Positions 1-64,000 of a DNA stretch of 64,000 nucleotides are shown piece after piece. Below the pieces are notes generated by a model. It was not told the DNA's origin. It did not search any database and worked only from the letters and a program-made list of their open reading frames with translations. Every line of letters begins with the position of its first letter. Within the stretch, counting starts at the first letter, position 1. Origin of the DNA: Qipengyuania xiamenensis (GTDB lineage Bacteria > Pseudomonadota > Alphaproteobacteria > Sphingomonadales > Sphingomonadaceae); assembly GCF_019711495.1 (NCBI RefSeq), contig NZ_JAIGNM010000001.1, positions 248,001 through 312,000 on the forward strand, in the 5' to 3' direction. A program made the translations under genes and the position numbers.

Positions 1-2
1 AA

Positions 3-1331
<1,329 letters not shown>

Positions 1332-1672
1332 AAAAATTTCGGCAAAGCGCCGGACCGTAAACGATTGTAATTGTTACATCGGCTTTTCGCACCTTGTAAT
1401 GATGCGACAGGACCGGCGCGCACCCACCCGCGCCGTCCCTTTATCTTTTGATATATCTGTTGCAGAACGCAACTGGCTCGGGGGCGCCGAAGTCCTTGAG
1501 TCGCGTAATATTTTTCGCTGCGCACGCCAGCGGTGGGGCTTGTCTCGAACCCGGTTGTCTTCTGCGACCCGGACGACCGAATTCGAGGCTTGGCGGCGCT
1601 AGTCGTCGCGAGGGCGGATCTCCTTGGAGGTCCGCCCTCTTTACGTTGTCAGATTGTCGGAAATGTGCAGGC
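1332..1672. other. Intergenic region pyrG/hsp20
   Basis: This 341-base gap separates two convergent genes. It holds an A/T tract just after the pyrG stop, a short AT-rich promoter-like stretch near 1440-1460, a small hairpin (GTTGC-AGAAC-GCAAC, about 1459-1473) and the strong hairpin listed at 1610-1639. The layout of an AT-rich start followed by structure and a terminator would suit a small RNA, but I recognise no Rfam family in it. Confidence 0.4.
1610..1639. terminator. Strong hairpin terminator between convergent genes
   Basis: GAGGGCGGA (1610-1618) pairs perfectly with TCCGCCCTC (1631-1639). The loop is itself partly paired (CTCC-TT-GGAG), giving a near-continuous stem of about 13 bp. 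A short T run follows on the plus strand. It probably ends plus-strand transcription and may also serve hsp20 from the other side. Confidence 0.7.
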
Positions 1673-2149
1673 CTAGGCGACGGCGCTGTCACTATCCTTC
1701 TTGTCGCCCTCGATTACTTCGAGCGGCTTCTGGTCGCCGATCATGATCTTCTTGGGCTTCATGGCATCGGGAACCTCGCGGACGAGGTCGATCACCAGCA
1801 TGCCATCGCGCAGGTCTGCATTCTCGACGCGGACATAATCCGCAAGGTCGAAGCGGCGCTCGAACCCGCGATTGGCAATACCGACATGCAGCATCTCGCC
1901 ATCGGGCTGGTCGTCGCGCTTGCGTCCCTGGATCGTCAGCAGGTTCTGCTGCGCGGTGATATCGAGGTCTTCAGCACGGAAACCGGCGACCGCAAGCGTG
2001 ATGCGGTACTGGTCTTCGTCACGACGCTCGATGTTGAAAGGGGGGTAGTTGTCGCCGCCGGCGTTGCGCGCCTGGCGTTCCATCAGGTCGAAAAGGCGAT
2101 CGAACCCGACGGTGGAACGACGATAGGGGGTAGTGTCAAAACGGTTCAT
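1673..2149 (-). CDS. Hsp20 / IbpA-type small heat-shock protein
   Basis: ATP-independent holdase that binds unfolding proteins during heat stress in the cytoplasm. The 158-residue product has an N-terminal IbpA-like segment (FDRLFDLM), an alpha-crystallin domain from about residue 35 to 130, and the family's G-x-L signature near the domain end (DGMLVIDL). The start at 2149 is chosen because AGGAGG lies seven bases upstream; a longer reading frame reaches 2263 but would run through the heat-shock promoter and the 5' leader. Regulation is visible upstream: a sigma-32-type promoter and a ROSE-like leader. The gene is divergent from the glutaredoxin gene. Confidence 0.93.
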   Translation of the reverse strand: MNRFDTTPYRRSTVGFDRLFDLMERQARNAGGDNYPPFNIERRDEDQYRITLAVAGFRAEDLDITAQQNLLTIQGRKRDDQPDGEMLHVGIANRGFERRFDLADYVRVENADLRDGMLVIDLVREVPDAMKPKKIMIGDQKPLEVIEGDKKDSDSAVA

Positions 2150-2231
2150 CGAAACAAATCCTCCTGTGAGCAATTTGAGTATGTAATGGGAGCCCGTAAG
2201 CGGCGCTCCCGCATCACCGCACCATGCGGCG
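2150..2231 (-). promoter_or_regulatory. ROSE-like RNA thermometer in hsp20 leader
   Basis: On the minus strand the leader ends in TTGCT-CAC-AGGAGG before the ATG. UUGCU can fold over the Shine-Dalgarno AGGA with a central G-G mismatch, the hallmark of ROSE elements of alphaproteobacterial small heat-shock genes. Upstream sits a second hairpin, GGGAGC paired with GCTCCC. About 80 nt with several hairpins fits the family. The call rests on hand folding. Confidence 0.7.
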
Positions 2232-2237
2232 ACAGGA

Positions 2238-2268
2238 CCAAGATAGGCGCTTGCCAACGGCATTCAAG
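2238..2268 (-). promoter_or_regulatory. Sigma-32 heat-shock promoter of hsp20
   Basis: Read on the minus strand: CTTGAA (-35, complement of 2263-2268), 15 bases, then CCTATCTTGG (-10, complement of 2238-2247). This fits the alphaproteobacterial RpoH consensus CTTGAA and CYTATNTNNG. Transcription would start near 2231, giving the leader of about 80 nt that holds the ROSE-like element. Confidence 0.7.
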
Positions 2269-2302
2269 CGCTCCAGACACGGCCGAGACCAGAGGAAATT
2301 TC

Positions 2303-2566
2303 ATGAGCCAACCGCATATCGATATCTACACCAAGTTCGGCTGCGGATTTTGCTATCGCGCCAAGGCGCTGCTCGACCAGAAGGGCGCGCTTTACGAGGA
2401 ACATGACATCACCATGGGCGGCCCCAGGCGTGATGAAATGCTCGAACGAGCGCCCAATGCCCGCACCGTTCCGCAGATCTTCATCGGCGACACCTATGTG
2501 GGTGGTTCCGACGAGCTCGCCGCACTTGAGCGCGAGGGCAAGCTCGACCCGCTCCTTGAGGGCTGA
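2303..2566 (+). CDS. grxC: Glutaredoxin (Grx3/GrxC type)
   Basis: Small cytoplasmic thiol-disulfide oxidoreductase reduced by glutathione. The 87-residue product has the thioredoxin-fold start, the dithiol active site CGFC at residues 14-17 (instead of the classical CPYC), the cis-proline segment TVPQIF and the glutathione-binding GGSDEL. Start at 2303 follows GAGGAAA. It abuts the next gene: its TGA is followed directly by that gene's ATG, so the two are probably co-transcribed. Confidence 0.95.
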   Translation: MSQPHIDIYTKFGCGFCYRAKALLDQKGALYEEHDITMGGPRRDEMLERAPNARTVPQIFIGDTYVGGSDELAALEREGKLDPLLEG

Positions 2567-3385
2567 ATGACACGCATCGCCGTTCTGCAAATGACATCGG
2601 GCATCGATCCCGAGCGGAACTTTGCCACCATTAAAGATGCCGCCAGCAAGGCGAGCGAGGGCGGGGCTGAAATGCTCTTCACGCCCGAAATGTCGCTGCT
2701 CCTCGACCGCGATCGAAAGCGCGCTGCCCCTTCGATCGAACGTGCCGAAGGCGAATTTGCCGGCCGTCTTGCCCAGCTCGCGGTCGACACCGGATTGCAT
2801 CTGGCCATCGGTTCAATGGCTGTAGCCCTGCCGGATGGGAAATGGGCCAACCGCTCGTTCGTTTTCCCGCCGGAGGAGGGGACAGAGCCGACGACATACG
2901 ACAAGATCCACATGTTCGATGTCGATCTGGATACCGGCGAAAGCTGGCGGGAATCCAATGCTTACCAAGCAGGCACCGAAGTCGTGACGCTGGAAGATAC
3001 TCCGGTCGGAAGGCTGGGGCTCGCGATTTGCTATGACATGCGTTTCCCGGCCCTGTTCGAGGAACTGGGCGCGAGGCGCTGCGATACGATCGCCATCCCG
3101 GCAGCCTTCACCGTGCCGACCGGCAAAGCGCATTGGCACACCCTGCTACGTGCCCGTGCAATCGAGGCGAGCGCTTTCGTAGTCGCGGCAGCGCAAGTGG
3201 GCGACCATGAGGATGGTCGTCAGACCTATGGGCATAGCCTGGTGATCGACCCCTGGGGCGAGGTTCTTCTCGATATGGGCGGAGATGAGCCGGGATTGGG
3301 TTTCGTCGACATCGACCTGTCCCGAATTTCGGAAGTGCGAAGCCAGGTCCCGAGCCTTGCGAACCGCCGGAAAATCGCCAAATAG
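2567..3385 (+). CDS. Carbon-nitrogen hydrolase (Nit1/omega-amidase-like)
   Basis: Nitrilase-superfamily amidohydrolase of 272 residues. The catalytic Glu-Lys-Cys triad is visible: Glu in FTPEMS, Lys in YDKIHMFD and Cys in AICYDMRFP. The YDKIHLFD-like segment is typical of the Nit1/YafV/deaminated-glutathione amidase branch, so repair of deaminated glutathione or omega-amidase activity is plausible. The glutaredoxin gene immediately upstream, with no gap, fits a glutathione-related role, but the substrate is an inference. Start is the ATG directly after the grx stop. Confidence 0.9.
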   Translation: MTRIAVLQMTSGIDPERNFATIKDAASKASEGGAEMLFTPEMSLLLDRDRKRAAPSIERAEGEFAGRLAQLAVDTGLHLAIGSMAVALPDGKWANRSFVFPPEEGTEPTTYDKIHMFDVDLDTGESWRESNAYQAGTEVVTLEDTPVGRLGLAICYDMRFPALFEELGARRCDTIAIPAAFTVPTGKAHWHTLLRARAIEASAFVVAAAQVGDHEDGRQTYGHSLVIDPWGEVLLDMGGDEPGLGFVDIDLSRISEVRSQVPSLANRRKIAK

Positions 3386-3391
3386 CCCAGC

Positions 3392-3856
3392 ATGATCGTG
3401 TTCGACCTCCACTGCGACAATGGCCATCGATTCGAAGGTTGGTTCGGCTCGTCCGCCGACTATGAGAGCCAGCGCGAACGCGGGCTGGTCGATTGTCCGG
3501 AATGCGGCAGCAAGACCATCGGCAAGGCACCGATGGCGCCTGCAGTGGGAGCGAAAGGCAATACGAAGGATACGCCCAAGGCCAGTAAGGAAGCCCAGCT
3601 TTCCAATGCCCCTATGCCCCCGCAGGTCGAAGAGGCATTGAAGCAGCTGGCCAAGGCGCAGGCCAAGGCGCTCGAGAGCAGCACATGGGTGGGCGAGAAG
3701 TTCGCCGATGAAGCCCGCTCGCAGCACTATGGCGAGAAGGAAGAGGCTCCGATCCACGGCAAGGCTACCAAGAAGGAAGCCGAGGAACTGGCTTCCGAGG
3801 GGATTTCGGTGGCGCCGATCCTTTTCCCGATCGCAGAACCCGATAAACTCAACTGA
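3392..3856 (+). CDS. DUF1178 family protein
   Basis: A 154-residue protein of unknown function widespread in alphaproteobacteria. The N-terminus shows a zinc-ribbon-like pair: CDNGH near residue 8 and CPECGS near residue 37. A low-complexity Lys/Ala-rich middle follows, then a conserved C-terminal EEAPIHGKAT segment typical of the family. It sits six bases after the amidohydrolase gene, making a probable grx-amidohydrolase-DUF1178 operon. No enzymatic motif is seen. Confidence 0.85.
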   Translation: MIVFDLHCDNGHRFEGWFGSSADYESQRERGLVDCPECGSKTIGKAPMAPAVGAKGNTKDTPKASKEAQLSNAPMPPQVEEALKQLAKAQAKALESSTWVGEKFADEARSQHYGEKEEAPIHGKATKKEAEELASEGISVAPILFPIAEPDKLN

Positions 3857-3895
3857 TTGTTTCTGCGGCGCGAGCCGCTATAGCGTGCGACCGGG

Positions 3896-3972
3896 GCGCC
3901 CGTAGCTCAGTCGGATAGAGCACCAGATTCCTAATCTGGGGGCCACAGGTTCGAATCCTGTCGGGCGCACCA
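3896..3972 (+). tRNA. tRNA-Arg (anticodon CCT)
   Basis: Complete cloverleaf: acceptor GCGCCCG (3896-3902) pairs with CGGGCGC (3962-3968). The D arm has AGCTCAGTCGGAT, the anticodon stem CCAGA/TCTGG encloses the loop TTCCTAA (anticodon CCT), and the T arm has GGTTCGAATCC. CCA is encoded at 3970-3972. It reads AGG codons. Confidence 0.97.
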
Positions 3973-3978
3973 TTTTCC

Positions 3979-5154
3979 CTATCTGCCGAGCCCTGTCCCC
4001 AGCCAGCAAAGGCTGGAAAGGACTGTCGTGGACATCACGAGCAGGGCACAAACGCCGGCCCAACCGGCCATGTCGTAAACCGCAGTGCCGAGGAAGCTCC
4101 CGATGCCCCCGCCGATAAACATGATTACGACATAGGCCGTGGTCAGGCGGGTCCTGAGATCAGGGGCCAGCGAGAGGAACGTCATCCTGCCGGTAACATC
4201 GACGCCCGGCCCAACGAGATTGACGAGAACGAGCGGAACCACGAGCCCCCAGACCGACCCACCGAGCGGGTAGAACAACGAAATGCCTGCCAGCTGAACC
4301 AGGGCGAGGATGAAGCGTGCCTTTCGCGGCCCGACCTTGTCGGCCCAGCGTCCCAATCGTGGTGTCGAAAGGATACTGACCGCGGCAAGGGCGGCGAGAT
4401 AGCCGACAACGTCCGTCCCGTAATTCATGGGTGGCGCCGTCAGATAGAGGGCGAGTGCAAGCCACAGCGCGATGAACTGGGCGAAGTTTAGCGCCTGGAT
4501 TGCTCCGGAAAGGAGCACTTCCGGGTGCTTCCTCGCGATGCCGAAGACGGAAATGACCAGCGGCCAATAAGGTACGCGCGCGGATTCGCGTTCACCGCCT
4601 TCCATCAGGCGAGGCAGTGCCACGGTGACTGCGATCATGAGGCTGGTGGCAATCCAGTAAACGGTTCTCCACCCGTAATGCTCGGCCACCCAACCTGCTC
4701 CGACACGTGCGACGAGGATGCCGAGGATCACACCGGCCGTGAGCAGCGCAGTTACCTGACCAAGCCTCTCGGGAGCGACCCGCTTCGATGCGTAGGCAGG
4801 CAGCAGGTAGGGCGCGATGGTGAAGAAGCCGAGAAGGGTCGACCCTGCGGTAAACCCTGAAAAGCCCGGAGCGACCGTCATCAGGGCCAGCGACGCTGTC
4901 TGCCCGGTCGCGAAAATTATGGTCAGGCGCTTGTTGGAATAGCGATCCCCCAAGGGAAGGAGCAGCAGGATACCGACCGCGAGGGCCAGCTGGTTCAAGG
5001 CTGGGACGATGCCGATCCGGGTGTCGGTGACGCCGAAATGGTCGGCGACATCCCCAATGATCGGATGGATGTAATACGCGTTCGCAGTGACGACCGCGGC
5101 CGCAACAGCAAGAAGATATTCCTGTGTGCGGCTCAGCCGTCCATGTTCGTTCAC
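3979..5154 (-). CDS. Major facilitator superfamily transporter
   Basis: Inner-membrane secondary transporter of 391 residues with about 12 hydrophobic segments and the loop-2/3 MFS signature (PLGDRYSNKRL). The family resembles sugar-efflux/Bcr-like transporters in YbcL/AraJ style; the substrate cannot be told. I place the start at a GTG (5154) whose bases overlap the TGA of the upstream haloalkane dehalogenase gene (GTGA), a coupling style common in this genome. A longer frame to 5238 exists but would overlap that gene by 88 bases. Co-transcription with the dehalogenase suggests uptake or efflux of a related compound. Confidence 0.85.
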   Translation of the reverse strand: MNEHGRLSRTQEYLLAVAAAVVTANAYYIHPIIGDVADHFGVTDTRIGIVPALNQLALAVGILLLLPLGDRYSNKRLTIIFATGQTASLALMTVAPGFSGFTAGSTLLGFFTIAPYLLPAYASKRVAPERLGQVTALLTAGVILGILVARVGAGWVAEHYGWRTVYWIATSLMIAVTVALPRLMEGGERESARVPYWPLVISVFGIARKHPEVLLSGAIQALNFAQFIALWLALALYLTAPPMNYGTDVVGYLAALAAVSILSTPRLGRWADKVGPRKARFILALVQLAGISLFYPLGGSVWGLVVPLVLVNLVGPGVDVTGRMTFLSLAPDLRTRLTTAYVVIMFIGGGIGSFLGTAVYDMAGWAGVCALLVMSTTVLSSLCWLGTGLGR

Positions 5155-6065
5155 TTCAGGTGACCAGCCTTGCGCGCCATGTCGATCACGCCCTGCGAAA
5201 GCGCCTCGGCCTGGTCTTCCTGACAGAAGTGTCCGCAAGGGCTGAGCGTTCGGTGATCAAGGTCGGCAGCCCCGGCTATCCGCTCGATCAGGAATTTCTC
5301 GCTTCCCTTGGTGATCGGGTCTTCGTCGCCGAACAGGGTCAGGAACGGCTTGTCAAAGGCGGCGAGGGCAGGCCACGCCGCCTTGTTGTCCTCGACGCCG
5401 GGCATTCCGTCCTCCACCGGAACGAGGGCCGGAAAGGCCCTTGCGGCTGCCTTTGAAGGTTCGTCGGGGAAGGGGGCGTCGTAAGCGGCAATTTCCGCCT
5501 CGGTCAGGGGTGTCTGGGTTGCTCGGTCGAGCAGCGGACCGATCTTGAAGTCGGGAGATGTCTTCGCAAATTCCCGCCATGCGAGGAATGCGGGCGAGGG
5601 CGTTCCACCTGCCGGGAGGAAGGTGTTGCTCGCCACCACGCAGGTGAAAAGGTCCGGATCGTGGGCAACGATGCGCAGGCCGAGCAATCCGCCCCAGTCT
5701 TGGCAGAACAAGGCTGCCGGACGCGGTTCAACTGCGGCGCGCCATTGTTTCAGCCAGGCGACGTGGCGGGCGTAGGTGAAGAATTCGATGTCGTCGGGCT
5801 TGTCGCTCTTCCCGAAACCGATCAGGTCCGGGGCGAGAACGCGGAAACCGGCATCGGCAAGGATCGGGATCATCTTGCGGTAGAGAAAAGACCAGCTCGG
5901 TTCGCCATGGAAGAGGAGCACCGGCGGCGCAGATTTGTCGCCCTCGTCGACGTAGTGCTGCCGTGCGGTCTGCCCGTTGCCGAGATCGATCTCGATCCAA
6001 TTTTCGGCAAAGGGATAGTCCGGAATATCCTTGAAGCGTTCCGGCGGTGTCTGCAGAATTTCCAT
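5151..6065 (-). CDS. Haloalkane dehalogenase (alpha/beta hydrolase)
   Basis: Hydrolytic dehalogenase-type alpha/beta hydrolase of 304 residues, probably cytoplasmic. The nucleophile elbow is CQDWGG with Asp123, followed by the halide-binding Trp124, as in DhlA (subfamily HLD-I). The oxyanion segment is FHGEPSWSF (Glu55), the acid residue lies in LFGDEDP and the catalytic His in PCGHF. Start at 6065 follows GGGAGA; a longer frame to 6134 lacks a better site. It overlaps the MFS gene by four bases. The second halide-stabilising residue and the true substrate cannot be set by reading, so dehalogenase activity is a family inference. Confidence 0.88.
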   Translation of the reverse strand: MEILQTPPERFKDIPDYPFAENWIEIDLGNGQTARQHYVDEGDKSAPPVLLFHGEPSWSFLYRKMIPILADAGFRVLAPDLIGFGKSDKPDDIEFFTYARHVAWLKQWRAAVEPRPAALFCQDWGGLLGLRIVAHDPDLFTCVVASNTFLPAGGTPSPAFLAWREFAKTSPDFKIGPLLDRATQTPLTEAEIAAYDAPFPDEPSKAAARAFPALVPVEDGMPGVEDNKAAWPALAAFDKPFLTLFGDEDPITKGSEKFLIERIAGAADLDHRTLSPCGHFCQEDQAEALSQGVIDMARKAGHLK

Positions 6066-6137
6066 GCCTTCTCTCCCTCGGCGCAAATCGGGCGGTGCAG
6101 GGGAACGCCCCCGTACCTCCGTTTCTGTTTGCAACCT

Positions 6138-7016
6138 TTAGGGCGTCGGCTTGCTGCTGTCACCTAGGGTGCTGACCGGGACAGTTTCCTTGAAGGTATG
6201 GGTGACGTAGGGGAACGGGATCTCGATGCCCGCCTCATCAAGGGCAGCCTTGATCGCACGCACGACCTTGTCGCGGGTTTCCCACTTGGAGCGCGGGGTC
6301 GAACCCGCCCACCAGCGGACCATGAAATCGACCGAGCTGGAATTGAATTCCTGCGCGAAGATATCGATGCCCTTGGTGGCCAGAACGCCATCGCAATTCT
6401 CGACTGCGCGACGGATGACGTCGGCAGCATGATCGAGATTGGTATCGTAGGAAACGCCTATCACCACGTCGTGACGACGCTGGTCCTGATCTGTCAGGAT
6501 TTCGACGGGATTCTTGAACAGGATCGAATTCGGGACAACCGTCAGTTCGCCGGAAAGCTTGCGGACGTGGGTTTCGCGCAGGGTAATATGCTCCACCTTT
6601 CCGGTGATCCCCTCGCATTCGATGATGTCCCCGATCCGCATTTTCTCGCGCAGCATGATGAGGATGCCGGCGAAGAAATTCTCGAAGATGTCCTGAAAGG
6701 CGAAACCGATCGCGACTGCACCGATACCGAGGCCGGCAAGGAGGCTTGCGAGCGTGAGGTCGGGCATGACGACGATGGCAGCGACGAACAGGCCGATGAT
6801 CCAGATCGTCAGACGCACAAGCGTGTCGACAAGGTTCTTCAGGCTCGTCCGGATTTCGGTACGACCGACGATCATATCCGAAATGCGGACGGCAAAGCGC
6901 GCCACGATCCAGGTAATCAGGACGATGAACAGCGCAATGGCGAGGCTGGGCAGGGTCGCGATGAACCCTTCGCCCATTTCCTGCAGCTGGCCGCGCAGTG
7001 TATCGATGTAATTCAC
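6138..7016 (-). CDS. MscS-family mechanosensitive channel
   Basis: Small-conductance mechanosensitive channel of 292 residues that vents solutes on hypo-osmotic shock. The order fits MscS: N-terminal TM helices, a pore-lining TM3 rich in Gly/Ala (LLAGLGIGAVAIGFA, about residue 100), the conserved FAGILI segment after it, a beta domain and an alpha/beta C-terminal cage (EIPFPY near the end). Start is the GTG at 7016, preceded by GGGAG; an upstream in-frame start to 7049 is weaker. It lies 72 bases upstream of the dehalogenase gene on the same strand. Confidence 0.92.
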   Translation of the reverse strand: MNYIDTLRGQLQEMGEGFIATLPSLAIALFIVLITWIVARFAVRISDMIVGRTEIRTSLKNLVDTLVRLTIWIIGLFVAAIVVMPDLTLASLLAGLGIGAVAIGFAFQDIFENFFAGILIMLREKMRIGDIIECEGITGKVEHITLRETHVRKLSGELTVVPNSILFKNPVEILTDQDQRRHDVVIGVSYDTNLDHAADVIRRAVENCDGVLATKGIDIFAQEFNSSSVDFMVRWWAGSTPRSKWETRDKVVRAIKAALDEAGIEIPFPYVTHTFKETVPVSTLGDSSKPTP

Positions 7017-7092
7017 GCAAAACTCCCTTTGCGTGGCAACGTTGTGCACCGCAGCAGGTTCCTTAAGCGCTGAAAAACACGCCTAGCGCGAA

Positions 7093-7665
7093 TTAACCGA
7101 GACCATGTTCCTTGCGGGCAAGCTCGTGCAGCCAGTCGGCGTGGCGCGGGGCCTTCTTCGTCTCGCTCCATTCATCGAGCATCACCGGAGCTACGCGTTT
7201 CAGTTCTGCATACTGTTCGTCAGTACCGATGTCGGCTGCGAGCTCGACGCGGTGGCCGTTCGGATCGAAGAAATAGATCGATTTGAAGATGCCGTGGTGC
7301 GTCGGGCCGAGTACGTCGATGCCGAGGCTTTCGATATGCTCCTTGGCTGCGACCAGTTCCTCTTCGCTGCCGACCTTGAAGGCGAGGTGCTGGACCCAGG
7401 CAGGCGTATTCTCGTCGCGGCCCATGTCCTTCTGGTTGGGCAGCTCGAAGAAAGCCAGGATGTTTCCGTTACCCGCGTCGAGAAAGACGTGCATGTAGGG
7501 ATCGTATTCCCCGGTCGACGGCACGTGGTCTTCTGCAAAGGCGGTGGTGTATTCCATGCCGAGGACCTTGCCGTACCATTCGACGGTTTCCTTGGCGTCC
7601 TTGCAGCGGTAGGCGGCGTGATGGACGCCGCCCAGCTTCACGGGATGATCGGCAACATTGCTCAT
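7093..7665 (-). CDS. VOC/glyoxalase-fold dioxygenase-like protein
   Basis: A 190-residue vicinal-oxygen-chelate protein. Metal-ligand-like positions appear in GVHHAAYRC near the N-terminus, VQHLAFKV in the middle and HRVELAA (Glu) near residue 150. The gene overlaps the hpd stop by four bases (ATGA), so it is co-translated with 4-hydroxyphenylpyruvate dioxygenase. That placement suggests a step in tyrosine/aromatic catabolism, but it is not homogentisate dioxygenase by sequence and I do not assign a reaction. Confidence 0.85.
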
Positions 7666-8768
7666 TCGGCAGGTTCCTTCTCGGCTACTTCGAGCACGCC
7701 GCGCTTGATCTGGTCGCGTTCCATGCTTTCGAACAGGGCCTTGAAATTGCCTTCGCCGAAGCCTTCATCGCCCTTGCGCTGGATGAACTCGAAGAAGACC
7801 GGGCCGACCTGCGCTTCTGCGAAGATCTGCAGCAGCAGGCGCGGCTGGCCGCCTTCGGTGGTGCCGTCGAGCAGGATGCCGCGCATCTTTAGTTCGTCGA
7901 CCGGCTCGCCGTGGTCGGGCAGACGTTCGGCGAGCATCTCGTAATAGGTTTCGGGCGGGGCGGTCATGAACGGCACGCCCAGATCCTTGAGGTTGTCCCA
8001 GCACTTGACGAGATCGTCGCAGATCAGCGCAATGTGCTGGATACCTTCACCGTTGAATTCGCGGAGGAACTCCTCGATCTGGCCCTTGCCGCCGTCGCCT
8101 TCCTCGTTGAGGGGGATGCGGATCTTGCCGTCCGGCGCGGTCAGCGCCTTGGAGGTCAGGCCGGTATATTCGCCCTTGATGTCGAAGAAGCGGATTTCGC
8201 GGAAGTTGAAGAGCGTCTCGTAGTAATCCGCCCAGTACTTCATGCGGCCGTTATAAACGTTGTGGGTGAGGTGATCGATTACGTTGAAGCCGGCACCCTT
8301 CGGCCACTTTTCGACGCCGTCGAGATACTCGAAATCGATATCGTAGATCGATAGGTTGTCCTCGCCCTTCTCGGCATAACGGTCGATCAGGTAGACAATT
8401 GCTCCGCCAATGCCACGGATGGCCGGAATGCGCAGTTCCATCGGGCCGGTTTCCACCGTGACGGGCTCCGCGCCACGCTTGAGAAGTTCTTCGTAAGCCT
8501 GTTTCGCGTCACGGACACGGAAGCCCATGCCGCAGGCCGAGGGGCCGTGTTCGCGAGCGAAGAACCATGCGGCGCTGCGTGGTTCGTAGTTGAGGATGAG
8601 ATTGATGCCACCCTGGCGCCAGAGGTGCACGTCCTTCGAGCGATGCGTCGCTACATGCGTAAAGCCCATGGCTTCGAACACCGGCTCGATCTTCCCCTTT
8701 TCGGGCGCACAAAATTCGACGAATTCAAAGCCGTCGAGACCGATGGGGTTTTCGAAGAGATCAGGCAT
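7662..8768 (-). CDS. hpd: 4-hydroxyphenylpyruvate dioxygenase
   Basis: Fe(II) enzyme converting 4-hydroxyphenylpyruvate to homogentisate in tyrosine breakdown. The 368-residue protein has two VOC half-domains. The C-terminal half carries the metal His in DHLTHNV, the second His in GIQHIAL and the Glu in the C-terminal LLQIF-E segment (QIFAEAQ region), with the family signatures [17 protein letters not shown]. Start at 8768 follows GAGGAACCC. It leads a two-gene operon with the VOC gene. The upstream region has repeated ATTGAAC/ATTGAAAC elements, listed separately. Confidence 0.95.
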
Positions 8769-8781
8769 TGGGTTCCTCTGA

Positions 8782-8805
8782 GTTCAATATAGTTTCAATG
8801 GAAAC
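8782..8805 (-). promoter_or_regulatory. Candidate operator of hpd
   Basis: Upstream of hpd the minus strand reads ATTGAAAC then ATTGAAC, two direct copies 11 bases apart. The first is also half of an inverted repeat GTTTC-N4-GAAAC (plus strand 8792-8805). The spot is right for a repressor or activator of tyrosine catabolism. No regulator gene sits next to it. Confidence 0.35.
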
Positions 8806-8930
8806 CAAATATGGGAAAGGCCACCGAGTGTCAAGGTTGCAACGGGCGGGCAGGGCAAGCGGTCCCACACACGCGACAGGCAGAAGTTTTCCCCTTGCAC
8901 GCGGGGGTTAACTGTGATTCTGTATTGTTT

Positions 8931-9245
8931 ATGGCGCGGAAGGGCAGACTCGATCTCGGACGGAAGGCGAAGACGACGCAGAATGCGGCGCTCGTTGTGC
9001 TGCTCGTTCTTGGCGGTCTCGGGATAGCCGGCCCCTCCGGATTACTCGCCTGGAGCGAGAACTTGCGCCTGCTCGACCAGCGTGAGGCGCAGCTCGAAGC
9101 ACTGCAGAAAGAAAAGGCGGCCTTGGAAAACAAGGTGGCGCTTCTGCATCCGGACCATGCCGATCCGGACATGGTCGGCGAACTGCTGCGCAGCCAGCTC
9201 AACGTCGTCCACCCCGACGAAGTCGTCATCAAGCTCGACGACTGA
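8931..9245 (+). CDS. ftsB: Septum formation initiator FtsB/DivIC
   Basis: Bitopic cell-division protein of 104 residues that joins FtsL and FtsQ in the divisome. A basic N-terminus (residues 1-19) precedes one TM helix (about 20-40), then a short coiled coil (about 45-75; LLDQREAQLEALQKEKAALE) and the family's Asp-Pro-Asp motif (HADPDMVGELLR) that begins the C-terminal fold. Start at 8931 is the ATG before the basic stretch; a longer frame upstream is not FtsB-like. The placement just ahead of pdhA matches other alphaproteobacteria, where it often lies between eno and pdhA. Confidence 0.92.
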   Translation: MARKGRLDLGRKAKTTQNAALVVLLVLGGLGIAGPSGLLAWSENLRLLDQREAQLEALQKEKAALENKVALLHPDHADPDMVGELLRSQLNVVHPDEVVIKLDD

Positions 9246-9373
9246 TCGGGCGCAACCCCGCTTTTCCGTAAGGTTTTCGTATGCAAGAGGCGCGCCCCGT
9301 TGCGCTGCCAGCTAGCCTGTGCCTATAGGCGCGGGCAGAGAGAATTCCCCGTAAGGAAAAGGGACAAGAAATC

Positions 9374-10444
9374 TTGGCCAAGGCCCCGAAAAAGAGCGCT
9401 GCTCGCAGCCCCGCAGAAAACCCCGAATTCGCGCTTCACTCGCTCCAGGAAGAGTTCGAGAAGAACAAGCGCTTCGATGCGTCGACCGAACAGATGCAGT
9501 CGTTCTACGAACAGATGCTGCTTATCCGCCGTTTCGAGGAACGCGCTGGCCAGCTTTATGGCCTCGGCCTGATCGGCGGTTTCTGTCACCTCTATATTGG
9601 ACAGGAAGCGGTCGCTGTCGGCCTGCAGTCTGCCTTGAGCGAAGGCCTCGACAGTGTGATCACCGGTTATCGCGACCATGGTCACATGCTCGCCTACGGT
9701 ATCGATCCCAAGGTCATCATGGCCGAGCTCACCGGCCGCGAAGCCGGCATTTCGAAGGGCAAGGGCGGGTCGATGCACATGTTCTCGACCGAGCATAAGT
9801 TCTACGGCGGCCACGGCATCGTCGGCGCGCAAGTCGCGCTTGGCGGCGGTCTGGCGCTTGCACACCAGTACAATGAGGACGGCGGCCTGTGCCTGGCCTA
9901 TTTCGGTGACGGTGCAGCCAACCAGGGTCAGGTCTACGAGACCTTCAACATGGCAGCGCTCTGGAAGCTCCCGATCGTCTTCGTGATCGAGAACAACCAG
10001 TACGCCATGGGCACTGCGGTCAGCCGCTCCTCTGCCGAAACCGAATTCTACCGCCGCGGCACCGCGTTCCGGATCCCGGGCATGAAGGTCAACGGCATGG
10101 ATGTGCTCGAAGTGCGCCAGGCTGCCGAAATCGCCTTCAAGCACGTTCGTGAGGGCAGGGGCCCCGTCCTCATGGAGTGCGAGACCTATCGCTATCGCGG
10201 ACACTCGATGTCCGACCCGGCCAAGTATCGTACCCGCGAGGAAGTGCAGGATATGCGCGAACATCGCGATCCGATCGAAGGACTGAAGAAGACCCTGATC
10301 GAACAGGGCAGCAGCGAGGACGACTTGAAAGCCATCGACAAGGACATCCGCAAGGTTGTGAGCGAAGCGGCGGACTTCGCCGAAAACTCGCCCGAGCCGG
10401 ATCCGAGCGAACTCTACACCGATGTTCTGGTGGAGGAGTACTGA
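9374..10444 (+). CDS. pdhA: Pyruvate dehydrogenase E1 component, alpha subunit
   Basis: Thiamine-diphosphate subunit of the E1 heterotetramer that decarboxylates pyruvate and acetylates lipoyl groups. 356 residues. The TPP-binding motif runs from GDGAANQG to ENNQYAMG, and the phosphorylation-loop region YRYRGHSMSDP is present. The start is a TTG at 9374 preceded by AAGGAAAAGGG; no in-frame ATG gives the conserved N-terminus. pdhB follows after three bases. Confidence 0.96.
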   Translation: MAKAPKKSAARSPAENPEFALHSLQEEFEKNKRFDASTEQMQSFYEQMLLIRRFEERAGQLYGLGLIGGFCHLYIGQEAVAVGLQSALSEGLDSVITGYRDHGHMLAYGIDPKVIMAELTGREAGISKGKGGSMHMFSTEHKFYGGHGIVGAQVALGGGLALAHQYNEDGGLCLAYFGDGAANQGQVYETFNMAALWKLPIVFVIENNQYAMGTAVSRSSAETEFYRRGTAFRIPGMKVNGMDVLEVRQAAEIAFKHVREGRGPVLMECETYRYRGHSMSDPAKYRTREEVQDMREHRDPIEGLKKTLIEQGSSEDDLKAIDKDIRKVVSEAADFAENSPEPDPSELYTDVLVEEY

Positions 10445-10447
10445 GCC

Positions 10448-11839
10448 ATGGCTATCGAACTCAAGATGCCCGCGCTGTCGCCCACCATGGAGGAGGGCAC
10501 GCTCGCCAAGTGGCTCAAGCAGGAAGGTGACGAGATCGTCGCCGGTGACATCATTGCCGAGATCGAAACCGACAAGGCGACGATGGAATTCGAAGCCGTA
10601 GACGAAGGCACGCTCGGCAAGATCCTGGTGGCCGAAGGCACCGAGAACGTGGCTGTCGGCACCGTGATCGCCATGCTTGCGGGCGAGGTAGAGGACATCT
10701 CCGAAGCCGCCTCGGCAGCCCCCAAGGACGATGTTCCGGGCGAGGGCAAGGATGTCGGACGTCCCGAAAGCTCGGGCGGCGGCAGCGAAGCTGAAATCGC
10801 GAAGCCGGCGAAGAAGACCGGCGTCAAGGATCCGGAAATCCCGCACGGCACCAACATAGCTACCGTCACCGTCCGCGAAGCTCTTCGCGATGGCATGGCC
10901 GAGGAAATGCGCCGCGACGAGCGTGTCTTCGTGATGGGCGAGGAAGTCGCCCAGTACCAGGGCGCCTACAAGGTCACGCAGGGCCTGCTCGACGAATTCG
11001 GTCCCAAGCGCGTGATCGATACGCCGATCACCGAATACGGCTTTGCCGGCATCGGTACGGGCGCGGCGATGGGCGGCCTACGCCCGATCGTCGAATTCAT
11101 GACTTTCAACTTCGCCATGCAGGCGATCGACCACATCATCAACTCGGCCGCAAAGACGAATTACATGTCGGGCGGCCAGATGCGTTGTCCGGTCGTGTTC
11201 CGCGGGCCGAACGCCGCGGCAAGCCGCGTCGGTGCACAGCACAGCCAGAACTATGGACCATGGTACGCCAGCGTCCCCGGCCTGATCGTGATCGCTCCCT
11301 ACGACGCATCGGATGCGAAGGGCCTGATGAAAGCGGCAATCCGCTGCGAGGACCCGGTGGTCTTCCTCGAGAACGAGCTCGTCTACGGCCGCAGCTTCGA
11401 ACTGCCCGAACTCGACGATCACGTCCTGCCGATCGGCAAGGCCCGCACTATGCGCGAAGGCTCGGACGTGACCATCGTTGCCTACTCGATCGCTGTCGGC
11501 CTTGCTCTCGAAGCGGCAAAGCAGCTGGCGGAAGAAGGCATCGATGCGGAGGTTATCGACCTTCGCACACTGCGCCCGCTCGATAAGGAAGCAGTGCTCG
11601 AGAGCCTCAAGAAGACCAACCGCATGGTTATCGCCGAAGAAGGCTGGCCGACCTGCTCGATCGCGTCGGAAATCGTCGCGATCTGCATGGAGGAAGGCTT
11701 CGACCACCTCGACGCTCCGGTCACGCGTGTCTGCGACGAGGACGTGCCGCTGCCCTATGCAGCCAACCTCGAAAAGCTCGCGCTGATCGACACGCCCAAA
11801 ATCGTGAAGGCGGTCAAGAAGGTGTGCTACCGCGACTGA
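10448..11839 (+). CDS. pdhB: Pyruvate dehydrogenase E1 beta with N-terminal lipoyl domain
   Basis: Partner of PdhA in acetyl-CoA formation. The 463-residue protein is a fusion: a lipoyl domain at residues 1-80 with the lipoylated Lys43 in [11 protein letters not shown], a Pro/Ala/Gly-rich linker (about 82-135), then the transketolase-type E1-beta domain (about 140-463; [17 protein letters not shown]). The extra lipoyl domain is known from alphaproteobacteria. Lipoyl synthase is encoded at 26.3 kb, but the E2 and E3 genes are not in this window. A strong terminator follows. Confidence 0.96.
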
Positions 11840-11858
11840 GACGCGGAAAAGCGATAAG

Positions 11859-11897
11859 AAAAGGGCCGGAGCTGCAATCGCAGTCCCGGCCCTTTTT
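11859..11897 (+). terminator. Intrinsic terminator of pdhAB
   Basis: AAAAGGGCCGG (11859-11869) pairs with CCGGCCCTTTT (11886-11896), followed by more T. The loop holds a small secondary stem (GCTGC-AATC-GCAGT). The A-rich left arm makes it usable from the minus side too, where the Tad gene at 11917 ends. Confidence 0.9.
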
Positions 11898-11916
11898 CTG
11901 TTCGTGCTTGCCGATT

Positions 11917-12348
11917 CTATTCGTCGATAACGAAGATCGGCCGCGAGAAGGTGAGTTCCTTGCTGGCGAAATCCACCAGCGGGAGGATGTCGGGCGGCGT
12001 GTAGGTGATCGTGATCGTCTTCTCGAACGTTCCGTGCACGCGGGGCGTTGCGACTGGGACGACGGTCACCTGGACGGTATCCTGCAGACTGTACGGCGCC
12101 GATTTGGCGATATCGAGAGCCTTGGTCTTGATCGCGTCATCGGTGACGGTGCGTTCGTTCATGTACTCGACGACCGCATAGCGCGCAGTATCCGAAGCGA
12201 CGCCTCGCATCGAATTGTAGGCCTGCATGCTGATGCCGACCTGGATTACGCCGATGAACATGCCGATGATGACGGGTGCGAGCAGGGCAAACTCGATGAT
12301 CGTCGAGCCTTGATCGTCACGGCGGAGCTGTTTCAACAGAGCGCTCAC
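11917..12348 (-). CDS. TadE-like pilus assembly protein
   Basis: A 143-residue TadE-family pseudopilin-like protein. The N-terminus carries the family's short leader and hydrophobic helix (QGSTIIEFALLAPVIIGMF, about residues 12-30), followed by a periplasmic domain. I start it at the GTG at 12348, which overlaps the TGA of the upstream gene (GTGA). It is the third gene of a three-gene Tad operon; the assembly ATPase and prepilin genes are not here. Confidence 0.85.
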   Translation of the reverse strand: MSALLKQLRRDDQGSTIIEFALLAPVIIGMFIGVIQVGISMQAYNSMRGVASDTARYAVVEYMNERTVTDDAIKTKALDIAKSAPYSLQDTVQVTVVPVATPRVHGTFEKTITITYTPPDILPLVDFASKELTFSRPIFVIDE

Positions 12349-12806
12349 GAGATCTGAACCCTTCGACGAATATCGTAGGAAACCGTGTCTCCGATGCCGA
12401 AATCCTTCCAGATCGGATCGTAAGTGTCCCAGATATTGATATGAATAAATTCGGAAATAACGGCGCCGGTCGGGCACAGCGTGATATCGGTCACGAGCGA
12501 AGCGTCGGAATTGCAGCGGTAGCGAATTTCCAGTCGCACCTGACCTGCAGGCAGGCCGGTCGAGGTTTCGATTACCTGCTCGACGGTATTGATTTCACTT
12601 TGCTCGTCGGGCGTGTTCGCAAGCACGATTGCTGCGGCTTCTGCCACGGCGACCTGCAATTCGTTGTGTCGCGAGACGATACGGCTCGCCTCGAAGCTGC
12701 CGAACGCCATGACCGCGAGCACGGGTACCACGATCGCGGTCTCGATGACCACGGAGCCAGCCTCGTCCTTGCCGAACGATCCGAATTTGCGAAGGAGGCC
12801 GCTCAC
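12345..12806 (-). CDS. TadE/TadG-like pilus assembly protein
   Basis: A 153-residue membrane-anchored protein with a TadE-like N-terminus (EAGSVVIETAIVVPVLAVMAF, about residues 15-35) and a periplasmic part containing two Cys (YRCNS, LCPTG) that could form a disulfide. Its ATG overlaps the stop of the larger Tad protein by four bases and its stop overlaps the start of the next gene, so the three are translationally coupled. Confidence 0.84.
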   Translation of the reverse strand: MSGLLRKFGSFGKDEAGSVVIETAIVVPVLAVMAFGSFEASRIVSRHNELQVAVAEAAAIVLANTPDEQSEINTVEQVIETSTGLPAGQVRLEIRYRCNSDASLVTDITLCPTGAVISEFIHINIWDTYDPIWKDFGIGDTVSYDIRRRVQIS

Positions 12807-14398
12807 AGGACGAGCCTCACACGGGTACGGCCTTCACCTACGACGATGTCATGGGTCTTGCCGGCAGGGCACAGCGTGGTGAGATCGGCGCTACCGCTGA
12901 TCTGTAGCGTCTTCGATGCGACCATGAGGCATTCTGCGGTAGCACTCATCGTACCAGCCATCGTCAAATCGCTGTTCGGCATGTAGACGACGCCGTTGAG
13001 GTCGAAGTTGGCGTTGCCGGTGATCTTGCTGCCCGTAGAGCCCGGAGAATTGGGATCTTCGAAGATCAGCATGTTCTCCATTTTGTCGGCATCATCAGCC
13101 GACACGCCAACGGCGATCAGCTCGGTCTTGGTCATCGGGGTCAGGTAAACACCACCACCGCCGTTGATATCGACCGAAGCTCCGTTCTTCAGCACAAACA
13201 TGACACCGGTGCCGGTGATGTTCACGCCGCCGTTGATCTTCAGCGTACCGCCATCGATCACATAGACGCCACCGGCCAGGTTGACGTCACAAGCGATGTC
13301 GAAGTTGGTGTATGTTCCCGGCTGCAGGTCGTTGTTCGCCGAAAGCTGGACCTTGTTGCTGTAGCTGAAACGAGACGTCGTGATGCGCTCGATATAGATC
13401 TTGTCAGGGCCACTACCTGCAATCTGGGTTAGATTGTCCTTCACCGGTGATTGCGTGTAATCCACCGGCTCTGCGGTGAAGAGGGCACCTGCATTGATTG
13501 CGAATTCGATATCGAATGGCGTCTGCGCCCCCGCGCCGTTGTACGCGATTTCGCCTGTAGCTTTGGCTTCGGTCCTGTTTTGCCCGCGATAGTACTTGAA
13601 GGTGATGGCGTCGACCTGCCGCTCATCGGCTTGCCAGTTTGCCGTGGCATCACCGCAGTTCACAGTCCGCGGCGTGGGATTGTCAGGTGGGGTCAGTCCT
13701 TCCCAAGGATCGATCATATCCTCGTAGTTTTCGACCATGAGAGCGTTGTCGAAAGCGCCCATGCCGTCGTTGATGCCGCCACCTGCGACGACCCAATTGA
13801 TGTTCTGGGCACCGCTGCTGCCGTTTGTGACGATCGCTTCGTCATGGTTGGATCGGGCCCCGACGCCGCATGCAGCGTCGACCGTTGGACCACCGTTGAA
13901 CCACATCGTGCGATACGAGGTCGGATCGAGGGAATAGAGGCAGGCGGTGAACTGCTGGGTCGTTTCCCAGGTCGCCTGCGCTTCGACCGCGATGGTCATT
14001 CCCTCGTCGATGACGATCTTGGTGAAGGGAAGCTGGGCCGATACGGTCGCTTCCATATATACGCTGTTGTTGCTCGTGCCGTCCCATTCCTCAAGCTCAA
14101 CGTTGTGGGTCAGGAGGTAGTTCTTGGTGGCAGACAGGTTGATGTAGAATTCCTGGCGGGCGCGCGTCTTATATGCGGAGCCAGTGTCACCATTGCCGCG
14201 TGCCCATGCGCCGGCAAGGGCGCCCTGGTCGACCGCGTACTGCGCTTCACGCTTCCACAGGTAATACTGCGCCATATCGACACCAAGCCCTGCCGATCCG
14301 AACAGGACAGGCGTGCCCAATGCGACCAGCAGCATTGCGTTGCCGCTGGTATCGGCCTTGAGCCGACGCATCATCTTGGAAAACTGCTTCAGTGCCAT
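12803..14398 (-). CDS. Tad-domain (TadG-like) pilus assembly protein
   Basis: A 531-residue envelope protein and the first gene of the Tad operon. An N-terminal helix (SGNAMLLVALGTPVLFGSAG, about residues 18-37) matches the Flp-pilus TadG/Tad N-terminal domain, followed by the conserved DMAQYYLWKREAQYAVD stretch. The long C-terminal part is rich in Gly/Asn/Asp and beta-like; it has a run around residues 360-430 that could be a right-handed beta-helix (VYVIDGGTLKINGG). Its position in the envelope follows from the helix; the role in Flp pili is a family inference. Confidence 0.82.
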   Translation of the reverse strand: MALKQFSKMMRRLKADTSGNAMLLVALGTPVLFGSAGLGVDMAQYYLWKREAQYAVDQGALAGAWARGNGDTGSAYKTRARQEFYINLSATKNYLLTHNVELEEWDGTSNNSVYMEATVSAQLPFTKIVIDEGMTIAVEAQATWETTQQFTACLYSLDPTSYRTMWFNGGPTVDAACGVGARSNHDEAIVTNGSSGAQNINWVVAGGGINDGMGAFDNALMVENYEDMIDPWEGLTPPDNPTPRTVNCGDATANWQADERQVDAITFKYYRGQNRTEAKATGEIAYNGAGAQTPFDIEFAINAGALFTAEPVDYTQSPVKDNLTQIAGSGPDKIYIERITTSRFSYSNKVQLSANNDLQPGTYTNFDIACDVNLAGGVYVIDGGTLKINGGVNITGTGVMFVLKNGASVDINGGGGVYLTPMTKTELIAVGVSADDADKMENMLIFEDPNSPGSTGSKITGNANFDLNGVVYMPNSDLTMAGTMSATAECLMVASKTLQISGSADLTTLCPAGKTHDIVVGEGRTRVRLVL

Positions 14399-14495
14399 GT
14401 TGCCCCCGAGGTAAACTCAGTCGTATCGTCCGCAATTAATACGGAGAACCTTCAACAACATGGCGGTGAAGAGTTAACTTCGGGTTTCCACCCAC

Positions 14496-14519
14496 CCTTA
14501 AAGCGTCCAACGCTTAAGG
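14496..14519. promoter_or_regulatory. Hairpin in divergent intergenic region
   Basis: CCTTAAAGCGT and ACGCTTAAGG form an inverted repeat around CCA, with one bulged base. It sits between the divergent Tad operon and the gene at 14551. It could be an operator for either; no T run supports a terminator. Confidence 0.3.
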
Positions 14520-14550
14520 AACGGCAAGGCCAGCATTGAACAGGGATACA

Positions 14551-15213
14551 ATGGATAACGGAAAGCAGGACAGGCTGGCCGAATGGCAGGATCTGGCGCT
14601 CAGCCATGCCGACGAGAAATTGCGGGCTCCGTTGCGCGACGCGCTGTTGCTGGACCGGCGGCTATCGAGAATCGTCCTGACCGCGAGCGAACCTGCACTG
14701 GGCCAGCTCAAATTGGCGTGGTGGCGCGAAGAGTTGAGGAAGGTTTCCGGCGGCCAGCAAAACAATCCGCCGGACCCGCTCCTGGCGGCTCTCGGTAAGT
14801 CATGGGGTGGGGATGGCGACGCGCTCTATCTCCTGATCGACGGGTGGGAAGCACAATTGCCGGGGGACGAGGGGGCGCCAGGTGATCCCGGCGCTCTGGC
14901 CTCTGGCCGCGGCGAGCTGTTCTCGAAATTGGCATCGCTCGCAGGCCACGCAAAAGCCAGGATGTCAGCTAAAATGCACGGTGCGGCATGGGCCTATGCA
15001 GATCTCGCACAAATGCCAGATGGGCAAGGCCGGCGAGCGCTCGATCAAGGGCTGGAGACAGCTTCTTCGCTTCCGTCCCTGCCACGCGATTTGCGCGCTC
15101 TCGCCGTTGTCGGTGGGCTGTCCCGAAGGGCCTTGCAGAGGGGCGGAAAGCCGCTGTTCGGCGATCGCTTCAGCCCATTCGCTGCACTAAGGCTAGGAAT
15201 TATAGGAAGTTAG
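14551..15213 (+). CDS. Squalene/phytoene synthase-like protein
   Basis: A 220-residue cytoplasmic protein resembling the squalene/phytoene synthase (COG1562/NDUFAF6-like) fold through the segment ALGQLKLAWWREEL near residue 55 and the C-terminal LPRDLRALAVVGGLSRRAL. Neither Asp-rich DxxxD diphosphate-binding motif is visible and the protein is short for the enzyme (usual ~280-350), so it is probably a non-catalytic relative. Start is the ATG at 14551 after AGGGA; an in-frame TTG lies 15 bases upstream. Confidence 0.65.
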   Translation: MDNGKQDRLAEWQDLALSHADEKLRAPLRDALLLDRRLSRIVLTASEPALGQLKLAWWREELRKVSGGQQNNPPDPLLAALGKSWGGDGDALYLLIDGWEAQLPGDEGAPGDPGALASGRGELFSKLASLAGHAKARMSAKMHGAAWAYADLAQMPDGQGRRALDQGLETASSLPSLPRDLRALAVVGGLSRRALQRGGKPLFGDRFSPFAALRLGIIGS

Positions 15214-15251
15214 TTCTACCCATTGCGTCCAGCAAGAAGGGGAACTTGCCG

Positions 15252-15719
15252 ATGAGCCGTATCGTTCTGGGCGCCGTAATAGCGCTCCTTTTTGCCGGAG
15301 TTGGCATGTTCTGGTGGCAGGAGCCGGCCGAGGTCGAGGCGGCAGCTACGCCTCCGGCGGCCCTCGCTCTTGCCGCAGACGCACCCGATCCCACATCGCT
15401 GCCGATTACAGATCCCGGCGATATGGAAGGTCCCGCACCGCCCGAAGCGAGCGAACTTACGAAAGAGCAGCGCCGCTTCTTCCGCTACGATCGCAACCGC
15501 GACTGGCGCATCAGGCGCAGCGAAATGCTGTCGACCCGGAGCGAGGCTTTCCGCAAACTCGACAAGGATGGCAATAATCTGCTGACCTTCGAGGAGTGCG
15601 CGGTCGCCACCGTGGAGAAGTTCGAAGGTGCCGATGCGAACGGCGACCGGGAGCTTTCTCCCGGCGAGTTCGCCACCACCAAGCCGAAGCCATCCAATTC
15701 TCGGCGCTGCGCCTGTTGA
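15252..15719 (+). CDS. Membrane-anchored EF-hand protein
   Basis: A 155-residue protein with one N-terminal hydrophobic segment (residues 5-20) followed by an Ala/Pro-rich linker and three EF-hand loops: DRNRDWRIRRSE, DKDGNNLLTFEE and DANGDRELSPGE. Positions 1, 3, 5 and 12 of each are Asp/Asn/Glu as needed for calcium. It probably faces the periplasm. Start at 15252 follows AGAAGGGG. Its stop is directly adjacent to the stop of the convergent trmFO gene. Confidence 0.85.
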   Translation: MSRIVLGAVIALLFAGVGMFWWQEPAEVEAAATPPAALALAADAPDPTSLPITDPGDMEGPAPPEASELTKEQRRFFRYDRNRDWRIRRSEMLSTRSEAFRKLDKDGNNLLTFEECAVATVEKFEGADANGDRELSPGEFATTKPKPSNSRRCAC

Positions 15720-17099
15720 TCAGGCAGGAACCGGTTCGAGCCGCTCGAGCCAATCGCCGAATTCCTGCTTGGCGCGCGAAGTATAGGCTTCCTTGCGCTG
15801 CTTCTTCTTCACTTCGTGAAGCGGCGGGAACAGGCCGAAATTGACGTTCATGGGCTGGAACGTGTCGGCTTCTGCATCTCCCGTGATGTGGGAGAGGAGG
15901 GCGCCAAAAGCGGTGGTACGGGGCGGGGGTGTCCAATCCCGACCCGCCAATTCGCTGGCAGCCATCATGCCTGCCATCAGGCCGACTGCCGAACTTTCCA
16001 CATAGCCTTCGCATCCGGTAATCTGGCCGGCGAAGCGGATATGCTCGCCGCCGCGCAGACGCAGCTGGCGATCGAGGACGAGCGGCGAGTTGATGAAAGT
16101 GTTGCGGTGCAAGCCGCCGAGCCGGGCGAATTCGGCGTTCTCAAGACCCGGGATGGTGCGGAAAAGTTCGATCTGCGCGCCGTATTTGAGCTTCGTCTGG
16201 AACCCGACCATGTTCCACAACGTGCCGAGCTTGTTGTCCTGCCGCAGCTGGACGACCGCATAGGGCCAGCGGCCCTGCGGATGCTCCTCGGTTTTGTCGT
16301 AGGGATTGTCGAGTCCGACGCCCTTCATCGGGCCGTATCGAAGCGTTTCGACACCGCGCGACGCCATCACCTCGATCGGCATGCACCCGTCGAAATAAGG
16401 GGTATCGGCTTCCCACTCGCGGAATTCGGTCTTCTCGCCGTCCATCAATCCCTGGTGGAAGGCGAGGTACTGCTCCTTGGTCATGGGACAATTGATATAG
16501 TCGCCGTCTTCGTTCGAAGCCTCGGTACGCTTGTTCCAGCGACTCTGGATCCAGCATTTCGACATGTCGATGCTGTCGCGGTGCACGATCGGGGCGATCG
16601 CGTCGAAAAAAGCGAGGCGGTCCTGACCGGTCGCGCTAACGATGCTCTCGGCGAGCGACTGGGCAGTCAGCGGACCGGTGGCGACGATGGTCGGTCCGGA
16701 AGAAGGGAGGGCCTCGACCTTCTCACGAACGACCGTAACGTTCGGATGCTCCTCGAGCGTTCGCTGGACTTCGGCCGAGAAGACATCTCGGTCGACGGCC
16801 ATTGCGCTACCCGCCGGAACGCGCGCTTTCTCGCCTGCCTTCATGACAAGGCTATCGAGCCGCCGCATTTCGTGGTGAAGCAGGCCCACGGCGTTCTTGT
16901 CGCTGTCGTCGGAGCGGAAGCTGTTCGAACAGACGAGTTCGGCCAGGCCGTCCGTCTGGTGAGCAGGGGTGGTTTCGCCGCTGCCGCGCATTTCGGACAG
17001 GCGAACCTTGAAGCCGCGTTGCGCCAGCTGCCAAGCGGCCTCGCTTCCGGCAAGGCCGCCACCGATGATCTGGATGTCATGTGTCATTACGGGCGCCAT
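15720..17099 (-). CDS. trmFO: tRNA (uracil-5-)-methyltransferase TrmFO
   Basis: Folate- and FAD-dependent enzyme that makes ribothymidine at position 54 of tRNA. 459 residues. The N-terminal FAD-binding fingerprint is [15 protein letters not shown], and the conserved [17 protein letters not shown] and [12 protein letters not shown] segments identify TrmFO rather than GidA. Two in-frame starts exist (17099 and 17087); the second gives [11 protein letters not shown], closer to the family. It is monocistronic and divergent from the YhhN gene. Confidence 0.95.
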
Positions 17100-17173
17100 C
17101 TAGTCCCGAGGCAGGCCGCTTGCAACGCTGGCGCAATTGCGCGATGCGAGCGGGATCAGGAGGGAAACCCGAA

Positions 17174-17848
17174 ATGCCCAAGCGCGCTCTTGTCGAGCAT
17201 CGACCATATCTGCTGCTGAGCCTGCTGTTCGCGGTGACCTATTTCTTCGCGATGGACGGAAAGGTTGGCGGCGCCTGGTTGTCGATCTGGAAGGGAGCAG
17301 GGGTCGGATTTCTCGCGATTTATGCTGCCCACCGTGCGAGCGGCCGCGACGGACTGTTGATCGCTGTCTTCCTGTTCCTTTGTTCGCTGGCCGATGTCAT
17401 TCTGGAATTCAGCTTCATGGGAGGTGGTGCCCTGTTTGCCGTTGCGCATCTGGTGGCCATCGCGCTCTACCTCGGCAATCGCCGGGAGAGGACAACGGGA
17501 AGCCAGAAGGCCGCGGGTCTCGCCCTGTTGGTGGGAACACCCCTGATTGCTGCGATGCTGACCTATCCGCTGGACAACTGGCATCTGGTGGCAATCTACG
17601 CACTTGTCGTCGGCTCGATGGGGGCATCGGCCTGGACCAGCAGTTTTCCCAGGTATCGTGTCGGGATCGGGGCGATCCTTTTCGTGGTCAGCGACCTCGT
17701 GATCTTCGCCCGGGAGGCCGGACACCTGTCGCGCGACATTGCCGAATGGCTCGTCTGGCCAATGTACTACGGCGGACAGTTCCTGATCGCCACGGGGGTC
17801 GTCCAGACAATCCGACACCGGTCACATTTGCCGAATACTGCTGCCTAG
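17174..17848 (+). CDS. YhhN/TMEM86-family membrane protein
   Basis: A 224-residue integral membrane protein with about seven or eight hydrophobic segments. Conserved family positions include SLADVILE (acidic pair inside a TM helix) and SDLVIFAREAG near residue 180, as in the lysoplasmalogenase TMEM86/YhhN family. A hydrolytic role is known for the animal members only. Start at 17174 follows AGGAGGG; an upstream in-frame start is weaker. Confidence 0.85.
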   Translation: MPKRALVEHRPYLLLSLLFAVTYFFAMDGKVGGAWLSIWKGAGVGFLAIYAAHRASGRDGLLIAVFLFLCSLADVILEFSFMGGGALFAVAHLVAIALYLGNRRERTTGSQKAAGLALLVGTPLIAAMLTYPLDNWHLVAIYALVVGSMGASAWTSSFPRYRVGIGAILFVVSDLVIFAREAGHLSRDIAEWLVWPMYYGGQFLIATGVVQTIRHRSHLPNTAA

Positions 17849-17912
17849 TGTAAATACGCTGCCACCAGTCATCCTTCGGGCCGCGTTCTTTGAACACACG
17901 AAGGAGATGATC

Positions 17913-18161
17913 ATGAAAAAGGCAGCAATCGTATTGGCCGGTGCAGTAGTGCTGGCGGCTTCCCCGCTCTCGGCAGGCGAAGTCGGCGGTAACGGCAGCT
18001 ATGTGCCGGGCGGTGCCAACGGAGCATCGGAATGCTCCTACTCCGGGCTGAACGAAGATTACAGCGACGGCCTTGGTTTCACCCAGACCTTCGCTGCGGT
18101 ATTCCGCTTGTTCGGCTTGCATCCGAGGTGGTTCAACCCCGGCGAATTCTGCCGGGGCTAA
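17913..18161 (+). CDS. Small secreted protein, unknown
   Basis: An 82-residue protein with a clear Sec signal peptide (KKAAIVLAGAVVLAASPLSA, cleavage likely before GEV). The mature part is about 60 residues with two Cys (ECSYS and EFCRG) that could pair, and a GGNGSYVPGG start. AAGGAG with a six-base gap favours the ATG at 17913 over the one at 17907. I recognise no family. Confidence 0.7.
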   Translation: MKKAAIVLAGAVVLAASPLSAGEVGGNGSYVPGGANGASECSYSGLNEDYSDGLGFTQTFAAVFRLFGLHPRWFNPGEFCRG

Positions 18162-19000
18162 CCGTTCCAGGCGGCGATCGTGGTCCTGTGCAATTCGCGC
18201 CGGTAGCCCTCGTAGCCACCGGTCGCTTTGTGCAGGACCGCACGATTGTCCCACATGACGAGCATGCCGTCCTCCCATTGGTGGCGGTAGACGAATTCAT
18301 CGCGTGACTGCCATTGGGCGAGTTCCGCGAGGAGGGCAATCGCCTCGGCCTGCTCCATTCCCTCGATCCCGATGATGTAGCCGAGGGTCGAGAAGAATCC
18401 TTCGATCCCTGTTTCGGGATGCTTCCTGATCAAGGGGTGGGTGCGGCAGTCTCGTGCAGCTTCGCTCGGGCGGATCGCCATGGAGCGTCCTGCGTCCTTT
18501 TCGCCATAGGTGCCCTCGGGAGCATAGGCGAGTTGTGCGCTATGTATGGCCGTGAGTTTGCGTAGCTCGTCCTTGCGATCATCGGGAAGGGCAGCAAAGG
18601 CCGATTGCTGGTCGGCAAACAGCGTGTCTCCGCCGCGCGGGGGGATGTCGAAAGCCATCAGGCAGGTGCCCGCAGGCGGACGCTCGAGGAAGCTCCAGTC
18701 ACTGTGCCAGTTTTCCGCGAAAAGCGGGCTGGTTTCCTCCGCTTCCCGCTGGATCGCAGCGATGTGCTCGCGACCGCTGATTGGCTCGAAGAACGGATCC
18801 TCCCCGAACCCGCCCATGGCAAGAGTGAAACGCTCGAGCGCATCATCGTCCAAGTGCTGGTCGGGAAAAGCCAGAACCTTGTGCTCCAGCCAGACCTCGC
18901 GGATTTCAGCCGCCAGCTCTGCCGGGATCGGTTTAGAAAGGTCGAGCCCGCTCACGCGTGCACCGCACGCCTGATCGCTAGGCTCGACCCTCAGCGTCAT
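18158..19000 (-). CDS. TauD/TfdA-family 2-oxoglutarate dioxygenase
   Basis: Fe(II)/2-oxoglutarate-dependent dioxygenase of 280 residues. The iron triad is seen as HSD in ENWHSDWSF (about residue 98), and the distal His in LHKATGGYEG with the 2-oxoglutarate Arg a few residues on (RRELHR). TfdA/TauD/taurine-type members oxidise small acids; substrate unknown. Its start overlaps the gyrA stop region by four bases (ATGA), so it is probably read from the gyrA transcript. Confidence 0.9.
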   Translation of the reverse strand: MTLRVEPSDQACGARVSGLDLSKPIPAELAAEIREVWLEHKVLAFPDQHLDDDALERFTLAMGGFGEDPFFEPISGREHIAAIQREAEETSPLFAENWHSDWSFLERPPAGTCLMAFDIPPRGGDTLFADQQSAFAALPDDRKDELRKLTAIHSAQLAYAPEGTYGEKDAGRSMAIRPSEAARDCRTHPLIRKHPETGIEGFFSTLGYIIGIEGMEQAEAIALLAELAQWQSRDEFVYRHQWEDGMLVMWDNRAVLHKATGGYEGYRRELHRTTIAAWNG

Positions 19001-21837
19001 CCGCCGGGCTCGCCGTCGATGTTCTTGTCCGAATGAGCCGTGGTATGCGGAGTGGTCTGGTTGAGACCGCCACGAGCTGCGATTTCGTCCTGAACCAGCT
19101 CTTCGGCTTCGTTTTCTGGTTCTTCGGTTTCGTCGATCAGTGCAGCGCCGACGATCTGTTCGCCCGTCGCCACATTGAAGATGCGAACACCGGAAGAACC
19201 ACGACCGGAGATCGAGTAACCCTCGTGGTTTTCGAACCCACCTTCGACCATGTGGCGGAAGTGGATCGGCAAGCGAATGAGCTTCGCCTGGTCGGTAACG
19301 AGCATGAGCTGCGAACCGTGCTTCACAGGGAAGCTGGCGACCACCGGGCCGTTACGATCGGGGTTACTCGAGGGTTCACCGATGTTGGTAAGACCCATGC
19401 CGCCGCGACCGATGGTCCGGTATTCGTAGGCCGACGAGATCTTGCCGTACCCGTTCGCGGTAAGGGTCAGGATGAACTCCTCGCCCTCGTCCATCTCCGT
19501 GACCTTCTCGGCATCGAGAGTGTGCTCGTTCTCGTTGTTCTTCCAGTCTGCCGCACGCAGGTATGCGTCACGGATTTCGGTATCGCGCTCGCCCGCGTCG
19601 AGGACCGCCATCGAAACGACTTTCTGGCCGTCCTTCAGCTTCATGCCGCGAACACCGATGCCGGTGCGGCTCTTGGTTTCACGAGCATCGGTCGCCGAGA
19701 AGCGGATGGCCTTGCCGGAATCCGACGCGAGGAAGATTTCCTGCTGTTCGTTCAGCAGTTCGACGCCGATGAGGCGGTCGCCACTGCCTTCGACAAAGCC
19801 CATGGCGTATTTGCCGTTCGAAGGGACATTGGTGAATGCGTCCATCGAGTTGCGGCGGACCATGCCCTGTTCGGTGGCGAAAACGATGTTGAGGTTCGCC
19901 CATTCGTTCTCGTCCTCGGGGAGGGCGAGGACGTTGGTGACCCGCTCATCGTCGCCAAGCGGCAGAAGGTTGACCATCGGCCGGCCCTTGGTCTGCGGAC
20001 CGCCTTCGGGCAACTTCCAGACCTTCATGCGATAGACGCGGCCCGTATTGGTGAAGAACAACACAGGGTTATGCGTCGAAGTTACGAACATTTCGACGAC
20101 GGCATCTTCGTCCTTCGTCGCCATGCCGCTGCGCCCCTTGCCGCCGCGGGCCTGTGCACGGAACGTGTCGAGCGGAGTACGCTTGATGTAACCGCCATGG
20201 GTGACGGTGACGACCATCTCCTCGCGCACGATCAGGTCTTCGTCTTCGATACCGTCCCAGGCGGGCGCGATCTCGGAAACACGTGGAGTGGCATAGGCCG
20301 CCCGGATTTCCTCCAGCTCGCCGCGCATTACGCCGTAAAGCTTTACGCGGTCGGCGAGGATCGAGAGATATTCCTCGATCGAAAGCGACAGTTCCTTGAG
20401 TTCGTCCCCGATCTCGTCGCGGCCCAGTGCCGTCAGGCGGTGCAGGCGCAGGTCGAGGATGGCCTTCACCTGGCGTTCGGACAGGCGGTAGGTGCCGCCT
20501 TCCTGCTCGGAAGAGGGTTCGATCGCCTCCACCAGCGCGATATATTTCGCGATGTCGCCGATCGGCCATTCCTTGGCGAGCAGGCGAGCGCGTGCTTCTG
20601 CAGGCGTGGGAGCGCCTCGGATCATGGCGACTACTTCATCTAGGTTCGAAACCGCCACGACGAGGCCGAGCAAGATGTGCGCGCGGTCGCGGGCCTTGTT
20701 GAGCTCGAACTTAGTCCGGCGGGTGATCACTTCCTCGCGGAAGGAGATGAACGCCTGGATGAACTCGCGCAGCGTCAGGACTTCGGGACGACCGCCGCTG
20801 ATTGCCAGCATGTTGGCCGGGAAGCTCGACTGGGCCGGGGTGTACCGCCAGATCTGGTTGAGCACGACCTCGGGCGAGGCATCGCGCTTGAGGTCGACGA
20901 CGACACGCACGCCTTGGCGGCTGGATTCGTCGCGAATGTCCGAGATACCCTCGATCCGCTTGTCCTTGGCGGCTTCGGCGATTTTCTCGACAAGGCCGCT
21001 CTTGCCGACCTGAAAGGGGATAGAGGTCAGGACGATCGACTTGCGATCACCGCGCCTTTCCTCGATTTCGTGGCGGGCACGCATCAGGATCGAGCCGCGA
21101 CCCGTGGTGTAGGCCGAGCGGGCGCCCGATTTGCCGAGGATCAGCGGTGCTGTCGGGAAATCCGGTCCAGGGATAATCTCGAACAGCTCTTCGCTCGTGA
21201 TCGCCGGGTTATCCATATAGGCGAAGCAGCCGTCGATCACCTCGCCGAGATTGTGCGGCGGAATGTTCGTGGCCATGCCGACCGCGATACCGCCGGCGCC
21301 GTTGACCAGCAGGTTGGGAAAGCGTGCGGGCAGGACAGTGGGTTCGCGACGCGAACCGTCATAGTTGTCCGCAAAGTCGACTGTATCCTTGTCGAGATCG
21401 TCGAGCAGCGAGTTCGCCACGCGAGCCAAACGAGCTTCGGTGTAACGCATCGATGCGGGCGGATCGGGGTCCATCGAGCCGAAGTTACCCTGACCGTCGA
21501 TCAGCGGAACCCGGAGCGACCAGTTCTGGGTCATGCGGGCAAGCGCATCGTAGATCGCCGCGTCGCCGTGCGGATGGTAGTTACCCATCACGTCGCCGAC
21601 GATCTTGGCGCTCTTGCGGAACGGGCGACCGGCTACAAAGCCGCCTTCGTTGCTGGCGAAAAGGATACGGCGGTGGACCGGCTTCAGGCCGTCACGCACA
21701 TCGGGCAGCGCGCGGCTCACGATCACGCTCATCGCGTAATCGAGATAGCTCGTTTTCATCTCGTCGACGATGTCGATGCGAGTATATTCGTCGCCGCCAG
21801 GGGGAGGGGTGTCGATCAGGTCGGTTTCGTCAGCCAA
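18997..21837 (-). CDS. gyrA: DNA gyrase subunit A
   Basis: Breaks and rejoins DNA in type II topoisomerase reactions with GyrB. 946 residues. The N-terminal core has the active-site Tyr132 in RYTEARL. The quinolone-pocket segment is [11 protein letters not shown], where Ala93 takes the place of E. coli Ser83. The GyrA-box-like QARGGKG lies in the C-terminal domain, confirming GyrA and not ParC. An acidic tail ([16 protein letters not shown]) is present. The start is a TTG at 21837, giving the family's N-terminal [14 protein letters not shown] at residue 25. Confidence 0.96.
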
Positions 21838-22141
21838 AACGCGGTATTTCCGTCTGTTGGTGTTTTATGGACTTCAAGGCATCCACCGTAGGCGAAAGCC
21901 CTGTGTCGCGCCACTCGAAGCGGGAACCACACACCCCTTTCATGCGCTTTTTCCACATGTCGATGGCCCTTTTGGGGCTGCCAAGCCTGAACGGCGGGAC
22001 AGACCCGCATTCAATCGCCATTCAGCGGCTTTCGGCTACAAGAATTTGCAATGAGAACGCAGACACGGCAATGGCGCCGTTTATGCCGTTTTCGAACGTC
22101 TCATGCGTTTTTTACCCCATCCACTCTTGGGAGCTTCATAA
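21838..22141. other. Divergent intergenic region gyrA/TPR gene
   Basis: This 304-base gap separates the gyrA start and the start of the secreted TPR gene and must hold both promoters. The half near the TPR gene is T-rich, ending with TTGGGAG as its ribosome-binding site. I see no clear operator or repeat in it. Confidence 0.4.
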
Positions 22142-23482
22142 ATGATCTTCACCCGCCTCAATCGGGCCTCGCGCCCCACATCCGCCCTCGCAATGGCCAT
22201 CGCGCTTGCTGCAGGTGGCATGCTGACCGCGACCGCAATCGAAGCGCCTGCCTACGCGCAGCGCGACAAGAAAAAGAAGAAGGAAAAGGAAGAGCAGGCC
22301 GAGTACTCGAAGGAGTTCCTCGCTGCGTACCAGCCGATTGCCGACATCCAGAAGGAAGACGCCCCGGATTACGCCAAGGCAAAGTCGCTCATTCCGGCCA
22401 TGCTTGCGACCGTTAAGTCGGACGACGAGAAGAATGCTGCTGGCGGCATGATTTTCAACCTCGCCAACGACATGGGCGATGATGAACTGCAGCTTCAGGG
22501 CATTGCGATGATGATCGAAAGCGGCAAGCTCGATGCGGCAACGCAGGGCCAGCTGTCCTTCGCTGCTTACCAGACCTATCGCGACATGAACGATGTCGCT
22601 AACGCGCGCGCCTCGCTCGAGAACGCGATCGCTGCGAACTACAGCTTCAACGCGACCATGACCGACGGCAGCACCCAGCAGTTCGGCCCGGACCGCATGC
22701 GCTGGCTGATTTCGGACCTGTACTTCGACCAGGGCAACTATGCCGAAGGTCTCAATTACCTTTCGGGCCTGATCGAAGCCCGCAAGGCTGAAGGTGGCGT
22801 GGTTCCCGAAACCTGGGTGCGTCAGGGACTGGCACAGGCTTACGAAAATAACCTGACAAGGGACGCCATCAAGTACGCGGCTTACCTCGTTGAGTCGTAT
22901 CCGAGCGATGTCGCCTGGGGCGATGCCGTGATCATCACGCTCAACGGCAACAACTACGAAAACCCGGAAGTTCTCGACCTCCTGCGCCTGTCGCGCCGCA
23001 CCGGTGTCTACAACGACCAGCGCGTGCTTTCGGAATATGTCGAAGTCCTCGACCCGCGCCGTTACCCGGGTGAAGTCGTTGCCGTCATCGACGAAGGTTT
23101 CGCCAGTGGCATTGCCGACAAGACCGATCCCTATCTGATCGAGACGCGCAGCGAAGCCGCTGGCCGTATCGCCGGTGACAAGGCCGACCTGCCCAACCTC
23201 GCAAGCGAAGCCCGTTCGCCGAGCGCGGACGTCAAAACCCTCGTGGTCGCTGGCGACACCTTCCTCAGCTACGACCAGCCGGCCGAAGCGGAAGAGTTCT
23301 ATGCCAAGGCGCTGACGATGGCAGGTGTCGAAACTCCGATGGTCCTGACCCGTCTTGGCATCGCCCAGTACGATCAGGGCAAGTACGCCGAAGCTATCGA
23401 AACTTTCGGCAAGGTCGAAGGCGCACGTCGTGACCTCGCCAACCTGTGGGCGATCCATGCGGCTCAGAAGGGCGCGATGTAA
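22142..23482 (+). CDS. Secreted TPR-repeat protein
   Basis: A 446-residue exported protein. A signal peptide (residues about 1-39, ending AYAQ) precedes a run of Lys/Glu, then helical repeats of TPR/SEL1 type across the rest; the clearest is near residues 395-430 (GIAQYDQGKYAEAIETFGKV). It probably acts as a periplasmic scaffold; no enzyme motif is seen. Start at 22142 follows GGGAG. The terminator at 23508 ends the transcript. Confidence 0.8.
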   Translation: MIFTRLNRASRPTSALAMAIALAAGGMLTATAIEAPAYAQRDKKKKKEKEEQAEYSKEFLAAYQPIADIQKEDAPDYAKAKSLIPAMLATVKSDDEKNAAGGMIFNLANDMGDDELQLQGIAMMIESGKLDAATQGQLSFAAYQTYRDMNDVANARASLENAIAANYSFNATMTDGSTQQFGPDRMRWLISDLYFDQGNYAEGLNYLSGLIEARKAEGGVVPETWVRQGLAQAYENNLTRDAIKYAAYLVESYPSDVAWGDAVIITLNGNNYENPEVLDLLRLSRRTGVYNDQRVLSEYVEVLDPRRYPGEVVAVIDEGFASGIADKTDPYLIETRSEAAGRIAGDKADLPNLASEARSPSADVKTLVVAGDTFLSYDQPAEAEEFYAKALTMAGVETPMVLTRLGIAQYDQGKYAEAIETFGKVEGARRDLANLWAIHAAQKGAM

Positions 23483-23507
23483 GCTCTAGGAGCACCAAAG
23501 AAAAAGG

Positions 23508-23541
23508 CGGCGCGGTTCCCCCGGGATCCGCGCCGTTCTTG
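23508..23541 (+). terminator. Intrinsic terminator after TPR gene
   Basis: CGGCGCGG (23508-23515) pairs with CCGCGCCG (23528-23535), followed by TTCTTGT. It lies between convergent genes and may serve both. Confidence 0.75.
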
Positions 23542-23544
23542 TAT

Positions 23545-24270
23545 TCAGCGGAGGCGTTTGACGTAGAGCGTGTTGTCGCGGCGCTCGACCTTGAACTGGT
23601 CCATGGCCTGGAAGAGGTCCGACAGGCGCTTGTACCCGTAGTTGCGGACATCGAAGCTCGACCGGTTGCCGGCGAGGCTCCCGACTTCACCCAACTGGGC
23701 GTAGCCGTCTTCGTCACGGTTAGCCGCCTTCCAGGCCGTCCCCAGCAATTCGACGAGATCTTCATCGATTTTGCCGCTGTCCTTGGACTTCTTGTCCTTC
23801 GAGGGTGCGGCATCATCGGATGCACCGGCGATCAACGCGTCGATATCGATGAAGCGCGTGCACGCACTCTTGAATGCCTCGGGGGTCTTGTTCTTGCTCC
23901 CGAAACCGTAAACGATCAGTCCGTCCTGCCTCAGGCGCGTGGCCAGCGGGGTGAAATCGCTATCGGAGCTCATGATCCCGAAGCCGTCGACTTTGCCCTG
24001 ATAGAGCAGATCGATCGCGTCGATCGTCATCGCCATGTCGGTAGCGTTCTTGCCCGTCGTCATGTCGAATTGCTGATAGGGCAGGATACCGAACTTGTGT
24101 GAATACTTGTCCCAACCGGACAGGTTCTTCTTGGTAAAATTGCCGTAGGCCCGTTTGATATTGACCTGACCCAGCTCGGCCATGACGGTGAGCACGGGGT
24201 CGATGCCGCGCGGAGTGGTGTTGTCCGCGTCGATCAGCAGGGCGATGTTTTTCAGTTCTTTTTCTGACAT
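23545..24270 (-). CDS. NYN-domain (LabA/DUF88) protein with OST-HTH/LOTUS-like tail
   Basis: A 241-residue putative RNA-binding or ribonuclease protein. The N-terminal PIN-like NYN domain shows conserved acidic residues in LLIDADN, TDMAMTIDAIDLL and SSDSDFTPL. After a Lys/Ser/Asp-rich linker (about 150-165) the C-terminal part (about 170-241; LGEVGSLAGNRSSFD, YGYKRLSDLFQ) matches the OST-HTH/LOTUS pattern of RNA-binding helix-turn-helix domains. It is monocistronic. Enzymatic activity is inferred from the acidic site only. Confidence 0.85.
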   Translation of the reverse strand: MSEKELKNIALLIDADNTTPRGIDPVLTVMAELGQVNIKRAYGNFTKKNLSGWDKYSHKFGILPYQQFDMTTGKNATDMAMTIDAIDLLYQGKVDGFGIMSSDSDFTPLATRLRQDGLIVYGFGSKNKTPEAFKSACTRFIDIDALIAGASDDAAPSKDKKSKDSGKIDEDLVELLGTAWKAANRDEDGYAQLGEVGSLAGNRSSFDVRNYGYKRLSDLFQAMDQFKVERRDNTLYVKRLR

Positions 24271-24307
24271 GCGCGCTCACATGGGCCGGGCAGGCCGCGA
24301 GCGCAAG

Positions 24308-24949
24308 TCAGTCCGCCGGTTCGAACTCCCCGGTATCTTCGTTTCGCACGTGAAGCACGCCATCCGAGATCGCGAAAAAGGCGCCACGCAGCTTGAGTTC
24401 GCCGCTTGCTTCCTTTTCACGAACGCACGGAAAGGTCCGCAAATTCTCGATGCTCACACCGACCGCAGCCATTTCCATGGCACGTTCAGCCTCGCGGCTT
24501 TCGGTACCGTATTTCTCCGCGATCGGTTCGCGCGCCTCGTCGAGAAGGTGGACCCAATTTGCGACGAAGCCCCCTTCGCCGAGCGGATTGCCATGCAGGT
24601 CCTGGGTTAGTGCGGCCTTGCACCCCCCGCACATTCCGTGCCCCATGACGACAATCTGGCGGACCTTTAGAAACTGGACCGCAAACTCAAGCGCGGCAGA
24701 CACGCCATGCTGCCCCGGAGATGTCTCGAACGGGGGCACCAGTGCGGCCACGTTGCGGACCACGAAAATTTCTCCCGGATCGACATCGAAGATCTGTGCG
24801 GGATCGACCCGGCTATCGGAACAGCCGATAATCATGAGCTTCGGGCTCTGGCCCTCGCTGACGAGGTCGTCGTAGCGGGCTTTCTGGCGTGGGTAACCTT
24901 CCTTGCGAAAGCGGCGATAGCCATGCAGCAACTCGGCAAACTCGGGCAT
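24308..24949 (-). CDS. Beta-class carbonic anhydrase
   Basis: Zinc enzyme interconverting CO2 and bicarbonate, 213 residues. Zinc ligands are visible as Cys and Asp in IGCSDSR and His/Cys in GHGMCGGC. Start at 24949 is the ATG that shares its A with the stop of the PII-like gene upstream (TGATG); the longer frame to 25114 lies inside that gene. It is the last gene of an sbtA-sbtB-carbonic anhydrase operon, so it most likely works on bicarbonate delivered by SbtA. Confidence 0.94.
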   Translation of the reverse strand: MPEFAELLHGYRRFRKEGYPRQKARYDDLVSEGQSPKLMIIGCSDSRVDPAQIFDVDPGEIFVVRNVAALVPPFETSPGQHGVSAALEFAVQFLKVRQIVVMGHGMCGGCKAALTQDLHGNPLGEGGFVANWVHLLDEAREPIAEKYGTESREAERAMEMAAVGVSIENLRTFPCVREKEASGELKLRGAFFAISDGVLHVRNEDTGEFEPAD

Positions 24950-25257
24950 CAGAAACGCTCTCCACGGATGACTTCGACGTCCCACATAGTAAGCAGCAGT
25001 CCGTGTGATGTCAGGATAGGAGCGAGCGCCTGGGCCAGCGCTTGCGAATTTTCCTGCGAAGCGATAGTCACCACGAGGTTCTTGTCGGTTCCCATGACGC
25101 GTTCTTCGCGCCAACGTCCCTCGCGACCGCGACCGGATGAAACGGGGAGTACAGTCCAGCCCGTGATGCCGACCTCGTCGATAATGGACGTCACGCGCTT
25201 CACCTGCGCCTGATCGGCAAGGATTTCGATACGCTTGCGGATAACTGTTTCGATCAT
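24949..25257 (-). CDS. sbtB: SbtB-like PII signalling protein
   Basis: A 102-residue PII-superfamily protein. The ferredoxin-like fold is suggested by VKRVTSIIDEVGITGWTV and DKNLVVTIAS, with a T-loop-like segment SSGRGREGRWREE. It lacks the canonical GlnB uridylylation Tyr and the C-terminal Cys pair of cyanobacterial SbtB. The gene sits between sbtA and a carbonic anhydrase gene with overlaps on both sides, so its likely partner is SbtA. Name by context and fold. Confidence 0.8.
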   Translation of the reverse strand: MIETVIRKRIEILADQAQVKRVTSIIDEVGITGWTVLPVSSGRGREGRWREERVMGTDKNLVVTIASQENSQALAQALAPILTSHGLLLTMWDVEVIRGERF

Positions 25258-26228
25258 GGGGTCACGGCTCCTGCGCCGGTCAGCGTCGCAGCAAGGGCCC
25301 CGATCAGGCCAATGTTCAGCAACACGTTGAAGGGGAAAGTGATGCTCAGCGACATCGTCAGATAAATGCCCGGATCAGCTTCGGGAAGGGCGAGGCGCAT
25401 GGCCGCCGGTACTGCGATATAACTTGCGCTTGCACACAGCACGCCGAGCGCCGCTGCGGAGCCGGTATCGAGGCCGATCGAGACACCGAGGACGGTGCCG
25501 ATCGCGCCGTTTACCAGCGGCAGCACGATGGCGATGGCGACCAGTCGCCAAGTGAGCGAGCGCGCATCGAGAATGCGGCGCGCCGCGATGAGACCCATAT
25601 CCAGCAGGAACAGGCAGAGGATGCCCTTGAAGAGGCCGTCAAAGAACGGTTTGACATCGGCAAAGCCCTCGGGGCCCGCGATCATGCCGATGATGAAGGC
25701 GCCGAGCAGCAACACGACCGAGGGGTTGAGAAGCACCTCATGCGCCAGTTCCTTTCGGCTCTGTCCCCCTTCCGAACCCAGGCCGCGTGCCAGCAGCAGG
25801 CCCGCAAGGATCGCGGGGCTTTCCATGGAAGCCATAACGGCGACCATGTACCCTTGGGGCGGAGTGCCCTGGATAGTGTAGATTTCCACAGCGGTGACGA
25901 ACGTTACCACGCTGATCGAACCATAGTGCGCAGCAACCGCGCCGGCATTGATTCGGCTGAGGCGTCCAAATCCCTTGAGCACCCAGTAGGCATAGATCGG
26001 CATTACGAAACCGGCGCCGATGCCCGCTGCAAGTGCGGCAAGCACTGTGCCGTCGAGGCCGGATTCGGCCACCTCGATGCCACCTTTGAGGCCGATCGCC
26101 GCCATCAGGTAAAGGGACATGCCCTTCGCAATGGCTTCAGGGATTGCAAGATCGGACCTTGCGAATGCCGCCAAGAGTCCAAGAACGAAAAACAAGATGA
26201 CCGGAGAGGTCAGCGCTTGGATGCCCAT
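25254..26228 (-). CDS. sbtA: SbtA-type sodium-dependent bicarbonate transporter
   Basis: Inner-membrane transporter of 324 residues with about 10 TM helices. The two inverted halves contain conserved segments AHYGSISVVTFV and ASASYIAVPAAMR, as in SbtA of cyanobacteria. It overlaps sbtB by four bases (ATGA). Two ATGs nine bases apart (26237, 26228) could start it; neither has a strong ribosome-binding site. It is divergent from lipA. The function (bicarbonate uptake) is inferred from family and from the linked carbonic anhydrase and PII genes. Confidence 0.88.
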   Translation of the reverse strand: MGIQALTSPVILFFVLGLLAAFARSDLAIPEAIAKGMSLYLMAAIGLKGGIEVAESGLDGTVLAALAAGIGAGFVMPIYAYWVLKGFGRLSRINAGAVAAHYGSISVVTFVTAVEIYTIQGTPPQGYMVAVMASMESPAILAGLLLARGLGSEGGQSRKELAHEVLLNPSVVLLLGAFIIGMIAGPEGFADVKPFFDGLFKGILCLFLLDMGLIAARRILDARSLTWRLVAIAIVLPLVNGAIGTVLGVSIGLDTGSAAALGVLCASASYIAVPAAMRLALPEADPGIYLTMSLSITFPFNVLLNIGLIGALAATLTGAGAVTP

Positions 26229-26320
26229 CGTTTCCATAGCGCGCCGCGTAATCGCAGCTTCGCGAAAGAGCAAGCTGCACCATTGCAGACATACTCGCCT
26301 TTCCCTAGATGGGCCGCGCA

Positions 26321-27274
26321 ATGAACGACCTTTCCTCCCCTCCGAAGCCCGAAGGCGAACAGCCCAAGCGGCAGCGCAAGCCCGACTGGATTCGCGTCAA
26401 GGCGCCGGTCAGCAAGGGCTATCACGAGACGCGCAAGCTGATGCGCGATCTCTCGCTCAACACGGTGTGCGAGGAAGCGGCCTGTCCGAACATCGGCGAA
26501 TGCTGGGACAAGAAGCACGCCACGGTCATGATCCTCGGCGACGTTTGCACCCGCGCCTGTGCCTTCTGCAACGTGAAGACGGGCATGCCGCGCATGGTCG
26601 ATCCGATGGAGCCTGAAAACGTTGCGATCGCTGCGGGACAGATGGGTCTCAACCACATCGTCATTACCAGCGTCGACCGTGACGATCTGCCCGATGGCGG
26701 TGCCGACCAGTTCGTGAAGGTCATCAAGGCTCTGCGCCGGGAGACGCCCGACACGACCATCGAAATCCTCACGCCTGATTTCCGTGGAAAGATGCGCGCT
26801 GCAGTCGAAAAGATCTGCGAGGCGGGACCCGACGTCTACAATCACAACCTCGAGACCGTACCGCGTCTCTATCCTACGATCCGTCCAGGAGCGCGCTACT
26901 ACGCTTCGCTGCGCCTGCTCGAGGAAGTGAAGGCCCACGATCCGCTGATCTTCACCAAGTCGGGCATCATGCTCGGCCTCGGCGAGCAGCGCCTCGAAGT
27001 GCACCAGGTCATGGACGACATGCGCAGCGCCGATGTCGATTTTATCACCATGGGCCAGTACCTCCAGCCGACGCCGAAGCACGCCAAGGTCGAGGATTTC
27101 GTGACGCCGAAGGCATTCGCTGCATACGGTTCGATCGCGCGGGCGAAGGGCTTCCTGCAGGTTGCCTCCAGCCCGCTCACCCGTTCAAGCTATCACGCCG
27201 GTGACGATTTCGCGGTGATGAAAGCGGCTCGCGAAGAAAAGCTGGCGAAGGAGCAGGCGAGGCAAAACGCCTGA
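26321..27274 (+). CDS. lipA: Lipoyl synthase
   Basis: Radical-SAM enzyme that inserts two sulfurs into octanoyl groups on lipoyl domains, here needed for PdhB and the E2 subunits. 317 residues from this ATG (an alternative ATG lies 12 bases upstream). The auxiliary cluster motif [12 protein letters not shown] and the radical-[11 protein letters not shown] are both intact, and the C-terminal SSY motif appears as RSSYHAGD. The next gene begins inside its stop (TGATG). Confidence 0.96.
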
Positions 27275-27729
27275 TGCCCGGCATCCGCGAAACACGGCGG
27301 CTGCCCTACAGCTGCGAGCAGATGTTCGACCTCGTCGCGGACGTGGACAGCTATCCCAAGTTCCTTCCGTGGGTCGTCGCAACCCGCGTCCGCAGCGACA
27401 GCGAGACTGAAATGACCGCGGATATGCTGGTCGGTTTCAAGGCGATCCGCGAAAAGTTCACCTCGAAGGTCATCAAGCGCCGGCCCGAGCACATCGAGGT
27501 CTTCTACGTCGACGGACCGCTCAAGGACCTGGACAACAACTGGAAGTTCACCTGCCTTCCCGACGGTGGGTGCGAGATCGATTTTTGCGTGGAATTCAGT
27601 TTCCGCAACGCTGTCTTCGAAGCGCTTGCCGGCCAGTATTTCGACCGCGCATTCAGGAAAATGGTCGAAGCTTTCGAGAAGCGCGCCGACGAACTCTACG
27701 GCCGCGAAAACGCCGCCGCCAATCTTTAG
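27274..27729 (+). CDS. COQ10/RatA-type START-domain protein
   Basis: A 151-residue polyketide-cyclase/START-fold protein (RatA/COQ10 family). It contains the family's opening RRLPYSCEQMFDLVADVDSYPKFLPW-type region and a C-terminal helix FDRAFRKMVEAFEKRA. Eukaryotic COQ10 binds ubiquinone; the E. coli RatA toxin label of this family is doubtful for alphaproteobacteria. It is translationally coupled to lipA. Confidence 0.9.
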   Translation: MPGIRETRRLPYSCEQMFDLVADVDSYPKFLPWVVATRVRSDSETEMTADMLVGFKAIREKFTSKVIKRRPEHIEVFYVDGPLKDLDNNWKFTCLPDGGCEIDFCVEFSFRNAVFEALAGQYFDRAFRKMVEAFEKRADELYGRENAAANL

Positions 27730-28229
27730 GGTAGCAACAGCTCAAGCGCGCATACCGTGGCTTCACGCCTGATATCTGCGCGTGAGGTCGGCTCGAACTT
27801 CTTCAGCTCGCCTTCCGGCTCGCCTTCTTCGCCGCGTACGACACGCGCAAACACGACGGTACCAACCGGTTTGAGCTTGGTGCCGCCATCTGGTCCCGCC
27901 ACACCACTGATAGCCACCGCCACATCGGCCTTGCTCTTCGCGAGCGCACCTTTTGCCATGGCCCATGCGCAGGCAATCGAAACCGCACCGAAGGTCTCGA
28001 TGATATCGAGCGGCACGTCCAGGGCCTCCATCTTGGCCTCGTTCGAATAGGTCACGTAACCCCGGTCGAACACGGCAGACGAGCCGGGAATTTCTGTAAG
28101 CGCAGCCGAGACGAGGCCGCCAGTGCAGCTTTCTGCCACGGCAACCTTGCGGCCCGCAGCCTTGTTCTCGTCGATCACCCGCTGGGCGAGGTCATCGATA
28201 TCCTTCGGGAGAAGCGTCTGGAGCGTCAT
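27726..28229 (-). CDS. pncC: CinA-family nicotinamide-nucleotide amidase
   Basis: A 167-residue stand-alone CinA C-terminal domain, which deamidates nicotinamide mononucleotide to nicotinate mononucleotide in NAD salvage. Family motifs are AVAESCTGGLVSAALT (about residues 31-46) and ISGVAGPDGGT. Start is the ATG at 28229, preceded by GAGGTG. It lies 16 bases downstream of ispDF on the same strand. Confidence 0.9.
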   Translation of the reverse strand: MTLQTLLPKDIDDLAQRVIDENKAAGRKVAVAESCTGGLVSAALTEIPGSSAVFDRGYVTYSNEAKMEALDVPLDIIETFGAVSIACAWAMAKGALAKSKADVAVAISGVAGPDGGTKLKPVGTVVFARVVRGEEGEPEGELKKFEPTSRADIRREATVCALELLLP

Positions 28230-28245
28230 GCTCACCTCGGTAGCG

Positions 28246-29388
28246 TCAATTTCTAATCACGGTTGCGACCGCCTGGGCCGCAATGCCTTCGCCGCGGCCA
28301 GTAAAGCCGAGCCGTTCGGTGGTGGTCGCCTTCACCGATATGGCTCCGGTGTCAACGCCCAGAAGGTTCGCGATGCGGTCTCGCATGGCATCGCGGTGGG
28401 GGCCGATCTTAGGAGCTTCGCAGATAATGGTGAGGTCGACATTACCGGTGCGATACCCGGCTTCGTCCACCAGTTTCGCCGCGTGGGAGAGGAACTTGTC
28501 ACTGCTGGCTCCCTTCCATTGCGGATCCGATGGCGGGAAGTGACTGCCGATGTCTCCATTACCGATTGCACCCAGCAGCGCGTCGACGATCGCATGCAGC
28601 GCCACGTCGGCATCGCTGTGGCCAGCAAGCCCCTTGTCATGCTCGATCCTGATGCCGCCGAGCCACAGCTCTTCTCCAGAGACCAGCTTGTGTACGTCAT
28701 AGCCGGACCCGATCCGGACAGGGGGCAATTCCGACACGAAATCCTCCGCATAAGTCAGTTTCTTGAGGCGCTCGTCACCCTCGACAAGGGCGATACTGCC
28801 GCCCGCTGCGGCGAGCACCTGCGCATCATCGCCTGCGAGGAGATCGCCCTGCCACGCGCGATGTGCGGCCGTGATTTCTCCAAAGCGAAATGCCTGGGGA
28901 GTCTGGACGCGGCGGAGCGCATCTCGCTGGGCGCTTCCTGCCATTACCCCTGCATTGTCGACAGCAAGGCTATCGACGACCGGGAGAACCGGTATCGCCC
29001 CGGGGCGATCTTCCAGTGCATTCAGGAGACGGGATATTACCGCACGCGGCAATACGGGCCGCGCTGCGTCGTGGATCAGCACACGATCGCAATTGCCGAC
29101 CGCCGCCAGGCCGTTGGCTACAGACTGCTGGCGCGTCTCGCCGCCAGTGACGCAGGTCCAGCCATCGAGACCGGATAGTGCGGCGGCAGTGGCTTCTTCG
29201 CCGTTGTCGGGAATGACTATCACAAGCGGTGCCGCACCGGCATCCAGCAACGCCTCCACCGAATGGCGAAGCACGGGTTTACCGCGCCACTTGGCAAACT
29301 GTTTGGGCAGCGGCTGGCCTGCCCGCATACCCTTGCCGGCAGCGACGACGACCGCTGAAAACGGGGGGAGGGGGGAGGTGTCCTGCAT
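28246..29388 (-). CDS. ispDF: Bifunctional IspD/IspF
   Basis: Performs two steps of the MEP isoprenoid pathway: CDP-methylerythritol formation (IspD, N-terminal; VVVAAGKGMRAG for nucleotide binding) and methylerythritol cyclodiphosphate synthesis (IspF, C-terminal from about residue 224; IGSGYDVHKL with metal Asp and His, and the second metal His in AGHSDADV). 380 residues; fusion is common in alphaproteobacteria. Start at 29388. It is divergent from dusB. Confidence 0.96.
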   Translation of the reverse strand: MQDTSPLPPFSAVVVAAGKGMRAGQPLPKQFAKWRGKPVLRHSVEALLDAGAAPLVIVIPDNGEEATAAALSGLDGWTCVTGGETRQQSVANGLAAVGNCDRVLIHDAARPVLPRAVISRLLNALEDRPGAIPVLPVVDSLAVDNAGVMAGSAQRDALRRVQTPQAFRFGEITAAHRAWQGDLLAGDDAQVLAAAGGSIALVEGDERLKKLTYAEDFVSELPPVRIGSGYDVHKLVSGEELWLGGIRIEHDKGLAGHSDADVALHAIVDALLGAIGNGDIGSHFPPSDPQWKGASSDKFLSHAAKLVDEAGYRTGNVDLTIICEAPKIGPHRDAMRDRIANLLGVDTGAISVKATTTERLGFTGRGEGIAAQAVATVIRN

Positions 29389-29469
29389 AGCTATGCCGCG
29401 CGCTAGCCGCTTGCTGTTTGCGCTGCAACGCACTATGTGCCTGCCCAATATTTAGGCACATCTCCAGTC

Positions 29470-30489
29470 ATGACCGAGCAACCAACTCCTCCGGCGCCTC
29501 CGAAGCCGATCCAGATCGGCAATGTCGCCATCGATACGCCAGTTATCCTGGCGCCCATGACGGGCGTCACGGACCTGCCGTTTCGCAAGCTGGTGCGCAA
29601 ATACGGCTCGGGCCTCAACGTCACCGAGATGATCGCCAGCGAAGCGGCCATCCGCGAAACGCGTCAGTCGGTCCAGAAGGCGGCGTGGGACCCGATCGAA
29701 GAGCCGGTTTCCATGCAGCTGGTGGGTTGCGACCCTGCAAGCATGGCGGAAGCTGCCAAGCTGCAGCAGGGGAATGGCGCCGACATCATCGATATCAATT
29801 TCGGTTGTCCGGTTCGCAAGGTCGTCGGCCAGCTCGCTGGTTCGGCCCTGATGCGCGAAGTAGGCCTCGCCACCAAGCTCATGAAAGCGACCGTCAAGGC
29901 AGTGGATGTGCCGGTAACCGTGAAGATGCGGATGGGCTGGGATCATGCTGATCTCAACGCCCCCGAACTGGCCCGGATTGCCGAGGACCTTGGCGTCAAG
30001 ATGGTCACGGTCCACGGCCGCACGCGTAACCAGATGTACAAGGGCAGCGCGGACTGGGAATTCATCCGCAAGGTGAAGGACGCGGTCTCCATTCCCGTCA
30101 TCGTCAATGGCGATATCTGCACGATCGAAGATGCCGGAAAGGCGCTCGAGCAATCGGGTGCAGACGGTTTGATGATCGGACGCGGTGCCTACGGCAAGCC
30201 ATGGCTGCTCGCGCAGGTCATGCACTGGTGGCGTACTGGCGAAAAGCTCGAGAGCCCGAGCTTCGATGAACAGTACGAGGTGGTCGTCGAACATTACCGC
30301 GACATGCTCGAACTTTATGGCGAGCAGGTCGGTGTAAAGATCGCTCGCAAGCACCTTGGCTGGTACACCAAGGGAATGCACGGGTCGGCTGAATTCCGGA
30401 ACCGGGTTAACTTCGTCGACAATGCTCCTGAAGTTCTTGAAGAACTTGAGCGTTTCTACGAACCCTTCCTCCATCGGCGTGCGGCGTGA
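29470..30489 (+). CDS. dusB: tRNA-dihydrouridine synthase DusB
   Basis: FMN enzyme that reduces uridines in the tRNA D-loop. 339 residues. The FMN-binding TIM barrel begins with [12 protein letters not shown] and the catalytic Cys lies in NFGCPVRKV. Its position ahead of ntrBC is the classic nifR3-ntrB-ntrC order. The ntrB GTG overlaps its stop (GTGA), so translation is coupled. A GTG at 29437 is an alternative start. Confidence 0.95.
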
Positions 30490-31556
30490 ATGAACCCTCT
30501 GCCGCGCCTGATGCGGCGGCCCAGATATCCGGGCTGATTTTTGCCGTGCTCCTGCTGGACCAGCAGGACCGGATCGTCGAGGCCAATGCCGCTGCGGAGG
30601 AATTGCTTGGGCGCAGTGCCCACAGATTGCTCGGCAAAGCGCTGGGTGAAATCATCGACTTCGACAATGATCGGCTGCGCGACAGCATCCAGCAGTGCGA
30701 AGTCCAGGTGATCGCGCGGGGTATTGCCGTCGATACGGGCCAGGGCGTGAGACGGGTGAACATCACCAGTTCTCCGATGCACAGCCACCCGGGATGGCGC
30801 GTAGTCACCCTTTCCGAGGTCGGACAGGACGACAATCAATCTGATGACGAGGAGCGTGTCGAACTGCGCGCGCCCGCAGTACTCGCCCATGAAATCAAGA
30901 ACCCCCTGTCCGCTATCCGGGGGGCGAGCCAGCTTCTTGCCCGCCGTGCGTCGGAAAAGGATCGCCCGCTTGCGACCATGATCGAAGGCGAGGTCGACCG
31001 TATCGCGCAATTGATCGACCGGATGCAGCAACTCGGCAGCCGGAAGGAAGTCGTCACCGGGCCCTGCAACCTGCACGAGGCCATTCGCAATGCCATGGCG
31101 ACAGTTCGCGCTGGCCGCGAGGATGGCTGCGAACTCGCCGAGGAATTCGATCCCTCGCTCCCGCCGGTGGAGGCGGATCAAGGCGCGCTCGAACAGGTGC
31201 TCATCAACCTGCTCGCCAATGCTTGTGATGCCTGTAGCGGGCAGGAAGACGCAAAAGTCGTCGTTCGGACCCGATTTGTGAGCGGCCTCAGTTTTACGGC
31301 AATCAGGCTGGGCAAGGCCACACGTCTCCCGATCGAAATCAGTGTAATCGACCCGGGGCCCGGCCTGCCTCCCGAACTGAGCGACCACGTTTTCGAACCC
31401 TTCGTTTCAGGCAAGCCGCACGGTCAGGGCCTCGGCCTTGCGCTGGTCCGCAAGCTGCTGCGCGACATGGGCGGGCGTATCGCACACGAACGCAACCACG
31501 CAGCAGGGCTGACCCATTTCCGCATCAACCTTCCCGTCGCACAAGGGACGAACTGA
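30486..31556 (+). CDS. ntrB: Nitrogen regulation sensor kinase NtrB
   Basis: Cytoplasmic histidine kinase/phosphatase that controls NtrC by nitrogen status via PII. 356 residues: PAS domain (about 15-110; [16 protein letters not shown]), the H-box with the phosphorylated His in [11 protein letters not shown] (about residue 137), and a HATPase with N box LANACDAC and G boxes DPGPGLP and GQGLGLAL. Start is the GTG overlapping the dusB stop. The ntrC ATG follows after three bases. Confidence 0.94.
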
Positions 31557-31559
31557 GCC

Positions 31560-32975
31560 ATGACCCATTCGATCCTGCTGGTTGAAGACGATCGCGGTAT
31601 TGCGACGGTCATAACCGAGGCTCTGCGCGAAGAAGGCTATGAGGTCACCGCCTGCAGCAGGGTGAGCGAGCGCGACCGGCTGCTTGCAGAGCGCAGCTTT
31701 GACGTCATGCTGACCGACGTCATGCTCGAAGACGGCGACGGCCTCGACGCGATAGGGACCGTTCGTGCGGCCGCGCCGGACATGCCGATCATTGTCCTTT
31801 CGGCACAGAACACGCTTGATACCGCAGTGCGCGCAAGCGACAGCGAAGCCTTCGAATATTTCCCCAAGCCCTTCGATCTGGACGAGCTTTCGCAAGCCGT
31901 CCGGCAGGCGGCCGAGCGATCGCCGCGCAAGGCCGAAACGGAAGATGCGGGCGAGGGGGGACAACTCCCCCTCATCGGGCGCAGCCGGGCGATGCAGGAC
32001 GTCTACCGCATGATCACGCGGGTCCTGCGCAATGACCTGACGGTGCTGGTAACCGGCGAAAGCGGAACGGGTAAGGAACTGGTCGCAGAGGCAATCCACC
32101 AGCTGGGTTCACGGCGGACCGGACCTTTCGTCGCAGTCAACATGGCGGCAATCCCTCACGACCTCTTGGAGAGCGAGCTCTTCGGTCACGAACGCGGAGC
32201 TTTCACCGGCGCTCACGCCCAGCAGATCGGCAAGTTCGAACAGGCAAACGGGGGCACACTCTTCCTCGACGAAATCGGCGATATGCCCGCAGAGGCACAG
32301 ACGAGGCTTCTGCGTGCGCTACAGTCCGGCCGGATCCGGCGCGTTGGAGGCCGGCAGGAAATCGCAGTCGATGTCCGGATCGTTGCTGCAACCAATCGCA
32401 ATCTCGAGCCGATGATTGCCGACGGCAGGTTCCGAGAGGACCTTTTTTACCGTCTGAACGTCGTGCCCATCCACCTCCCGCCGTTGCGCGAACGCAGTCA
32501 GGATATCGGCGACCTTGCGAGGCACTTCCTCACACAGGCGGTGGACGAGGGCCTCCCGCGACACACTCTCAGCGACGAGGCTGTCCAAGCGCTCGAAAGC
32601 CATGTCTGGCGCGGAAACGTGCGCGAGTTGCGCAATGTGGTATTCCGCTTGGCGCTGCTTGCCCGCGACAGCCAGATCGATGCGCAAACGGTGGCGGACG
32701 TGCTTCCTTCGAATCCCGCCGGTTCGAAAGAGGAGGGTCCGGATGGCTTCGAAGCCGCTCTGACCGGCTGGCTTGACGAACAACGTCCTTCCGCCGGCAC
32801 GCTTTACCATGGTGCACTCGCCGCTTTTGAAAAGCCTCTATTCGAACACGCCTTGCGCGAAACCGACGGTAATCAGCTGCGCGCAGCACAGCTACTCGGG
32901 ATCAACCGGAACACCCTGCGGAAGCGTTTGTGCGACCTCGAAATCGAGCCGGAACGGTTTGCCCGGCGTCGTTAG
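31560..32975 (+). CDS. ntrC: NtrC-family sigma-54 activator
   Basis: Response regulator activating sigma-54 promoters of nitrogen assimilation genes. 471 residues: receiver (phospho-acceptor Asp53), AAA+ domain with Walker A GESGTGKE and an intact GAFTGA loop for sigma-54 contact, and a Fis-type helix-turn-helix near the end (AQLLGINRNTLRKRL). It is co-transcribed with ntrB. Confidence 0.95.
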   Translation: MTHSILLVEDDRGIATVITEALREEGYEVTACSRVSERDRLLAERSFDVMLTDVMLEDGDGLDAIGTVRAAAPDMPIIVLSAQNTLDTAVRASDSEAFEYFPKPFDLDELSQAVRQAAERSPRKAETEDAGEGGQLPLIGRSRAMQDVYRMITRVLRNDLTVLVTGESGTGKELVAEAIHQLGSRRTGPFVAVNMAAIPHDLLESELFGHERGAFTGAHAQQIGKFEQANGGTLFLDEIGDMPAEAQTRLLRALQSGRIRRVGGRQEIAVDVRIVAATNRNLEPMIADGRFREDLFYRLNVVPIHLPPLRERSQDIGDLARHFLTQAVDEGLPRHTLSDEAVQALESHVWRGNVRELRNVVFRLALLARDSQIDAQTVADVLPSNPAGSKEEGPDGFEAALTGWLDEQRPSAGTLYHGALAAFEKPLFEHALRETDGNQLRAAQLLGINRNTLRKRLCDLEIEPERFARRR

Positions 32976-33036
32976 CAGGCGGCTCGTCGATTTTATGCTT
33001 GCAAAAATGCAACAGTAACGATGTAAGGCTGCCACG

Positions 33037-35277
33037 ATGGCGACGCAGGCAGCTCCCCAGGCACGACGCACACCACGTTGGTGGCGCAAGTTCGTTGTCG
33101 CCTCGCGTAGGGCGAATTTCTTCACCGTCGTCGAGATCATGGCTGCGGTCGCCTTCCTCACGATGGTAGGCGCTACCTGGGCTGCATTCACGACCGCACC
33201 ACCTACCGGACAATTGCTGCCGAGCAGGCAGGTTGCGGTCCTGCTGATCGGCACGCTTATCCCGGCCATGGCGCTGCTCGTCCTTGCAGGTCGTCGCCTG
33301 GCGCTACGAAGGGCAGCTGGCAGCACTGCGCGTCTGCATGTCCGACTGGTTTTCTTCTTTTCGATGATTGCAGCCGTACCGACGCTGCTCGTCTCGGCTT
33401 TTGCAGCGGTGCTCTTCCAGTCCGGGGTGGATTTCTGGTTCTCCGACAACTCGCGTGGGCTGATGGAGAACGCAAACCAGCTTGCGGAAAGGTATTATGA
33501 GGAAAACCAGCTGGACCTCGCCCAAGAGACCATCTCGATGGCAATGGACATGCGGCTACTGCTGCAGCAGGTGTCGGTAACCGATCCAGACTTTCCCTTG
33601 GTCTACGAGTACCAGGCGCAGCCGAGAGACGTTTTCGAGAGTGCGATAATTCAGGTGCTTCCAGATGGCAGCGCCCGCACTGCAGTCGTTTACGGGATTA
33701 CCGAAGAAAGCGATCCGGTCGGGTTCACCGAGGAAAGCCTCAATGGCCTCCGCCGCGGCGAGCAGGTTGCCGTGCGTGGCAGCCCCGAACGAATTGAGGC
33801 CCTTGCGCCGATCGACCGGACGGCCGGAATCTATCTGTATACGGCTCGCAATGCGGAGGCGGTCAGTTTCCGAAGCTGGGAAAGTGCGCGTTCGATCTCG
33901 ACTGCCTATGACGAGCTCACCAAGCGCGCGCGGGCACTGCAACTGCGCTTCAACCTCGCCTTGTTCTTTGTCAGCCTCGCGTTGGTCGGAATAGCCGTTT
34001 GGTTCGCCTTGCGTTTCGCTGACAGGCAGGTGGAACCGCTTACCGATCTGGTTGCGGCGGCCCGCAAGGTGGGTGCAGGCAACTTTGCGCTTCGTGTTGA
34101 AGGTCGCACCGGCGCCGATGAGATCGGCCTTCTCAACCGCGCATTTAACCGCATGACGGCCCAGATCGAAAAGCAGACCGATGCTCTTGTCTCTGCCAAT
34201 AGCGAGCTGGAAGACCGCCGCAGCTTTATCGAAGCCGTTCTGGAATCGGTCAGTGCCGGTGTGATCACCATCGACGGGCAGCGCCGCGTCCTACTTATGA
34301 ATGCGCCGGCGCAGTCCACTCTTCTCGAAGGAGGGGAGGGGGCAGAACACCCCGAGACACTCGACGAAATGGCGCCCCAGATCGCCGTAATGGTCGAGGC
34401 CGGTCTCGAGCGCGGGGTGGTCAGCCATTCGCGCCGTGGAGAATTGATGACCCTCGCCGTGAAGCTGGTTCCCGAAGGCGACGGGTATGTGATCACTTTC
34501 GAGGACATCACCCGCCAGTTGCTCGATCAGCGGCAGGCTGCTTGGTCGGACGTTGCGCGGCGTATCGCGCACGAAATCAAGAACCCGCTGACGCCGATCC
34601 AGCTTGCGACCGAAAGGCTCAAGCGGCGCTATCGCAAGCAGATCGAAAAAGATGGCGAGTTGTTCGACGAGCTGACCAGCACCATCGTGCGACAGGTCGG
34701 CGATCTCAGGAAGATGGTCGATGAATTCTCCAGCTTCGCCAGACTGCCCAAGCCCGTCTTCCGCCCGGAAGATGCGCTCGACCTGATCCGTCAGTCGCTC
34801 TTCCTGCAGGAAGTCGCCAACCCCGATATCAACTACGGCCTGACCACCGAGATCGAAGGTCCGCTCAAGATCCAGGCGGACCGTCACCAGCTGGGTCAGG
34901 CGGTCACGAACATTCTCAAGAACGCCGCCGAAGCCATCGAAGCGCGCGCCGCGCAGGCGGAGGCCGATTACCGCGGGCGGATCGCTGTCGAGGTAACGGA
35001 AGACGACCACGCGATAATGGTCGCCGTCACGGACAACGGCATTGGCCTGCCGCAGGATCGCGAGCGGATCATGGAGCCTTATGTTACGACGCGCGAGAAG
35101 GGCACCGGCCTCGGCCTCGCAATCGTGAACAAGATCGTTGAAGAACATGGCGGGGAAATGAGCTTTTCCGCCGTCGAAGGTGGCGGAACCCGGGTGATCC
35201 TGCGCTTTGCCAGGGACCCTCATGGCAAGCCGCCTGAAAATACCGAACAGAACGCCGCAGAAAGAACGGGAAGCTGA
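33037..35277 (+). CDS. ntrY: NtrY transmembrane histidine kinase
   Basis: Membrane sensor kinase of 746 residues paired with NtrX. Order: about three N-terminal TM segments (roughly residues 30-120), a periplasmic domain, another TM near 310-330, a HAMP domain, a PAS domain (about 395-480), the H-box ([15 protein letters not shown]) and a HATPase (TDNGIGLPQ; GTGLGLAI). It probably senses extracytoplasmic nitrogen or redox state. ntrX follows after two bases. Confidence 0.93.
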   Translation: MATQAAPQARRTPRWWRKFVVASRRANFFTVVEIMAAVAFLTMVGATWAAFTTAPPTGQLLPSRQVAVLLIGTLIPAMALLVLAGRRLALRRAAGSTARLHVRLVFFFSMIAAVPTLLVSAFAAVLFQSGVDFWFSDNSRGLMENANQLAERYYEENQLDLAQETISMAMDMRLLLQQVSVTDPDFPLVYEYQAQPRDVFESAIIQVLPDGSARTAVVYGITEESDPVGFTEESLNGLRRGEQVAVRGSPERIEALAPIDRTAGIYLYTARNAEAVSFRSWESARSISTAYDELTKRARALQLRFNLALFFVSLALVGIAVWFALRFADRQVEPLTDLVAAARKVGAGNFALRVEGRTGADEIGLLNRAFNRMTAQIEKQTDALVSANSELEDRRSFIEAVLESVSAGVITIDGQRRVLLMNAPAQSTLLEGGEGAEHPETLDEMAPQIAVMVEAGLERGVVSHSRRGELMTLAVKLVPEGDGYVITFEDITRQLLDQRQAAWSDVARRIAHEIKNPLTPIQLATERLKRRYRKQIEKDGELFDELTSTIVRQVGDLRKMVDEFSSFARLPKPVFRPEDALDLIRQSLFLQEVANPDINYGLTTEIEGPLKIQADRHQLGQAVTNILKNAAEAIEARAAQAEADYRGRIAVEVTEDDHAIMVAVTDNGIGLPQDRERIMEPYVTTREKGTGLGLAIVNKIVEEHGGEMSFSAVEGGGTRVILRFARDPHGKPPENTEQNAAERTGS

Positions 35278-35279
35278 AT

Positions 35280-36662
35280 ATGGCTCTGGATATCCTCATC
35301 GTCGACGACGAACGCGACATTCGCGAACTGGTTGCAGGGGTCTTGAGCGATGAAGGCTACGAATGCCGGACGGCGGCCGACAGTGTCTCCGCGCTCGATG
35401 CGGTAGACGAGAAGCGGCCGAGTCTCGTACTACTTGACGTCTGGCTGCACGGAAGTCCGATGGACGGGCTCGAAGTTCTCGACGCGATCAAATTGCGCGA
35501 GCCGGAACTGCCCGTCATCATTTTCTCGGGCCACGGCAATATCGATACGGCTGTGTCGGCCGTCAGCCGCGGCGCGATGGATTTCATCGAGAAGCCGTTC
35601 GAAGCAGAACGCCTGCTGCACCTGGTCGAACGCGCAACCGAAACGGAAAGCCTGCGCCGCGAGAACTCGCGCCTGCGCGAAAGAACCAATGAGAGCGGCG
35701 AGTTCACCGGTAATTCGGCCGCCATCAACAACGTCCGAGCGACGCTGAAGCGCGTGGCATCTACGGGTAGCCGCGTCTTGATCTCCGGCCCTGCGGGTTC
35801 CGGAAAGGAGGTTGCCGCCCGCCTGCTGCACAGCTGGTCGACACGCGGCGACAAGCCCTTCGTCACCGTCAATTCGGCCCGGATCACCCCTGAACGGTTC
35901 GAAGAAGAACTCTTCGGCGAAGAGGCGGATGGCAAGCTGGTCCGGCCGGGCCTTCTGGAAACCGCCGACGGCGGCACGCTCTATCTCGACGAAGTAGCCG
36001 ACATGCCGATGTCGACACAGGCTCGTATCTTGCGTGTCCTGACCGAACAAAGCTTCGTCCGGGTAGGGGGCAACCGACAGGTCGGCGTCGATGTCCGCGT
36101 GATCTCCTCCACTGCCCGCGATCTAGCGAAGGAGATGGAAGAGAAGAATTTCCGCGAGGACTTGTTCTACCGTCTCAACGTCGTGCCGGTCGAAATCCCG
36201 TCGCTTGCCGAGCGGCGTGACGATATTCCCGCCCTGGCCGAGTATTTCTTCGCTCGCTACGCAACCGAGCAGGGCTTGCGACCGCCGAAGATCAGTGAGG
36301 AAGCCATGGCTGCACTTCAGGCCTATGACTGGCCCGGAAATGTGCGCCAGCTGAGGAACGTGGTTGAACGGACCATCATCCTCACCCCCCGTGACCAGCT
36401 GGAAACGGTCGAGGCCGAAATGCTCTCCGAGGAAGTCACCGGAGGCAAAGTGTCCGGTACCGGGGGCATGGCTGCGTTGATGGGGGCGCCATTGCGAGAA
36501 GCGCGTGAGAGCTTCGAACGCGAATACCTGGCGATCCAGATCCGCCGTTTCTCCGGCAATATCTCCAAGACGGCGAGCTTCATCGGAATGGAACGGTCGG
36601 CTCTGCACCGGAAGCTCAAACTGCTCGGAATGGCCGAGCGAAAAGGCAGCGAGCGCAAGTAA
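35280..36662 (+). CDS. ntrX: NtrX response regulator
   Basis: Response regulator of 460 residues: receiver with Asp53, an AAA+ domain with Walker A GPAGSGKE, and a Fis-type DNA-binding tail ([17 protein letters not shown]). The GAFTGA loop of true sigma-54 activators is missing: between ELFGEE and GGTLYLDE there is only a short [15 protein letters not shown]. This matches other alphaproteobacterial NtrX and suggests it does not remodel sigma-54 in the usual way. The tandem-Hfq gene follows 166 bases later. Confidence 0.93.
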
Positions 36663-36828
36663 CGCGACAAGCATAGGCCGCAGGCCTGTCACATTTATTT
36701 TATTGCTAACAAGTGTCTTACACGGCACATTGCGTTTCAAATCCGGATGGAAATCTGGTGCCCGGACGCGGTGGTGGCGTCCAGATCGTCGTCCGGAACC
36801 GGGGCGGCCAACAACAGGAGACACAACG

Positions 36829-37365
36829 ATGTCTGGCGAACGCACTCTCTCGGCACGCCCGCGTCCAGCGAAAGAAACAGCCCCCAAGGGCAAGGCGCCC
36901 AGCCTGCAGGACGCATTCCTCAACTTGCTGCGTAAGGAAAAGGCACCGGTAACGGTGTTCCTCGTGAAGGGCGTGAAGCTCCAGGGCATCGTCACCTGGT
37001 TCGACAATTTTTCCATCTTGCTGCGCCGCGATGGCCAGTCGCAGCTGGTCTACAAACATGCCGTGAGCACCATCATGCCCGGCCAACCGATCGATGCCGG
37101 CCAATTCGAGAGCCAGGGCTCGAACGCGAAGCAGCGCTTGTTGCAAGACGTGTTCCTGGGCCGGGTCCGGCAGGCAGAGGCACAGGTAACAATGTTCCTG
37201 GTCAATGGCGTCATGCTGCAAGGCAAGATTGCTGCCTATGATCTTTTCTGCATGCTGCTCGAGCGCGACGGTTATGTGCAGCTGGCTTACAAGCACGCTG
37301 TATCGACGATCCAGCCTGCAACGCCGGTCGACCTGAGCGAAGACTGGGACGAGGACGACAACTGA
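36829..37365 (+). CDS. hfq: Tandem two-domain Hfq
   Basis: RNA chaperone with two Sm-like Hfq domains in one chain of 178 residues; ordinary Hfq is about 80. Domain 1 spans about residues 26-84 and domain 2 about 104-163; both keep the YKHAVST Sm2 motif, with a period of 79 residues. Domain 1 is closer to canonical Hfq (rim RKEK; WFDNF), while domain 2 differs more (rim RVRQ; AYDLF). A Pro/Lys-rich N-terminus and an acidic tail (SEDWDEDDN) flank them. Such a chain could form a ring from three rather than six subunits. Start at 36829 follows CAGGAG. hflX is coupled downstream. Confidence 0.94.
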
Positions 37366-38684
37366 TTTTCGACGACGACCTTCTGGGCGAAGTCTCGCGC
37401 GGTGCGCGGGCCCTCGTCATTTGCCCCGACATTCGCGGGCAAACCTATGATCTCGACGCAGACAGCCGTCTGAGCGAGGCCGAGGGGCTTGCGCTCGCCA
37501 TCGGCATCGAGATCGAGGACAGCTTCGTCCTTCCGGTTCGGGAAGTGCGGCCGAACCTGCTGTTCGGTGCAGGTCAGGTCGATAATATCCGTATCGCCTG
37601 CGAACAACATGAGGCCGAACTCGTTGTCGTCGACGGCGCGCTAAGCCCGATCCAGCAGCGTAACCTCGAAGAAAAGCTTTCACGCAAGGTCATCGACCGG
37701 ACGGGCCTGATCCTGGAAATTTTCGGGGAACGTGCGGCGACTGCAGAAGGTCGCCTGCAGGTCGAACTCGCACACCTGGATTACCAGCAGAGCCGGCTCG
37801 TCCGCAGCTGGACCCACCTTGAACGCCAGCGCGGCGGCTTCGGCTTCCTTGGCGGACCCGGTGAGACCCAGATCGAGGCCGACCGCCGGATGATCCGCCA
37901 GCGCATGGGCAGGCTGCGCAAGGAACTCGAACAAGTCCGCAAGACGCGCGGGCTGCATCGTGAACGGCGCGAGAGGGCACCCTGGCCGGTCGTTGCGTTG
38001 GTAGGCTATACCAATGCCGGCAAGTCGACACTGTTCAACAGGCTGACCGGCGCCGAAGTCATGGCCGAAGACCTGCTGTTCGCTACTCTCGATCCGACGA
38101 TGCGGGCCATTTCGCTGCCCGGTGTCGAGAAAGCCATCCTGTCGGATACGGTCGGCTTCATCTCGGATTTGCCGACGCAGCTCGTCGCCGCCTTCCGCGC
38201 GACGCTTGAAGAGGTGACTGCTGCCGACGTCATTTGCCACGTCAGGGATATCTCCAATCCCTCGGCCGAGGCGCAGAAGGCCCAGGTCCTTCGGGTCCTG
38301 AAAGACCTCGAGGTCATCGACGGCGAAGATGGGGCGTCCAGCATTCCGATCCTCGAGGTCTGGAACAAGTGGGACTTGCTTGACGAAGAACGAGCGGCAG
38401 ATCTGAAACCTCAGGTCGAAATGAGCGAAGATATCGTTCTCACCTCTGCACTGAGCGGCGAGGGTGTTCCCGAACTTCTCGAACGCCTCGGCGATATGTT
38501 GACCGCCAAGGCGTCGGTTCATGAATTCGAACTGCCGGTGAGCGATGGGCGGCGAATTGCCTGGCTGCACGCACACGGCGAAATTCTGTCCGAGGAAGAT
38601 GCAGGCGAGGGCGAGGATGGCCCGATGCGCAAGTTCGTGGTGAGGCTCAACCCCAAGGAACTCGGCCAGTTCGAGACCCTATGA
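37362..38684 (+). CDS. hflX: GTPase HflX, probable CTG start
   Basis: Ribosome-associated GTPase that splits or rescues stalled ribosomes. About 440 residues. An N-terminal HflX domain precedes the glycine-rich linker [13 protein letters not shown] and the G domain (G1 [10 protein letters not shown]3 DTVG; G4 NKWD). The first in-frame ATG/GTG/TTG is the GTG at 37545, but codons before it encode conserved HflX residues ([21 protein letters not shown]). The likely start is CTG at 37362, overlapping the hfq stop (CTGA) with GAGG seven bases upstream; ATT at 37365 is an alternative. Its 3' end overlaps the convergent mazG stop. Confidence 0.9.
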
Positions 38685-39446
38685 CGAAGGCGCAGCCTTC
38701 TCACGGCGCTTGACCTCCTGCCACAGCGCCTCCTGCTCGGCCAGGTTGCGATCGGCGAAGTCTCCACCCGCAATTTCTTCCATCGTCCGAAAGCGTCTTT
38801 CGAACTTCCGGTTTGCCGCACGCAATGCATCTTCTGCGTCGATGCCATAAGCGCGGACGAGATTGACTGCTGCGAAAAGAAAGTCGCCAGCCTCTTCCTC
38901 GATTTCAGATTCAGTGGCTGATCTAAGTTCCTCGATTTCTTCAAGAACCTTATCGCGGGGGCCTTCCGTGTCGGGCCAATCGAAGCCGTGGCGCGCAGCG
39001 CGTTTCTGGAGTTTCTGAGCCCGCATCAAAGCCGGTAACGCTATCGCGACACCCTCAAGCGCGCTGGTGGCGCCGGCCGCGGTGCGTTCGGCTGCCTTGA
39101 TGTCTTCCCAGCGCTTATCTTCCATCACGCCGTCTTCGTCGCCGAAGATATGTGGATGCCTGGCTTCCATCTTGTCTGCGATGGACTTCGCGACGTCTGC
39201 GAAAGCGAAATGTCCTGCTTCTTCAGCCATCCGGGCGTGGAAGACGACCTGGAACAGCAAGTCGCCAAGTTCGCCGCGTAGATCCGCCATATCGGATCGT
39301 TCGATAGCGTCGGCGACCTCGTAGGCTTCTTCGATTGTATAGGGAGCGATCGTTTCAAAGCTTTGAGCCGTGTCCCATTCGCAACCGGAAACCGGGTCAC
39401 GCAAGCGTGCCATGATGTTGAGCAAGCGGTCGAGCTGTTCGGACAT
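38679..39446 (-). CDS. mazG: Nucleoside triphosphate pyrophosphohydrolase MazG
   Basis: Cleaves NTPs to NMP and pyrophosphate, limiting aberrant nucleotides. 255 residues with two MazG repeats: N-terminal about 20-100 (WDTAQSFETIAPYTIEEAYE with the metal Glu residues; GELGDLLFQVVFHA) and a C-terminal repeat about 150-220 (EIEEEAGDFLFAAVN). It is intact and is the last core-type gene before the recombinase island. Confidence 0.94.
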   Translation of the reverse strand: MSEQLDRLLNIMARLRDPVSGCEWDTAQSFETIAPYTIEEAYEVADAIERSDMADLRGELGDLLFQVVFHARMAEEAGHFAFADVAKSIADKMEARHPHIFGDEDGVMEDKRWEDIKAAERTAAGATSALEGVAIALPALMRAQKLQKRAARHGFDWPDTEGPRDKVLEEIEELRSATESEIEEEAGDFLFAAVNLVRAYGIDAEDALRAANRKFERRFRTMEEIAGGDFADRNLAEQEALWQEVKRREKAAPSS

Positions 39447-39927
39447 GCGTGTTGGCCAATTTCATCTGTGCGGGGAGTAGGGAGCCTCCTCCGCTAAACC
39501 CAAATACTGGAATGATAATATATATTATGTTAAGGCCGGGCCATTTCATCCTTGTAGCAATTCCTTCAATCTAGTCCGTTCTCCAAGTCAAGTTTAGCTC
39601 ACTTTGCCAGACGATCGCCGCGTTCAGCGCAATCCATGCGGCTAATCCTAAAACCGGTCCTCGAAATCCTCAAAAATCCTCCAAACAGGAAAAATACGCG
39701 CGCTTCGATCTTTGAAATCGAACGATTGCCTGAAAGATCCAGCAATATATTTCCGGATGCCATTCATCTGACCCGCACCACCATTCGCCGCATTTCAATC
39801 AATCAAAGGTCCTGAAAGATCCTGATCGCAGGAAAATATCGTATTTCTAGCTAGTTGAGGTCCTTATCTCGCATTGATTCCCGAATTTTGCCCGGCGATA
39901 AACGCTACAGGATTCGGGAACTGAACA
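39447..39927. other. AT-rich left flank of the recombinase island
   Basis: 481 bases without a gene between mazG and the first recombinase. Base composition shifts to AT. It holds a 14-bp perfect palindrome ATAATATATATTAT (39515-39528), two copies of CCTGAAAGATCC (39729-39740 and 39811-39822, 82 bp apart) and shorter related CCT(C)nAAATCC elements near 39660-39690. It is the expected place for the left end, recombinase-binding sites and the promoter of the element. Confidence 0.5.
39729..39822. repeat. Direct repeat CCTGAAAGATCC, two copies
   Basis: Identical 12-base copies at 39729-39740 and 39811-39822. They lie just upstream of the first recombinase gene, where accessory or arm-type binding sites of tyrosine recombinases are often found. 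Role inferred from place only. Confidence 0.5.
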
Positions 39928-41154
39928 TTGAAGCAGATACGTTTGAACTCGCCACTGGTCCCACCCTCACTTCGCGGGACAGTCGGATGCGATGATAGGC
40001 ATATCCCTCATTTCTGGCTGACCAGATGGACCCAGTTGTGCCTATTCGCTCATGCGCGGTCTACTCGGGAGACTGCGACCAGAGCACTGCTCCAGCTTTA
40101 CGCCACTGCCTACGAAGTCAACGGGACAAGTCTCGACATCACGATGATGTCGCTGGATTTCCCAAAGATCAGAATCTGCCTCAACAGTCATCTACAGAAG
40201 CTCAATAACGATGCAACTCGGCGAAAGGTCGACCTGACGAAACGCTGGGCTTGGTGCATCACGTTTCTCGAGTACGTCTTGGAGGACCTTGGAAAGATAG
40301 AGGACGACCGCTGGCTTGAGATTAAGAGGCAAGTCAGATTGCTTCAAACTGCTTACAGTAATTTCTCTTTTGATGGTCGAGATAAACAGCCTGCGCCCCT
40401 CAGATCTTTGCCATCCATAGTCGTATCGGACCTCTATGAAATTTTTAATCCTGGCTCGGCACGAAATCCATTTCGGTGCGGACGAACCCGGTCTCGTAAC
40501 TACCTCATTTTCCTGACGCTGCTGCAAACGGGAATTCGTCGCAGTGAGATGCTTCTTCTTTACGTGAATTCCATCAACGCCGAGTTCGACGATAGCGCTG
40601 GACGGCTAATTTCGTGGATGGTGCTCAGCGACCTCGATGATGACGAAAACCCCAAGTCGCTCATTGATCCACGGTCTCCGCCACTCAGTCTCAAGAACCC
40701 CATCGCTCGTCGCATTCTACCTATAAGCGAAGAGCTATTGGAAGCTTACGAAGAATATCTCGAGGCCCGACCGGTTAGTAATTGGCCTTTCCTCTTTCTT
40801 TCGCAACGCGGTCGTCCGCTCTCTGTGCGTCAAGTGAACGAGATATTCCAGATGGCGAGCGGCGAGCTCAGGGCAGATGCGGTTCGAGCCTTACATCGGC
40901 AAGGTAAAGCAAACGTCCAGCCACATGACCTGCGCCACACCTGCGCTGTGCGGCGGCTTGTTGGTTACTGCCCGAACGGAAACCTCGATGCCAAAGCTAT
41001 AGAAAGGCTCAGAGTTTTCTTTGGCTGGAATGAAAAATCTGTGATGCCCATGCGGTATGCTCGGGCGTACTTCGAGACTGAATCCGACACCGTCAGGCAG
41101 GACAACTATGACAACTACGTCGCCGCTATCCGCACCTTGGAGCACCTGGCGTGA
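39928..41154 (+). CDS. Tyrosine recombinase 1 of a multi-integrase module (IntA-like)
   Basis: Site-specific tyrosine recombinase of 408 residues. Catalytic residues visible: Arg204 (TGIRRSE), His333/Arg336 (QPHDLRHT), Trp367 and a Tyr at about 377 or 381 (RYARAYF). The start is a TTG at 39928 with a weak GGGA. It overlaps the next gene by four bases. Base composition is AT-richer than flanking core genes. By size, order and coupling it corresponds to the first integrase of Tn554-like or SE-type elements. Confidence 0.88.
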   Translation: MKQIRLNSPLVPPSLRGTVGCDDRHIPHFWLTRWTQLCLFAHARSTRETATRALLQLYATAYEVNGTSLDITMMSLDFPKIRICLNSHLQKLNNDATRRKVDLTKRWAWCITFLEYVLEDLGKIEDDRWLEIKRQVRLLQTAYSNFSFDGRDKQPAPLRSLPSIVVSDLYEIFNPGSARNPFRCGRTRSRNYLIFLTLLQTGIRRSEMLLLYVNSINAEFDDSAGRLISWMVLSDLDDDENPKSLIDPRSPPLSLKNPIARRILPISEELLEAYEEYLEARPVSNWPFLFLSQRGRPLSVRQVNEIFQMASGELRADAVRALHRQGKANVQPHDLRHTCAVRRLVGYCPNGNLDAKAIERLRVFFGWNEKSVMPMRYARAYFETESDTVRQDNYDNYVAAIRTLEHLA

Positions 41155-42665
41155 GTTCCCTCCCTGCCAAATTTGCCAAAGCCTCGTTTCCCGAAGGCAG
41201 AAGCGAGCCTCCCCTGCCCCCACTACCCCGCGCAGTGAAATATTGGGATGATTTTGAAGAGAAGGACCGAATTCTTAGATTCGATAGCGCGTCAAAAGAA
41301 GTTATCCTTCACGACGATGGGAGGATTTTTAAATATGACCTTGCGCCTTTGTCCGAATTTCAAAGTGGGGTCATAGTATTAATTACTGCCCATCTGCTAC
41401 AATCCGGTGATCCGTCCAGCGCGAAAATCTGGCTCAACCATATTTTCGCACTCGTGGAAAAAGCCACACCGAAAATTGTAAACTTCTTGGCCCATCAAAC
41501 GCCGCAAAAGGTTCTAGATGTTTGGTCAACAGCTTTGCTGCCAGAATTCACGCATCCGTATGAGGCAAGCTGCCTAAAAAAGGTCCTTCACTGCTTTTGT
41601 CGAGAAAGTGTGGGTAGCTGGGCGCCTCCCTACCATTCCATGGTTTCGAACCTGCCTTCGCCTCGTCAAGATCCCTTTGCAATCGTCCGATCAGGTGAGT
41701 GCTTCATCCCCGTCGCGGACCAAAAGGCAATCTATAGTTTCATTGATGAGACCGCGAAATCGCTGTCGAGCAATGATAGCGTAGACCTCCGCAGGTTGAT
41801 CGATGCGACCGCGATAATTCTTGCCGATCAACACGCATTTCGATGTGGAACAATTGCTCGTATCAAGGTGGCAGATGTCCGAGTGCACAAAGGTGGCGTG
41901 GTCCACATCACAGCCGCTGTGATCAAGAAGCAACGAAACTCCCAGCGCATCCATATCACACGTAAAGTAAGGCAAGATTGGGCTCAAATAGTTCGATCGC
42001 TTCTTGATCTCAGAGACATGGAAGATACGTCCGCAGATCCGAACCGAAAGCTTCTTGGTCTTACCCCCGATGAAGTTACCAGGTGCATCGCAAATCGAAC
42101 TGAATCTCTTACCGGGACGCGTTGGACCGCTACTGACTTTCGTCACACAAGTGCACAGCGCCAAGTTGATATGGGCGCTTCAGCGGACGAACTAGCTGAC
42201 TTCATGCAGCACAATAGCGTTTTAGTCGGGAACGTCTATTTCGATCAAAGTCCGCACCAAGCCAAACTTGTCAATGACGCCTTGGCAATCTCGCCGGTTT
42301 ACTCGGTTCTACCAGAGATTCATCGAACAAGAATAATCGACAAAAGAGCTTTGATGGGCATTCCCGAAGAGCGTCAGATAGGAGGAATGCCTCATGGCTC
42401 ACCGATCGCCGGGATCGGAGCGTGCGACTCACCGCAATCGCTATGCCAAAAAAATCCGGTCCTTAGCTGCTATGGGTGCCGCAAGTTTCTAGCGGTCAGT
42501 GACGTTAAAATCCATCAGCATGTTGTCGATACGCTTCGCACGGTAGTGATGGATTTCTTCAAGGCTGGTCTCGGTGATGAGAGGTCGCCCGCTTACTTAC
42601 AACTTAAGCGAACGATATCCATCGCCCAGGCATTCGTTGATCAATGCAAAGAGCAGCGGTCATGA
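41151..42665 (+). CDS. Tyrosine-recombinase-fold protein 2 (Tfp-like)
   Basis: A 504-residue recombinase-fold protein. The first Arg (AFRCGTIARIK) and box-II Arg (TDFRHT) are present, but the usual His of HxxR is replaced by Thr. A candidate Tyr is in NVYFDQS. A Cys-rich segment near the C-terminus (GACDSPQSLC then SCYGCRKF) may bind zinc. Loss of one catalytic residue suggests a structural or regulatory partner rather than an independent recombinase. GTG start overlaps the stop of the first gene (GTGA). Confidence 0.82.
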   Translation: MSSLPAKFAKASFPEGRSEPPLPPLPRAVKYWDDFEEKDRILRFDSASKEVILHDDGRIFKYDLAPLSEFQSGVIVLITAHLLQSGDPSSAKIWLNHIFALVEKATPKIVNFLAHQTPQKVLDVWSTALLPEFTHPYEASCLKKVLHCFCRESVGSWAPPYHSMVSNLPSPRQDPFAIVRSGECFIPVADQKAIYSFIDETAKSLSSNDSVDLRRLIDATAIILADQHAFRCGTIARIKVADVRVHKGGVVHITAAVIKKQRNSQRIHITRKVRQDWAQIVRSLLDLRDMEDTSADPNRKLLGLTPDEVTRCIANRTESLTGTRWTATDFRHTSAQRQVDMGASADELADFMQHNSVLVGNVYFDQSPHQAKLVNDALAISPVYSVLPEIHRTRIIDKRALMGIPEERQIGGMPHGSPIAGIGACDSPQSLCQKNPVLSCYGCRKFLAVSDVKIHQHVVDTLRTVVMDFFKAGLGDERSPAYLQLKRTISIAQAFVDQCKEQRS

Positions 42666-44995
42666 ACCAATTCTACGCTAATTGGTTAAAGCTTGCGCGA
42701 TCCACAGCTATCGCGAGGGACCTCATTTGGAATCCCGAGTTTGACAATGTGACTGGCAAGGTTGCCAAAACTCAACGCTGGGGTCTGAATTCGGCGGTCG
42801 GCTTGCCTCCAGACAGAGAAATTTGGATGTCCAATTTTGGGCATCTACTGCGAGATATTGAGTTGCTTCGCAAGGTATCAAAATGTTCGGATAGTAACTG
42901 TAGACCATCCGAATTAATGTCGAAGGATTGGCGCGAGTTTTTGCAGGCCAGCATTTCACATGAACTATTTATCAAGGAGAACAAAGTTTCGAACGCTTCT
43001 GCGCATGCGCGAGCGATAAGAACGATCTCCCTTTGCGCAGGTCAAACTCCACCATGGGAATTGCGACCTGCTGAACTTCAGCAGGCCTATAACATTGCGT
43101 TGCAGTCGGGAACCTCGGGTAAACTCGCGATGAACTTGTCGATGGTCGCTAAAGTCCTCTTCGATGCGAACCACTTGAGTAAATACTGTCCTCTGGTGAC
43201 CTATGCAAAACCATATGAGAGCGTCAGCGCTCTAGAGGGTGAAGAGAGAGTCTCTCGTCAAAAATTGCGCGAAGGAAACAACCACAATGTGCACGCCAAG
43301 CGGGAGCTGCATGAACGCAAGTCTGCTGAAAAGCTTCCTGAGACAGCCGCTTTCTGGGAACTGGTCAGGATAGTTTTCACGGAGAGGCCACGGACGTTTA
43401 CTGATCGCGTCCGCTTCGCCGTTATCAAGCTTCAGATTTTGACAGGTCTTCGCATTGGTGAAGTCGTTATGATCCCGGAGAACTGCTTACGGTGGAAGGA
43501 CTACTACGCGGTCGACGGTCGTTCAGCAGGAGAACTGGGCGGATTTTCAAAGGCGCTGTCACTACGCTATTTTGCACTTAAGCAAGGTGGCCAGACAGGG
43601 GCGCAGTCTCGTCTTGTGGAGAGGTATCAGGAAATCCCTCCTCACTTTGCTGATATCATCGAGGACCTTGTAGGTGAGATAGGCAAGGCAACCGCTCCAT
43701 TGAGGGCGCGCTTGAAGCTTCAGTCAACTACCGGCCGGCTGATTCCGGAATATTCGCCAACCGCGTTGGTCAGTGCGGATGAGATGTACACCCGGATTGC
43801 GGGATCTGTTCAAATCTCGAACCGACCGATTAGCCCGGACTTTAAAGATTCGTACCTCCAAAAACACAATAGCGAACTCTTAAATCCGATCAGGGCGGAG
43901 CAAGTTGCCCATTATAGTTCCACATCATGCAAGCCAGTACGACAGTATTGGAAAAGCCAGAAAGGCGGCCCCCCGATCAGAGACCAGAAAGGCAAGATAA
44001 TTTCTGGCCCGATCGATACGCGTTGCTATTTTTTGGTGAGCGAAGTTGAAGAATTTGTGAAGAGGGAAATGCCCACCAAACTGTCTGATATCAGTCCATT
44101 TATCGCGACAGACGGCAAGCCATTCTATCCTCACCAACTCCTGTTTCTTCAGCCTTCGCGTGCGCTCATCGAGGATCGGAATGGCGGAATTGTTGATGTC
44201 ACAAAATACTTTTCTGTCGGGCGATTAGCGGCCGACGACATCATCTTGCAACTTTCCGGCAAAAAAAGCGGTCTGTTTGACCGCTATGGCGAGACGGAAG
44301 ACGACAAAAAGCTTTCCCTGAATACCCATAGCCTTCGGCACCTCCAGAACACCGAGCTGTTCCGACTAGGCATAACCGATGCCATGATCACAAAGCGATA
44401 TGGCAGGCAGAGCACGGCCCAAAGCGGCGCTTATGATCATAGGAGCTTGCGCGAACAAATCATTGAGCTTGAACTTCCCCCGGAAGCAGCCGCGCTTCCA
44501 GAGAGACTTCACGACACCGCTAAACTGATGCTGGCTAGAAGGATGCGAGGCCCCATCGTAGAAGAATTTCTCGAGATTCAGCGTGAGTCAGGTGACGAAC
44601 AGGCCTTTCGATACCTTGCCGCAGAGGCGGATGGTTTCCACGCTACTCCGTATGGATTTTGCCTTTCGAGTTTCACGGTCGATCCTTGTCCGAAGCACCT
44701 CGAATGCTTCAACGGTTGCAGAAATCTCACCAGAACCGAAAATCCTGTAGAAGAGCAGAATCTTAATCAGCTGCTCGATCGGATGGAGCAGCACCTCTAC
44801 GAGGCCCAGCGCCGGCCCGGTGACAGTCCGGGCATCAGGAATCAGATATCTCATGCATCTACGGTCATTGAGAATCTAAAACTGGCAATTGCCGCGAAGC
44901 CCGGCAGTCAAGTGTTCCCGAATGGCCATGATCTCGCCAGGCCGATAGACCGCTCAGCAACGGTGATAGATACTGCGATCCGATCTCAACAGTAA
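42662..44995 (+). CDS. Large tyrosine recombinase 3 (IntB/TnpB-like)
   Basis: A 777-residue tyrosine recombinase, much larger than phage integrases and like TnpB of Tn554. Catalytic positions: Arg in TGLRIGEV, His/Arg in THSLRHLQ and Tyr in QSGAYDHR. A Cys cluster follows (CLSSF...PCPKHLECFNGC) and may bind zinc. The ATG at 42662 overlaps the upstream stop (ATGA), which decides between it and the in-frame ATG at 42644. It is AT-richer than the core genome. Confidence 0.88.
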   Translation: MNQFYANWLKLARSTAIARDLIWNPEFDNVTGKVAKTQRWGLNSAVGLPPDREIWMSNFGHLLRDIELLRKVSKCSDSNCRPSELMSKDWREFLQASISHELFIKENKVSNASAHARAIRTISLCAGQTPPWELRPAELQQAYNIALQSGTSGKLAMNLSMVAKVLFDANHLSKYCPLVTYAKPYESVSALEGEERVSRQKLREGNNHNVHAKRELHERKSAEKLPETAAFWELVRIVFTERPRTFTDRVRFAVIKLQILTGLRIGEVVMIPENCLRWKDYYAVDGRSAGELGGFSKALSLRYFALKQGGQTGAQSRLVERYQEIPPHFADIIEDLVGEIGKATAPLRARLKLQSTTGRLIPEYSPTALVSADEMYTRIAGSVQISNRPISPDFKDSYLQKHNSELLNPIRAEQVAHYSSTSCKPVRQYWKSQKGGPPIRDQKGKIISGPIDTRCYFLVSEVEEFVKREMPTKLSDISPFIATDGKPFYPHQLLFLQPSRALIEDRNGGIVDVTKYFSVGRLAADDIILQLSGKKSGLFDRYGETEDDKKLSLNTHSLRHLQNTELFRLGITDAMITKRYGRQSTAQSGAYDHRSLREQIIELELPPEAAALPERLHDTAKLMLARRMRGPIVEEFLEIQRESGDEQAFRYLAAEADGFHATPYGFCLSSFTVDPCPKHLECFNGCRNLTRTENPVEEQNLNQLLDRMEQHLYEAQRRPGDSPGIRNQISHASTVIENLKLAIAAKPGSQVFPNGHDLARPIDRSATVIDTAIRSQQ

Positions 44996-45004
44996 GAATT
45001 GCAC

Positions 45005-45457
45005 GTGTCATTATCGGATCAGGATCTGGAAAAGCTCGGAGCGGTGCTGGAGAAAATGCTCCTCGAGGACGAGAACATAACGACCCGGAACATCATCGCC
45101 CGCTTGCCCAAATTGTTTCGTCATCCCACGGATATCGCGAGACCCCCTGCCATCCGTGAACTATATCTAGCGGCTAAAGAACGCCAAGAAAACATACGAC
45201 TTGCTGCAGCAAAATTAAAAGATTCCAAGAACACGCTGGCTGCAAAGATTGAAACACAGGCACAGAAGATTGCCTCCTTGGAAGCGGACCTGCAACTCTT
45301 AGTGGCTTCGCACAAAGCAATGTACGCGGCGGTCGGCGAAATGGGCGCACTGAAGGCCTGGCTCGCTTTCTTCGAGCGGCATCAGGACTCCCTTGATGCA
45401 CTCACTAGATTGCAAGCGGTTCCGACAAGGACCTCTCCTAAGAAAACCAAACCTTAG
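45005..45457 (+). CDS. Small coiled-coil recombination accessory protein (TnpC/Srap-like)
   Basis: A protein of about 150 residues, mostly helical. The central part (about residues 50-100; LAAKIETQAQKIASLEADLQ) is a coiled coil. It is the fourth gene of the recombinase cluster, nine bases after intB, in the place of TnpC of Tn554 or Srap of SE elements. Start is GTG at 45005; a TTG six bases upstream is possible. Function inferred from position, size and coiled coil. Confidence 0.7.
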   Translation: MSLSDQDLEKLGAVLEKMLLEDENITTRNIIARLPKLFRHPTDIARPPAIRELYLAAKERQENIRLAAAKLKDSKNTLAAKIETQAQKIASLEADLQLLVASHKAMYAAVGEMGALKAWLAFFERHQDSLDALTRLQAVPTRTSPKKTKP

Positions 45458-46015
45458 CATTGGCTCACTCGGTCAGATGGAGTGGCCCTGCCCTCCCCTT
45501 CCTGGCGAACCAGCATTGGAACAAGATAATGCCCCAAACTCACGATAACGTTCTTTATCGTGATATCTCCAATATTGGGCTATTAGCGCGAATTTGAGCG
45601 CGCTCCGATTTAGGTCGATGTCGCGGATCGATAGGGGGATAGATCGTTCGGTTTGTAGGCCATTTTTGGCCAAATTTGACGCTGATCCTTACACACTATT
45701 GTTTGGTATCAACGGGTTGGTCAAATGGCACGAAATGGGACGAGAACGACCAATTTTTGCCCATTTTTGCTCATATCAGGAAGATTCTGGAAGGCTCTTG
45801 CATCGCCGCAAATGTTCTGCGACGCATCGGACATCGCTGGTGAGTCCCAGCGGTGGGGCGTCGTAACCCCAGAGTTCTCGGCCGGTCACATATCAGTGGC
45901 CGGGTGGCCGTCGCGCATGTCCAAGGCTCCGCCTAAAGGCGGCGGCGCCTTGGCGAGAGCTCAGGTTACGAACACCCGGCTCTGCCGGTCCGCCCCTATC
46001 AGATGGAGGACTGGC
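45458..46015. other. Non-coding stretch behind the recombinases
   Basis: 558 bases with no convincing gene; the short open frames here have poor composition and no ribosome-binding sites. It holds a 9-bp inverted repeat with 6-base loop, TCACGATAA/TTATCGTGA (45540-45563), T-rich sequence around 45740-45780, and the GC-rich hairpin at 45921-45953 in the leader of the next gene. Confidence 0.4.
45921..45953 (+). promoter_or_regulatory. GC-rich leader hairpin upstream of 46016 gene
   Basis: CCAAGGC (45921-45927) pairs with GCCTTGG (45947-45953), and inside it CCGCC-TAAA-GGCGG forms a second stem. It stands 62 bases before the start codon. No T run follows, so an attenuator or leader structure is likelier than a terminator. 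Confidence 0.45.
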
Positions 46016-46339
46016 ATGTATTTTTCTTTCAATGGCTTTTTCGCTGTCGACGAATTGGAAAAACTCTCTCTCGCATTGAGCGATCTTCTGCAGGCAGAGG
46101 GTCTCGACACGCTTAGCGATGTTTCTGTCTCCTTCCTTGGATGGAGAGGCAAAGAGCGTTGCCAAATTGTCGACCCAGACGGGTTCGTCACAACAATCTC
46201 TACGGACTGGGAAGAGGTGGGAAGAACCCGCGGGAGTTCCAAGGTTCAACTCCATCTGCCTGCCGGAATAACTATTCGTGACCGACCTCAGGATCTTGAA
46301 TGGAGCCCCTTAGCGGTATTGGCGCGACGTGATGATTGA
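46016..46339 (+). CDS. Hypothetical cargo protein
   Basis: A 107-residue soluble protein I do not recognise. Start at 46016 is well supported by GGAGGA five bases upstream. It begins MYFSFNGFFAVDELEKL, has a helical N-terminal half and a more beta-like C-terminal half, and shows no metal or catalytic motif. It lies in the accessory stretch after the recombinase genes behind a strongly structured leader. Confidence 0.6.
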   Translation: MYFSFNGFFAVDELEKLSLALSDLLQAEGLDTLSDVSVSFLGWRGKERCQIVDPDGFVTTISTDWEEVGRTRGSSKVQLHLPAGITIRDRPQDLEWSPLAVLARRDD

Positions 46340-46443
46340 ATTCCTGAGCGCACAATGCCGGAGGCCACTTCTATTACCTCTCCGTAAACCTTGATCGAGA
46401 CAGTAGTCTCGGAAAGACTGCTCCTGCGGCTCTTAATTGGAGC

Positions 46444-46752
46444 ATGCCATGCAAAATGAATGAGCTGAATCTGGCGGTACTTCTTGAAAGTGGCCGCACA
46501 TCAGAAGCGCGAAAGATGCTTCAGAACGGAGTACAGGTCGTCGGGGGCATCGGCGCCCGCTCAACTCAAGCAGCTATCGAAGCCGCCACTCGTCTATATG
46601 CCGGCGACCTGATCTCCACGCTTCTATTCATGAACAAGTCCCATCCCTGGCTGGATGGCCAAACACCTATCGAACGTGCGGAGCAGTCGGACGAAGGTCT
46701 TGAGTTCGTGATCGATATGATCGGTGCAATCGAGTCCGGGGTTTACATCTGA
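46444..46752 (+). CDS. MbcA/ParS/Xre-type antitoxin-like protein (DUF2384), copy 1
   Basis: A 102-residue protein whose C-terminus (about residues 62-102; NKSHPWLDGQTPIERAEQ, then GAIESGVYI) matches the toxin-binding DUF2384 domain of MbcA/ParS/Xre antitoxins. The N-terminus replaces the usual HTH with a short helical stretch. Its stop shares a base with the start of the next, related gene (TGATG). The usual RES-domain toxin is not found next to it. Confidence 0.72.
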   Translation: MPCKMNELNLAVLLESGRTSEARKMLQNGVQVVGGIGARSTQAAIEAATRLYAGDLISTLLFMNKSHPWLDGQTPIERAEQSDEGLEFVIDMIGAIESGVYI

Positions 46753-47150
46753 TGGGCACGCCCTCGGTCGGATCGGAAAGTACGAAAAGAGATAGCGCTT
46801 GCCTTCATGCCTTCGGTAATATCGCAGCGCATTGGGACATGACCGCTTCAGAGCAATGCCACCTCCTCGGGGTCGGCGACGAAAAGGTCCTGCAGGACTG
46901 GATGGAGCGTCTTCGAGCCGGCGATAACGTGTCGCTAACCAAGGATGTACTGGAAGGCATCGGCTGTGTCCTCTCAATCTACGCATCGCTGGTGATCCTG
47001 CTCAACCATGATCGATCGAAAGGCTGGGTGCGCGCGCCCAATCGAGCTCCGCTATTTGGAGGCAGGTGCGCGATGTCTCTGATGACGAGCGGAAAGCGCA
47101 AGGACCTGGAAGATGTCGCTCGGTACTTGCTGAGCGAACGCTACAGATGA
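46752..47150 (+). CDS. MbcA/ParS/Xre-type antitoxin-like protein (DUF2384), copy 2
   Basis: A 132-residue protein with an Xre-like helical region (about residues 20-75; IAAHWDMTASEQCHLLGVGDE) and a toxin-binding C-terminus typical of MbcA/ParS antitoxins (GWVRAPNRAPLFGG, about residues 95-108). Translation is coupled to the preceding paralogue. Two antitoxin-like genes in tandem with no RES toxin is unusual; it may act on a toxin elsewhere or be a transcription regulator. Confidence 0.75.
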   Translation: MGTPSVGSESTKRDSACLHAFGNIAAHWDMTASEQCHLLGVGDEKVLQDWMERLRAGDNVSLTKDVLEGIGCVLSIYASLVILLNHDRSKGWVRAPNRAPLFGGRCAMSLMTSGKRKDLEDVARYLLSERYR

Positions 47151-47208
47151 TTGGGCCATTTACATGCTCGCCGCCTACCACCCTCGTCCTGTGGCGTGAG
47201 CGTGTGCA

Positions 47209-47478
47209 ATGAAGACTTCACTTGCCAATACGCCAGCAACATCAGGACAAGGGTACGATGCCGTCTTGCATGATTGGATCATTTTACCGCTGCCCGACTA
47301 TCCCGGCACGCACCTTCTAGTCGGGATCGTATCCAGCGACCGCAAGAACCGCTTTGCCGATGGAAGATGCATTCACACATCCGCGTTCGTCACTCCGCTC
47401 GACGAAATCGTCGAAGGTGCGGTCGCCGAAACCCTCAACACCCGATACCTGCTCGGAGAAGAACGCGAACGTAACTGA
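47209..47478 (+). CDS. Small hypothetical protein
   Basis: An 89-residue protein with no motif I recognise. It follows the second antitoxin-like gene by 58 bases on the same strand. It has a beta-like middle (HDWIILPLPDYPGTHLLVGIV) and a helical C-terminus. The ribosome-binding site is weak. It is not a RES toxin by sequence. Confidence 0.5.
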   Translation: MKTSLANTPATSGQGYDAVLHDWIILPLPDYPGTHLLVGIVSSDRKNRFADGRCIHTSAFVTPLDEIVEGAVAETLNTRYLLGEERERN

Positions 47479-47545
47479 ATGAGTGCCAGACAACGCGCGG
47501 TGAGACGGTCCCGGGATCGCGGAAATCGCTAGAAGGGTTCTATTC

Positions 47546-47851
47546 ATGGCGGTAGAATCGCACGAGAGGTTTGCGATCCATCCTGGGCCATGGCTGCGCG
47601 AACAGGTGATCAAAACCTACGGGATGACGGTAACCAGTGCTGCTGGTCAGTTACAGGTTGCTAGGTCCGCTCTGACCCGAGTGTTCGACGGTAATGCTCG
47701 CCTCACTCCTCTCATGGCAATGCGCTTCGAAAAGGCATTTGGGATTTCGGCAGCAACGTTGCTTCGGATGCAGTTGTCGCACGCTTTAGCGAAGGCGAAG
47801 CTTGAGGCATCGTCGATCATCATCAGTCGAGTTCCACCTCCAGTGACGTAG
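47546..47851 (+). CDS. HigA/VapI-family HTH antitoxin-like regulator
   Basis: A 101-residue XRE-family protein with the HigA pattern: HPGPWLREQVIKTYGMTVTSAA, then a helix-turn-helix (QLQVARSALTRVF) and LTPLMAMRFEKAFG. GAAGGG precedes the start. No HigB-like toxin gene precedes it, so it seems an orphan antitoxin or a stand-alone regulator. Confidence 0.8.
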   Translation: MAVESHERFAIHPGPWLREQVIKTYGMTVTSAAGQLQVARSALTRVFDGNARLTPLMAMRFEKAFGISAATLLRMQLSHALAKAKLEASSIIISRVPPPVT

Positions 47852-47891
47852 CACCAAACCCTGACTCCGGCTGTCGTTTGATCAGGGCCAG

Positions 47892-47908
47892 TTGCCTAGG
47901 CCTGGCAA
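47892..47908 (+). terminator. Possible weak terminator
   Basis: TTGCC-N7-GGCAA forms a short stem 40 bases after the HigA-like gene, followed by TTTGG. The stem is short and the T run minimal. Confidence 0.3.
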
Positions 47909-47980
47909 TTTGGCGCCTGCCTATCTCATGACTTCCGCTTTGCGCCCTCATTCCGGACGTTCAGGCTTTCCCTGCAAATG

Positions 47981-48053
47981 CCTGAAAGCAGACCGGCAGC
48001 TTTGCTCCGTTAATGAGCACCGCCAATGTCCGATTATGGGTGGTTAGCGGACG
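47981..48053. repeat. Dispersed intergenic repeat, copy A
   Basis: CCTGAAAGCAGACC (47981-47994) is identical to 59551-59564, and 48025-48053 (TCCGATTATGGGTGGTTAGCG) is a diverged copy of the TCGGGTCGTTAGC core found at four other places. It is non-coding and lies next to the 48044-48427 gene. Confidence 0.55.
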
Positions 48054-48427
48054 CTGTTGAATTCACGTGTTTTGTTATCGTCGCCAACAAAACTCACCCC
48101 ACACTTAGAGCAACTGGTCCGTAGAGGCAGGTGCACACCTGAATATTCCTTGCCCCAGAACCTAGTCCAGAAACGGTCATCGTTCCTCAAGCGCTCATTG
48201 GCTTGATGATCAGCGAATGCAGGGAAGCCACAGGCGTAGCATTTGATGTTGAACAGCAGAACCGCTGGAACGAAAAAGGCTAGACCAACTGCTGATGGCC
48301 AGAAGGCATCGAGGGGCCAGCCTATCAGGCAACTCAAGAAGAAAAGTGCTGAGGCAACAGCAGCCGGCCATTGCCAACGACGGGCGATCTGAAACCTCTT
48401 GGGTATTGAAGGCTTTTGCTCTGACAT
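48044..48427 (-). CDS. Small membrane protein with zinc-ribbon-like tail
   Basis: A 127-residue protein with two TM segments (about residues 22-38 and 45-62) followed by two Cys pairs, CYACG and CSKCG, about 50 residues apart, which could form a zinc ribbon. I do not recognise a family. It is the only minus-strand gene of the accessory stretch. Start at 48427 is the first Met before the basic N-terminus. Confidence 0.6.
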   Translation of the reverse strand: MSEQKPSIPKRFQIARRWQWPAAVASALFFLSCLIGWPLDAFWPSAVGLAFFVPAVLLFNIKCYACGFPAFADHQANERLRNDDRFWTRFWGKEYSGVHLPLRTSCSKCGVSFVGDDNKTREFNSVR

Positions 48428-48454
48428 GCGGCACAATTTAGCAAGATCGCCCAA

Positions 48455-48545
48455 GGTCCGCTATCGGGTCGTTAGCGGCCCGTCCGCTGCTGGCACATCG
48501 CCAGCTCGGCGAAGCGGTCAGGAAATGGGTGGTAAGCGGACAGTC
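48455..48545. repeat. Dispersed intergenic repeat, copy B
   Basis: Contains GGTCCGCTATCGGGTCGTTAG followed by CGGCCCGTCCGCTGCTGGCAC, and then a GGGTGGTAAGCGGAC element. It is related to copies at 48.0, 59.6, 62.4 and 63.8 kb. Confidence 0.55.
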
Positions 48546-48595
48546 ATAGCTCTTCTGTTCAATCAAAAAAGCGGACGATCTCGTTCCTGAACTTT

Positions 48596-48632
48596 GAAAC
48601 AACTGAAATGAAATACCGGTCGTTGCGGCATC
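48596..48632 (+). promoter_or_regulatory. GAAAC-repeat promoter, site 1 (osmC-like gene)
   Basis: GAAAC (48596-48600), AACT, GAAAT (48605-48609), then 15 bases to GCGGCATC (48625-48632). Sites 2-4 have the same layout without gaps. The second repeat overlaps a TTGAAA-like -35, and CGGCAT is at -10 distance (17-base spacer). The start codon is 85 bases on. Confidence 0.65.
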
Positions 48633-48716
48633 CAACAGAAACATGGGCGGCCCATTCAATCACTCGTTCTCCCGTCACGGTGGCGGGCAGTGCAGAGATT
48701 GAATGGAGACCCACAA

Positions 48717-49295
48717 ATGACCAATACCATGACCAAGCCCGCTCGCGTCGCCATGAACGGCGTCGACGTTCCGACCTTCATCGCCACGCTCGGTGCGGTC
48801 GACAACCAGCGCGAAATCGCGCGCTTCACCTTCCGCGCCAATGGCCAGTGGCTTGCCGGTACGCATAGCCGCGTCGAGTTCAAGGACTTCTACGGCGCTT
48901 GTTCCGAGAACGAGCACAACCAGACCTACGCAATTGAAGGCGACCACCCCGAAGTGCTGTGCGGGACCGACAATGCCCCGACCCCGGCTGAATTGCTGCT
49001 CGGCGCACTTTCGGCCTGCCTGACTGCCGGCATCGGCAACATCGCCTCGATGCGTCAGGTCGAACTCGAATCGGTCGCATGCACGGTCGAGGGCGATATC
49101 GATCTCAACGGCATCCTCGGTCTCGACCCGCAGGTTCGCAACGGCTTCCAGGGCGTTCGCGTTACTGTCGCCATCAAGGGCAATGCCGATGACGAAACGC
49201 TTGAAAAGATCGTGCGCCAGTCGGTTGCCCGTTCGGCCGTGTTCGACGTGATGACCAACGGCGTCCCCGTCTCGGTTGCCGCCAAGGTCGGCTGA
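48717..49295 (+). CDS. OsmC-family protein
   Basis: A 192-residue OsmC/Ohr-fold protein; family members reduce organic peroxides or bind thiol substrates with two Cys. The core helix here is ELLLGALSACLTAGIGNIAS (Cys near residue 109), and an upstream Cys lies in EVLCGTDNAPTP (near residue 82). Start at 48717 follows GGAG with an eight-base gap. It is monocistronic, with its own GAAAC promoter and a terminator. Shared promoter elements link it to the two operons downstream. Confidence 0.88.
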   Translation: MTNTMTKPARVAMNGVDVPTFIATLGAVDNQREIARFTFRANGQWLAGTHSRVEFKDFYGACSENEHNQTYAIEGDHPEVLCGTDNAPTPAELLLGALSACLTAGIGNIASMRQVELESVACTVEGDIDLNGILGLDPQVRNGFQGVRVTVAIKGNADDETLEKIVRQSVARSAVFDVMTNGVPVSVAAKVG

Positions 49296-49350
49296 CCCAA
49301 GCCCCCGAAAGTATGGCGGCGCTCTTCGCGACCCGAGTTGCCGCAACACT

Positions 49351-49387
49351 GGCCCGTCGGCCTTCAGGACCGGCGGGCCTTCCTTTT
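49351..49387 (+). terminator. Intrinsic terminator after OsmC gene
   Basis: GGCCCGTCGG (49351-49360) pairs with CCGGCGGGCC (49370-49379) with one G-T pair, followed by TTCCTTTT. It isolates the OsmC gene from the operon that starts about 120 bases further. Confidence 0.85.
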
Positions 49388-49412
49388 GCCACCAGAGCTC
49401 GCTGTCGCTGCT

Positions 49413-49449
49413 GAAACCTTTGAAACAAAAAACCGCATTTGGCGGCACA
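49413..49449 (+). promoter_or_regulatory. GAAAC-repeat promoter, site 2 (flavoprotein-globin operon)
   Basis: GAAAC (49413-49417), CTTT, GAAAC (49422-49426), then 15 bases to GCGGCACA (49442-49449). TTGAAA is the likely -35. The start codon of the six-gene operon is 56 bases on. Layout equals sites 1, 3 and 4. Confidence 0.65.
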
Positions 49450-49504
49450 AGAGCGATACGTTGGCAGGCGAAAAGGGACGGACCAATCCAACGGAGTTCG
49501 TCCC

Positions 49505-50755
49505 ATGACACAGTTCATCGACTGCCTGATTATCGGTGGAGGCCAGGCCGGTCTCGCGATGAGCCGCAGCCTGCTCGACGCAGGAATCGAAAACGTCGTG
49601 CTCGAACGTGGCAGCATTGCCAATCGCTGGAGCACGGCGCGCTGGCCTTCGCTGCGGCTGCTGACTCCAGGCTGGATGACCCGCCTGCCCGGCCAGCAGT
49701 TGGCAGGGCGCGAGGAAGGTTTCCTCGGTGCTGGCGACCTTGCCGCCCGGCTGCAGGACTATGCAGCGGGCCAGGGCCTTCCCGTTATCGAGAATATCGA
49801 CGTGCTCGCGCTCGAGAAGCTGGGCGACCGCTTTCGTGCCGTTACTTCGCGCGGCAGCTGGATCGCACGCAGCGTTGTCGTTGCGACCGGTGCCTGCGAC
49901 CGACCGCGTATTCCGTCTTGGGGCCGTGACCTTTCGCCAAGCCTCTACCAGATTGCCTCGACCCAATATCGCGGCGCCGAGCAGCTTCCCCAGGGCGGCG
50001 TTCTTGTCGTCGGGGCTTCGGCAACTGGCGTCCAGCTCGGGAGCGAGATTGCGGCGTCGGGCCGCAAGACCATCCTCGCGGCAGGCAGCCACGTGCGTTC
50101 GCCGCGCCGTTATCGCGGCCGTGACCTGTTCGACTGGCTTGATGCCAGCGGCTTTCTTGCTCAGCCGACCGCGACAGGCCGCTCGCCCGCCCAGCTCATG
50201 GCCCAGCCTTCGATGCAGCTGATCGGCAGCGACGATAATCGCGAAATCGATCTCTACAGCCTCGCGCGCCATGGTGTGATCATTGCCGGCCATGCCTCTG
50301 GCGCGTCAGGCAACGTCGTAGGCTTTGCCGATGATCTTGCGCGAAGCCTCGGCCTTGGCGAGCGCCGCCGCCAGCGGATGCTCAGCCAGATCGATGCCTT
50401 CATCGGCTCAGCAGGCATCGATGCTCCCGAGGACCCCGCCGCCCGCCAGAACACCGGCCTCCTCATGCCAATGAACGGCGCCATCGACCTTGCCGGACAC
50501 GGGATTTCCACCGTGCTGTGGGCGACCGGTTACCGGCGCGACTACTCCTGGATCCATTTCGATGCCTGCGATGCAGACGGCGAACTGAGGCAGGAGGGCG
50601 GCCTGTGCGACACGCCAGGCCTCTACGTGCTGGGCCTGCCCTTCATGCGCCACCGCGCATCCAGTTTCATCGACGGTGTCGGCCGCGACGCCGAAGCCCT
50701 CGCCCCCGTCATTGCCGCCCGGCTCGGAGCTTCCGACGCCCTGCAAGCAGCCTGA
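49505..50755 (+). CDS. FAD/NAD(P)-binding monooxygenase-like flavoprotein
   Basis: A 416-residue protein of the flavin-containing monooxygenase/CzcO-like family. FAD fingerprint IIGGGQAGLAMSRSL at the N-terminus, a second NADPH-binding glycine motif VVGASATGVQLGSE (about residue 165) and the late ATGYRRDYSW motif typical of the family. The substrate is unknown. It is the first gene of a six-gene operon and directly follows promoter site 2. The next gene starts 11 bases after it. Confidence 0.88.
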   Translation: MTQFIDCLIIGGGQAGLAMSRSLLDAGIENVVLERGSIANRWSTARWPSLRLLTPGWMTRLPGQQLAGREEGFLGAGDLAARLQDYAAGQGLPVIENIDVLALEKLGDRFRAVTSRGSWIARSVVVATGACDRPRIPSWGRDLSPSLYQIASTQYRGAEQLPQGGVLVVGASATGVQLGSEIAASGRKTILAAGSHVRSPRRYRGRDLFDWLDASGFLAQPTATGRSPAQLMAQPSMQLIGSDDNREIDLYSLARHGVIIAGHASGASGNVVGFADDLARSLGLGERRRQRMLSQIDAFIGSAGIDAPEDPAARQNTGLLMPMNGAIDLAGHGISTVLWATGYRRDYSWIHFDACDADGELRQEGGLCDTPGLYVLGLPFMRHRASSFIDGVGRDAEALAPVIAARLGASDALQAA

Positions 50756-50766
50756 GGAGAATAAAC

Positions 50767-51930
50767 GTGACCGACAATATCCGTCCCACACATCTTTACG
50801 ATGCCGTCGTTGTTGGAGCACGCTGCGCAGGCGCGGCCACTGCGATGCTGATGGCGCGCCACGGTGCGCGCGTGCTGATGATCGACCGAGCCGCAGAAGG
50901 AAGCGACACACTTTCGACCCATGCGCTGATGCGCGGGGCGGTCATGCAGCTTCACAATTGGGGAGTCCTGCACTCCATAACTGCGGAAAACACGCCGCCG
51001 ATCCATCGAACCTCCTTCATCTACGGCGATGCCGACCCGATCGATATCGACCTGTCCGACAGCTTCGGCACGCGCGCGCTTTATGCGCCGCGCCGAACGG
51101 TGCTCGACCGCCAGCTGGTCCGAGCGGCGCGCGAAGCCGGGGTCGACACGCTTTTCGGCGTTTCCATGACCGGCGTTGTCAAGGAAGGCGCAGGGCGCAT
51201 TAAAGGCGTCACTATCAAGGGCCGCCAGGGCACGCACACAATTGCCTGCGACCTGGTGATTGGCGCCGATGGTCGCAATTCCTCGCTCGCCAGGCATGTC
51301 GGCGCGGGACTGATCAAGCGCGGCACCAACATGTCTCAGGTTGCATTCGGCTATTTCATGGGCCTCGGCCAGCGCGGCTATCGCTGGTACTGGGGCGATG
51401 ATTGCGGCGGCGGCGTGATCCCCACCAATGACGGCGAGGCTTGCGTATTCCTGTCGGCTGCGCACGACGGGCCCTATGGCCTGCGCGGCATGCGCGGCGC
51501 CGATGCTTTTGCCTACGCGGCCAGTAAGATGATGCCGCAGATGGCGGATGAATTGCGGGGAGCGTGCCTTTCCGGCAAGATCCGCAGCTTTGGCGGCCAG
51601 CCGGGACACATGCGCGAGGCTTGCGGAAACGGTTGGGCGCTGGTTGGCGATGCAGGCTACTTCAAGGACCCGATTACTGCGCATGGTATCACCGATGCGC
51701 TGCGCGATGCGCAACTGCTGGCCGACAGCTGGGCGCGCGGCAGGCTCGACGATTATCCTGCCGTCCGCGATGCCTTGTCGCACGACATCTTTCGCTTATC
51801 CGACGAGATCGCCGGTTACAACATGGGCCTTGAGGGACTGGCTGCCCTGCACAAGTCGCTCAACACGGCAATGCAGGCGAACCAGCTCTGGATCGCCGAG
51901 AACCTATACGCCACTCGGGCGGCGGCTTGA
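50767..51930 (+). CDS. FAD-dependent oxidoreductase (PHBH/geranylgeranyl reductase-like)
   Basis: A 387-residue group A flavoprotein. FAD fingerprint VVVGARCAGAATAMLMARHG at the N-terminus, GADGRNS in the middle and GDAGYFKDPITAHGI near residue 295, the flavin-contact motif of the family. It starts at a GTG after GAGGAG. Family members hydroxylate, halogenate or reduce double bonds; which one cannot be told. It is second in the operon; the globin follows after a small hairpin (GCTCTG-TCAT-CAGAGC, 51937-51952). Confidence 0.87.
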   Translation: MTDNIRPTHLYDAVVVGARCAGAATAMLMARHGARVLMIDRAAEGSDTLSTHALMRGAVMQLHNWGVLHSITAENTPPIHRTSFIYGDADPIDIDLSDSFGTRALYAPRRTVLDRQLVRAAREAGVDTLFGVSMTGVVKEGAGRIKGVTIKGRQGTHTIACDLVIGADGRNSSLARHVGAGLIKRGTNMSQVAFGYFMGLGQRGYRWYWGDDCGGGVIPTNDGEACVFLSAAHDGPYGLRGMRGADAFAYAASKMMPQMADELRGACLSGKIRSFGGQPGHMREACGNGWALVGDAGYFKDPITAHGITDALRDAQLLADSWARGRLDDYPAVRDALSHDIFRLSDEIAGYNMGLEGLAALHKSLNTAMQANQLWIAENLYATRAAA

Positions 51931-51936
51931 TTTTGC

Positions 51937-51952
51937 TCTGTCATCAGAGCAG
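51937..51952 (+). promoter_or_regulatory. Intra-operon hairpin before the globin gene
   Basis: GCTCTG and CAGAGC form a 6-bp stem with a four-base loop in the only sizeable gap of the operon. No T run follows. It may tune expression of the globin and downstream signalling genes relative to the flavoproteins. Confidence 0.4.
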
Positions 51953-51980
51953 CATGCCGCTTTGCGGTGGGGAGGCTATC

Positions 51981-52346
51981 ATGGCTCAACAGCAATCGAT
52001 GTTCGACAAATACGGTGGTTTTTCGGTGGTCAGCAAGATCGTGCTGGACCTCTACGAACGACTGCTGGACGACGATGATCTCGGCCCATTCTTCGACGAT
52101 GTCGAATTTGCGCGGATCGTCGATCACCAGACAAAGTTCGTGTCTTCGGTCATGGGCGGTCCGGCTTCCTACACCGACGTGCAGATCCAGAAGCTCCACA
52201 GCCACCTCCCGATTTCCGATGCGCATTTCGACAAGCTCGCCGTCATGCTGACCCAGGTTCTCCAGGACCATGGGGTCGAGGATGAGGACGCACAGGAAGT
52301 CGTCGGCGCCTTTGCGCAGCGTCGCGGCCTCGTGGTGAACGACTGA
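51981..52346 (+). CDS. glbN: Group 1 truncated hemoglobin
   Basis: A 121-residue truncated globin that should bind haem and O2 or NO in the cytoplasm. The N-terminal Tyr-Gly-Gly turn (DKYGGFSVVSKIV), the B/E region with FFDDVEFARIVDHQTKF, GGPASYT and the proximal His in KLHSHLPIS (about residue 75) follow the trHbN pattern. Start at 51981 follows GGGGAGG. A cyclase gene begins two bases after its stop, so the globin may feed a gas signal into the cyclase or scavenge NO. Confidence 0.9.
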   Translation: MAQQQSMFDKYGGFSVVSKIVLDLYERLLDDDDLGPFFDDVEFARIVDHQTKFVSSVMGGPASYTDVQIQKLHSHLPISDAHFDKLAVMLTQVLQDHGVEDEDAQEVVGAFAQRRGLVVND

Positions 52347-52348
52347 GC

Positions 52349-53395
52349 ATGTCGATCGAAGCCATCAACGAGCAGTTGCTCCGCGCCATCGGTGTGGGCG
52401 TTGCCCTTCTCGACACATCGGAGCTCAAGTTCCGCTTCTTCAACGACACCTTCAAGGAATGGTTTGCCGAGATCGAGACCGGGCAGCAACTGCGCGACGT
52501 CTTTCCTGATATCGATACTGCGGAGGTGATTAGGGCGCTTCAGGAAACCGGCCAGTTCACGAGCGAGGCAAGCTTTCGCATTCGCCGTCGCACGATGACG
52601 ATCGCGATGACGATCAATCCCGCGCTCGAGGGCAACCAGAAGGTCGCCGTTCTGGTGTGCCAGAACATCAGCCGGATCAAGGAACTGGAATCGATGATCG
52701 ATTCCTATTCGATGATGGTCGAACGCAACACGCGAGAGATCAAGCGCGAGAAGGAGCAGGTCGAAAAGCTGCTCCTCAACATGATGCCGCGCTCGGTCTA
52801 CGAGGAATACAAGACTTTCGGCGTGGTCACGCCGCGCACCTACGAGAACGTAGCGGTTCTGTGCCTCGATTTCTCCGGTTTTTCGGCCACGGTCGAGCAA
52901 CAGGACGCCGGCGTGATCGTCAGCGAACTGAATGATATCTACACCGCATTCGATCGTATCGGCGACCAGTTCGGCTGCGAGCGGATCAAGACCGTTGGCG
53001 ATCTCTACATCACCGTTGCCGGTATGCCCGATCCATCGGACCGGTCCATCCAGTCGGTGTCGGACGCAGCGGTTCGCTTCGTGCGCTATCTCGAAAATCG
53101 CAACAAGAGCCACCCAGTCGACTGGAATTGCCGGATCGGCCTGGCCGCCGGTTCGGTGATCGGATCGGTGGTGGGTGTGCAGAAGTACATCTACGACGTT
53201 TTCGGACCGGCCGTGGCGGATGCCATGCGCCTGCGCGAAGCGGCGGGAGCGATGGAGATCGTCGCGGCGGCTGATTTTGCCGAGCGGTTCGGCGAAGCGC
53301 ATGAGACCGAGGCTGCCGGTTCCGGCGCACTGGCTGACGGAACAGCGGTGGAACTCGTCCGGGTGCTGTCCGGGAACGGCAGCTTGAGCCATTGA
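52349..53395 (+). CDS. PAS-linked class III nucleotide cyclase
   Basis: A 348-residue soluble cyclase: PAS-like sensor (about residues 8-105), a coiled-coil linker (106-145) and a class III catalytic domain (about 160-310). Metal Asp174 (CLDFSGF) and Asp218 (KTVGDLY) are present. Lys214 and Asp283 (YDVFG) are the adenine-selecting pair, so cAMP is the expected product. The transition-state Asn of the canonical NTVNxASR motif is replaced by Ala290 while Arg294 remains, so activity may be low or altered. It sits between globin and histidine kinase genes in one operon. Confidence 0.88.
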   Translation: MSIEAINEQLLRAIGVGVALLDTSELKFRFFNDTFKEWFAEIETGQQLRDVFPDIDTAEVIRALQETGQFTSEASFRIRRRTMTIAMTINPALEGNQKVAVLVCQNISRIKELESMIDSYSMMVERNTREIKREKEQVEKLLLNMMPRSVYEEYKTFGVVTPRTYENVAVLCLDFSGFSATVEQQDAGVIVSELNDIYTAFDRIGDQFGCERIKTVGDLYITVAGMPDPSDRSIQSVSDAAVRFVRYLENRNKSHPVDWNCRIGLAAGSVIGSVVGVQKYIYDVFGPAVADAMRLREAAGAMEIVAAADFAERFGEAHETEAAGSGALADGTAVELVRVLSGNGSLSH

Positions 53396-53396
53396 G

Positions 53397-55295
53397 GTGA
53401 GCACTCCAGCCACCTCTAAACCCGCCATCGGGGAGCAGGGACAGTCGCCGGTTTTCCGCGAATTGCTCGATCATTTCTGGCTGGGGGTCGCGCTGTTCGA
53501 TGACGAAGCGCGGTTGTTCTACAGCAATCACGCTATGGCGCAGATCAATCCGGCGCTCGAAGATCTCTTCGCGCCCGGCCTCGAATGGGATCAGCTGCTG
53601 ATCGAGTGGGTTGCGCGCGGTGTTATCGATAGGACGGTGCAGGAGCGCTTACGCCGGCTCGAGAGTGGCCTGACAGCCGGCAATATGGAGAGCGAAAAAG
53701 CGGTCGTCGAGATGCGCGGCATGGGCCTCCACGAATTGGTGCTGGTCGCAACCTCGAACGGCGGGTTCGCACTGTCGCAGCGCGACGTGACGCGCCGAGA
53801 AATGGCGAGCGAGCACGATCAGGAAGCCGATGCGATCCTGCGGCAAGTGATGGAGGCGTGTCCTGCAAATCTTGTTATGTCGCGAATGGATGACGGTCAG
53901 ATCATCTACCGCTCGCCCGCGGCACGCGAAGTCCTCGGCCCAGGCAAGAAAGTTGCCGAACATTTCGTCAAGCGCTCGGACCTAGCTGATTTCGTTACCG
54001 AAATCCTGCCGCAGGGACGTGTCGACGACGTCTCGGTGCAGCTCAAGAATACCGATGGTGAGACTTTTCCCGCGCTCGTGTCGTCGCGACTGATCGAATA
54101 CCGCGGCGAGGATGTCGCTGTGTCATCGCTGGTGGACATCACCAAGGAGATCGAGATGCGCACGATGCTCGCCGCCCAGCGCGAGCGCATTTTCGAGACC
54201 GAGAAACTTTCAGCGCTCGGGGAGCTGCTGGCGGGTGTCGCGCACGAACTCAACAACCCGCTTTCGGTTGTCGTCGGGCACGCGCTGATGCTGCGCGAAG
54301 AAACGCAGGACACCGAAATTCTGCGGCGGGTCGAGCAGATCGAGAACGCCGCGGAACGCTGCGCCAAGATCGTCAAAAGCTTTCTCGCCATGGCGCGCGA
54401 ACAGCAGGTTTCAAAGGAAACGCTGGGTCTCGCCGAACTGGTAGAGGACGCGGTTCGCAGCCTGCGCGAAGGTGATATGGAATTCACCGCCGAGGTTAAT
54501 TGCGATCTGAAGAAGGATCTGCCGCCGCTTTCCGGCGATCCCGCCCAGCTCGAACAGGTGGTGACCAACCTGCTCGTCAATGCGCAGCAGGCCATCGCCA
54601 AATCGGGCGAAGGCGGCAAGATCGAGATTACAGCGCGCCCTGACCGCAGCCGCAACCTCATGGTAATCGACTTCTGCGATGATGGACCGGGCATTCCCGC
54701 CCATGTCGGCAAGCGCGTGTTCGAGCCGCTCTTCACCACCAAGGAAGTGGGCCAGGGGACGGGCATCGGTCTTGCCTTCTGCCACCGCGTGCTGACCGCG
54801 CATGGCGGGTCGATCGAATTGATGCCTTCTGAAGGTGGCGCCCATTTCCGCATCCACCTGCCGCTCGGCGAGGATGCGCACATGGAGCAGGCTACTCCCG
54901 CCCTGCAGCAAGCGGGGGAACCCTCGGGCAAGGTGCTAGTGATCGACGATGAACACGACGTCGCTGCATTGATCGCGGAAATCCTGCGGCGCGACAGCTA
55001 CGAGGTCGACATGGTCCATTCGAGCGAGGACGGGCTCGAAGCCTGCGCTGCGACCGAATACGACGCGATTCTCGTCGACATCAAAATGCCCGGCATCGGC
55101 GGGCAGGGTTTCCTCGAGCGGATCAGGGGTGAACGTCCCGAACTGGTCGAACGGATCGCTTTCGTCACGGGCAGCACGATGAGCCCCGAAACACGCGGCT
55201 TCCTCGATAATTGTGGCTGCCGTTTTCTCGAAAAGCCGGTCGCACCAAAGGACATCCGCGCGCTTGCCGCAAGGATCGTCGGACGGAGTAGCTGA
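53397..55295 (+). CDS. Hybrid sensor histidine kinase with receiver domain
   Basis: A 632-residue soluble hybrid kinase with no TM helix. Order: PAS-like regions (about 20-140 and 145-260), dimerisation domain with phospho-acceptor His283 (VAHELNNPLS), HATPase (NLLVNAQQAI; DDGPGIP; GTGIGLAFC) and a C-terminal receiver with Asp561 (LVDIKMPG). Start is the GTG at 53397, one base after the cyclase stop. Cytoplasmic PAS domains plus a globin and cyclase in the operon suggest redox or gas sensing. Confidence 0.9.
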   Translation: MSTPATSKPAIGEQGQSPVFRELLDHFWLGVALFDDEARLFYSNHAMAQINPALEDLFAPGLEWDQLLIEWVARGVIDRTVQERLRRLESGLTAGNMESEKAVVEMRGMGLHELVLVATSNGGFALSQRDVTRREMASEHDQEADAILRQVMEACPANLVMSRMDDGQIIYRSPAAREVLGPGKKVAEHFVKRSDLADFVTEILPQGRVDDVSVQLKNTDGETFPALVSSRLIEYRGEDVAVSSLVDITKEIEMRTMLAAQRERIFETEKLSALGELLAGVAHELNNPLSVVVGHALMLREETQDTEILRRVEQIENAAERCAKIVKSFLAMAREQQVSKETLGLAELVEDAVRSLREGDMEFTAEVNCDLKKDLPPLSGDPAQLEQVVTNLLVNAQQAIAKSGEGGKIEITARPDRSRNLMVIDFCDDGPGIPAHVGKRVFEPLFTTKEVGQGTGIGLAFCHRVLTAHGGSIELMPSEGGAHFRIHLPLGEDAHMEQATPALQQAGEPSGKVLVIDDEHDVAALIAEILRRDSYEVDMVHSSEDGLEACAATEYDAILVDIKMPGIGGQGFLERIRGERPELVERIAFVTGSTMSPETRGFLDNCGCRFLEKPVAPKDIRALAARIVGRSS

Positions 55296-55296
55296 C

Positions 55297-56007
55297 ATGG
55301 AAGATGCGACCCTCATCTGCATCTGCGACGATGAAGAGCCGCTGCGGGCGATGCTGGCAGAATATCTCGAAAAGAACGGCTTCCGCACCGTGCAGGCGCA
55401 TGATGCGGCGAATTTGCGGGAAACGCTGGGAAGCTGCGAACCGGCACTGCTTCTGCTCGACATCAACATGCCGGGCGAAGACGGGCTTTCGGTTCTGCGC
55501 AGTCTGCAGGGCGAGGAACGGGCTCCGCGTATCATCATGCTGACCGCAGCGGGAGAAACGGTCGACCGGATTGTCGGGTTGGAAATGGGCGCCGACGATT
55601 ACCTCGCCAAGCCCGTGGACCTGCGCGAACTGGTGGCGCGGGTGCGCGCCGTGCTGCGCCGTTCTTCCGCAAAGGAAGTTGAAGACCCGCAGGCAGCCGA
55701 AGGACGCCTGCCCTTCGGCAAGACCTGGCTCGATCTCGAAGCGGCCAAGCTATACGACAGGGATGGCAAGCCGATCCCGCTGACCGCGATGGAATTCAAC
55801 CTGCTCAAGCTCTTCGCGAAGAACCGCGGGCGGGTGCTCAATCGCGACCAGATACTCGAAGGCGCGCACGACCGCGAATGGGACCCCTTCGACCGCAGCA
55901 TCGACATCCGCATTTCGCGCATTCGCAAGAAGATCGAGCACAATCCGTCGAAGCCCGCGGTCATCCGCACGGTGCGCGGGCTGGGGTATATCTACGACCC
56001 CGAATAG
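55297..56007 (+). CDS. OmpR-family response regulator
   Basis: A 236-residue transcription regulator: receiver domain (phospho-acceptor Asp55 in LLDINMPG; Lys near 106 in YLAKPVD) and an OmpR/PhoB-type winged helix at about 140-236 (ISRIRKKIEHNPSK; VRGLGYIYDPE). It directly follows the hybrid kinase gene (one base after its stop) and ends the operon. As the only DNA-binding protein in the cluster, it is the best candidate to bind the GAAAC direct repeats. Confidence 0.93.
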   Translation: MEDATLICICDDEEPLRAMLAEYLEKNGFRTVQAHDAANLRETLGSCEPALLLLDINMPGEDGLSVLRSLQGEERAPRIIMLTAAGETVDRIVGLEMGADDYLAKPVDLRELVARVRAVLRRSSAKEVEDPQAAEGRLPFGKTWLDLEAAKLYDRDGKPIPLTAMEFNLLKLFAKNRGRVLNRDQILEGAHDREWDPFDRSIDIRISRIRKKIEHNPSKPAVIRTVRGLGYIYDPE

Positions 56008-56027
56008 GGGCGTGCGGCCACTGCAGC

Positions 56028-56064
56028 GATACAATTGAAACATTAAGGACGCCGGCGCGATATC
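56028..56064 (+). promoter_or_regulatory. GAAAC-repeat promoter, site 3 (cysteine synthase operon)
   Basis: GATAC (56028-56032), AATT, GAAAC (56037-56041), then 15 bases to GCGATATC (56057-56064). TTGAAA is the likely -35 and CGATAT the -10. Layout equals sites 1, 2 and 4. Confidence 0.65.
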
Positions 56065-56124
56065 CGGCTGAAACGCCGGCCGCGCATAGTCATGGGCATC
56101 GAAACACAGCCTAGGACCCGCGCC

Positions 56125-57648
56125 ATGAACGCTCCTTTCCCCCGTCCCCTATCCCGTCCCCAAGGAAGCGAAAGGCGCGGGTCCGTCCTCGAACTCGTCG
56201 GCGACACCCCCGTGGTGCTGGCCGAGAAGCTCTCCCCTCCAGGCCGCGAAGTGTGGCTCAAGCTCGAAAGCGCCAACCCCATGGGTTCGGTCAAGGACCG
56301 GCTCGCGCTGGGCCTGATCGAAGCCGCCGAGAAGGACGGATCGCTCAAGCCCGGACAGACAGTGGTCGAGGCGACCAGCGGCAACACCGGCATCGGTCTT
56401 GCACTGGTTTGCGCGCGCAAGGGCTATCCGCTGGTCATCGTCATGGCCGAAAGTTTCAGCGTCGAGCGCCGCAAGATCTTGCGTTACCTCGGCGCGAAGG
56501 TCGTGCTCACTCCGGCGTCGCTCAAGGGTACTGGCATGGTCGACAAGGCCCGCGAACTGGCCGAGGAGCACGGCTGGTTCCTGCCCTGCCAGTTCGAGAA
56601 CGAGAATAACGAGAAGGTCCACGAAGCGACCACCGGCATGGAAATCGTCCGAGCATTCGCCGACGCACCGCTCGACGCATTCGTCAGTGGTCTCGGCACC
56701 GGCGGTACTATCGCCGGCGTAGGGCGTGCGCTCAAGGCACATATGCCTTCGGCGCGAATTGTCGCCTGCGAACCCGACAATTCGCCGGTCCTCGCCTCGG
56801 GTGTTCCTCAGCAATATGCCGAGGACGGCTCGCCCGCTGCGAGCCACCCCCGCTTCCGCCCGCACCCGATGCAGGGCTGGGCCCCCGATTTCATTCCCGC
56901 GGTCACGGGGCGTGCCATTACCGACGGCGTGATCGATGAGATCGTCCCGGTCGCGGGCGCCGATGCGCTTGCCTGGTCGCGCCGCCTGGCCCGCGAGGAA
57001 GGCGTGTTCTGCGGCATCACTTCGGGCGCAACTTTCGCCGCCGCACGCCAGCTTGCAAGCGAGCTCCCTGAAGGGTCGCGCGTGCTGGCGATGATCCCCG
57101 ACACGGGCGAGCGTTACATGACCACGCCGCTGTTCGGTGACATCGAGGAGGACATGAACGAGGCGGAGATGGAAATCTCGCGATCGACCCCCGGTGCCCG
57201 CTTCGATGCCACGCCTGCTGCCGCTCCCGCAGCAGCTGCGCCAGAGGCCGATAAGCGCGCACTCGCCCATGTCGATGCCATTATCGCCGACGAAACGCAG
57301 TCGCTGGTGTTTTTCGCGCTCGAATGGTGCGAATTCTGCTGGTCTGCTCAAAAGCTGCTCGACCTGATGGAAGTCGATTATCGCATCGTCCATCTCGACG
57401 GAGCCGATTATGCCGATCCGGCATGGGGCGGCGACGTACGCGCCGCACTTGCCCAGCGCAGCGGCGGAGCACCGACGATCCCCCAAATCTTCGTCGGTAC
57501 GAAGCACCTCGGCGGGGCGACCGACCTGTTCGATGCTTTCAACGACGGTCGGCTCTCCGGCATTTTCGAAGACGCCGGTATCGCCCACAAGCAGCCCGGC
57601 GTCGAAAACGCCTATTCCCTCCTTCCGAAGTGGTTGCAGAAAAGATGA
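56125..57648 (+). CDS. Cysteine synthase-glutaredoxin fusion
   Basis: A fusion of about 507 residues. The N-terminal part (about 15-330) is an O-acetylserine sulfhydrylase-type PLP enzyme with the Schiff-base Lys in GSVKDRLAL and the TSGNTG substrate loop. After an Ala/Pro-rich linker (about 355-385) the C-terminal glutaredoxin domain has a CEFC active site and TIPQIF. The fused domain could deliver reduced sulfur or protect the product thiol. An ATG at 56092 is an alternative start; the one at 56125 has AGGA at good spacing. It overlaps the next gene by four bases. Confidence 0.9.
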   Translation: MNAPFPRPLSRPQGSERRGSVLELVGDTPVVLAEKLSPPGREVWLKLESANPMGSVKDRLALGLIEAAEKDGSLKPGQTVVEATSGNTGIGLALVCARKGYPLVIVMAESFSVERRKILRYLGAKVVLTPASLKGTGMVDKARELAEEHGWFLPCQFENENNEKVHEATTGMEIVRAFADAPLDAFVSGLGTGGTIAGVGRALKAHMPSARIVACEPDNSPVLASGVPQQYAEDGSPAASHPRFRPHPMQGWAPDFIPAVTGRAITDGVIDEIVPVAGADALAWSRRLAREEGVFCGITSGATFAAARQLASELPEGSRVLAMIPDTGERYMTTPLFGDIEEDMNEAEMEISRSTPGARFDATPAAAPAAAAPEADKRALAHVDAIIADETQSLVFFALEWCEFCWSAQKLLDLMEVDYRIVHLDGADYADPAWGGDVRAALAQRSGGAPTIPQIFVGTKHLGGATDLFDAFNDGRLSGIFEDAGIAHKQPGVENAYSLLPKWLQKR

Positions 57649-59054
57649 GTTCCTTGCCCGACAAGAAAATTGCTCAGCGCCTGCTCGAAAAGGCAGCGCA
57701 ACTGGCGACACGGGGTCGCTACAGCGACCAAGCGCTTGATCCCCACCAGGCTCCGCTCGCAGCACGGGACAGTTTCGACATCGCACTTCCTCGCAGGGGT
57801 CGCGACCCACTCGAAGTGATCGAATCGCTCGATAGTGCTGCGCGTCCCGGCCTCTCCGGCATGACCGATGCCGGCTTCATGAGCTGGGTTATCGGCGGCT
57901 CGCATCCTGCAGGCGTGGCCGCCGATTGGATGGCCGCGGCCTGGGGCCAGAATGCCTGCCTCTACGAAGCTTCGCCTGCGTCTGCCCAGGCCGAGGCGGC
58001 AAGCGCGAAATACCTCCTCGACGTGCTAGACCTGCCGCCCGAAAGTTCGGTCGGCTTCGCCACCGGTGCGACCATGGCAGCCTTCACTTCGCTCGCCGCT
58101 GCGCGCCTGTGCGTGCTCGAGCGCGCTGGCCATGATTTCGAGCGCAAGGGCCTTTACGGCTGTCCCGAAGTGGCGATCTACATTGCCGACGATGCCCATG
58201 TGACCAATTACTCTGCGCTGCGGTACCTCGGTTTCGGCAGCGACCAATTGCACCGGATCCCCTCGCTGGACGACGGAACCTATGATTGCGACGCGCTCGA
58301 GGCAGCCATGGCCGAAGACGATGCGCCCGCGCGGATCGTGCTGGCACAGGCGGGCCACATCATGTCGGGCGCCTTTGACGACTTCACGCGCCTCGCCGCG
58401 CTGTGCAAACGCCACGGCGCATGGTTGCATGTCGATGGTGCCTTCGGCCTATGGGTGCGTGCCAGCCGAAGGTTGCGGCGCATTGCCGAAGGCGTGGAGC
58501 TGGCCGATTCCTGGTCAGTCGACGGACACAAGTGGCTGCAAATTCCCTATGACTGCGGCTTCGCAATCGTGAAGCATGAGGAGTACCACCGCCGCGCCAT
58601 GTCGATGCAGGCGGGATACCTCCCCGAAGGCGAACCGCTGCGCAACAATTCGGACTATGTCCCAGAACTCTCGCGCCGTGCGCGCGGCTTCTCGGTCTGG
58701 GCGGTGATGCAGAGCCTCGGGCGCAAGGGCATCGAGGACATGATCGAAAGCCATTGCCACGCGGCGCACTTGCTCGCCCAGGCGCTTAGGCGGCTGGACG
58801 GCGTGGAGGTGATCAACCGTCAGTGCCTCAACCAGCTCGCTGTGGCGTTCCACAGCCCGCATTGCGACGGGGCTGAAGCGGTGGCGCAGGCGCTCAACTC
58901 CAGCGGGCGCTATTTCGTACGCACCGCTCAATGGCAGGGCCGCAAGCTGCTGCGCTTCTCGATCATCAACGGCGAAACTGGTCCCGACCACGTTGCACCG
59001 ATGGTCGATGAGATTGCCGCTGCATGGCAAGCGATCTCGCGCGCCGCCGCCTGA
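57645..59054 (+). CDS. PLP-dependent group II amino-acid decarboxylase
   Basis: A 469-residue decarboxylase of the glutamate/aromatic/diaminobutyrate type. The PLP Lys lies in SVDGHKWLQIPYD (about residue 294), preceded by HVDGAFG. It overlaps the cysteine synthase-glutaredoxin gene (ATGA), so the two are made together; a decarboxylated cysteine- or sulfur-derived product is possible but not shown. The family's substrate residue cannot be read with confidence. No terminator hairpin follows; GAAAC site 4 begins seven bases after the stop. Confidence 0.88.
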   Translation: MSSLPDKKIAQRLLEKAAQLATRGRYSDQALDPHQAPLAARDSFDIALPRRGRDPLEVIESLDSAARPGLSGMTDAGFMSWVIGGSHPAGVAADWMAAAWGQNACLYEASPASAQAEAASAKYLLDVLDLPPESSVGFATGATMAAFTSLAAARLCVLERAGHDFERKGLYGCPEVAIYIADDAHVTNYSALRYLGFGSDQLHRIPSLDDGTYDCDALEAAMAEDDAPARIVLAQAGHIMSGAFDDFTRLAALCKRHGAWLHVDGAFGLWVRASRRLRRIAEGVELADSWSVDGHKWLQIPYDCGFAIVKHEEYHRRAMSMQAGYLPEGEPLRNNSDYVPELSRRARGFSVWAVMQSLGRKGIEDMIESHCHAAHLLAQALRRLDGVEVINRQCLNQLAVAFHSPHCDGAEAVAQALNSSGRYFVRTAQWQGRKLLRFSIINGETGPDHVAPMVDEIAAAWQAISRAAA

Positions 59055-59060
59055 GAAACC

Positions 59061-59097
59061 GAAACAATCGAAACGAGAAAACCGGCCATGCGATATC
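59061..59097 (+). promoter_or_regulatory. GAAAC-repeat promoter, site 4 (small ORF)
   Basis: GAAAC (59061-59065), AATC, GAAAC (59070-59074), then 15 bases to GCGATATC (59090-59097). An extra GAAAC lies just upstream at 59055-59059. A short gene with a good ribosome-binding site begins 74 bases on. Layout equals sites 1-3. Confidence 0.65.
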
Positions 59098-59170
59098 AGG
59101 GTGATACACGGCCAAGCCATATTCTCCGTGTTGCCGACGAACCGGCGATGCCAAACATTGGAGAATGAAA

Positions 59171-59296
59171 ATGTACGTAAAGACCGAAAACCCGATTCAA
59201 CAGAAAATGAAGCTGGCTCTCGCCGCCACGATCTGCGCGATGACTACTATCAGCAGCGCCGTCGCCATGGTGGTGACACAGGCAAATGTGGCGTGA
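59171..59296 (+). CDS. Small putative secreted or membrane peptide
   Basis: A 41-residue peptide with a hydrophobic segment (KLALAATICAMTTISSAVAM, about residues 14-33) like a signal peptide or single TM. GGAG with a seven-base gap precedes the ATG and promoter site 4 lies upstream, so it looks expressed. It may be a true small protein of the regulon or the N-terminal remnant of a longer exported protein: codons in another frame after its stop (about 59290-59454) read like protein (GPDFCAQYGC). Confidence 0.5.
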   Translation: MYVKTENPIQQKMKLALAATICAMTTISSAVAMVVTQANVA

Positions 59297-59801
59297 TCGA
59301 TCCCTTCTATCGAACGATCACAGAACTTGAAGCGAAGGGCAATCAACTCGCAGGTCCAGACTTCTGCGCTCAGTATGGTTGCTCTTCGCCATTCCGCCAG
59401 TCCCATGTCGTTCTAGCATCTCATGGACTCAATCCGGGTCTCGCAGTTCCATAAGAATTGCATGCGATTTGTGCTTTTAAAGACCCGCCAGTGTTTAAAA
59501 CCGAAGAATCTCGATGCGTAAGCGGAGTGTCTGCTTTAGGCGCTTCGCAGCCTGAAAGCAGACCGTCCGCAATCGGGTCGTTAGCCGACAGACAGCTTTT
59601 CGACGCGAGGGGTCAATAGCGGACGGTTCGCTGTCGGCACCAAATTGGCCAGTCAGTTGACATCTTGGTCACCAACATCGGCTTTCAGGCTCGGTCGGAA
59701 CGACCTTGCATCGCCGAAGAACTTGATTAGTCCGACATATTCTTCTAACCGACCACGTCAGCCAATCCCGGCGTGTTTCTGAAAATGGAAAGGAGCAAAT
59801 C
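59297..59801. other. Intergenic stretch with repeat copy C
   Basis: 505 bases without a convincing gene. The first 160 bases may be the remnant of a protein in a shifted frame. It then holds repeat copy C and ends with a strong AAAGGAG site for the tiny ORF at 59802. Confidence 0.4.
59551..59641 (+). repeat. Dispersed intergenic repeat, copy C (left of RtcB module)
   Basis: Contains CCTGAAAGCAGACC, then CGTCCGCAATCGGGTCGTTA (continuing to 59591), then CAGCTTTTCGAC and CAATAGCGGAC. From 59564 to about 59631 it matches, in inverted orientation, 62327-62393, with 27 of 28 identical bases in the first part. Confidence 0.75.
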
Positions 59802-59903
59802 ATGCGAGCTGTGATCGTTCGTCTCACAACCGATTTCCCGATCCATAATATTCAGGAACATATTGCATGGGCAATTTCCTGTCGGGCGGACAAGCACGCC
59901 TGA
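59802..59903 (+). CDS. Tiny ORF ahead of the RtcB module
   Basis: A 33-residue peptide (MRAVIVRLTTDFPIH...) with an exceptionally good ribosome-binding site (AAAGGAG, six bases before the ATG). It stands about 96 bases before the first gene of the RtcB-PrfH operon and could be a leader peptide whose translation reports ribosome health, or a remnant. No homologue is recognised. Confidence 0.4.
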   Translation: MRAVIVRLTTDFPIHNIQEHIAWAISCRADKHA

Positions 59904-59999
59904 TCTTCATTCGCAGCGGATTGAACGTTGCGCATTTCACAAATCCAGGCCTTTTGCATGCGCAGTGCAAGGTGACCTCCATTGCTATGGAGGGCCGCC

Positions 60000-60488
60000 A
60001 TGCGTTCTGACATGTTCAAAGTCATCGTCGAGCGACCGCGCTGGGGCGCAAGCCATGCGGCGTCGCCAAAATTAAAGAGGACCAAAGATCGCACGCTGAA
60101 GCACATCGGGCACAAGCGCCACGCCTTCGAAAGCGCGCCCTACACAAAATCGCTCAATGAGAACCTTGCTCCATTGGTTCGCTTTCTGCGCAGCCGGAGG
60201 GGGAAACCGTGGGACAACGTTTTCAGCGAGATTTGTGAGCGCCTCGATACGGGGAGCACGGTCAAGATGCACGTTCGCGAGCACCTGGAGGATTTCGTTC
60301 TCACCCGGATCTCAATCGGACGGCACGGCGAGTGGATGTTCGAAGGGGAGGTTCTCGGCGCCCACGGCATTTGGTTCAGGCGACGCGAATTCTTCGTCGA
60401 TCCGGAGGATGGCATACTCAAGGATTATGCCTTGCTAGCCAAGCGATTGCCTGTGGCAAATGGCGAGATTGCAGGAGGGCGGGCATGA
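60000..60488 (+). CDS. Unknown basic protein of the RtcB-PrfH operon
   Basis: A 162-residue Arg/Lys-rich cytoplasmic protein. It opens with FKVIVERPRWGASHA, then has a conserved-looking SLNENLAPLVRFLRSRRGKPWDNVFSEI region and a His-containing segment (VKMHVREHLEDFVL). I know similar unnamed proteins but no function. Its stop overlaps the rtcB start by four bases, so it is made together with the RNA ligase and PrfH. The basic charge suits RNA or ribosome binding. GGAGG sits six bases before the ATG. Confidence 0.75.
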   Translation: MRSDMFKVIVERPRWGASHAASPKLKRTKDRTLKHIGHKRHAFESAPYTKSLNENLAPLVRFLRSRRGKPWDNVFSEICERLDTGSTVKMHVREHLEDFVLTRISIGRHGEWMFEGEVLGAHGIWFRRREFFVDPEDGILKDYALLAKRLPVANGEIAGGRA

Positions 60489-61594
60489 ACGAGGAAAGTT
60501 CGCTTAAGCTTGTCGCGCGCGATCCCGCTCGCTTCGATCCCTTGGCTCTTGATCAACTCGAAGCCACTTCCCGCCTCGAAGGCATGGGCCGTGTTGTCGG
60601 CTTGCCCGATCTCCACGCGGGCAACGGGATCGCCGTGGGCGCAGCTTTCTGGTCTCAGAAGCGCATCTGGCCGCATCTTGTCGGGAGCGATATCGGCTGT
60701 GGCATGGCATTATGGGAGACCAGCCTGGCTGTGCGAAAGTTCCGGGTCGGCAAGATCGAGCGCAAGCTGCACGGTCTTGATGCGCCATGGGATGGACCCG
60801 CAGCACATGCACTGGCCGACGCGGGATTGCCGCCTGAACTTGTCAGCCCAGCTCTCGGCACCATTGGTGGCGGAAACCACTTTGTTGAGTTCCAGGCCAT
60901 CGAGGAGGTCGTCGCGCCCGATCGATTTGCCGAGCTTGGCCTAAAGGATGATTGCGTTCTGATGATGGTTCACAGCGGTTCGCGTGGGCTGGGACACGCT
61001 ATCCTGCAAGAGCAAATGGCGAGGCATGGAACGGTCGGTCTCCATGATGGGACTCCGGACGCTGACGCCTATTTGCAGCGGCACAATCAGGCCGTGGCAT
61101 GGGCGATCGTGAACCGGAAAGTTATCGCTGGCCGGTTTCTTGATGCCCTCGGCATGTCTGGCAAATGCATGCTCGACATCGTGCATAATAGCGTCACACG
61201 GCATCGCGAAGGCTGGTTGCACCGAAAGGGGGCTGCACCAGCGGATTGCGGTCTAGTCGTGATACCAGGGTCACGGGGGGATTTCAGCTACCTGGTTGAG
61301 CCTGTGCCCGACCGTGCGGAAGATGCCTTATGCTCGCTTGCGCACGGCGCGGGCCGCAAATGGAGCCGTAAGGATGCCCATGCGCGCCTCTCTCGCCGAT
61401 ATCGCGTCGCTGACTTGCAACGCACGAAATTGTCCAGCCATGTGATTTGCGAGGACCGCCGCCTGATCTTTGAAGAAGCTCCGGAAGCCTACAAGGATAT
61501 TGCCAGTGTCATTGCCGATCTGGAGGCCACGGGCCTGATCCGGGTGATCGCCCGCCTTCGCCCTCTCCTCAGCTACAAAACGAGGGCGTCATGA
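60485..61594 (+). CDS. rtcB: RtcB-family RNA ligase (RtcB2-like)
   Basis: GTP- and Mn-dependent ligase joining 2',3'-cyclic phosphate or 3'-phosphate and 5'-OH RNA ends. 369 residues, short for the family (about 400-480). Metal and catalytic positions are present: Cys72 (SDIGCGM), His132 (GGGNHFVE), His163 (MVHSGSRG), His234 (IVHNSV) and the guanylylated His287 (LAHGAGRK). Both ends overlap neighbours (ATGA), so the three-gene operon is tightly coupled. Pairing with prfH points to repair of cleaved 16S rRNA rather than tRNA splicing. Confidence 0.93.
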   Translation: MNEESSLKLVARDPARFDPLALDQLEATSRLEGMGRVVGLPDLHAGNGIAVGAAFWSQKRIWPHLVGSDIGCGMALWETSLAVRKFRVGKIERKLHGLDAPWDGPAAHALADAGLPPELVSPALGTIGGGNHFVEFQAIEEVVAPDRFAELGLKDDCVLMMVHSGSRGLGHAILQEQMARHGTVGLHDGTPDADAYLQRHNQAVAWAIVNRKVIAGRFLDALGMSGKCMLDIVHNSVTRHREGWLHRKGAAPADCGLVVIPGSRGDFSYLVEPVPDRAEDALCSLAHGAGRKWSRKDAHARLSRRYRVADLQRTKLSSHVICEDRRLIFEEAPEAYKDIASVIADLEATGLIRVIARLRPLLSYKTRAS

Positions 61595-62217
61595 AAGAAG
61601 CGATACTGCATCTGACCTCCGGTAAAGGCCCAGATGAATGCCGTTGGGTCGTTGCGCAGCTGGCCAAGGCTTTTGCCGACGAAGCCGCAAGGATCGGTGT
61701 GACGTGCGAAGTGCTCGATGCTCAGGACGAGCTACCGGCCTCTCTTTTGATGCGCGTCTCAGGAGATGGGGCGCTCGCCTTTGTAAGGGAGCGGACGGGA
61801 ACGATCCTCTGGATCGGCGAAAGTCCTTTTCGCCCCAGGCACAAGCGCCGCAACTGGTTTGTTGGCGTCGCGCTCGCGCCTGTACCAGAGGACGTGCCAG
61901 ACTTGCGCGACAGTGACATTGACTTCCAGGCGATGCGAGCAAGCGGTCCTGGAGGACAGCACGTCAACAACACTGATAGCGCTGTACGCGCGATACACCG
62001 GCCAACTGGCTTGGTTGCAACCGCACAGGAACAGCGATCACAGCACGCAAACCGCAAATTGGCGAAACTGAAATTGGCAATGGTGTTGGAAGAGCGTCGC
62101 TCAAGCGCGACCGAGCAAGTGAGACAAGAGCAGTGGTCAATTCACCAGCAATTGGAGCGCGGAAACCCAGTGCGCACTTACGCCGGTCCCAAGTTCAAAC
62201 CGAGGCGAAGCCGCTAA
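61591..62217 (+). CDS. prfH: Peptide chain release factor homologue PrfH
   Basis: A 208-residue release-factor homologue without the codon-recognition domain. GGQ at residues 121-123 (SGPGGQHVNN) is the peptidyl-tRNA hydrolysis motif, and a basic tail (QSQHANRKLAKLKL-type, about 148-160) follows. Family knowledge: PrfH frees peptides from ribosomes cut in the decoding centre so that RtcB can reseal the rRNA. It overlaps the rtcB stop by four bases. Confidence 0.93.
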   Translation: MKEAILHLTSGKGPDECRWVVAQLAKAFADEAARIGVTCEVLDAQDELPASLLMRVSGDGALAFVRERTGTILWIGESPFRPRHKRRNWFVGVALAPVPEDVPDLRDSDIDFQAMRASGPGGQHVNNTDSAVRAIHRPTGLVATAQEQRSQHANRKLAKLKLAMVLEERRSSATEQVRQEQWSIHQQLERGNPVRTYAGPKFKPRRSR

Positions 62218-62326
62218 GTGAATGACCGGAAATCGGTCTTCTTGGCCAGAAACGGACAGTCTCCTTTCGGCCCAATAGCTGCCGATCGAAGTCCTTCAGC
62301 GTGAATGACTGAAATGGGGCCGTAAT

Positions 62327-62393
62327 CGGACTGTCCGCTATTGGACCTTTTTGTCGAAAAGCTGCCTGTCAGCTAACGACCCGATTGCGGACG
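62327..62393 (-). repeat. Dispersed intergenic repeat, copy D (right of RtcB module)
   Basis: The inverse of copy C: its minus strand reads CGTCCGCAATCGGGTCGTTA and continues through CAGCTTTTCGAC and CAATAGCGGACAG. With copy C it brackets the RtcB-PrfH operon. Confidence 0.75.
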
Positions 62394-62471
62394 TCTGATT
62401 TATGTATGGCCATCGAGCGATGTAACCCGTAAGCAGCTCTTACAGGGTCGATCGCATGCAGGGAGAATGCC

Positions 62472-63686
62472 ATGCTTCGTCGGCTTTTGATGTTCGCCGT
62501 TTCACTTTCGGCGCTGTTCGTTCCCATTCAGTCCAATGCCCAAGCCGAGAGCGGCGACTTGTTGTTTGTCTGGGTGGGCGACCGAGCCAAAGCAGACAAC
62601 AATTTCATCATTGTTATTGATGCTGATCCGGACTCTCCCAATTACGGCAAGCTGGTTTCCAGCGGGGTGACTGACATCAAGACCGTGGGCGCCCATCACA
62701 CCGAATACGAAATGTCTGCCAACGGGATTTTGTTCGCCAATGATCACGGTGGCAATCGCACGGCAGTGATTGATCTCAATGATCCACTGCAGCCCCGCCA
62801 GATCGGCGCTTTCTCCAGCCTTGGCGGTTTCAGCATGCTGCACAGCTTTGCGCGATTGCCCAACGGTAATGTTCTCGCGACTTTCCAATACGCCGATCAT
62901 GATGGCCATATGGCAATGGATTCGACCAGCGGGGGCTTGGTAGAGATCGACAATGCGGGCAAATTGGTGCGTTCGGTGAGCAATGCTGACCCATTGTTCG
63001 CGGACGAAGGCTTGCTGCCGTACAGTTTGGCCGTGATCGAGGATATTGATCGGGTGGTTGTGAGCAATTCGCCAATGCGCGACGACTTCTTGCTGACCAG
63101 TAATACTTATCAATTGTTCCGTTTGTCCGATCTCGAGCTAATTGGAACATACCGCCTCGATCCCGGACCGCGGCTCAATGGCCATATTTCGCCTCAGGAG
63201 CCGAGGATCGGGCCTGACGGTGCCGTTTACATTTTCACATTGTCGTGCGGCGTTCAAAGGGTGACCGACATCGACACCGCGTCACCCAAGGTGCAACTGG
63301 TTCACCAATATCCGGGCAGCTGGTGCGGTGTCCCCGTCATCATGGGGAATTACATGGTGCAGGCAGTTCCGGACATCCATTCATTCATAGTTCTGGACAT
63401 TTCAGACGGAGAGAATCCAGTCGAAGTCTCGCGTCTTGATATGGGCGAGGATTATGCGGTGCACTGGACCGCAATGGATCCCGGCTCGGGCAGGCTGGTC
63501 GTTACAACATCGCGGTCAGGCCAGCGCTTGCATGTCCTCAAACTCGACGAAGACAGCGGAGAACTGACCATTGACGAAGATTTCCGGGGTCAAGACGGCG
63601 AACCGGGCTTCAGCTTTGCCGAACAGACATGGCCGCACGGCTGGACAGGAGAAGGCGCACCACATGGAGCGGTATTTTCTCGCTGA
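62472..63686 (+). CDS. Exported beta-propeller-like protein (SBP56/YncE-like)
   Basis: A 404-residue exported protein. Signal peptide (about residues 1-25, ending SNAQA). The rest is rich in short beta repeats with the pattern VIDLNDPLQPRQIG, LDISDGENPVEVS and THHTEYEMSANG-like segments, suggesting a seven-bladed propeller of the selenium-binding-protein 56 or YncE type. His-rich sites (GAHHTEYE; WPHGWTGEGAPHG) may bind metal. Function is not known. Start at 62472 follows GGGAG. Confidence 0.7.
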   Translation: MLRRLLMFAVSLSALFVPIQSNAQAESGDLLFVWVGDRAKADNNFIIVIDADPDSPNYGKLVSSGVTDIKTVGAHHTEYEMSANGILFANDHGGNRTAVIDLNDPLQPRQIGAFSSLGGFSMLHSFARLPNGNVLATFQYADHDGHMAMDSTSGGLVEIDNAGKLVRSVSNADPLFADEGLLPYSLAVIEDIDRVVVSNSPMRDDFLLTSNTYQLFRLSDLELIGTYRLDPGPRLNGHISPQEPRIGPDGAVYIFTLSCGVQRVTDIDTASPKVQLVHQYPGSWCGVPVIMGNYMVQAVPDIHSFIVLDISDGENPVEVSRLDMGEDYAVHWTAMDPGSGRLVVTTSRSGQRLHVLKLDEDSGELTIDEDFRGQDGEPGFSFAEQTWPHGWTGEGAPHGAVFSR

Positions 63687-63795
63687 GCGTTTCACATCAG
63701 CTTTTCCGCGTTAATACGACAAGCGTGTATTTTGTCGACGTCCGCTTTCCACCCATCTTACGACGCTTTCACCGAGCTAACGATGTGCCAGGACC

Positions 63796-63827
63796 GGACG
63801 GGCAGCTGACGACCCGATTGCTGACGC
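63796..63827 (-). repeat. Dispersed intergenic repeat, copy E
   Basis: The minus strand reads CGTCAGCAATCGGGTCGTCA followed by GCTGCCCGTCC, a diverged copy of the core in C and D. A GTCCGCTTTCCACCC element lies just upstream (about 63740). Confidence 0.55.
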
Positions 63828-63878
63828 GATAAGATGGCTTATGCTGGGGCTATACTTCCGAAATTTCGAGATAACTGG

Positions 63879-64000
63879 ATGAAAGGTTTTAAGGCGTTTT
63901 GGCCCACAATGATCACTGCATTCGCTCTGCTGGCTGGCTGCACTTCGACACCAGCTCCAGCAGAACATCCAGATTGGGTTCAGCAAATGGCTGGGCTCTG
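63879..64000 (+). CDS. Lipoprotein, 3'-truncated by window edge
   Basis: Forty codons are visible: a basic start, a hydrophobic stretch and a lipobox LLAGC at residues 17-21, then TSTPAPAEHPDW. This is a lipoprotein signal; the mature protein lies beyond the window. No ribosome-binding site stands out. Confidence 0.65.
   Translation, partial: MKGFKAFWPTMITAFALLAGCTSTPAPAEHPDWVQQMAGL

Follow-up and report, generated by a model that had tools for sequence, protein, structure and literature searches.

The genes between positions 48596 and 59296 of the window (the whole stretch of Qipengyuania xiamenensis DNA analysed, 64,000 nucleotides) raise the question of which protein reads the near-identical sequences that precede four of their transcription units. 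A preliminary description had placed four 37-base sites at 48596, 49413, 56028 and 59061, each with two GAAAC-like words followed by a GCGRYAYM box, and had proposed the OmpR-type regulator encoded at 55297 as their common regulator. The sites were recovered at exactly these positions, and they can be aligned without gaps over 47 bases rather than 37, as all four carry a further half-site at offset 42. Judged from sequence comparisons, they are quite probably operators for the cluster's own OmpR/PhoB-family response regulator (55297-56007).

Candidate operators and their genes

The cluster contains the following genes:

48717..49295, + strand: OsmC-like protein (Pfam OsmC, 68.6 bits)
49505..50755, + strand: FAD/NAD(P) flavoprotein, monooxygenase-like (Pyr_redox_3; related to the MSMEG_0569 family but far under its cut-off)
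50764..51930, + strand: second flavoprotein, geranylgeranyl-reductase/FAD_binding_3 type (family profile matches)
51981..52346, + strand: truncated (bacterial-type) globin (Bac_globin)
52349..53395, + strand: adenylate/guanylate cyclase with an N-terminal region (Guanylate_cyc, 101.6 bits; HNOBA below cut-off)
53397..55295, + strand: hybrid histidine kinase with PAS domain and C-terminal receiver (PAS, HisKA, HATPase_c, Response_reg)
55297..56007, + strand: OmpR/PhoB-family response regulator, the proposed operator reader (Response_reg 92.7 bits, Trans_reg_C 83 bits; recognition helix FDRSIDIRISRI)
56125..57648, + strand: fusion of a cysteine-synthase-like enzyme and a glutaredoxin domain (PALP and Glutaredoxin)
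57645..59054, + strand: PLP-dependent decarboxylase (Pyridoxal_deC)
59171..59296, + strand: 41-residue peptide with a hydrophobic, signal-like segment, recognised by eye (relative to the sister species, L009, 13 codon changes are synonymous and 4 non-synonymous)

A second small open reading frame after the peptide (59293-59454) was rejected as unsupported, with 3 synonymous against 14 non-synonymous changes in the 40 codons compared. The candidate operators and the -10 candidates behind them are:

48596..48642, + strand: operator 1, before the OsmC-like gene; half-sites at 48596, 48605, 48627 and 48638 (the last GAAAC); profile score 34.8; -10 candidate CATTCA at 48653-48658, poor
49413..49459, + strand: operator 2, before the flavoprotein-globin-cyclase-kinase-regulator operon; half-sites at 49413, 49422, 49444 and 49455 (the last GATAC); profile score 35.5; -10 candidate GAAAAG at 49470-49475, poor
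56028..56074, + strand: operator 3, before the CysK-glutaredoxin/decarboxylase pair; half-sites at 56028, 56037, 56059 and 56070 (the last GAAAC); profile score 37.7; -10 candidate CATAGT at 56085-56090, good
59061..59107, + strand: operator 4, before the 41-residue peptide; half-sites at 59061, 59070, 59092 and 59103 (the last GATAC); profile score 39.5; -10 candidate CATATT at 59118-59123, good

Each operator thus comprises four GAAAC half-sites in direct repeat at offsets 0, 9, 31 (degenerate) and 42, with the consensus TGAAAC-N3-TGAAAC-N16-cGAcac-N5-TGAAAC; the sequence logo of the sites took in six repeats from the window and L009. OmpR-type regulators bind direct repeats next to -35 boxes, commonly with a period of 10-11 bp. 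The 9-base period that had seemed unusual for this class is real but describes only half of the operator, namely the upstream, better conserved pair, while the downstream pair has the usual 11 bp. The same spacing emerges independently of any profile: in 50 regulator-bearing loci the distances between GAAAC words peak at 9, 33, 42, 32 and 41 bp (105, 93, 54, 47 and 23 occurrences, respectively; median 4), and such peaks are missing from 16 loci having neither regulator nor sites. Some relatives (L012, L013 and L015) possess divergent overlapping operator pairs.

A sigma70-like -10 element (.A.A.T, offsets 57-62) follows 10 bp past the fourth half-site. Of 126 sites, 53 show the pattern.A...T at offset 57, and no other offset between 46 and 79 has it in more than 11; the strict form TANNNT is found at offset 57 in only 6 of the 126. 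This conserved block begins about 20 bases past the end of GCGRYAYM, at odds with the earlier expectation that transcription starts just after that box. It also bears on the alternative sigma factor raised as a rival reading in the preliminary description. Such a factor, of the ECF type, would recognize GAAAC as -35 and GCGRYAYM as -10, the repeat being incidental. The distance between the two elements does resemble ECF promoters, and two of the four sigma70-like -10 candidates are poor, but GCGRYAYM, rather than serving as a -10, includes the third half-site. There are four half-sites at set distances with a distinct -10-like block beyond them, the occurrence of the sites follows an OmpR-type regulator and its recognition helix (see below), and no sigma factor was detected among the ten cluster proteins scanned. 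On these grounds, this reading was rejected as very improbable. Distances to the start codons were previously given as 28-90 bases. The value of 28 requires translation of the CysK-like gene to begin at 56092; the ATG at 56125 agrees better with both the predicted transcription start and the relatives. The proposed architecture would put transcription starts close to 48665, 49482, 56097 and 59130, around offset 69-70.

Chance was likewise rejected as a source of the pattern, on the basis of shuffled sequences, genome-wide counts and scores on a profile from other genomes. With up to three mismatches the 37-base pattern matches the window at the four sites and nowhere else, whereas 100 dinucleotide shuffles of the window gave a mean of 0.62 matches and at most 3. 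Across the genome (2,796,236 bases; second box as GAAAY) there are eight matches with up to two mismatches, compared with one for the reversed-pattern control, and only the four cluster sites match with zero or one mismatch. The remaining four genomic matches (L005-L008) have no profile score above 0 on either strand of their 3-kb stretches. This profile was built from 94 sites kept of 117 exact repeats from L010-L082, with the window and L009 excluded; the next best place in the window after the four sites (34.8-39.5) scores 2.1, and the top score in 200 block-shuffled windows was 15.7. The genome-wide search suggested earlier thus found the sites confined to the cluster rather than scattered at random frequency. 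No Rfam match was obtained within 48000-60600.

Sites and regulator in related genomes

Conservation in orthologous clusters, also suggested as a check, was observed: the sites are kept there, and a syntenic cluster on plasmid pLA3 of Novosphingobium pentaromativorans US6-1 has them in the same four places. All 50 loci holding a regulator orthologue (>55% identity) contain sites scoring at least 20, although these loci also trained the profile. None of the 16 relatives of the globin-cyclase locus without an orthologue beside it has sites, site absence nearby being part of the definition of this group. Among the 24 loci without a regulator in the stretch, eight have sites, and in seven of these eight genomes an orthologue with 62-74% identity is encoded elsewhere. 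The eighth, L019, has sites, and no orthologue was found in this draft genome (best hit 39%), in which the contig ends inside the kinase gene. Conversely, the regulator neighbourhood L116 has no site, and the site of the same genome is located elsewhere, in L026.

Held-out loci comprised L009 and L113-L165, L117-L120 overlapping with training genomes. Of the 21 class-sample places lying outside the genome analysed here, 20 were included, the exception being the partial hit G370; from the order sample came 24 of 26, the other two (L121 and L123) being already in the set. In held-out loci, sites occur beside regulators of 47-66% identity, and many of these loci lack the OsmC, flavoprotein and CysK genes. 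The predicted regulon is distributed over Sphingomonadales, Rhodobacterales and Rhizobiales, and at E<=1e-60 the regulator is present in only 21 of 385 class genomes.

Co-occurrence is not equal to binding, and a regulator encoded elsewhere might bind the sites while the cluster's own regulator only travels with the same genes; the sites of L019 would fit this. The sites beside regulators in many loci devoid of these genes argue against such hitchhiking, as does L073, in which counterparts of OsmC, the two flavoproteins, the globin and the cyclase (39-49% identity) persist with neither regulator orthologue nor sites. Moreover, absence of the motif coincides with a change in the recognition helix, and the cluster's regulator is the sole protein with a DNA-binding domain among the ten scanned. 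We therefore regard an elsewhere-encoded reader as very unlikely.

Recognition helix and motif presence

The recognition-helix stretch DRSIDIRISR is invariant in all 49 regulators covering it. In held-out loci whose regulator has the SIDIR helix, 21 of 29 score at least 20 and all 29 at least 15, the other eight reaching only 15-20; in L153 the best site (15.7) scores lower than the reversed control (16.1), and L160 passes 20 partly through a place without a good fourth half-site. By contrast, none of the nine held-out SIDLR loci scores at least 20, despite identities of up to 61%, and SIDVR helices are mixed (1/3). Fisher's test of SIDIR against SIDLR gives p = 1.5e-4, a value that ignores relatedness, with five of the nine SIDLR loci belonging to one genus. 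At offsets 0/9/42, GAAAC is the top-ranking one of all 1024 pentamers in 10 SIDIR loci from the held-out set; in five SIDLR loci it is average there, and no alternative pentamer was prominent at these offsets.

The assumption that any regulator of >55% identity implies the motif was rejected, as L113-L115 (55-58%), L122, L123 and L144-L147 are without a site of at least 20 (the L144 contig spans 4.1 kb and includes little upstream of the kinase). SIDLR regulators fall mostly into one clade of the regulator tree, which omits L115 due to an aligned stretch of <200 residues; therefore, the I204L exchange may mark this branch rather than cause the loss of the motif. The two helix types offer a natural experiment on how OmpR-type regulators choose their DNA. 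Because motif presence tracks both the regulator and its recognition helix, the 55297 protein appears to be the likely common regulator, as had been proposed.

Proposed circuit and known systems

The kinase (53397-55295) is encoded directly upstream of the regulator gene, and we infer that the two proteins are partners, the PAS-type kinase phosphorylating the regulator. Two regulator dimers might then bind along approximately the same side of the helix; the one further downstream, placed over the -35 region, would recruit sigma70 polymerase as PhoB does and thereby activate the units. As kinase and regulator are located behind operator 2, the circuit would be autoregulated. The regulator could also read the sites as a repressor, or do both, in which case the relation to the -10 would not reflect class-II activation. 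Operators overlapping a -35 region can repress, and the divergent overlapping pairs of L012, L013 and L015 would be compatible with this; the fixed 10 bp from fourth half-site to -10, however, is as expected for activation from PhoB, and we consider repression, alone or combined with activation, unlikely.

PhoB sites overlap the -35, and the pho box shares with the operators described here the direct-repeat half-sites, the winged-helix response regulator and this overlap (PMC3348028), but PhoB has one basic pair, whereas here there are two, with the word GAAAC and a 9-bp period in the upstream pair. KdpE, whose recognition-helix residues are needed for binding, has a half-site period of 11 and one AT-rich pair rather than two GAAAC pairs (PMC3264566). 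CenR of Rhodobacter sphaeroides, also an alphaproteobacterial OmpR-family regulator, recognizes TGA-N8-TGA, and the downstream pair here likewise has GA words 11 apart. The published CenR motif differs in being one short pair located ahead of genes for the envelope and division, as opposed to four half-sites and another gene set here (PMC9275681). A CenR regulon would also be expected to have a broadly conserved regulator; the present one reaches E<=1e-60 in 21/385 class genomes. For ChvI, another alphaproteobacterial two-component regulator, the motifs TTGC-N3-GCAA in Caulobacter and, as cited, GCC-N8-GCC in Sinorhizobium differ in their words, and the Caulobacter arrangement is inverted (PMC9731502). 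No description of this regulon or operator was found in the open-access literature searched, part of which was represented by excerpts, and a text search there for four 14-15-base repeat forms returned a single paper, concerning worm neurons. From these comparisons, we judge the predicted regulon to be new and its operator to be a new variant within the OmpR/PhoB kind.

From the putative targets (OsmC, flavoproteins, globin, cyclase, CysK-glutaredoxin, decarboxylase and small peptide), one may guess, and no more than that, that the circuit responds to a small molecule that is reactive or gaseous; the earlier label of a redox/sulfur/gas-responsive system is likewise a guess based on gene names. 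The broader picture is tentative: an undescribed alphaproteobacterial two-component regulon might combine a rigid four-half-site operator (periods of 9 and 11 bp, with 32 bp between the centres of the pairs) with a specificity that was altered, along with residue 204 (I204L), in a naturally occurring side branch, and might join the globin-cyclase pair and thiol, flavin and PLP enzymes in one gas- or reactive-species-responsive circuit. The operators would unite enzymes whose common role is unknown in one testable regulon with a named likely regulator, and their length and rigidity make them recognisable from sequence, which allows regulon mapping in other genomes.

Four sites in the window and their proposed operator anatomy

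Four promoters of the window had been proposed to share a 37-base pattern, two GAAAC words (GAAAC-N4-GAAAC) followed after 15 bases by a GCGRYAYM box, and all four copies exist as described:

48596, start of site 1
49413, start of site 2
55297-56007, OmpR/PhoB-family response regulator gene (below, the regulator)
56028, start of site 3
59061, start of site 4

With up to three mismatches the pattern matches only these four places in the window, and 100 shuffles of the window gave a mean of 0.62 matches and never reached four. The 2.8-Mb genome contains eight matches with up to two mismatches, among which only the four sites, all inside 10.5 kb, have none or one. On a scoring profile of 94 sites, from which the window and its sister species Qipengyuania vesicularis (locus L009) were left out, sites 1-4 score 34.8-39.5 and the next best window place 2.1; nothing above 0 was found around the other four genome matches.

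Exact GAAAC-N4-GAAAC repeats recur in the 74 loci recovered by a search with the cyclase of the cluster. An alignment of 123 repeats, window and L009 included, revealed further conserved blocks at offsets 31 (a degenerate half-site) and 42 (a strong GAAAC), counted from the first GAAAC, and an.A.A.T block at offsets 57-62 after the fourth half-site. Averaged over 126 non-redundant sites, the agreement with GAAAC (of 5) is 4.48, 4.90, 3.17, and 4.19 at offsets 0, 9, 31, and 42, and 0.91-2.42 at the remaining offsets tested; the third half-site lies at 31 in 103 sites, at 30 in 18 and at 32 in 5. Independently of the profile, same-strand GAAAC-GAAAC distances in the 50 regulator-bearing loci (1,008 kb) peak at 9, 33, 42, 32, and 41 (counts 105, 93, 54, 47, and 23; median 4), and the 16 loci without regulator or sites (273 kb) have at most five pairs at any distance. 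The looser.A...T occurs at offset 57 in 53/126 sites and in at most 11 at every other offset from 46 to 79, the stricter TANNNT at offset 57 in just 6/126. Because half-sites lie at 31 and 42 with a -10-like block downstream at 57, GCGRYAYM is the place of the third half-site, close to the expected -35 position. The fourth half-sites of sites 1-4 read GAAAC, GATAC, GAAAC, and GATAC. Sites 3 and 4 have a good -10-like hexamer, sites 1 and 2 a poor one.

PhoB is known to recruit sigma70 polymerase. In a comparable manner, the phosphorylated regulator would bind the operator as two dimers on about one face of the DNA, with the downstream half-site pair (period 11), which lies 10 bp from the -10, covering the -35 region and recruiting sigma70 polymerase. 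The upstream pair (period 9) is better conserved than the downstream pair and is probably the anchor. PhoB sites likewise overlap the -35 (PMC3348028). The kinase-regulator system stands behind its own motif in the window, as it does in the 33 loci with a site 5' of the kinase. Kinase and regulator are presumed partners, and whether the targets are turned on or off, like the signal itself, is inferred.

Compared by description, the operator with its four half-sites differs from the alphaproteobacterial OmpR-type motifs TGA-N8-TGA of CenR (PMC9275681), TTGC-N3-GCAA or GCC-N8-GCC of ChvI (PMC9731502) and the inverted repeat of CenR-linked promoters in Sinorhizobium (PMC9561847). Searching open-access literature for the repeat and the gene set yielded no description of either among the papers listed.

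Divergent overlapping operator pairs, about 12-22 bases apart, occur at L012 8487-/8509+, L013 8516-/8528+, and L015 8475-/8497+. A second conserved box (about AACAGACCAAACGGTATG), which looks like the operator of another regulator, adjoins some sites before a YgjV-like gene (L017 3966, L055 13292, L056 13893, L057 13297, L062 13305).

Regulator and recognition helix

A score of at least 20 was taken as a site. All 50 loci with a regulator above 55% identity to that of the window have one; the other 24 comprise eight with sites and 16 with none, two of the latter showing weak places (13.1 and 13.7). For seven of the eight site loci without a local regulator, whole-genome searches located a 62-74% orthologue elsewhere. 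In the eighth (L019), a draft whose contig ends inside the kinase, the best match was 39%. Of the 16 loci without sites, L073 has kept OsmC, both flavoproteins, globin and cyclase (39-49% identity), with neither a regulator orthologue (best 38%) nor a site. The simple prediction that a regulator above 55% identity implies a site fails for three of these 16 genomes, those of L068, L071, and L075, which encode a 55-58% regulator elsewhere, its neighborhood lacking any site of at least 20 (best 12.4). The alignment offers a reason: the recognition-helix stretch DRSIDIRISR is invariant in all 49 motif-locus regulators covering that stretch, and these three cousins carry SIDLR instead of SIDIR.

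At E ≤ 1e-60 the regulator was found in 21 of 385 class-wide genomes, its own included. With the profile frozen, held-out loci were scored at 20 of the 21 class-wide places outside the own genome and at 24 places from one order.

Operator scores at held-out loci by recognition helix (SIDLR including the three cousins)
SIDIR: 21/29 at least 20, 29/29 at least 15; identity down to 47%
SIDLR: 0/9 at least 20, best 18.3, despite identity up to 61%
SIDVR: 1/3 at least 20
Other helices: 0/6 at least 20

Of the eight weak SIDIR loci, seven come from a single genus and have one diverged site in common; the other is L129. Reversed controls reach 12.5 in the class sample and 16.1 in the order sample (L153, own best site 15.7), so that scores of 15-18 are unconvincing on their own. 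Without the profile, the ten class-sample SIDIR loci place GAAAC first of all 1024 pentamers at offsets 0/9/42 (14.3 of 15); it is average in five SIDLR loci and in eight others. A maximum-likelihood tree of 70 regulators groups seven SIDLR proteins in a clade (99/95) nested in a 36-row clade (100/99). Apart from L116 and L114 (SIDLR, unplaced), the rest of the larger clade consists of motif loci. Motif-bearing SIDIR regulators also lie outside the larger clade, so the SIDLR branch probably lost or changed the motif along with the helix.

Probable target genes and distribution of the cluster

The cluster comprises OsmC, a monooxygenase-like and a geranylgeranyl-reductase-like flavoprotein, a truncated globin, an adenylate/guanylate cyclase, a PAS hybrid histidine kinase, the OmpR-type regulator, a CysK-glutaredoxin fusion, a PLP decarboxylase and a 41-residue peptide. 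By title, the 74 loci belong mostly to Rhodobacterales, Rhizobiales, and Sphingomonadales; many share several cluster genes in varying order. They contain 170 sites at the cut of 20, none of them inside genes recognized by likeness to the window cluster proteins, and their reversed sequences gave three matches above 10 (maximum 16.5). The longest open frames shortly 3' of sites, a list whose singletons include spurious frames, most often encode the kinase (33 loci), OsmC (22), an alpha/beta hydrolase (19), the truncated globin (15), a flavoprotein (14), a second globin of the classical family (11), a YgjV-like membrane protein (7) and CysK-Grx (6). Sites L048 2661-, L049 2668-, and L066 2664- stand before a short protein whose DUF1127-like match falls just below the cut-off (23.1 vs. 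23.3 bits).

Few genomes of the family to which the window belongs carry the regulator (2/249 at E ≤ 1e-60, its own and a 52% relative), and the cluster has therefore been patchily kept or acquired. It is also present in Q. vesicularis, Croceicoccus bisphenolivorans (L011), Novosphingobium mathurense (L010), and N. pentaromativorans (L165). In strain US6-1 of the latter, plasmid pLA3 carries a syntenic cluster with four sites above 10 (44.4, 34.7, 45.4, and 34.9), located 5' of OsmC, 5' of the flavoprotein operon, 5' of a CysK-like gene, and at the decarboxylase gene end before a hypothetical protein, matching all four placements in the window. An arsenic-resistance set (arsB, arsC, arsI/cadI, arsR) adjoins the pLA3 cluster (L165 1-2227). 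Locus L064, from a genome titled Oceanobacillus (Bacillota), has an alphaproteobacterial-type regulator (62%) and sites, and is probably a mislabelled record.

The truncated globin gene lies immediately 5' of the class III cyclase gene (51981-53395), a pair also seen in L067, L068, L070-L072, L075, and L126, including loci without other cluster genes. Given a sub-threshold match of the cyclase to HNOBA, the two may form a two-protein gas-sensing cyclase. At 59293-59454, a second small ORF overlaps the peptide stop codon; its codon changes vs. L009 (3 synonymous and 14 non-synonymous) give no support for coding. At 56125-59054, the cysteine-synthase-like/glutaredoxin fusion gene shares a 4-base overlap with the PLP decarboxylase gene.
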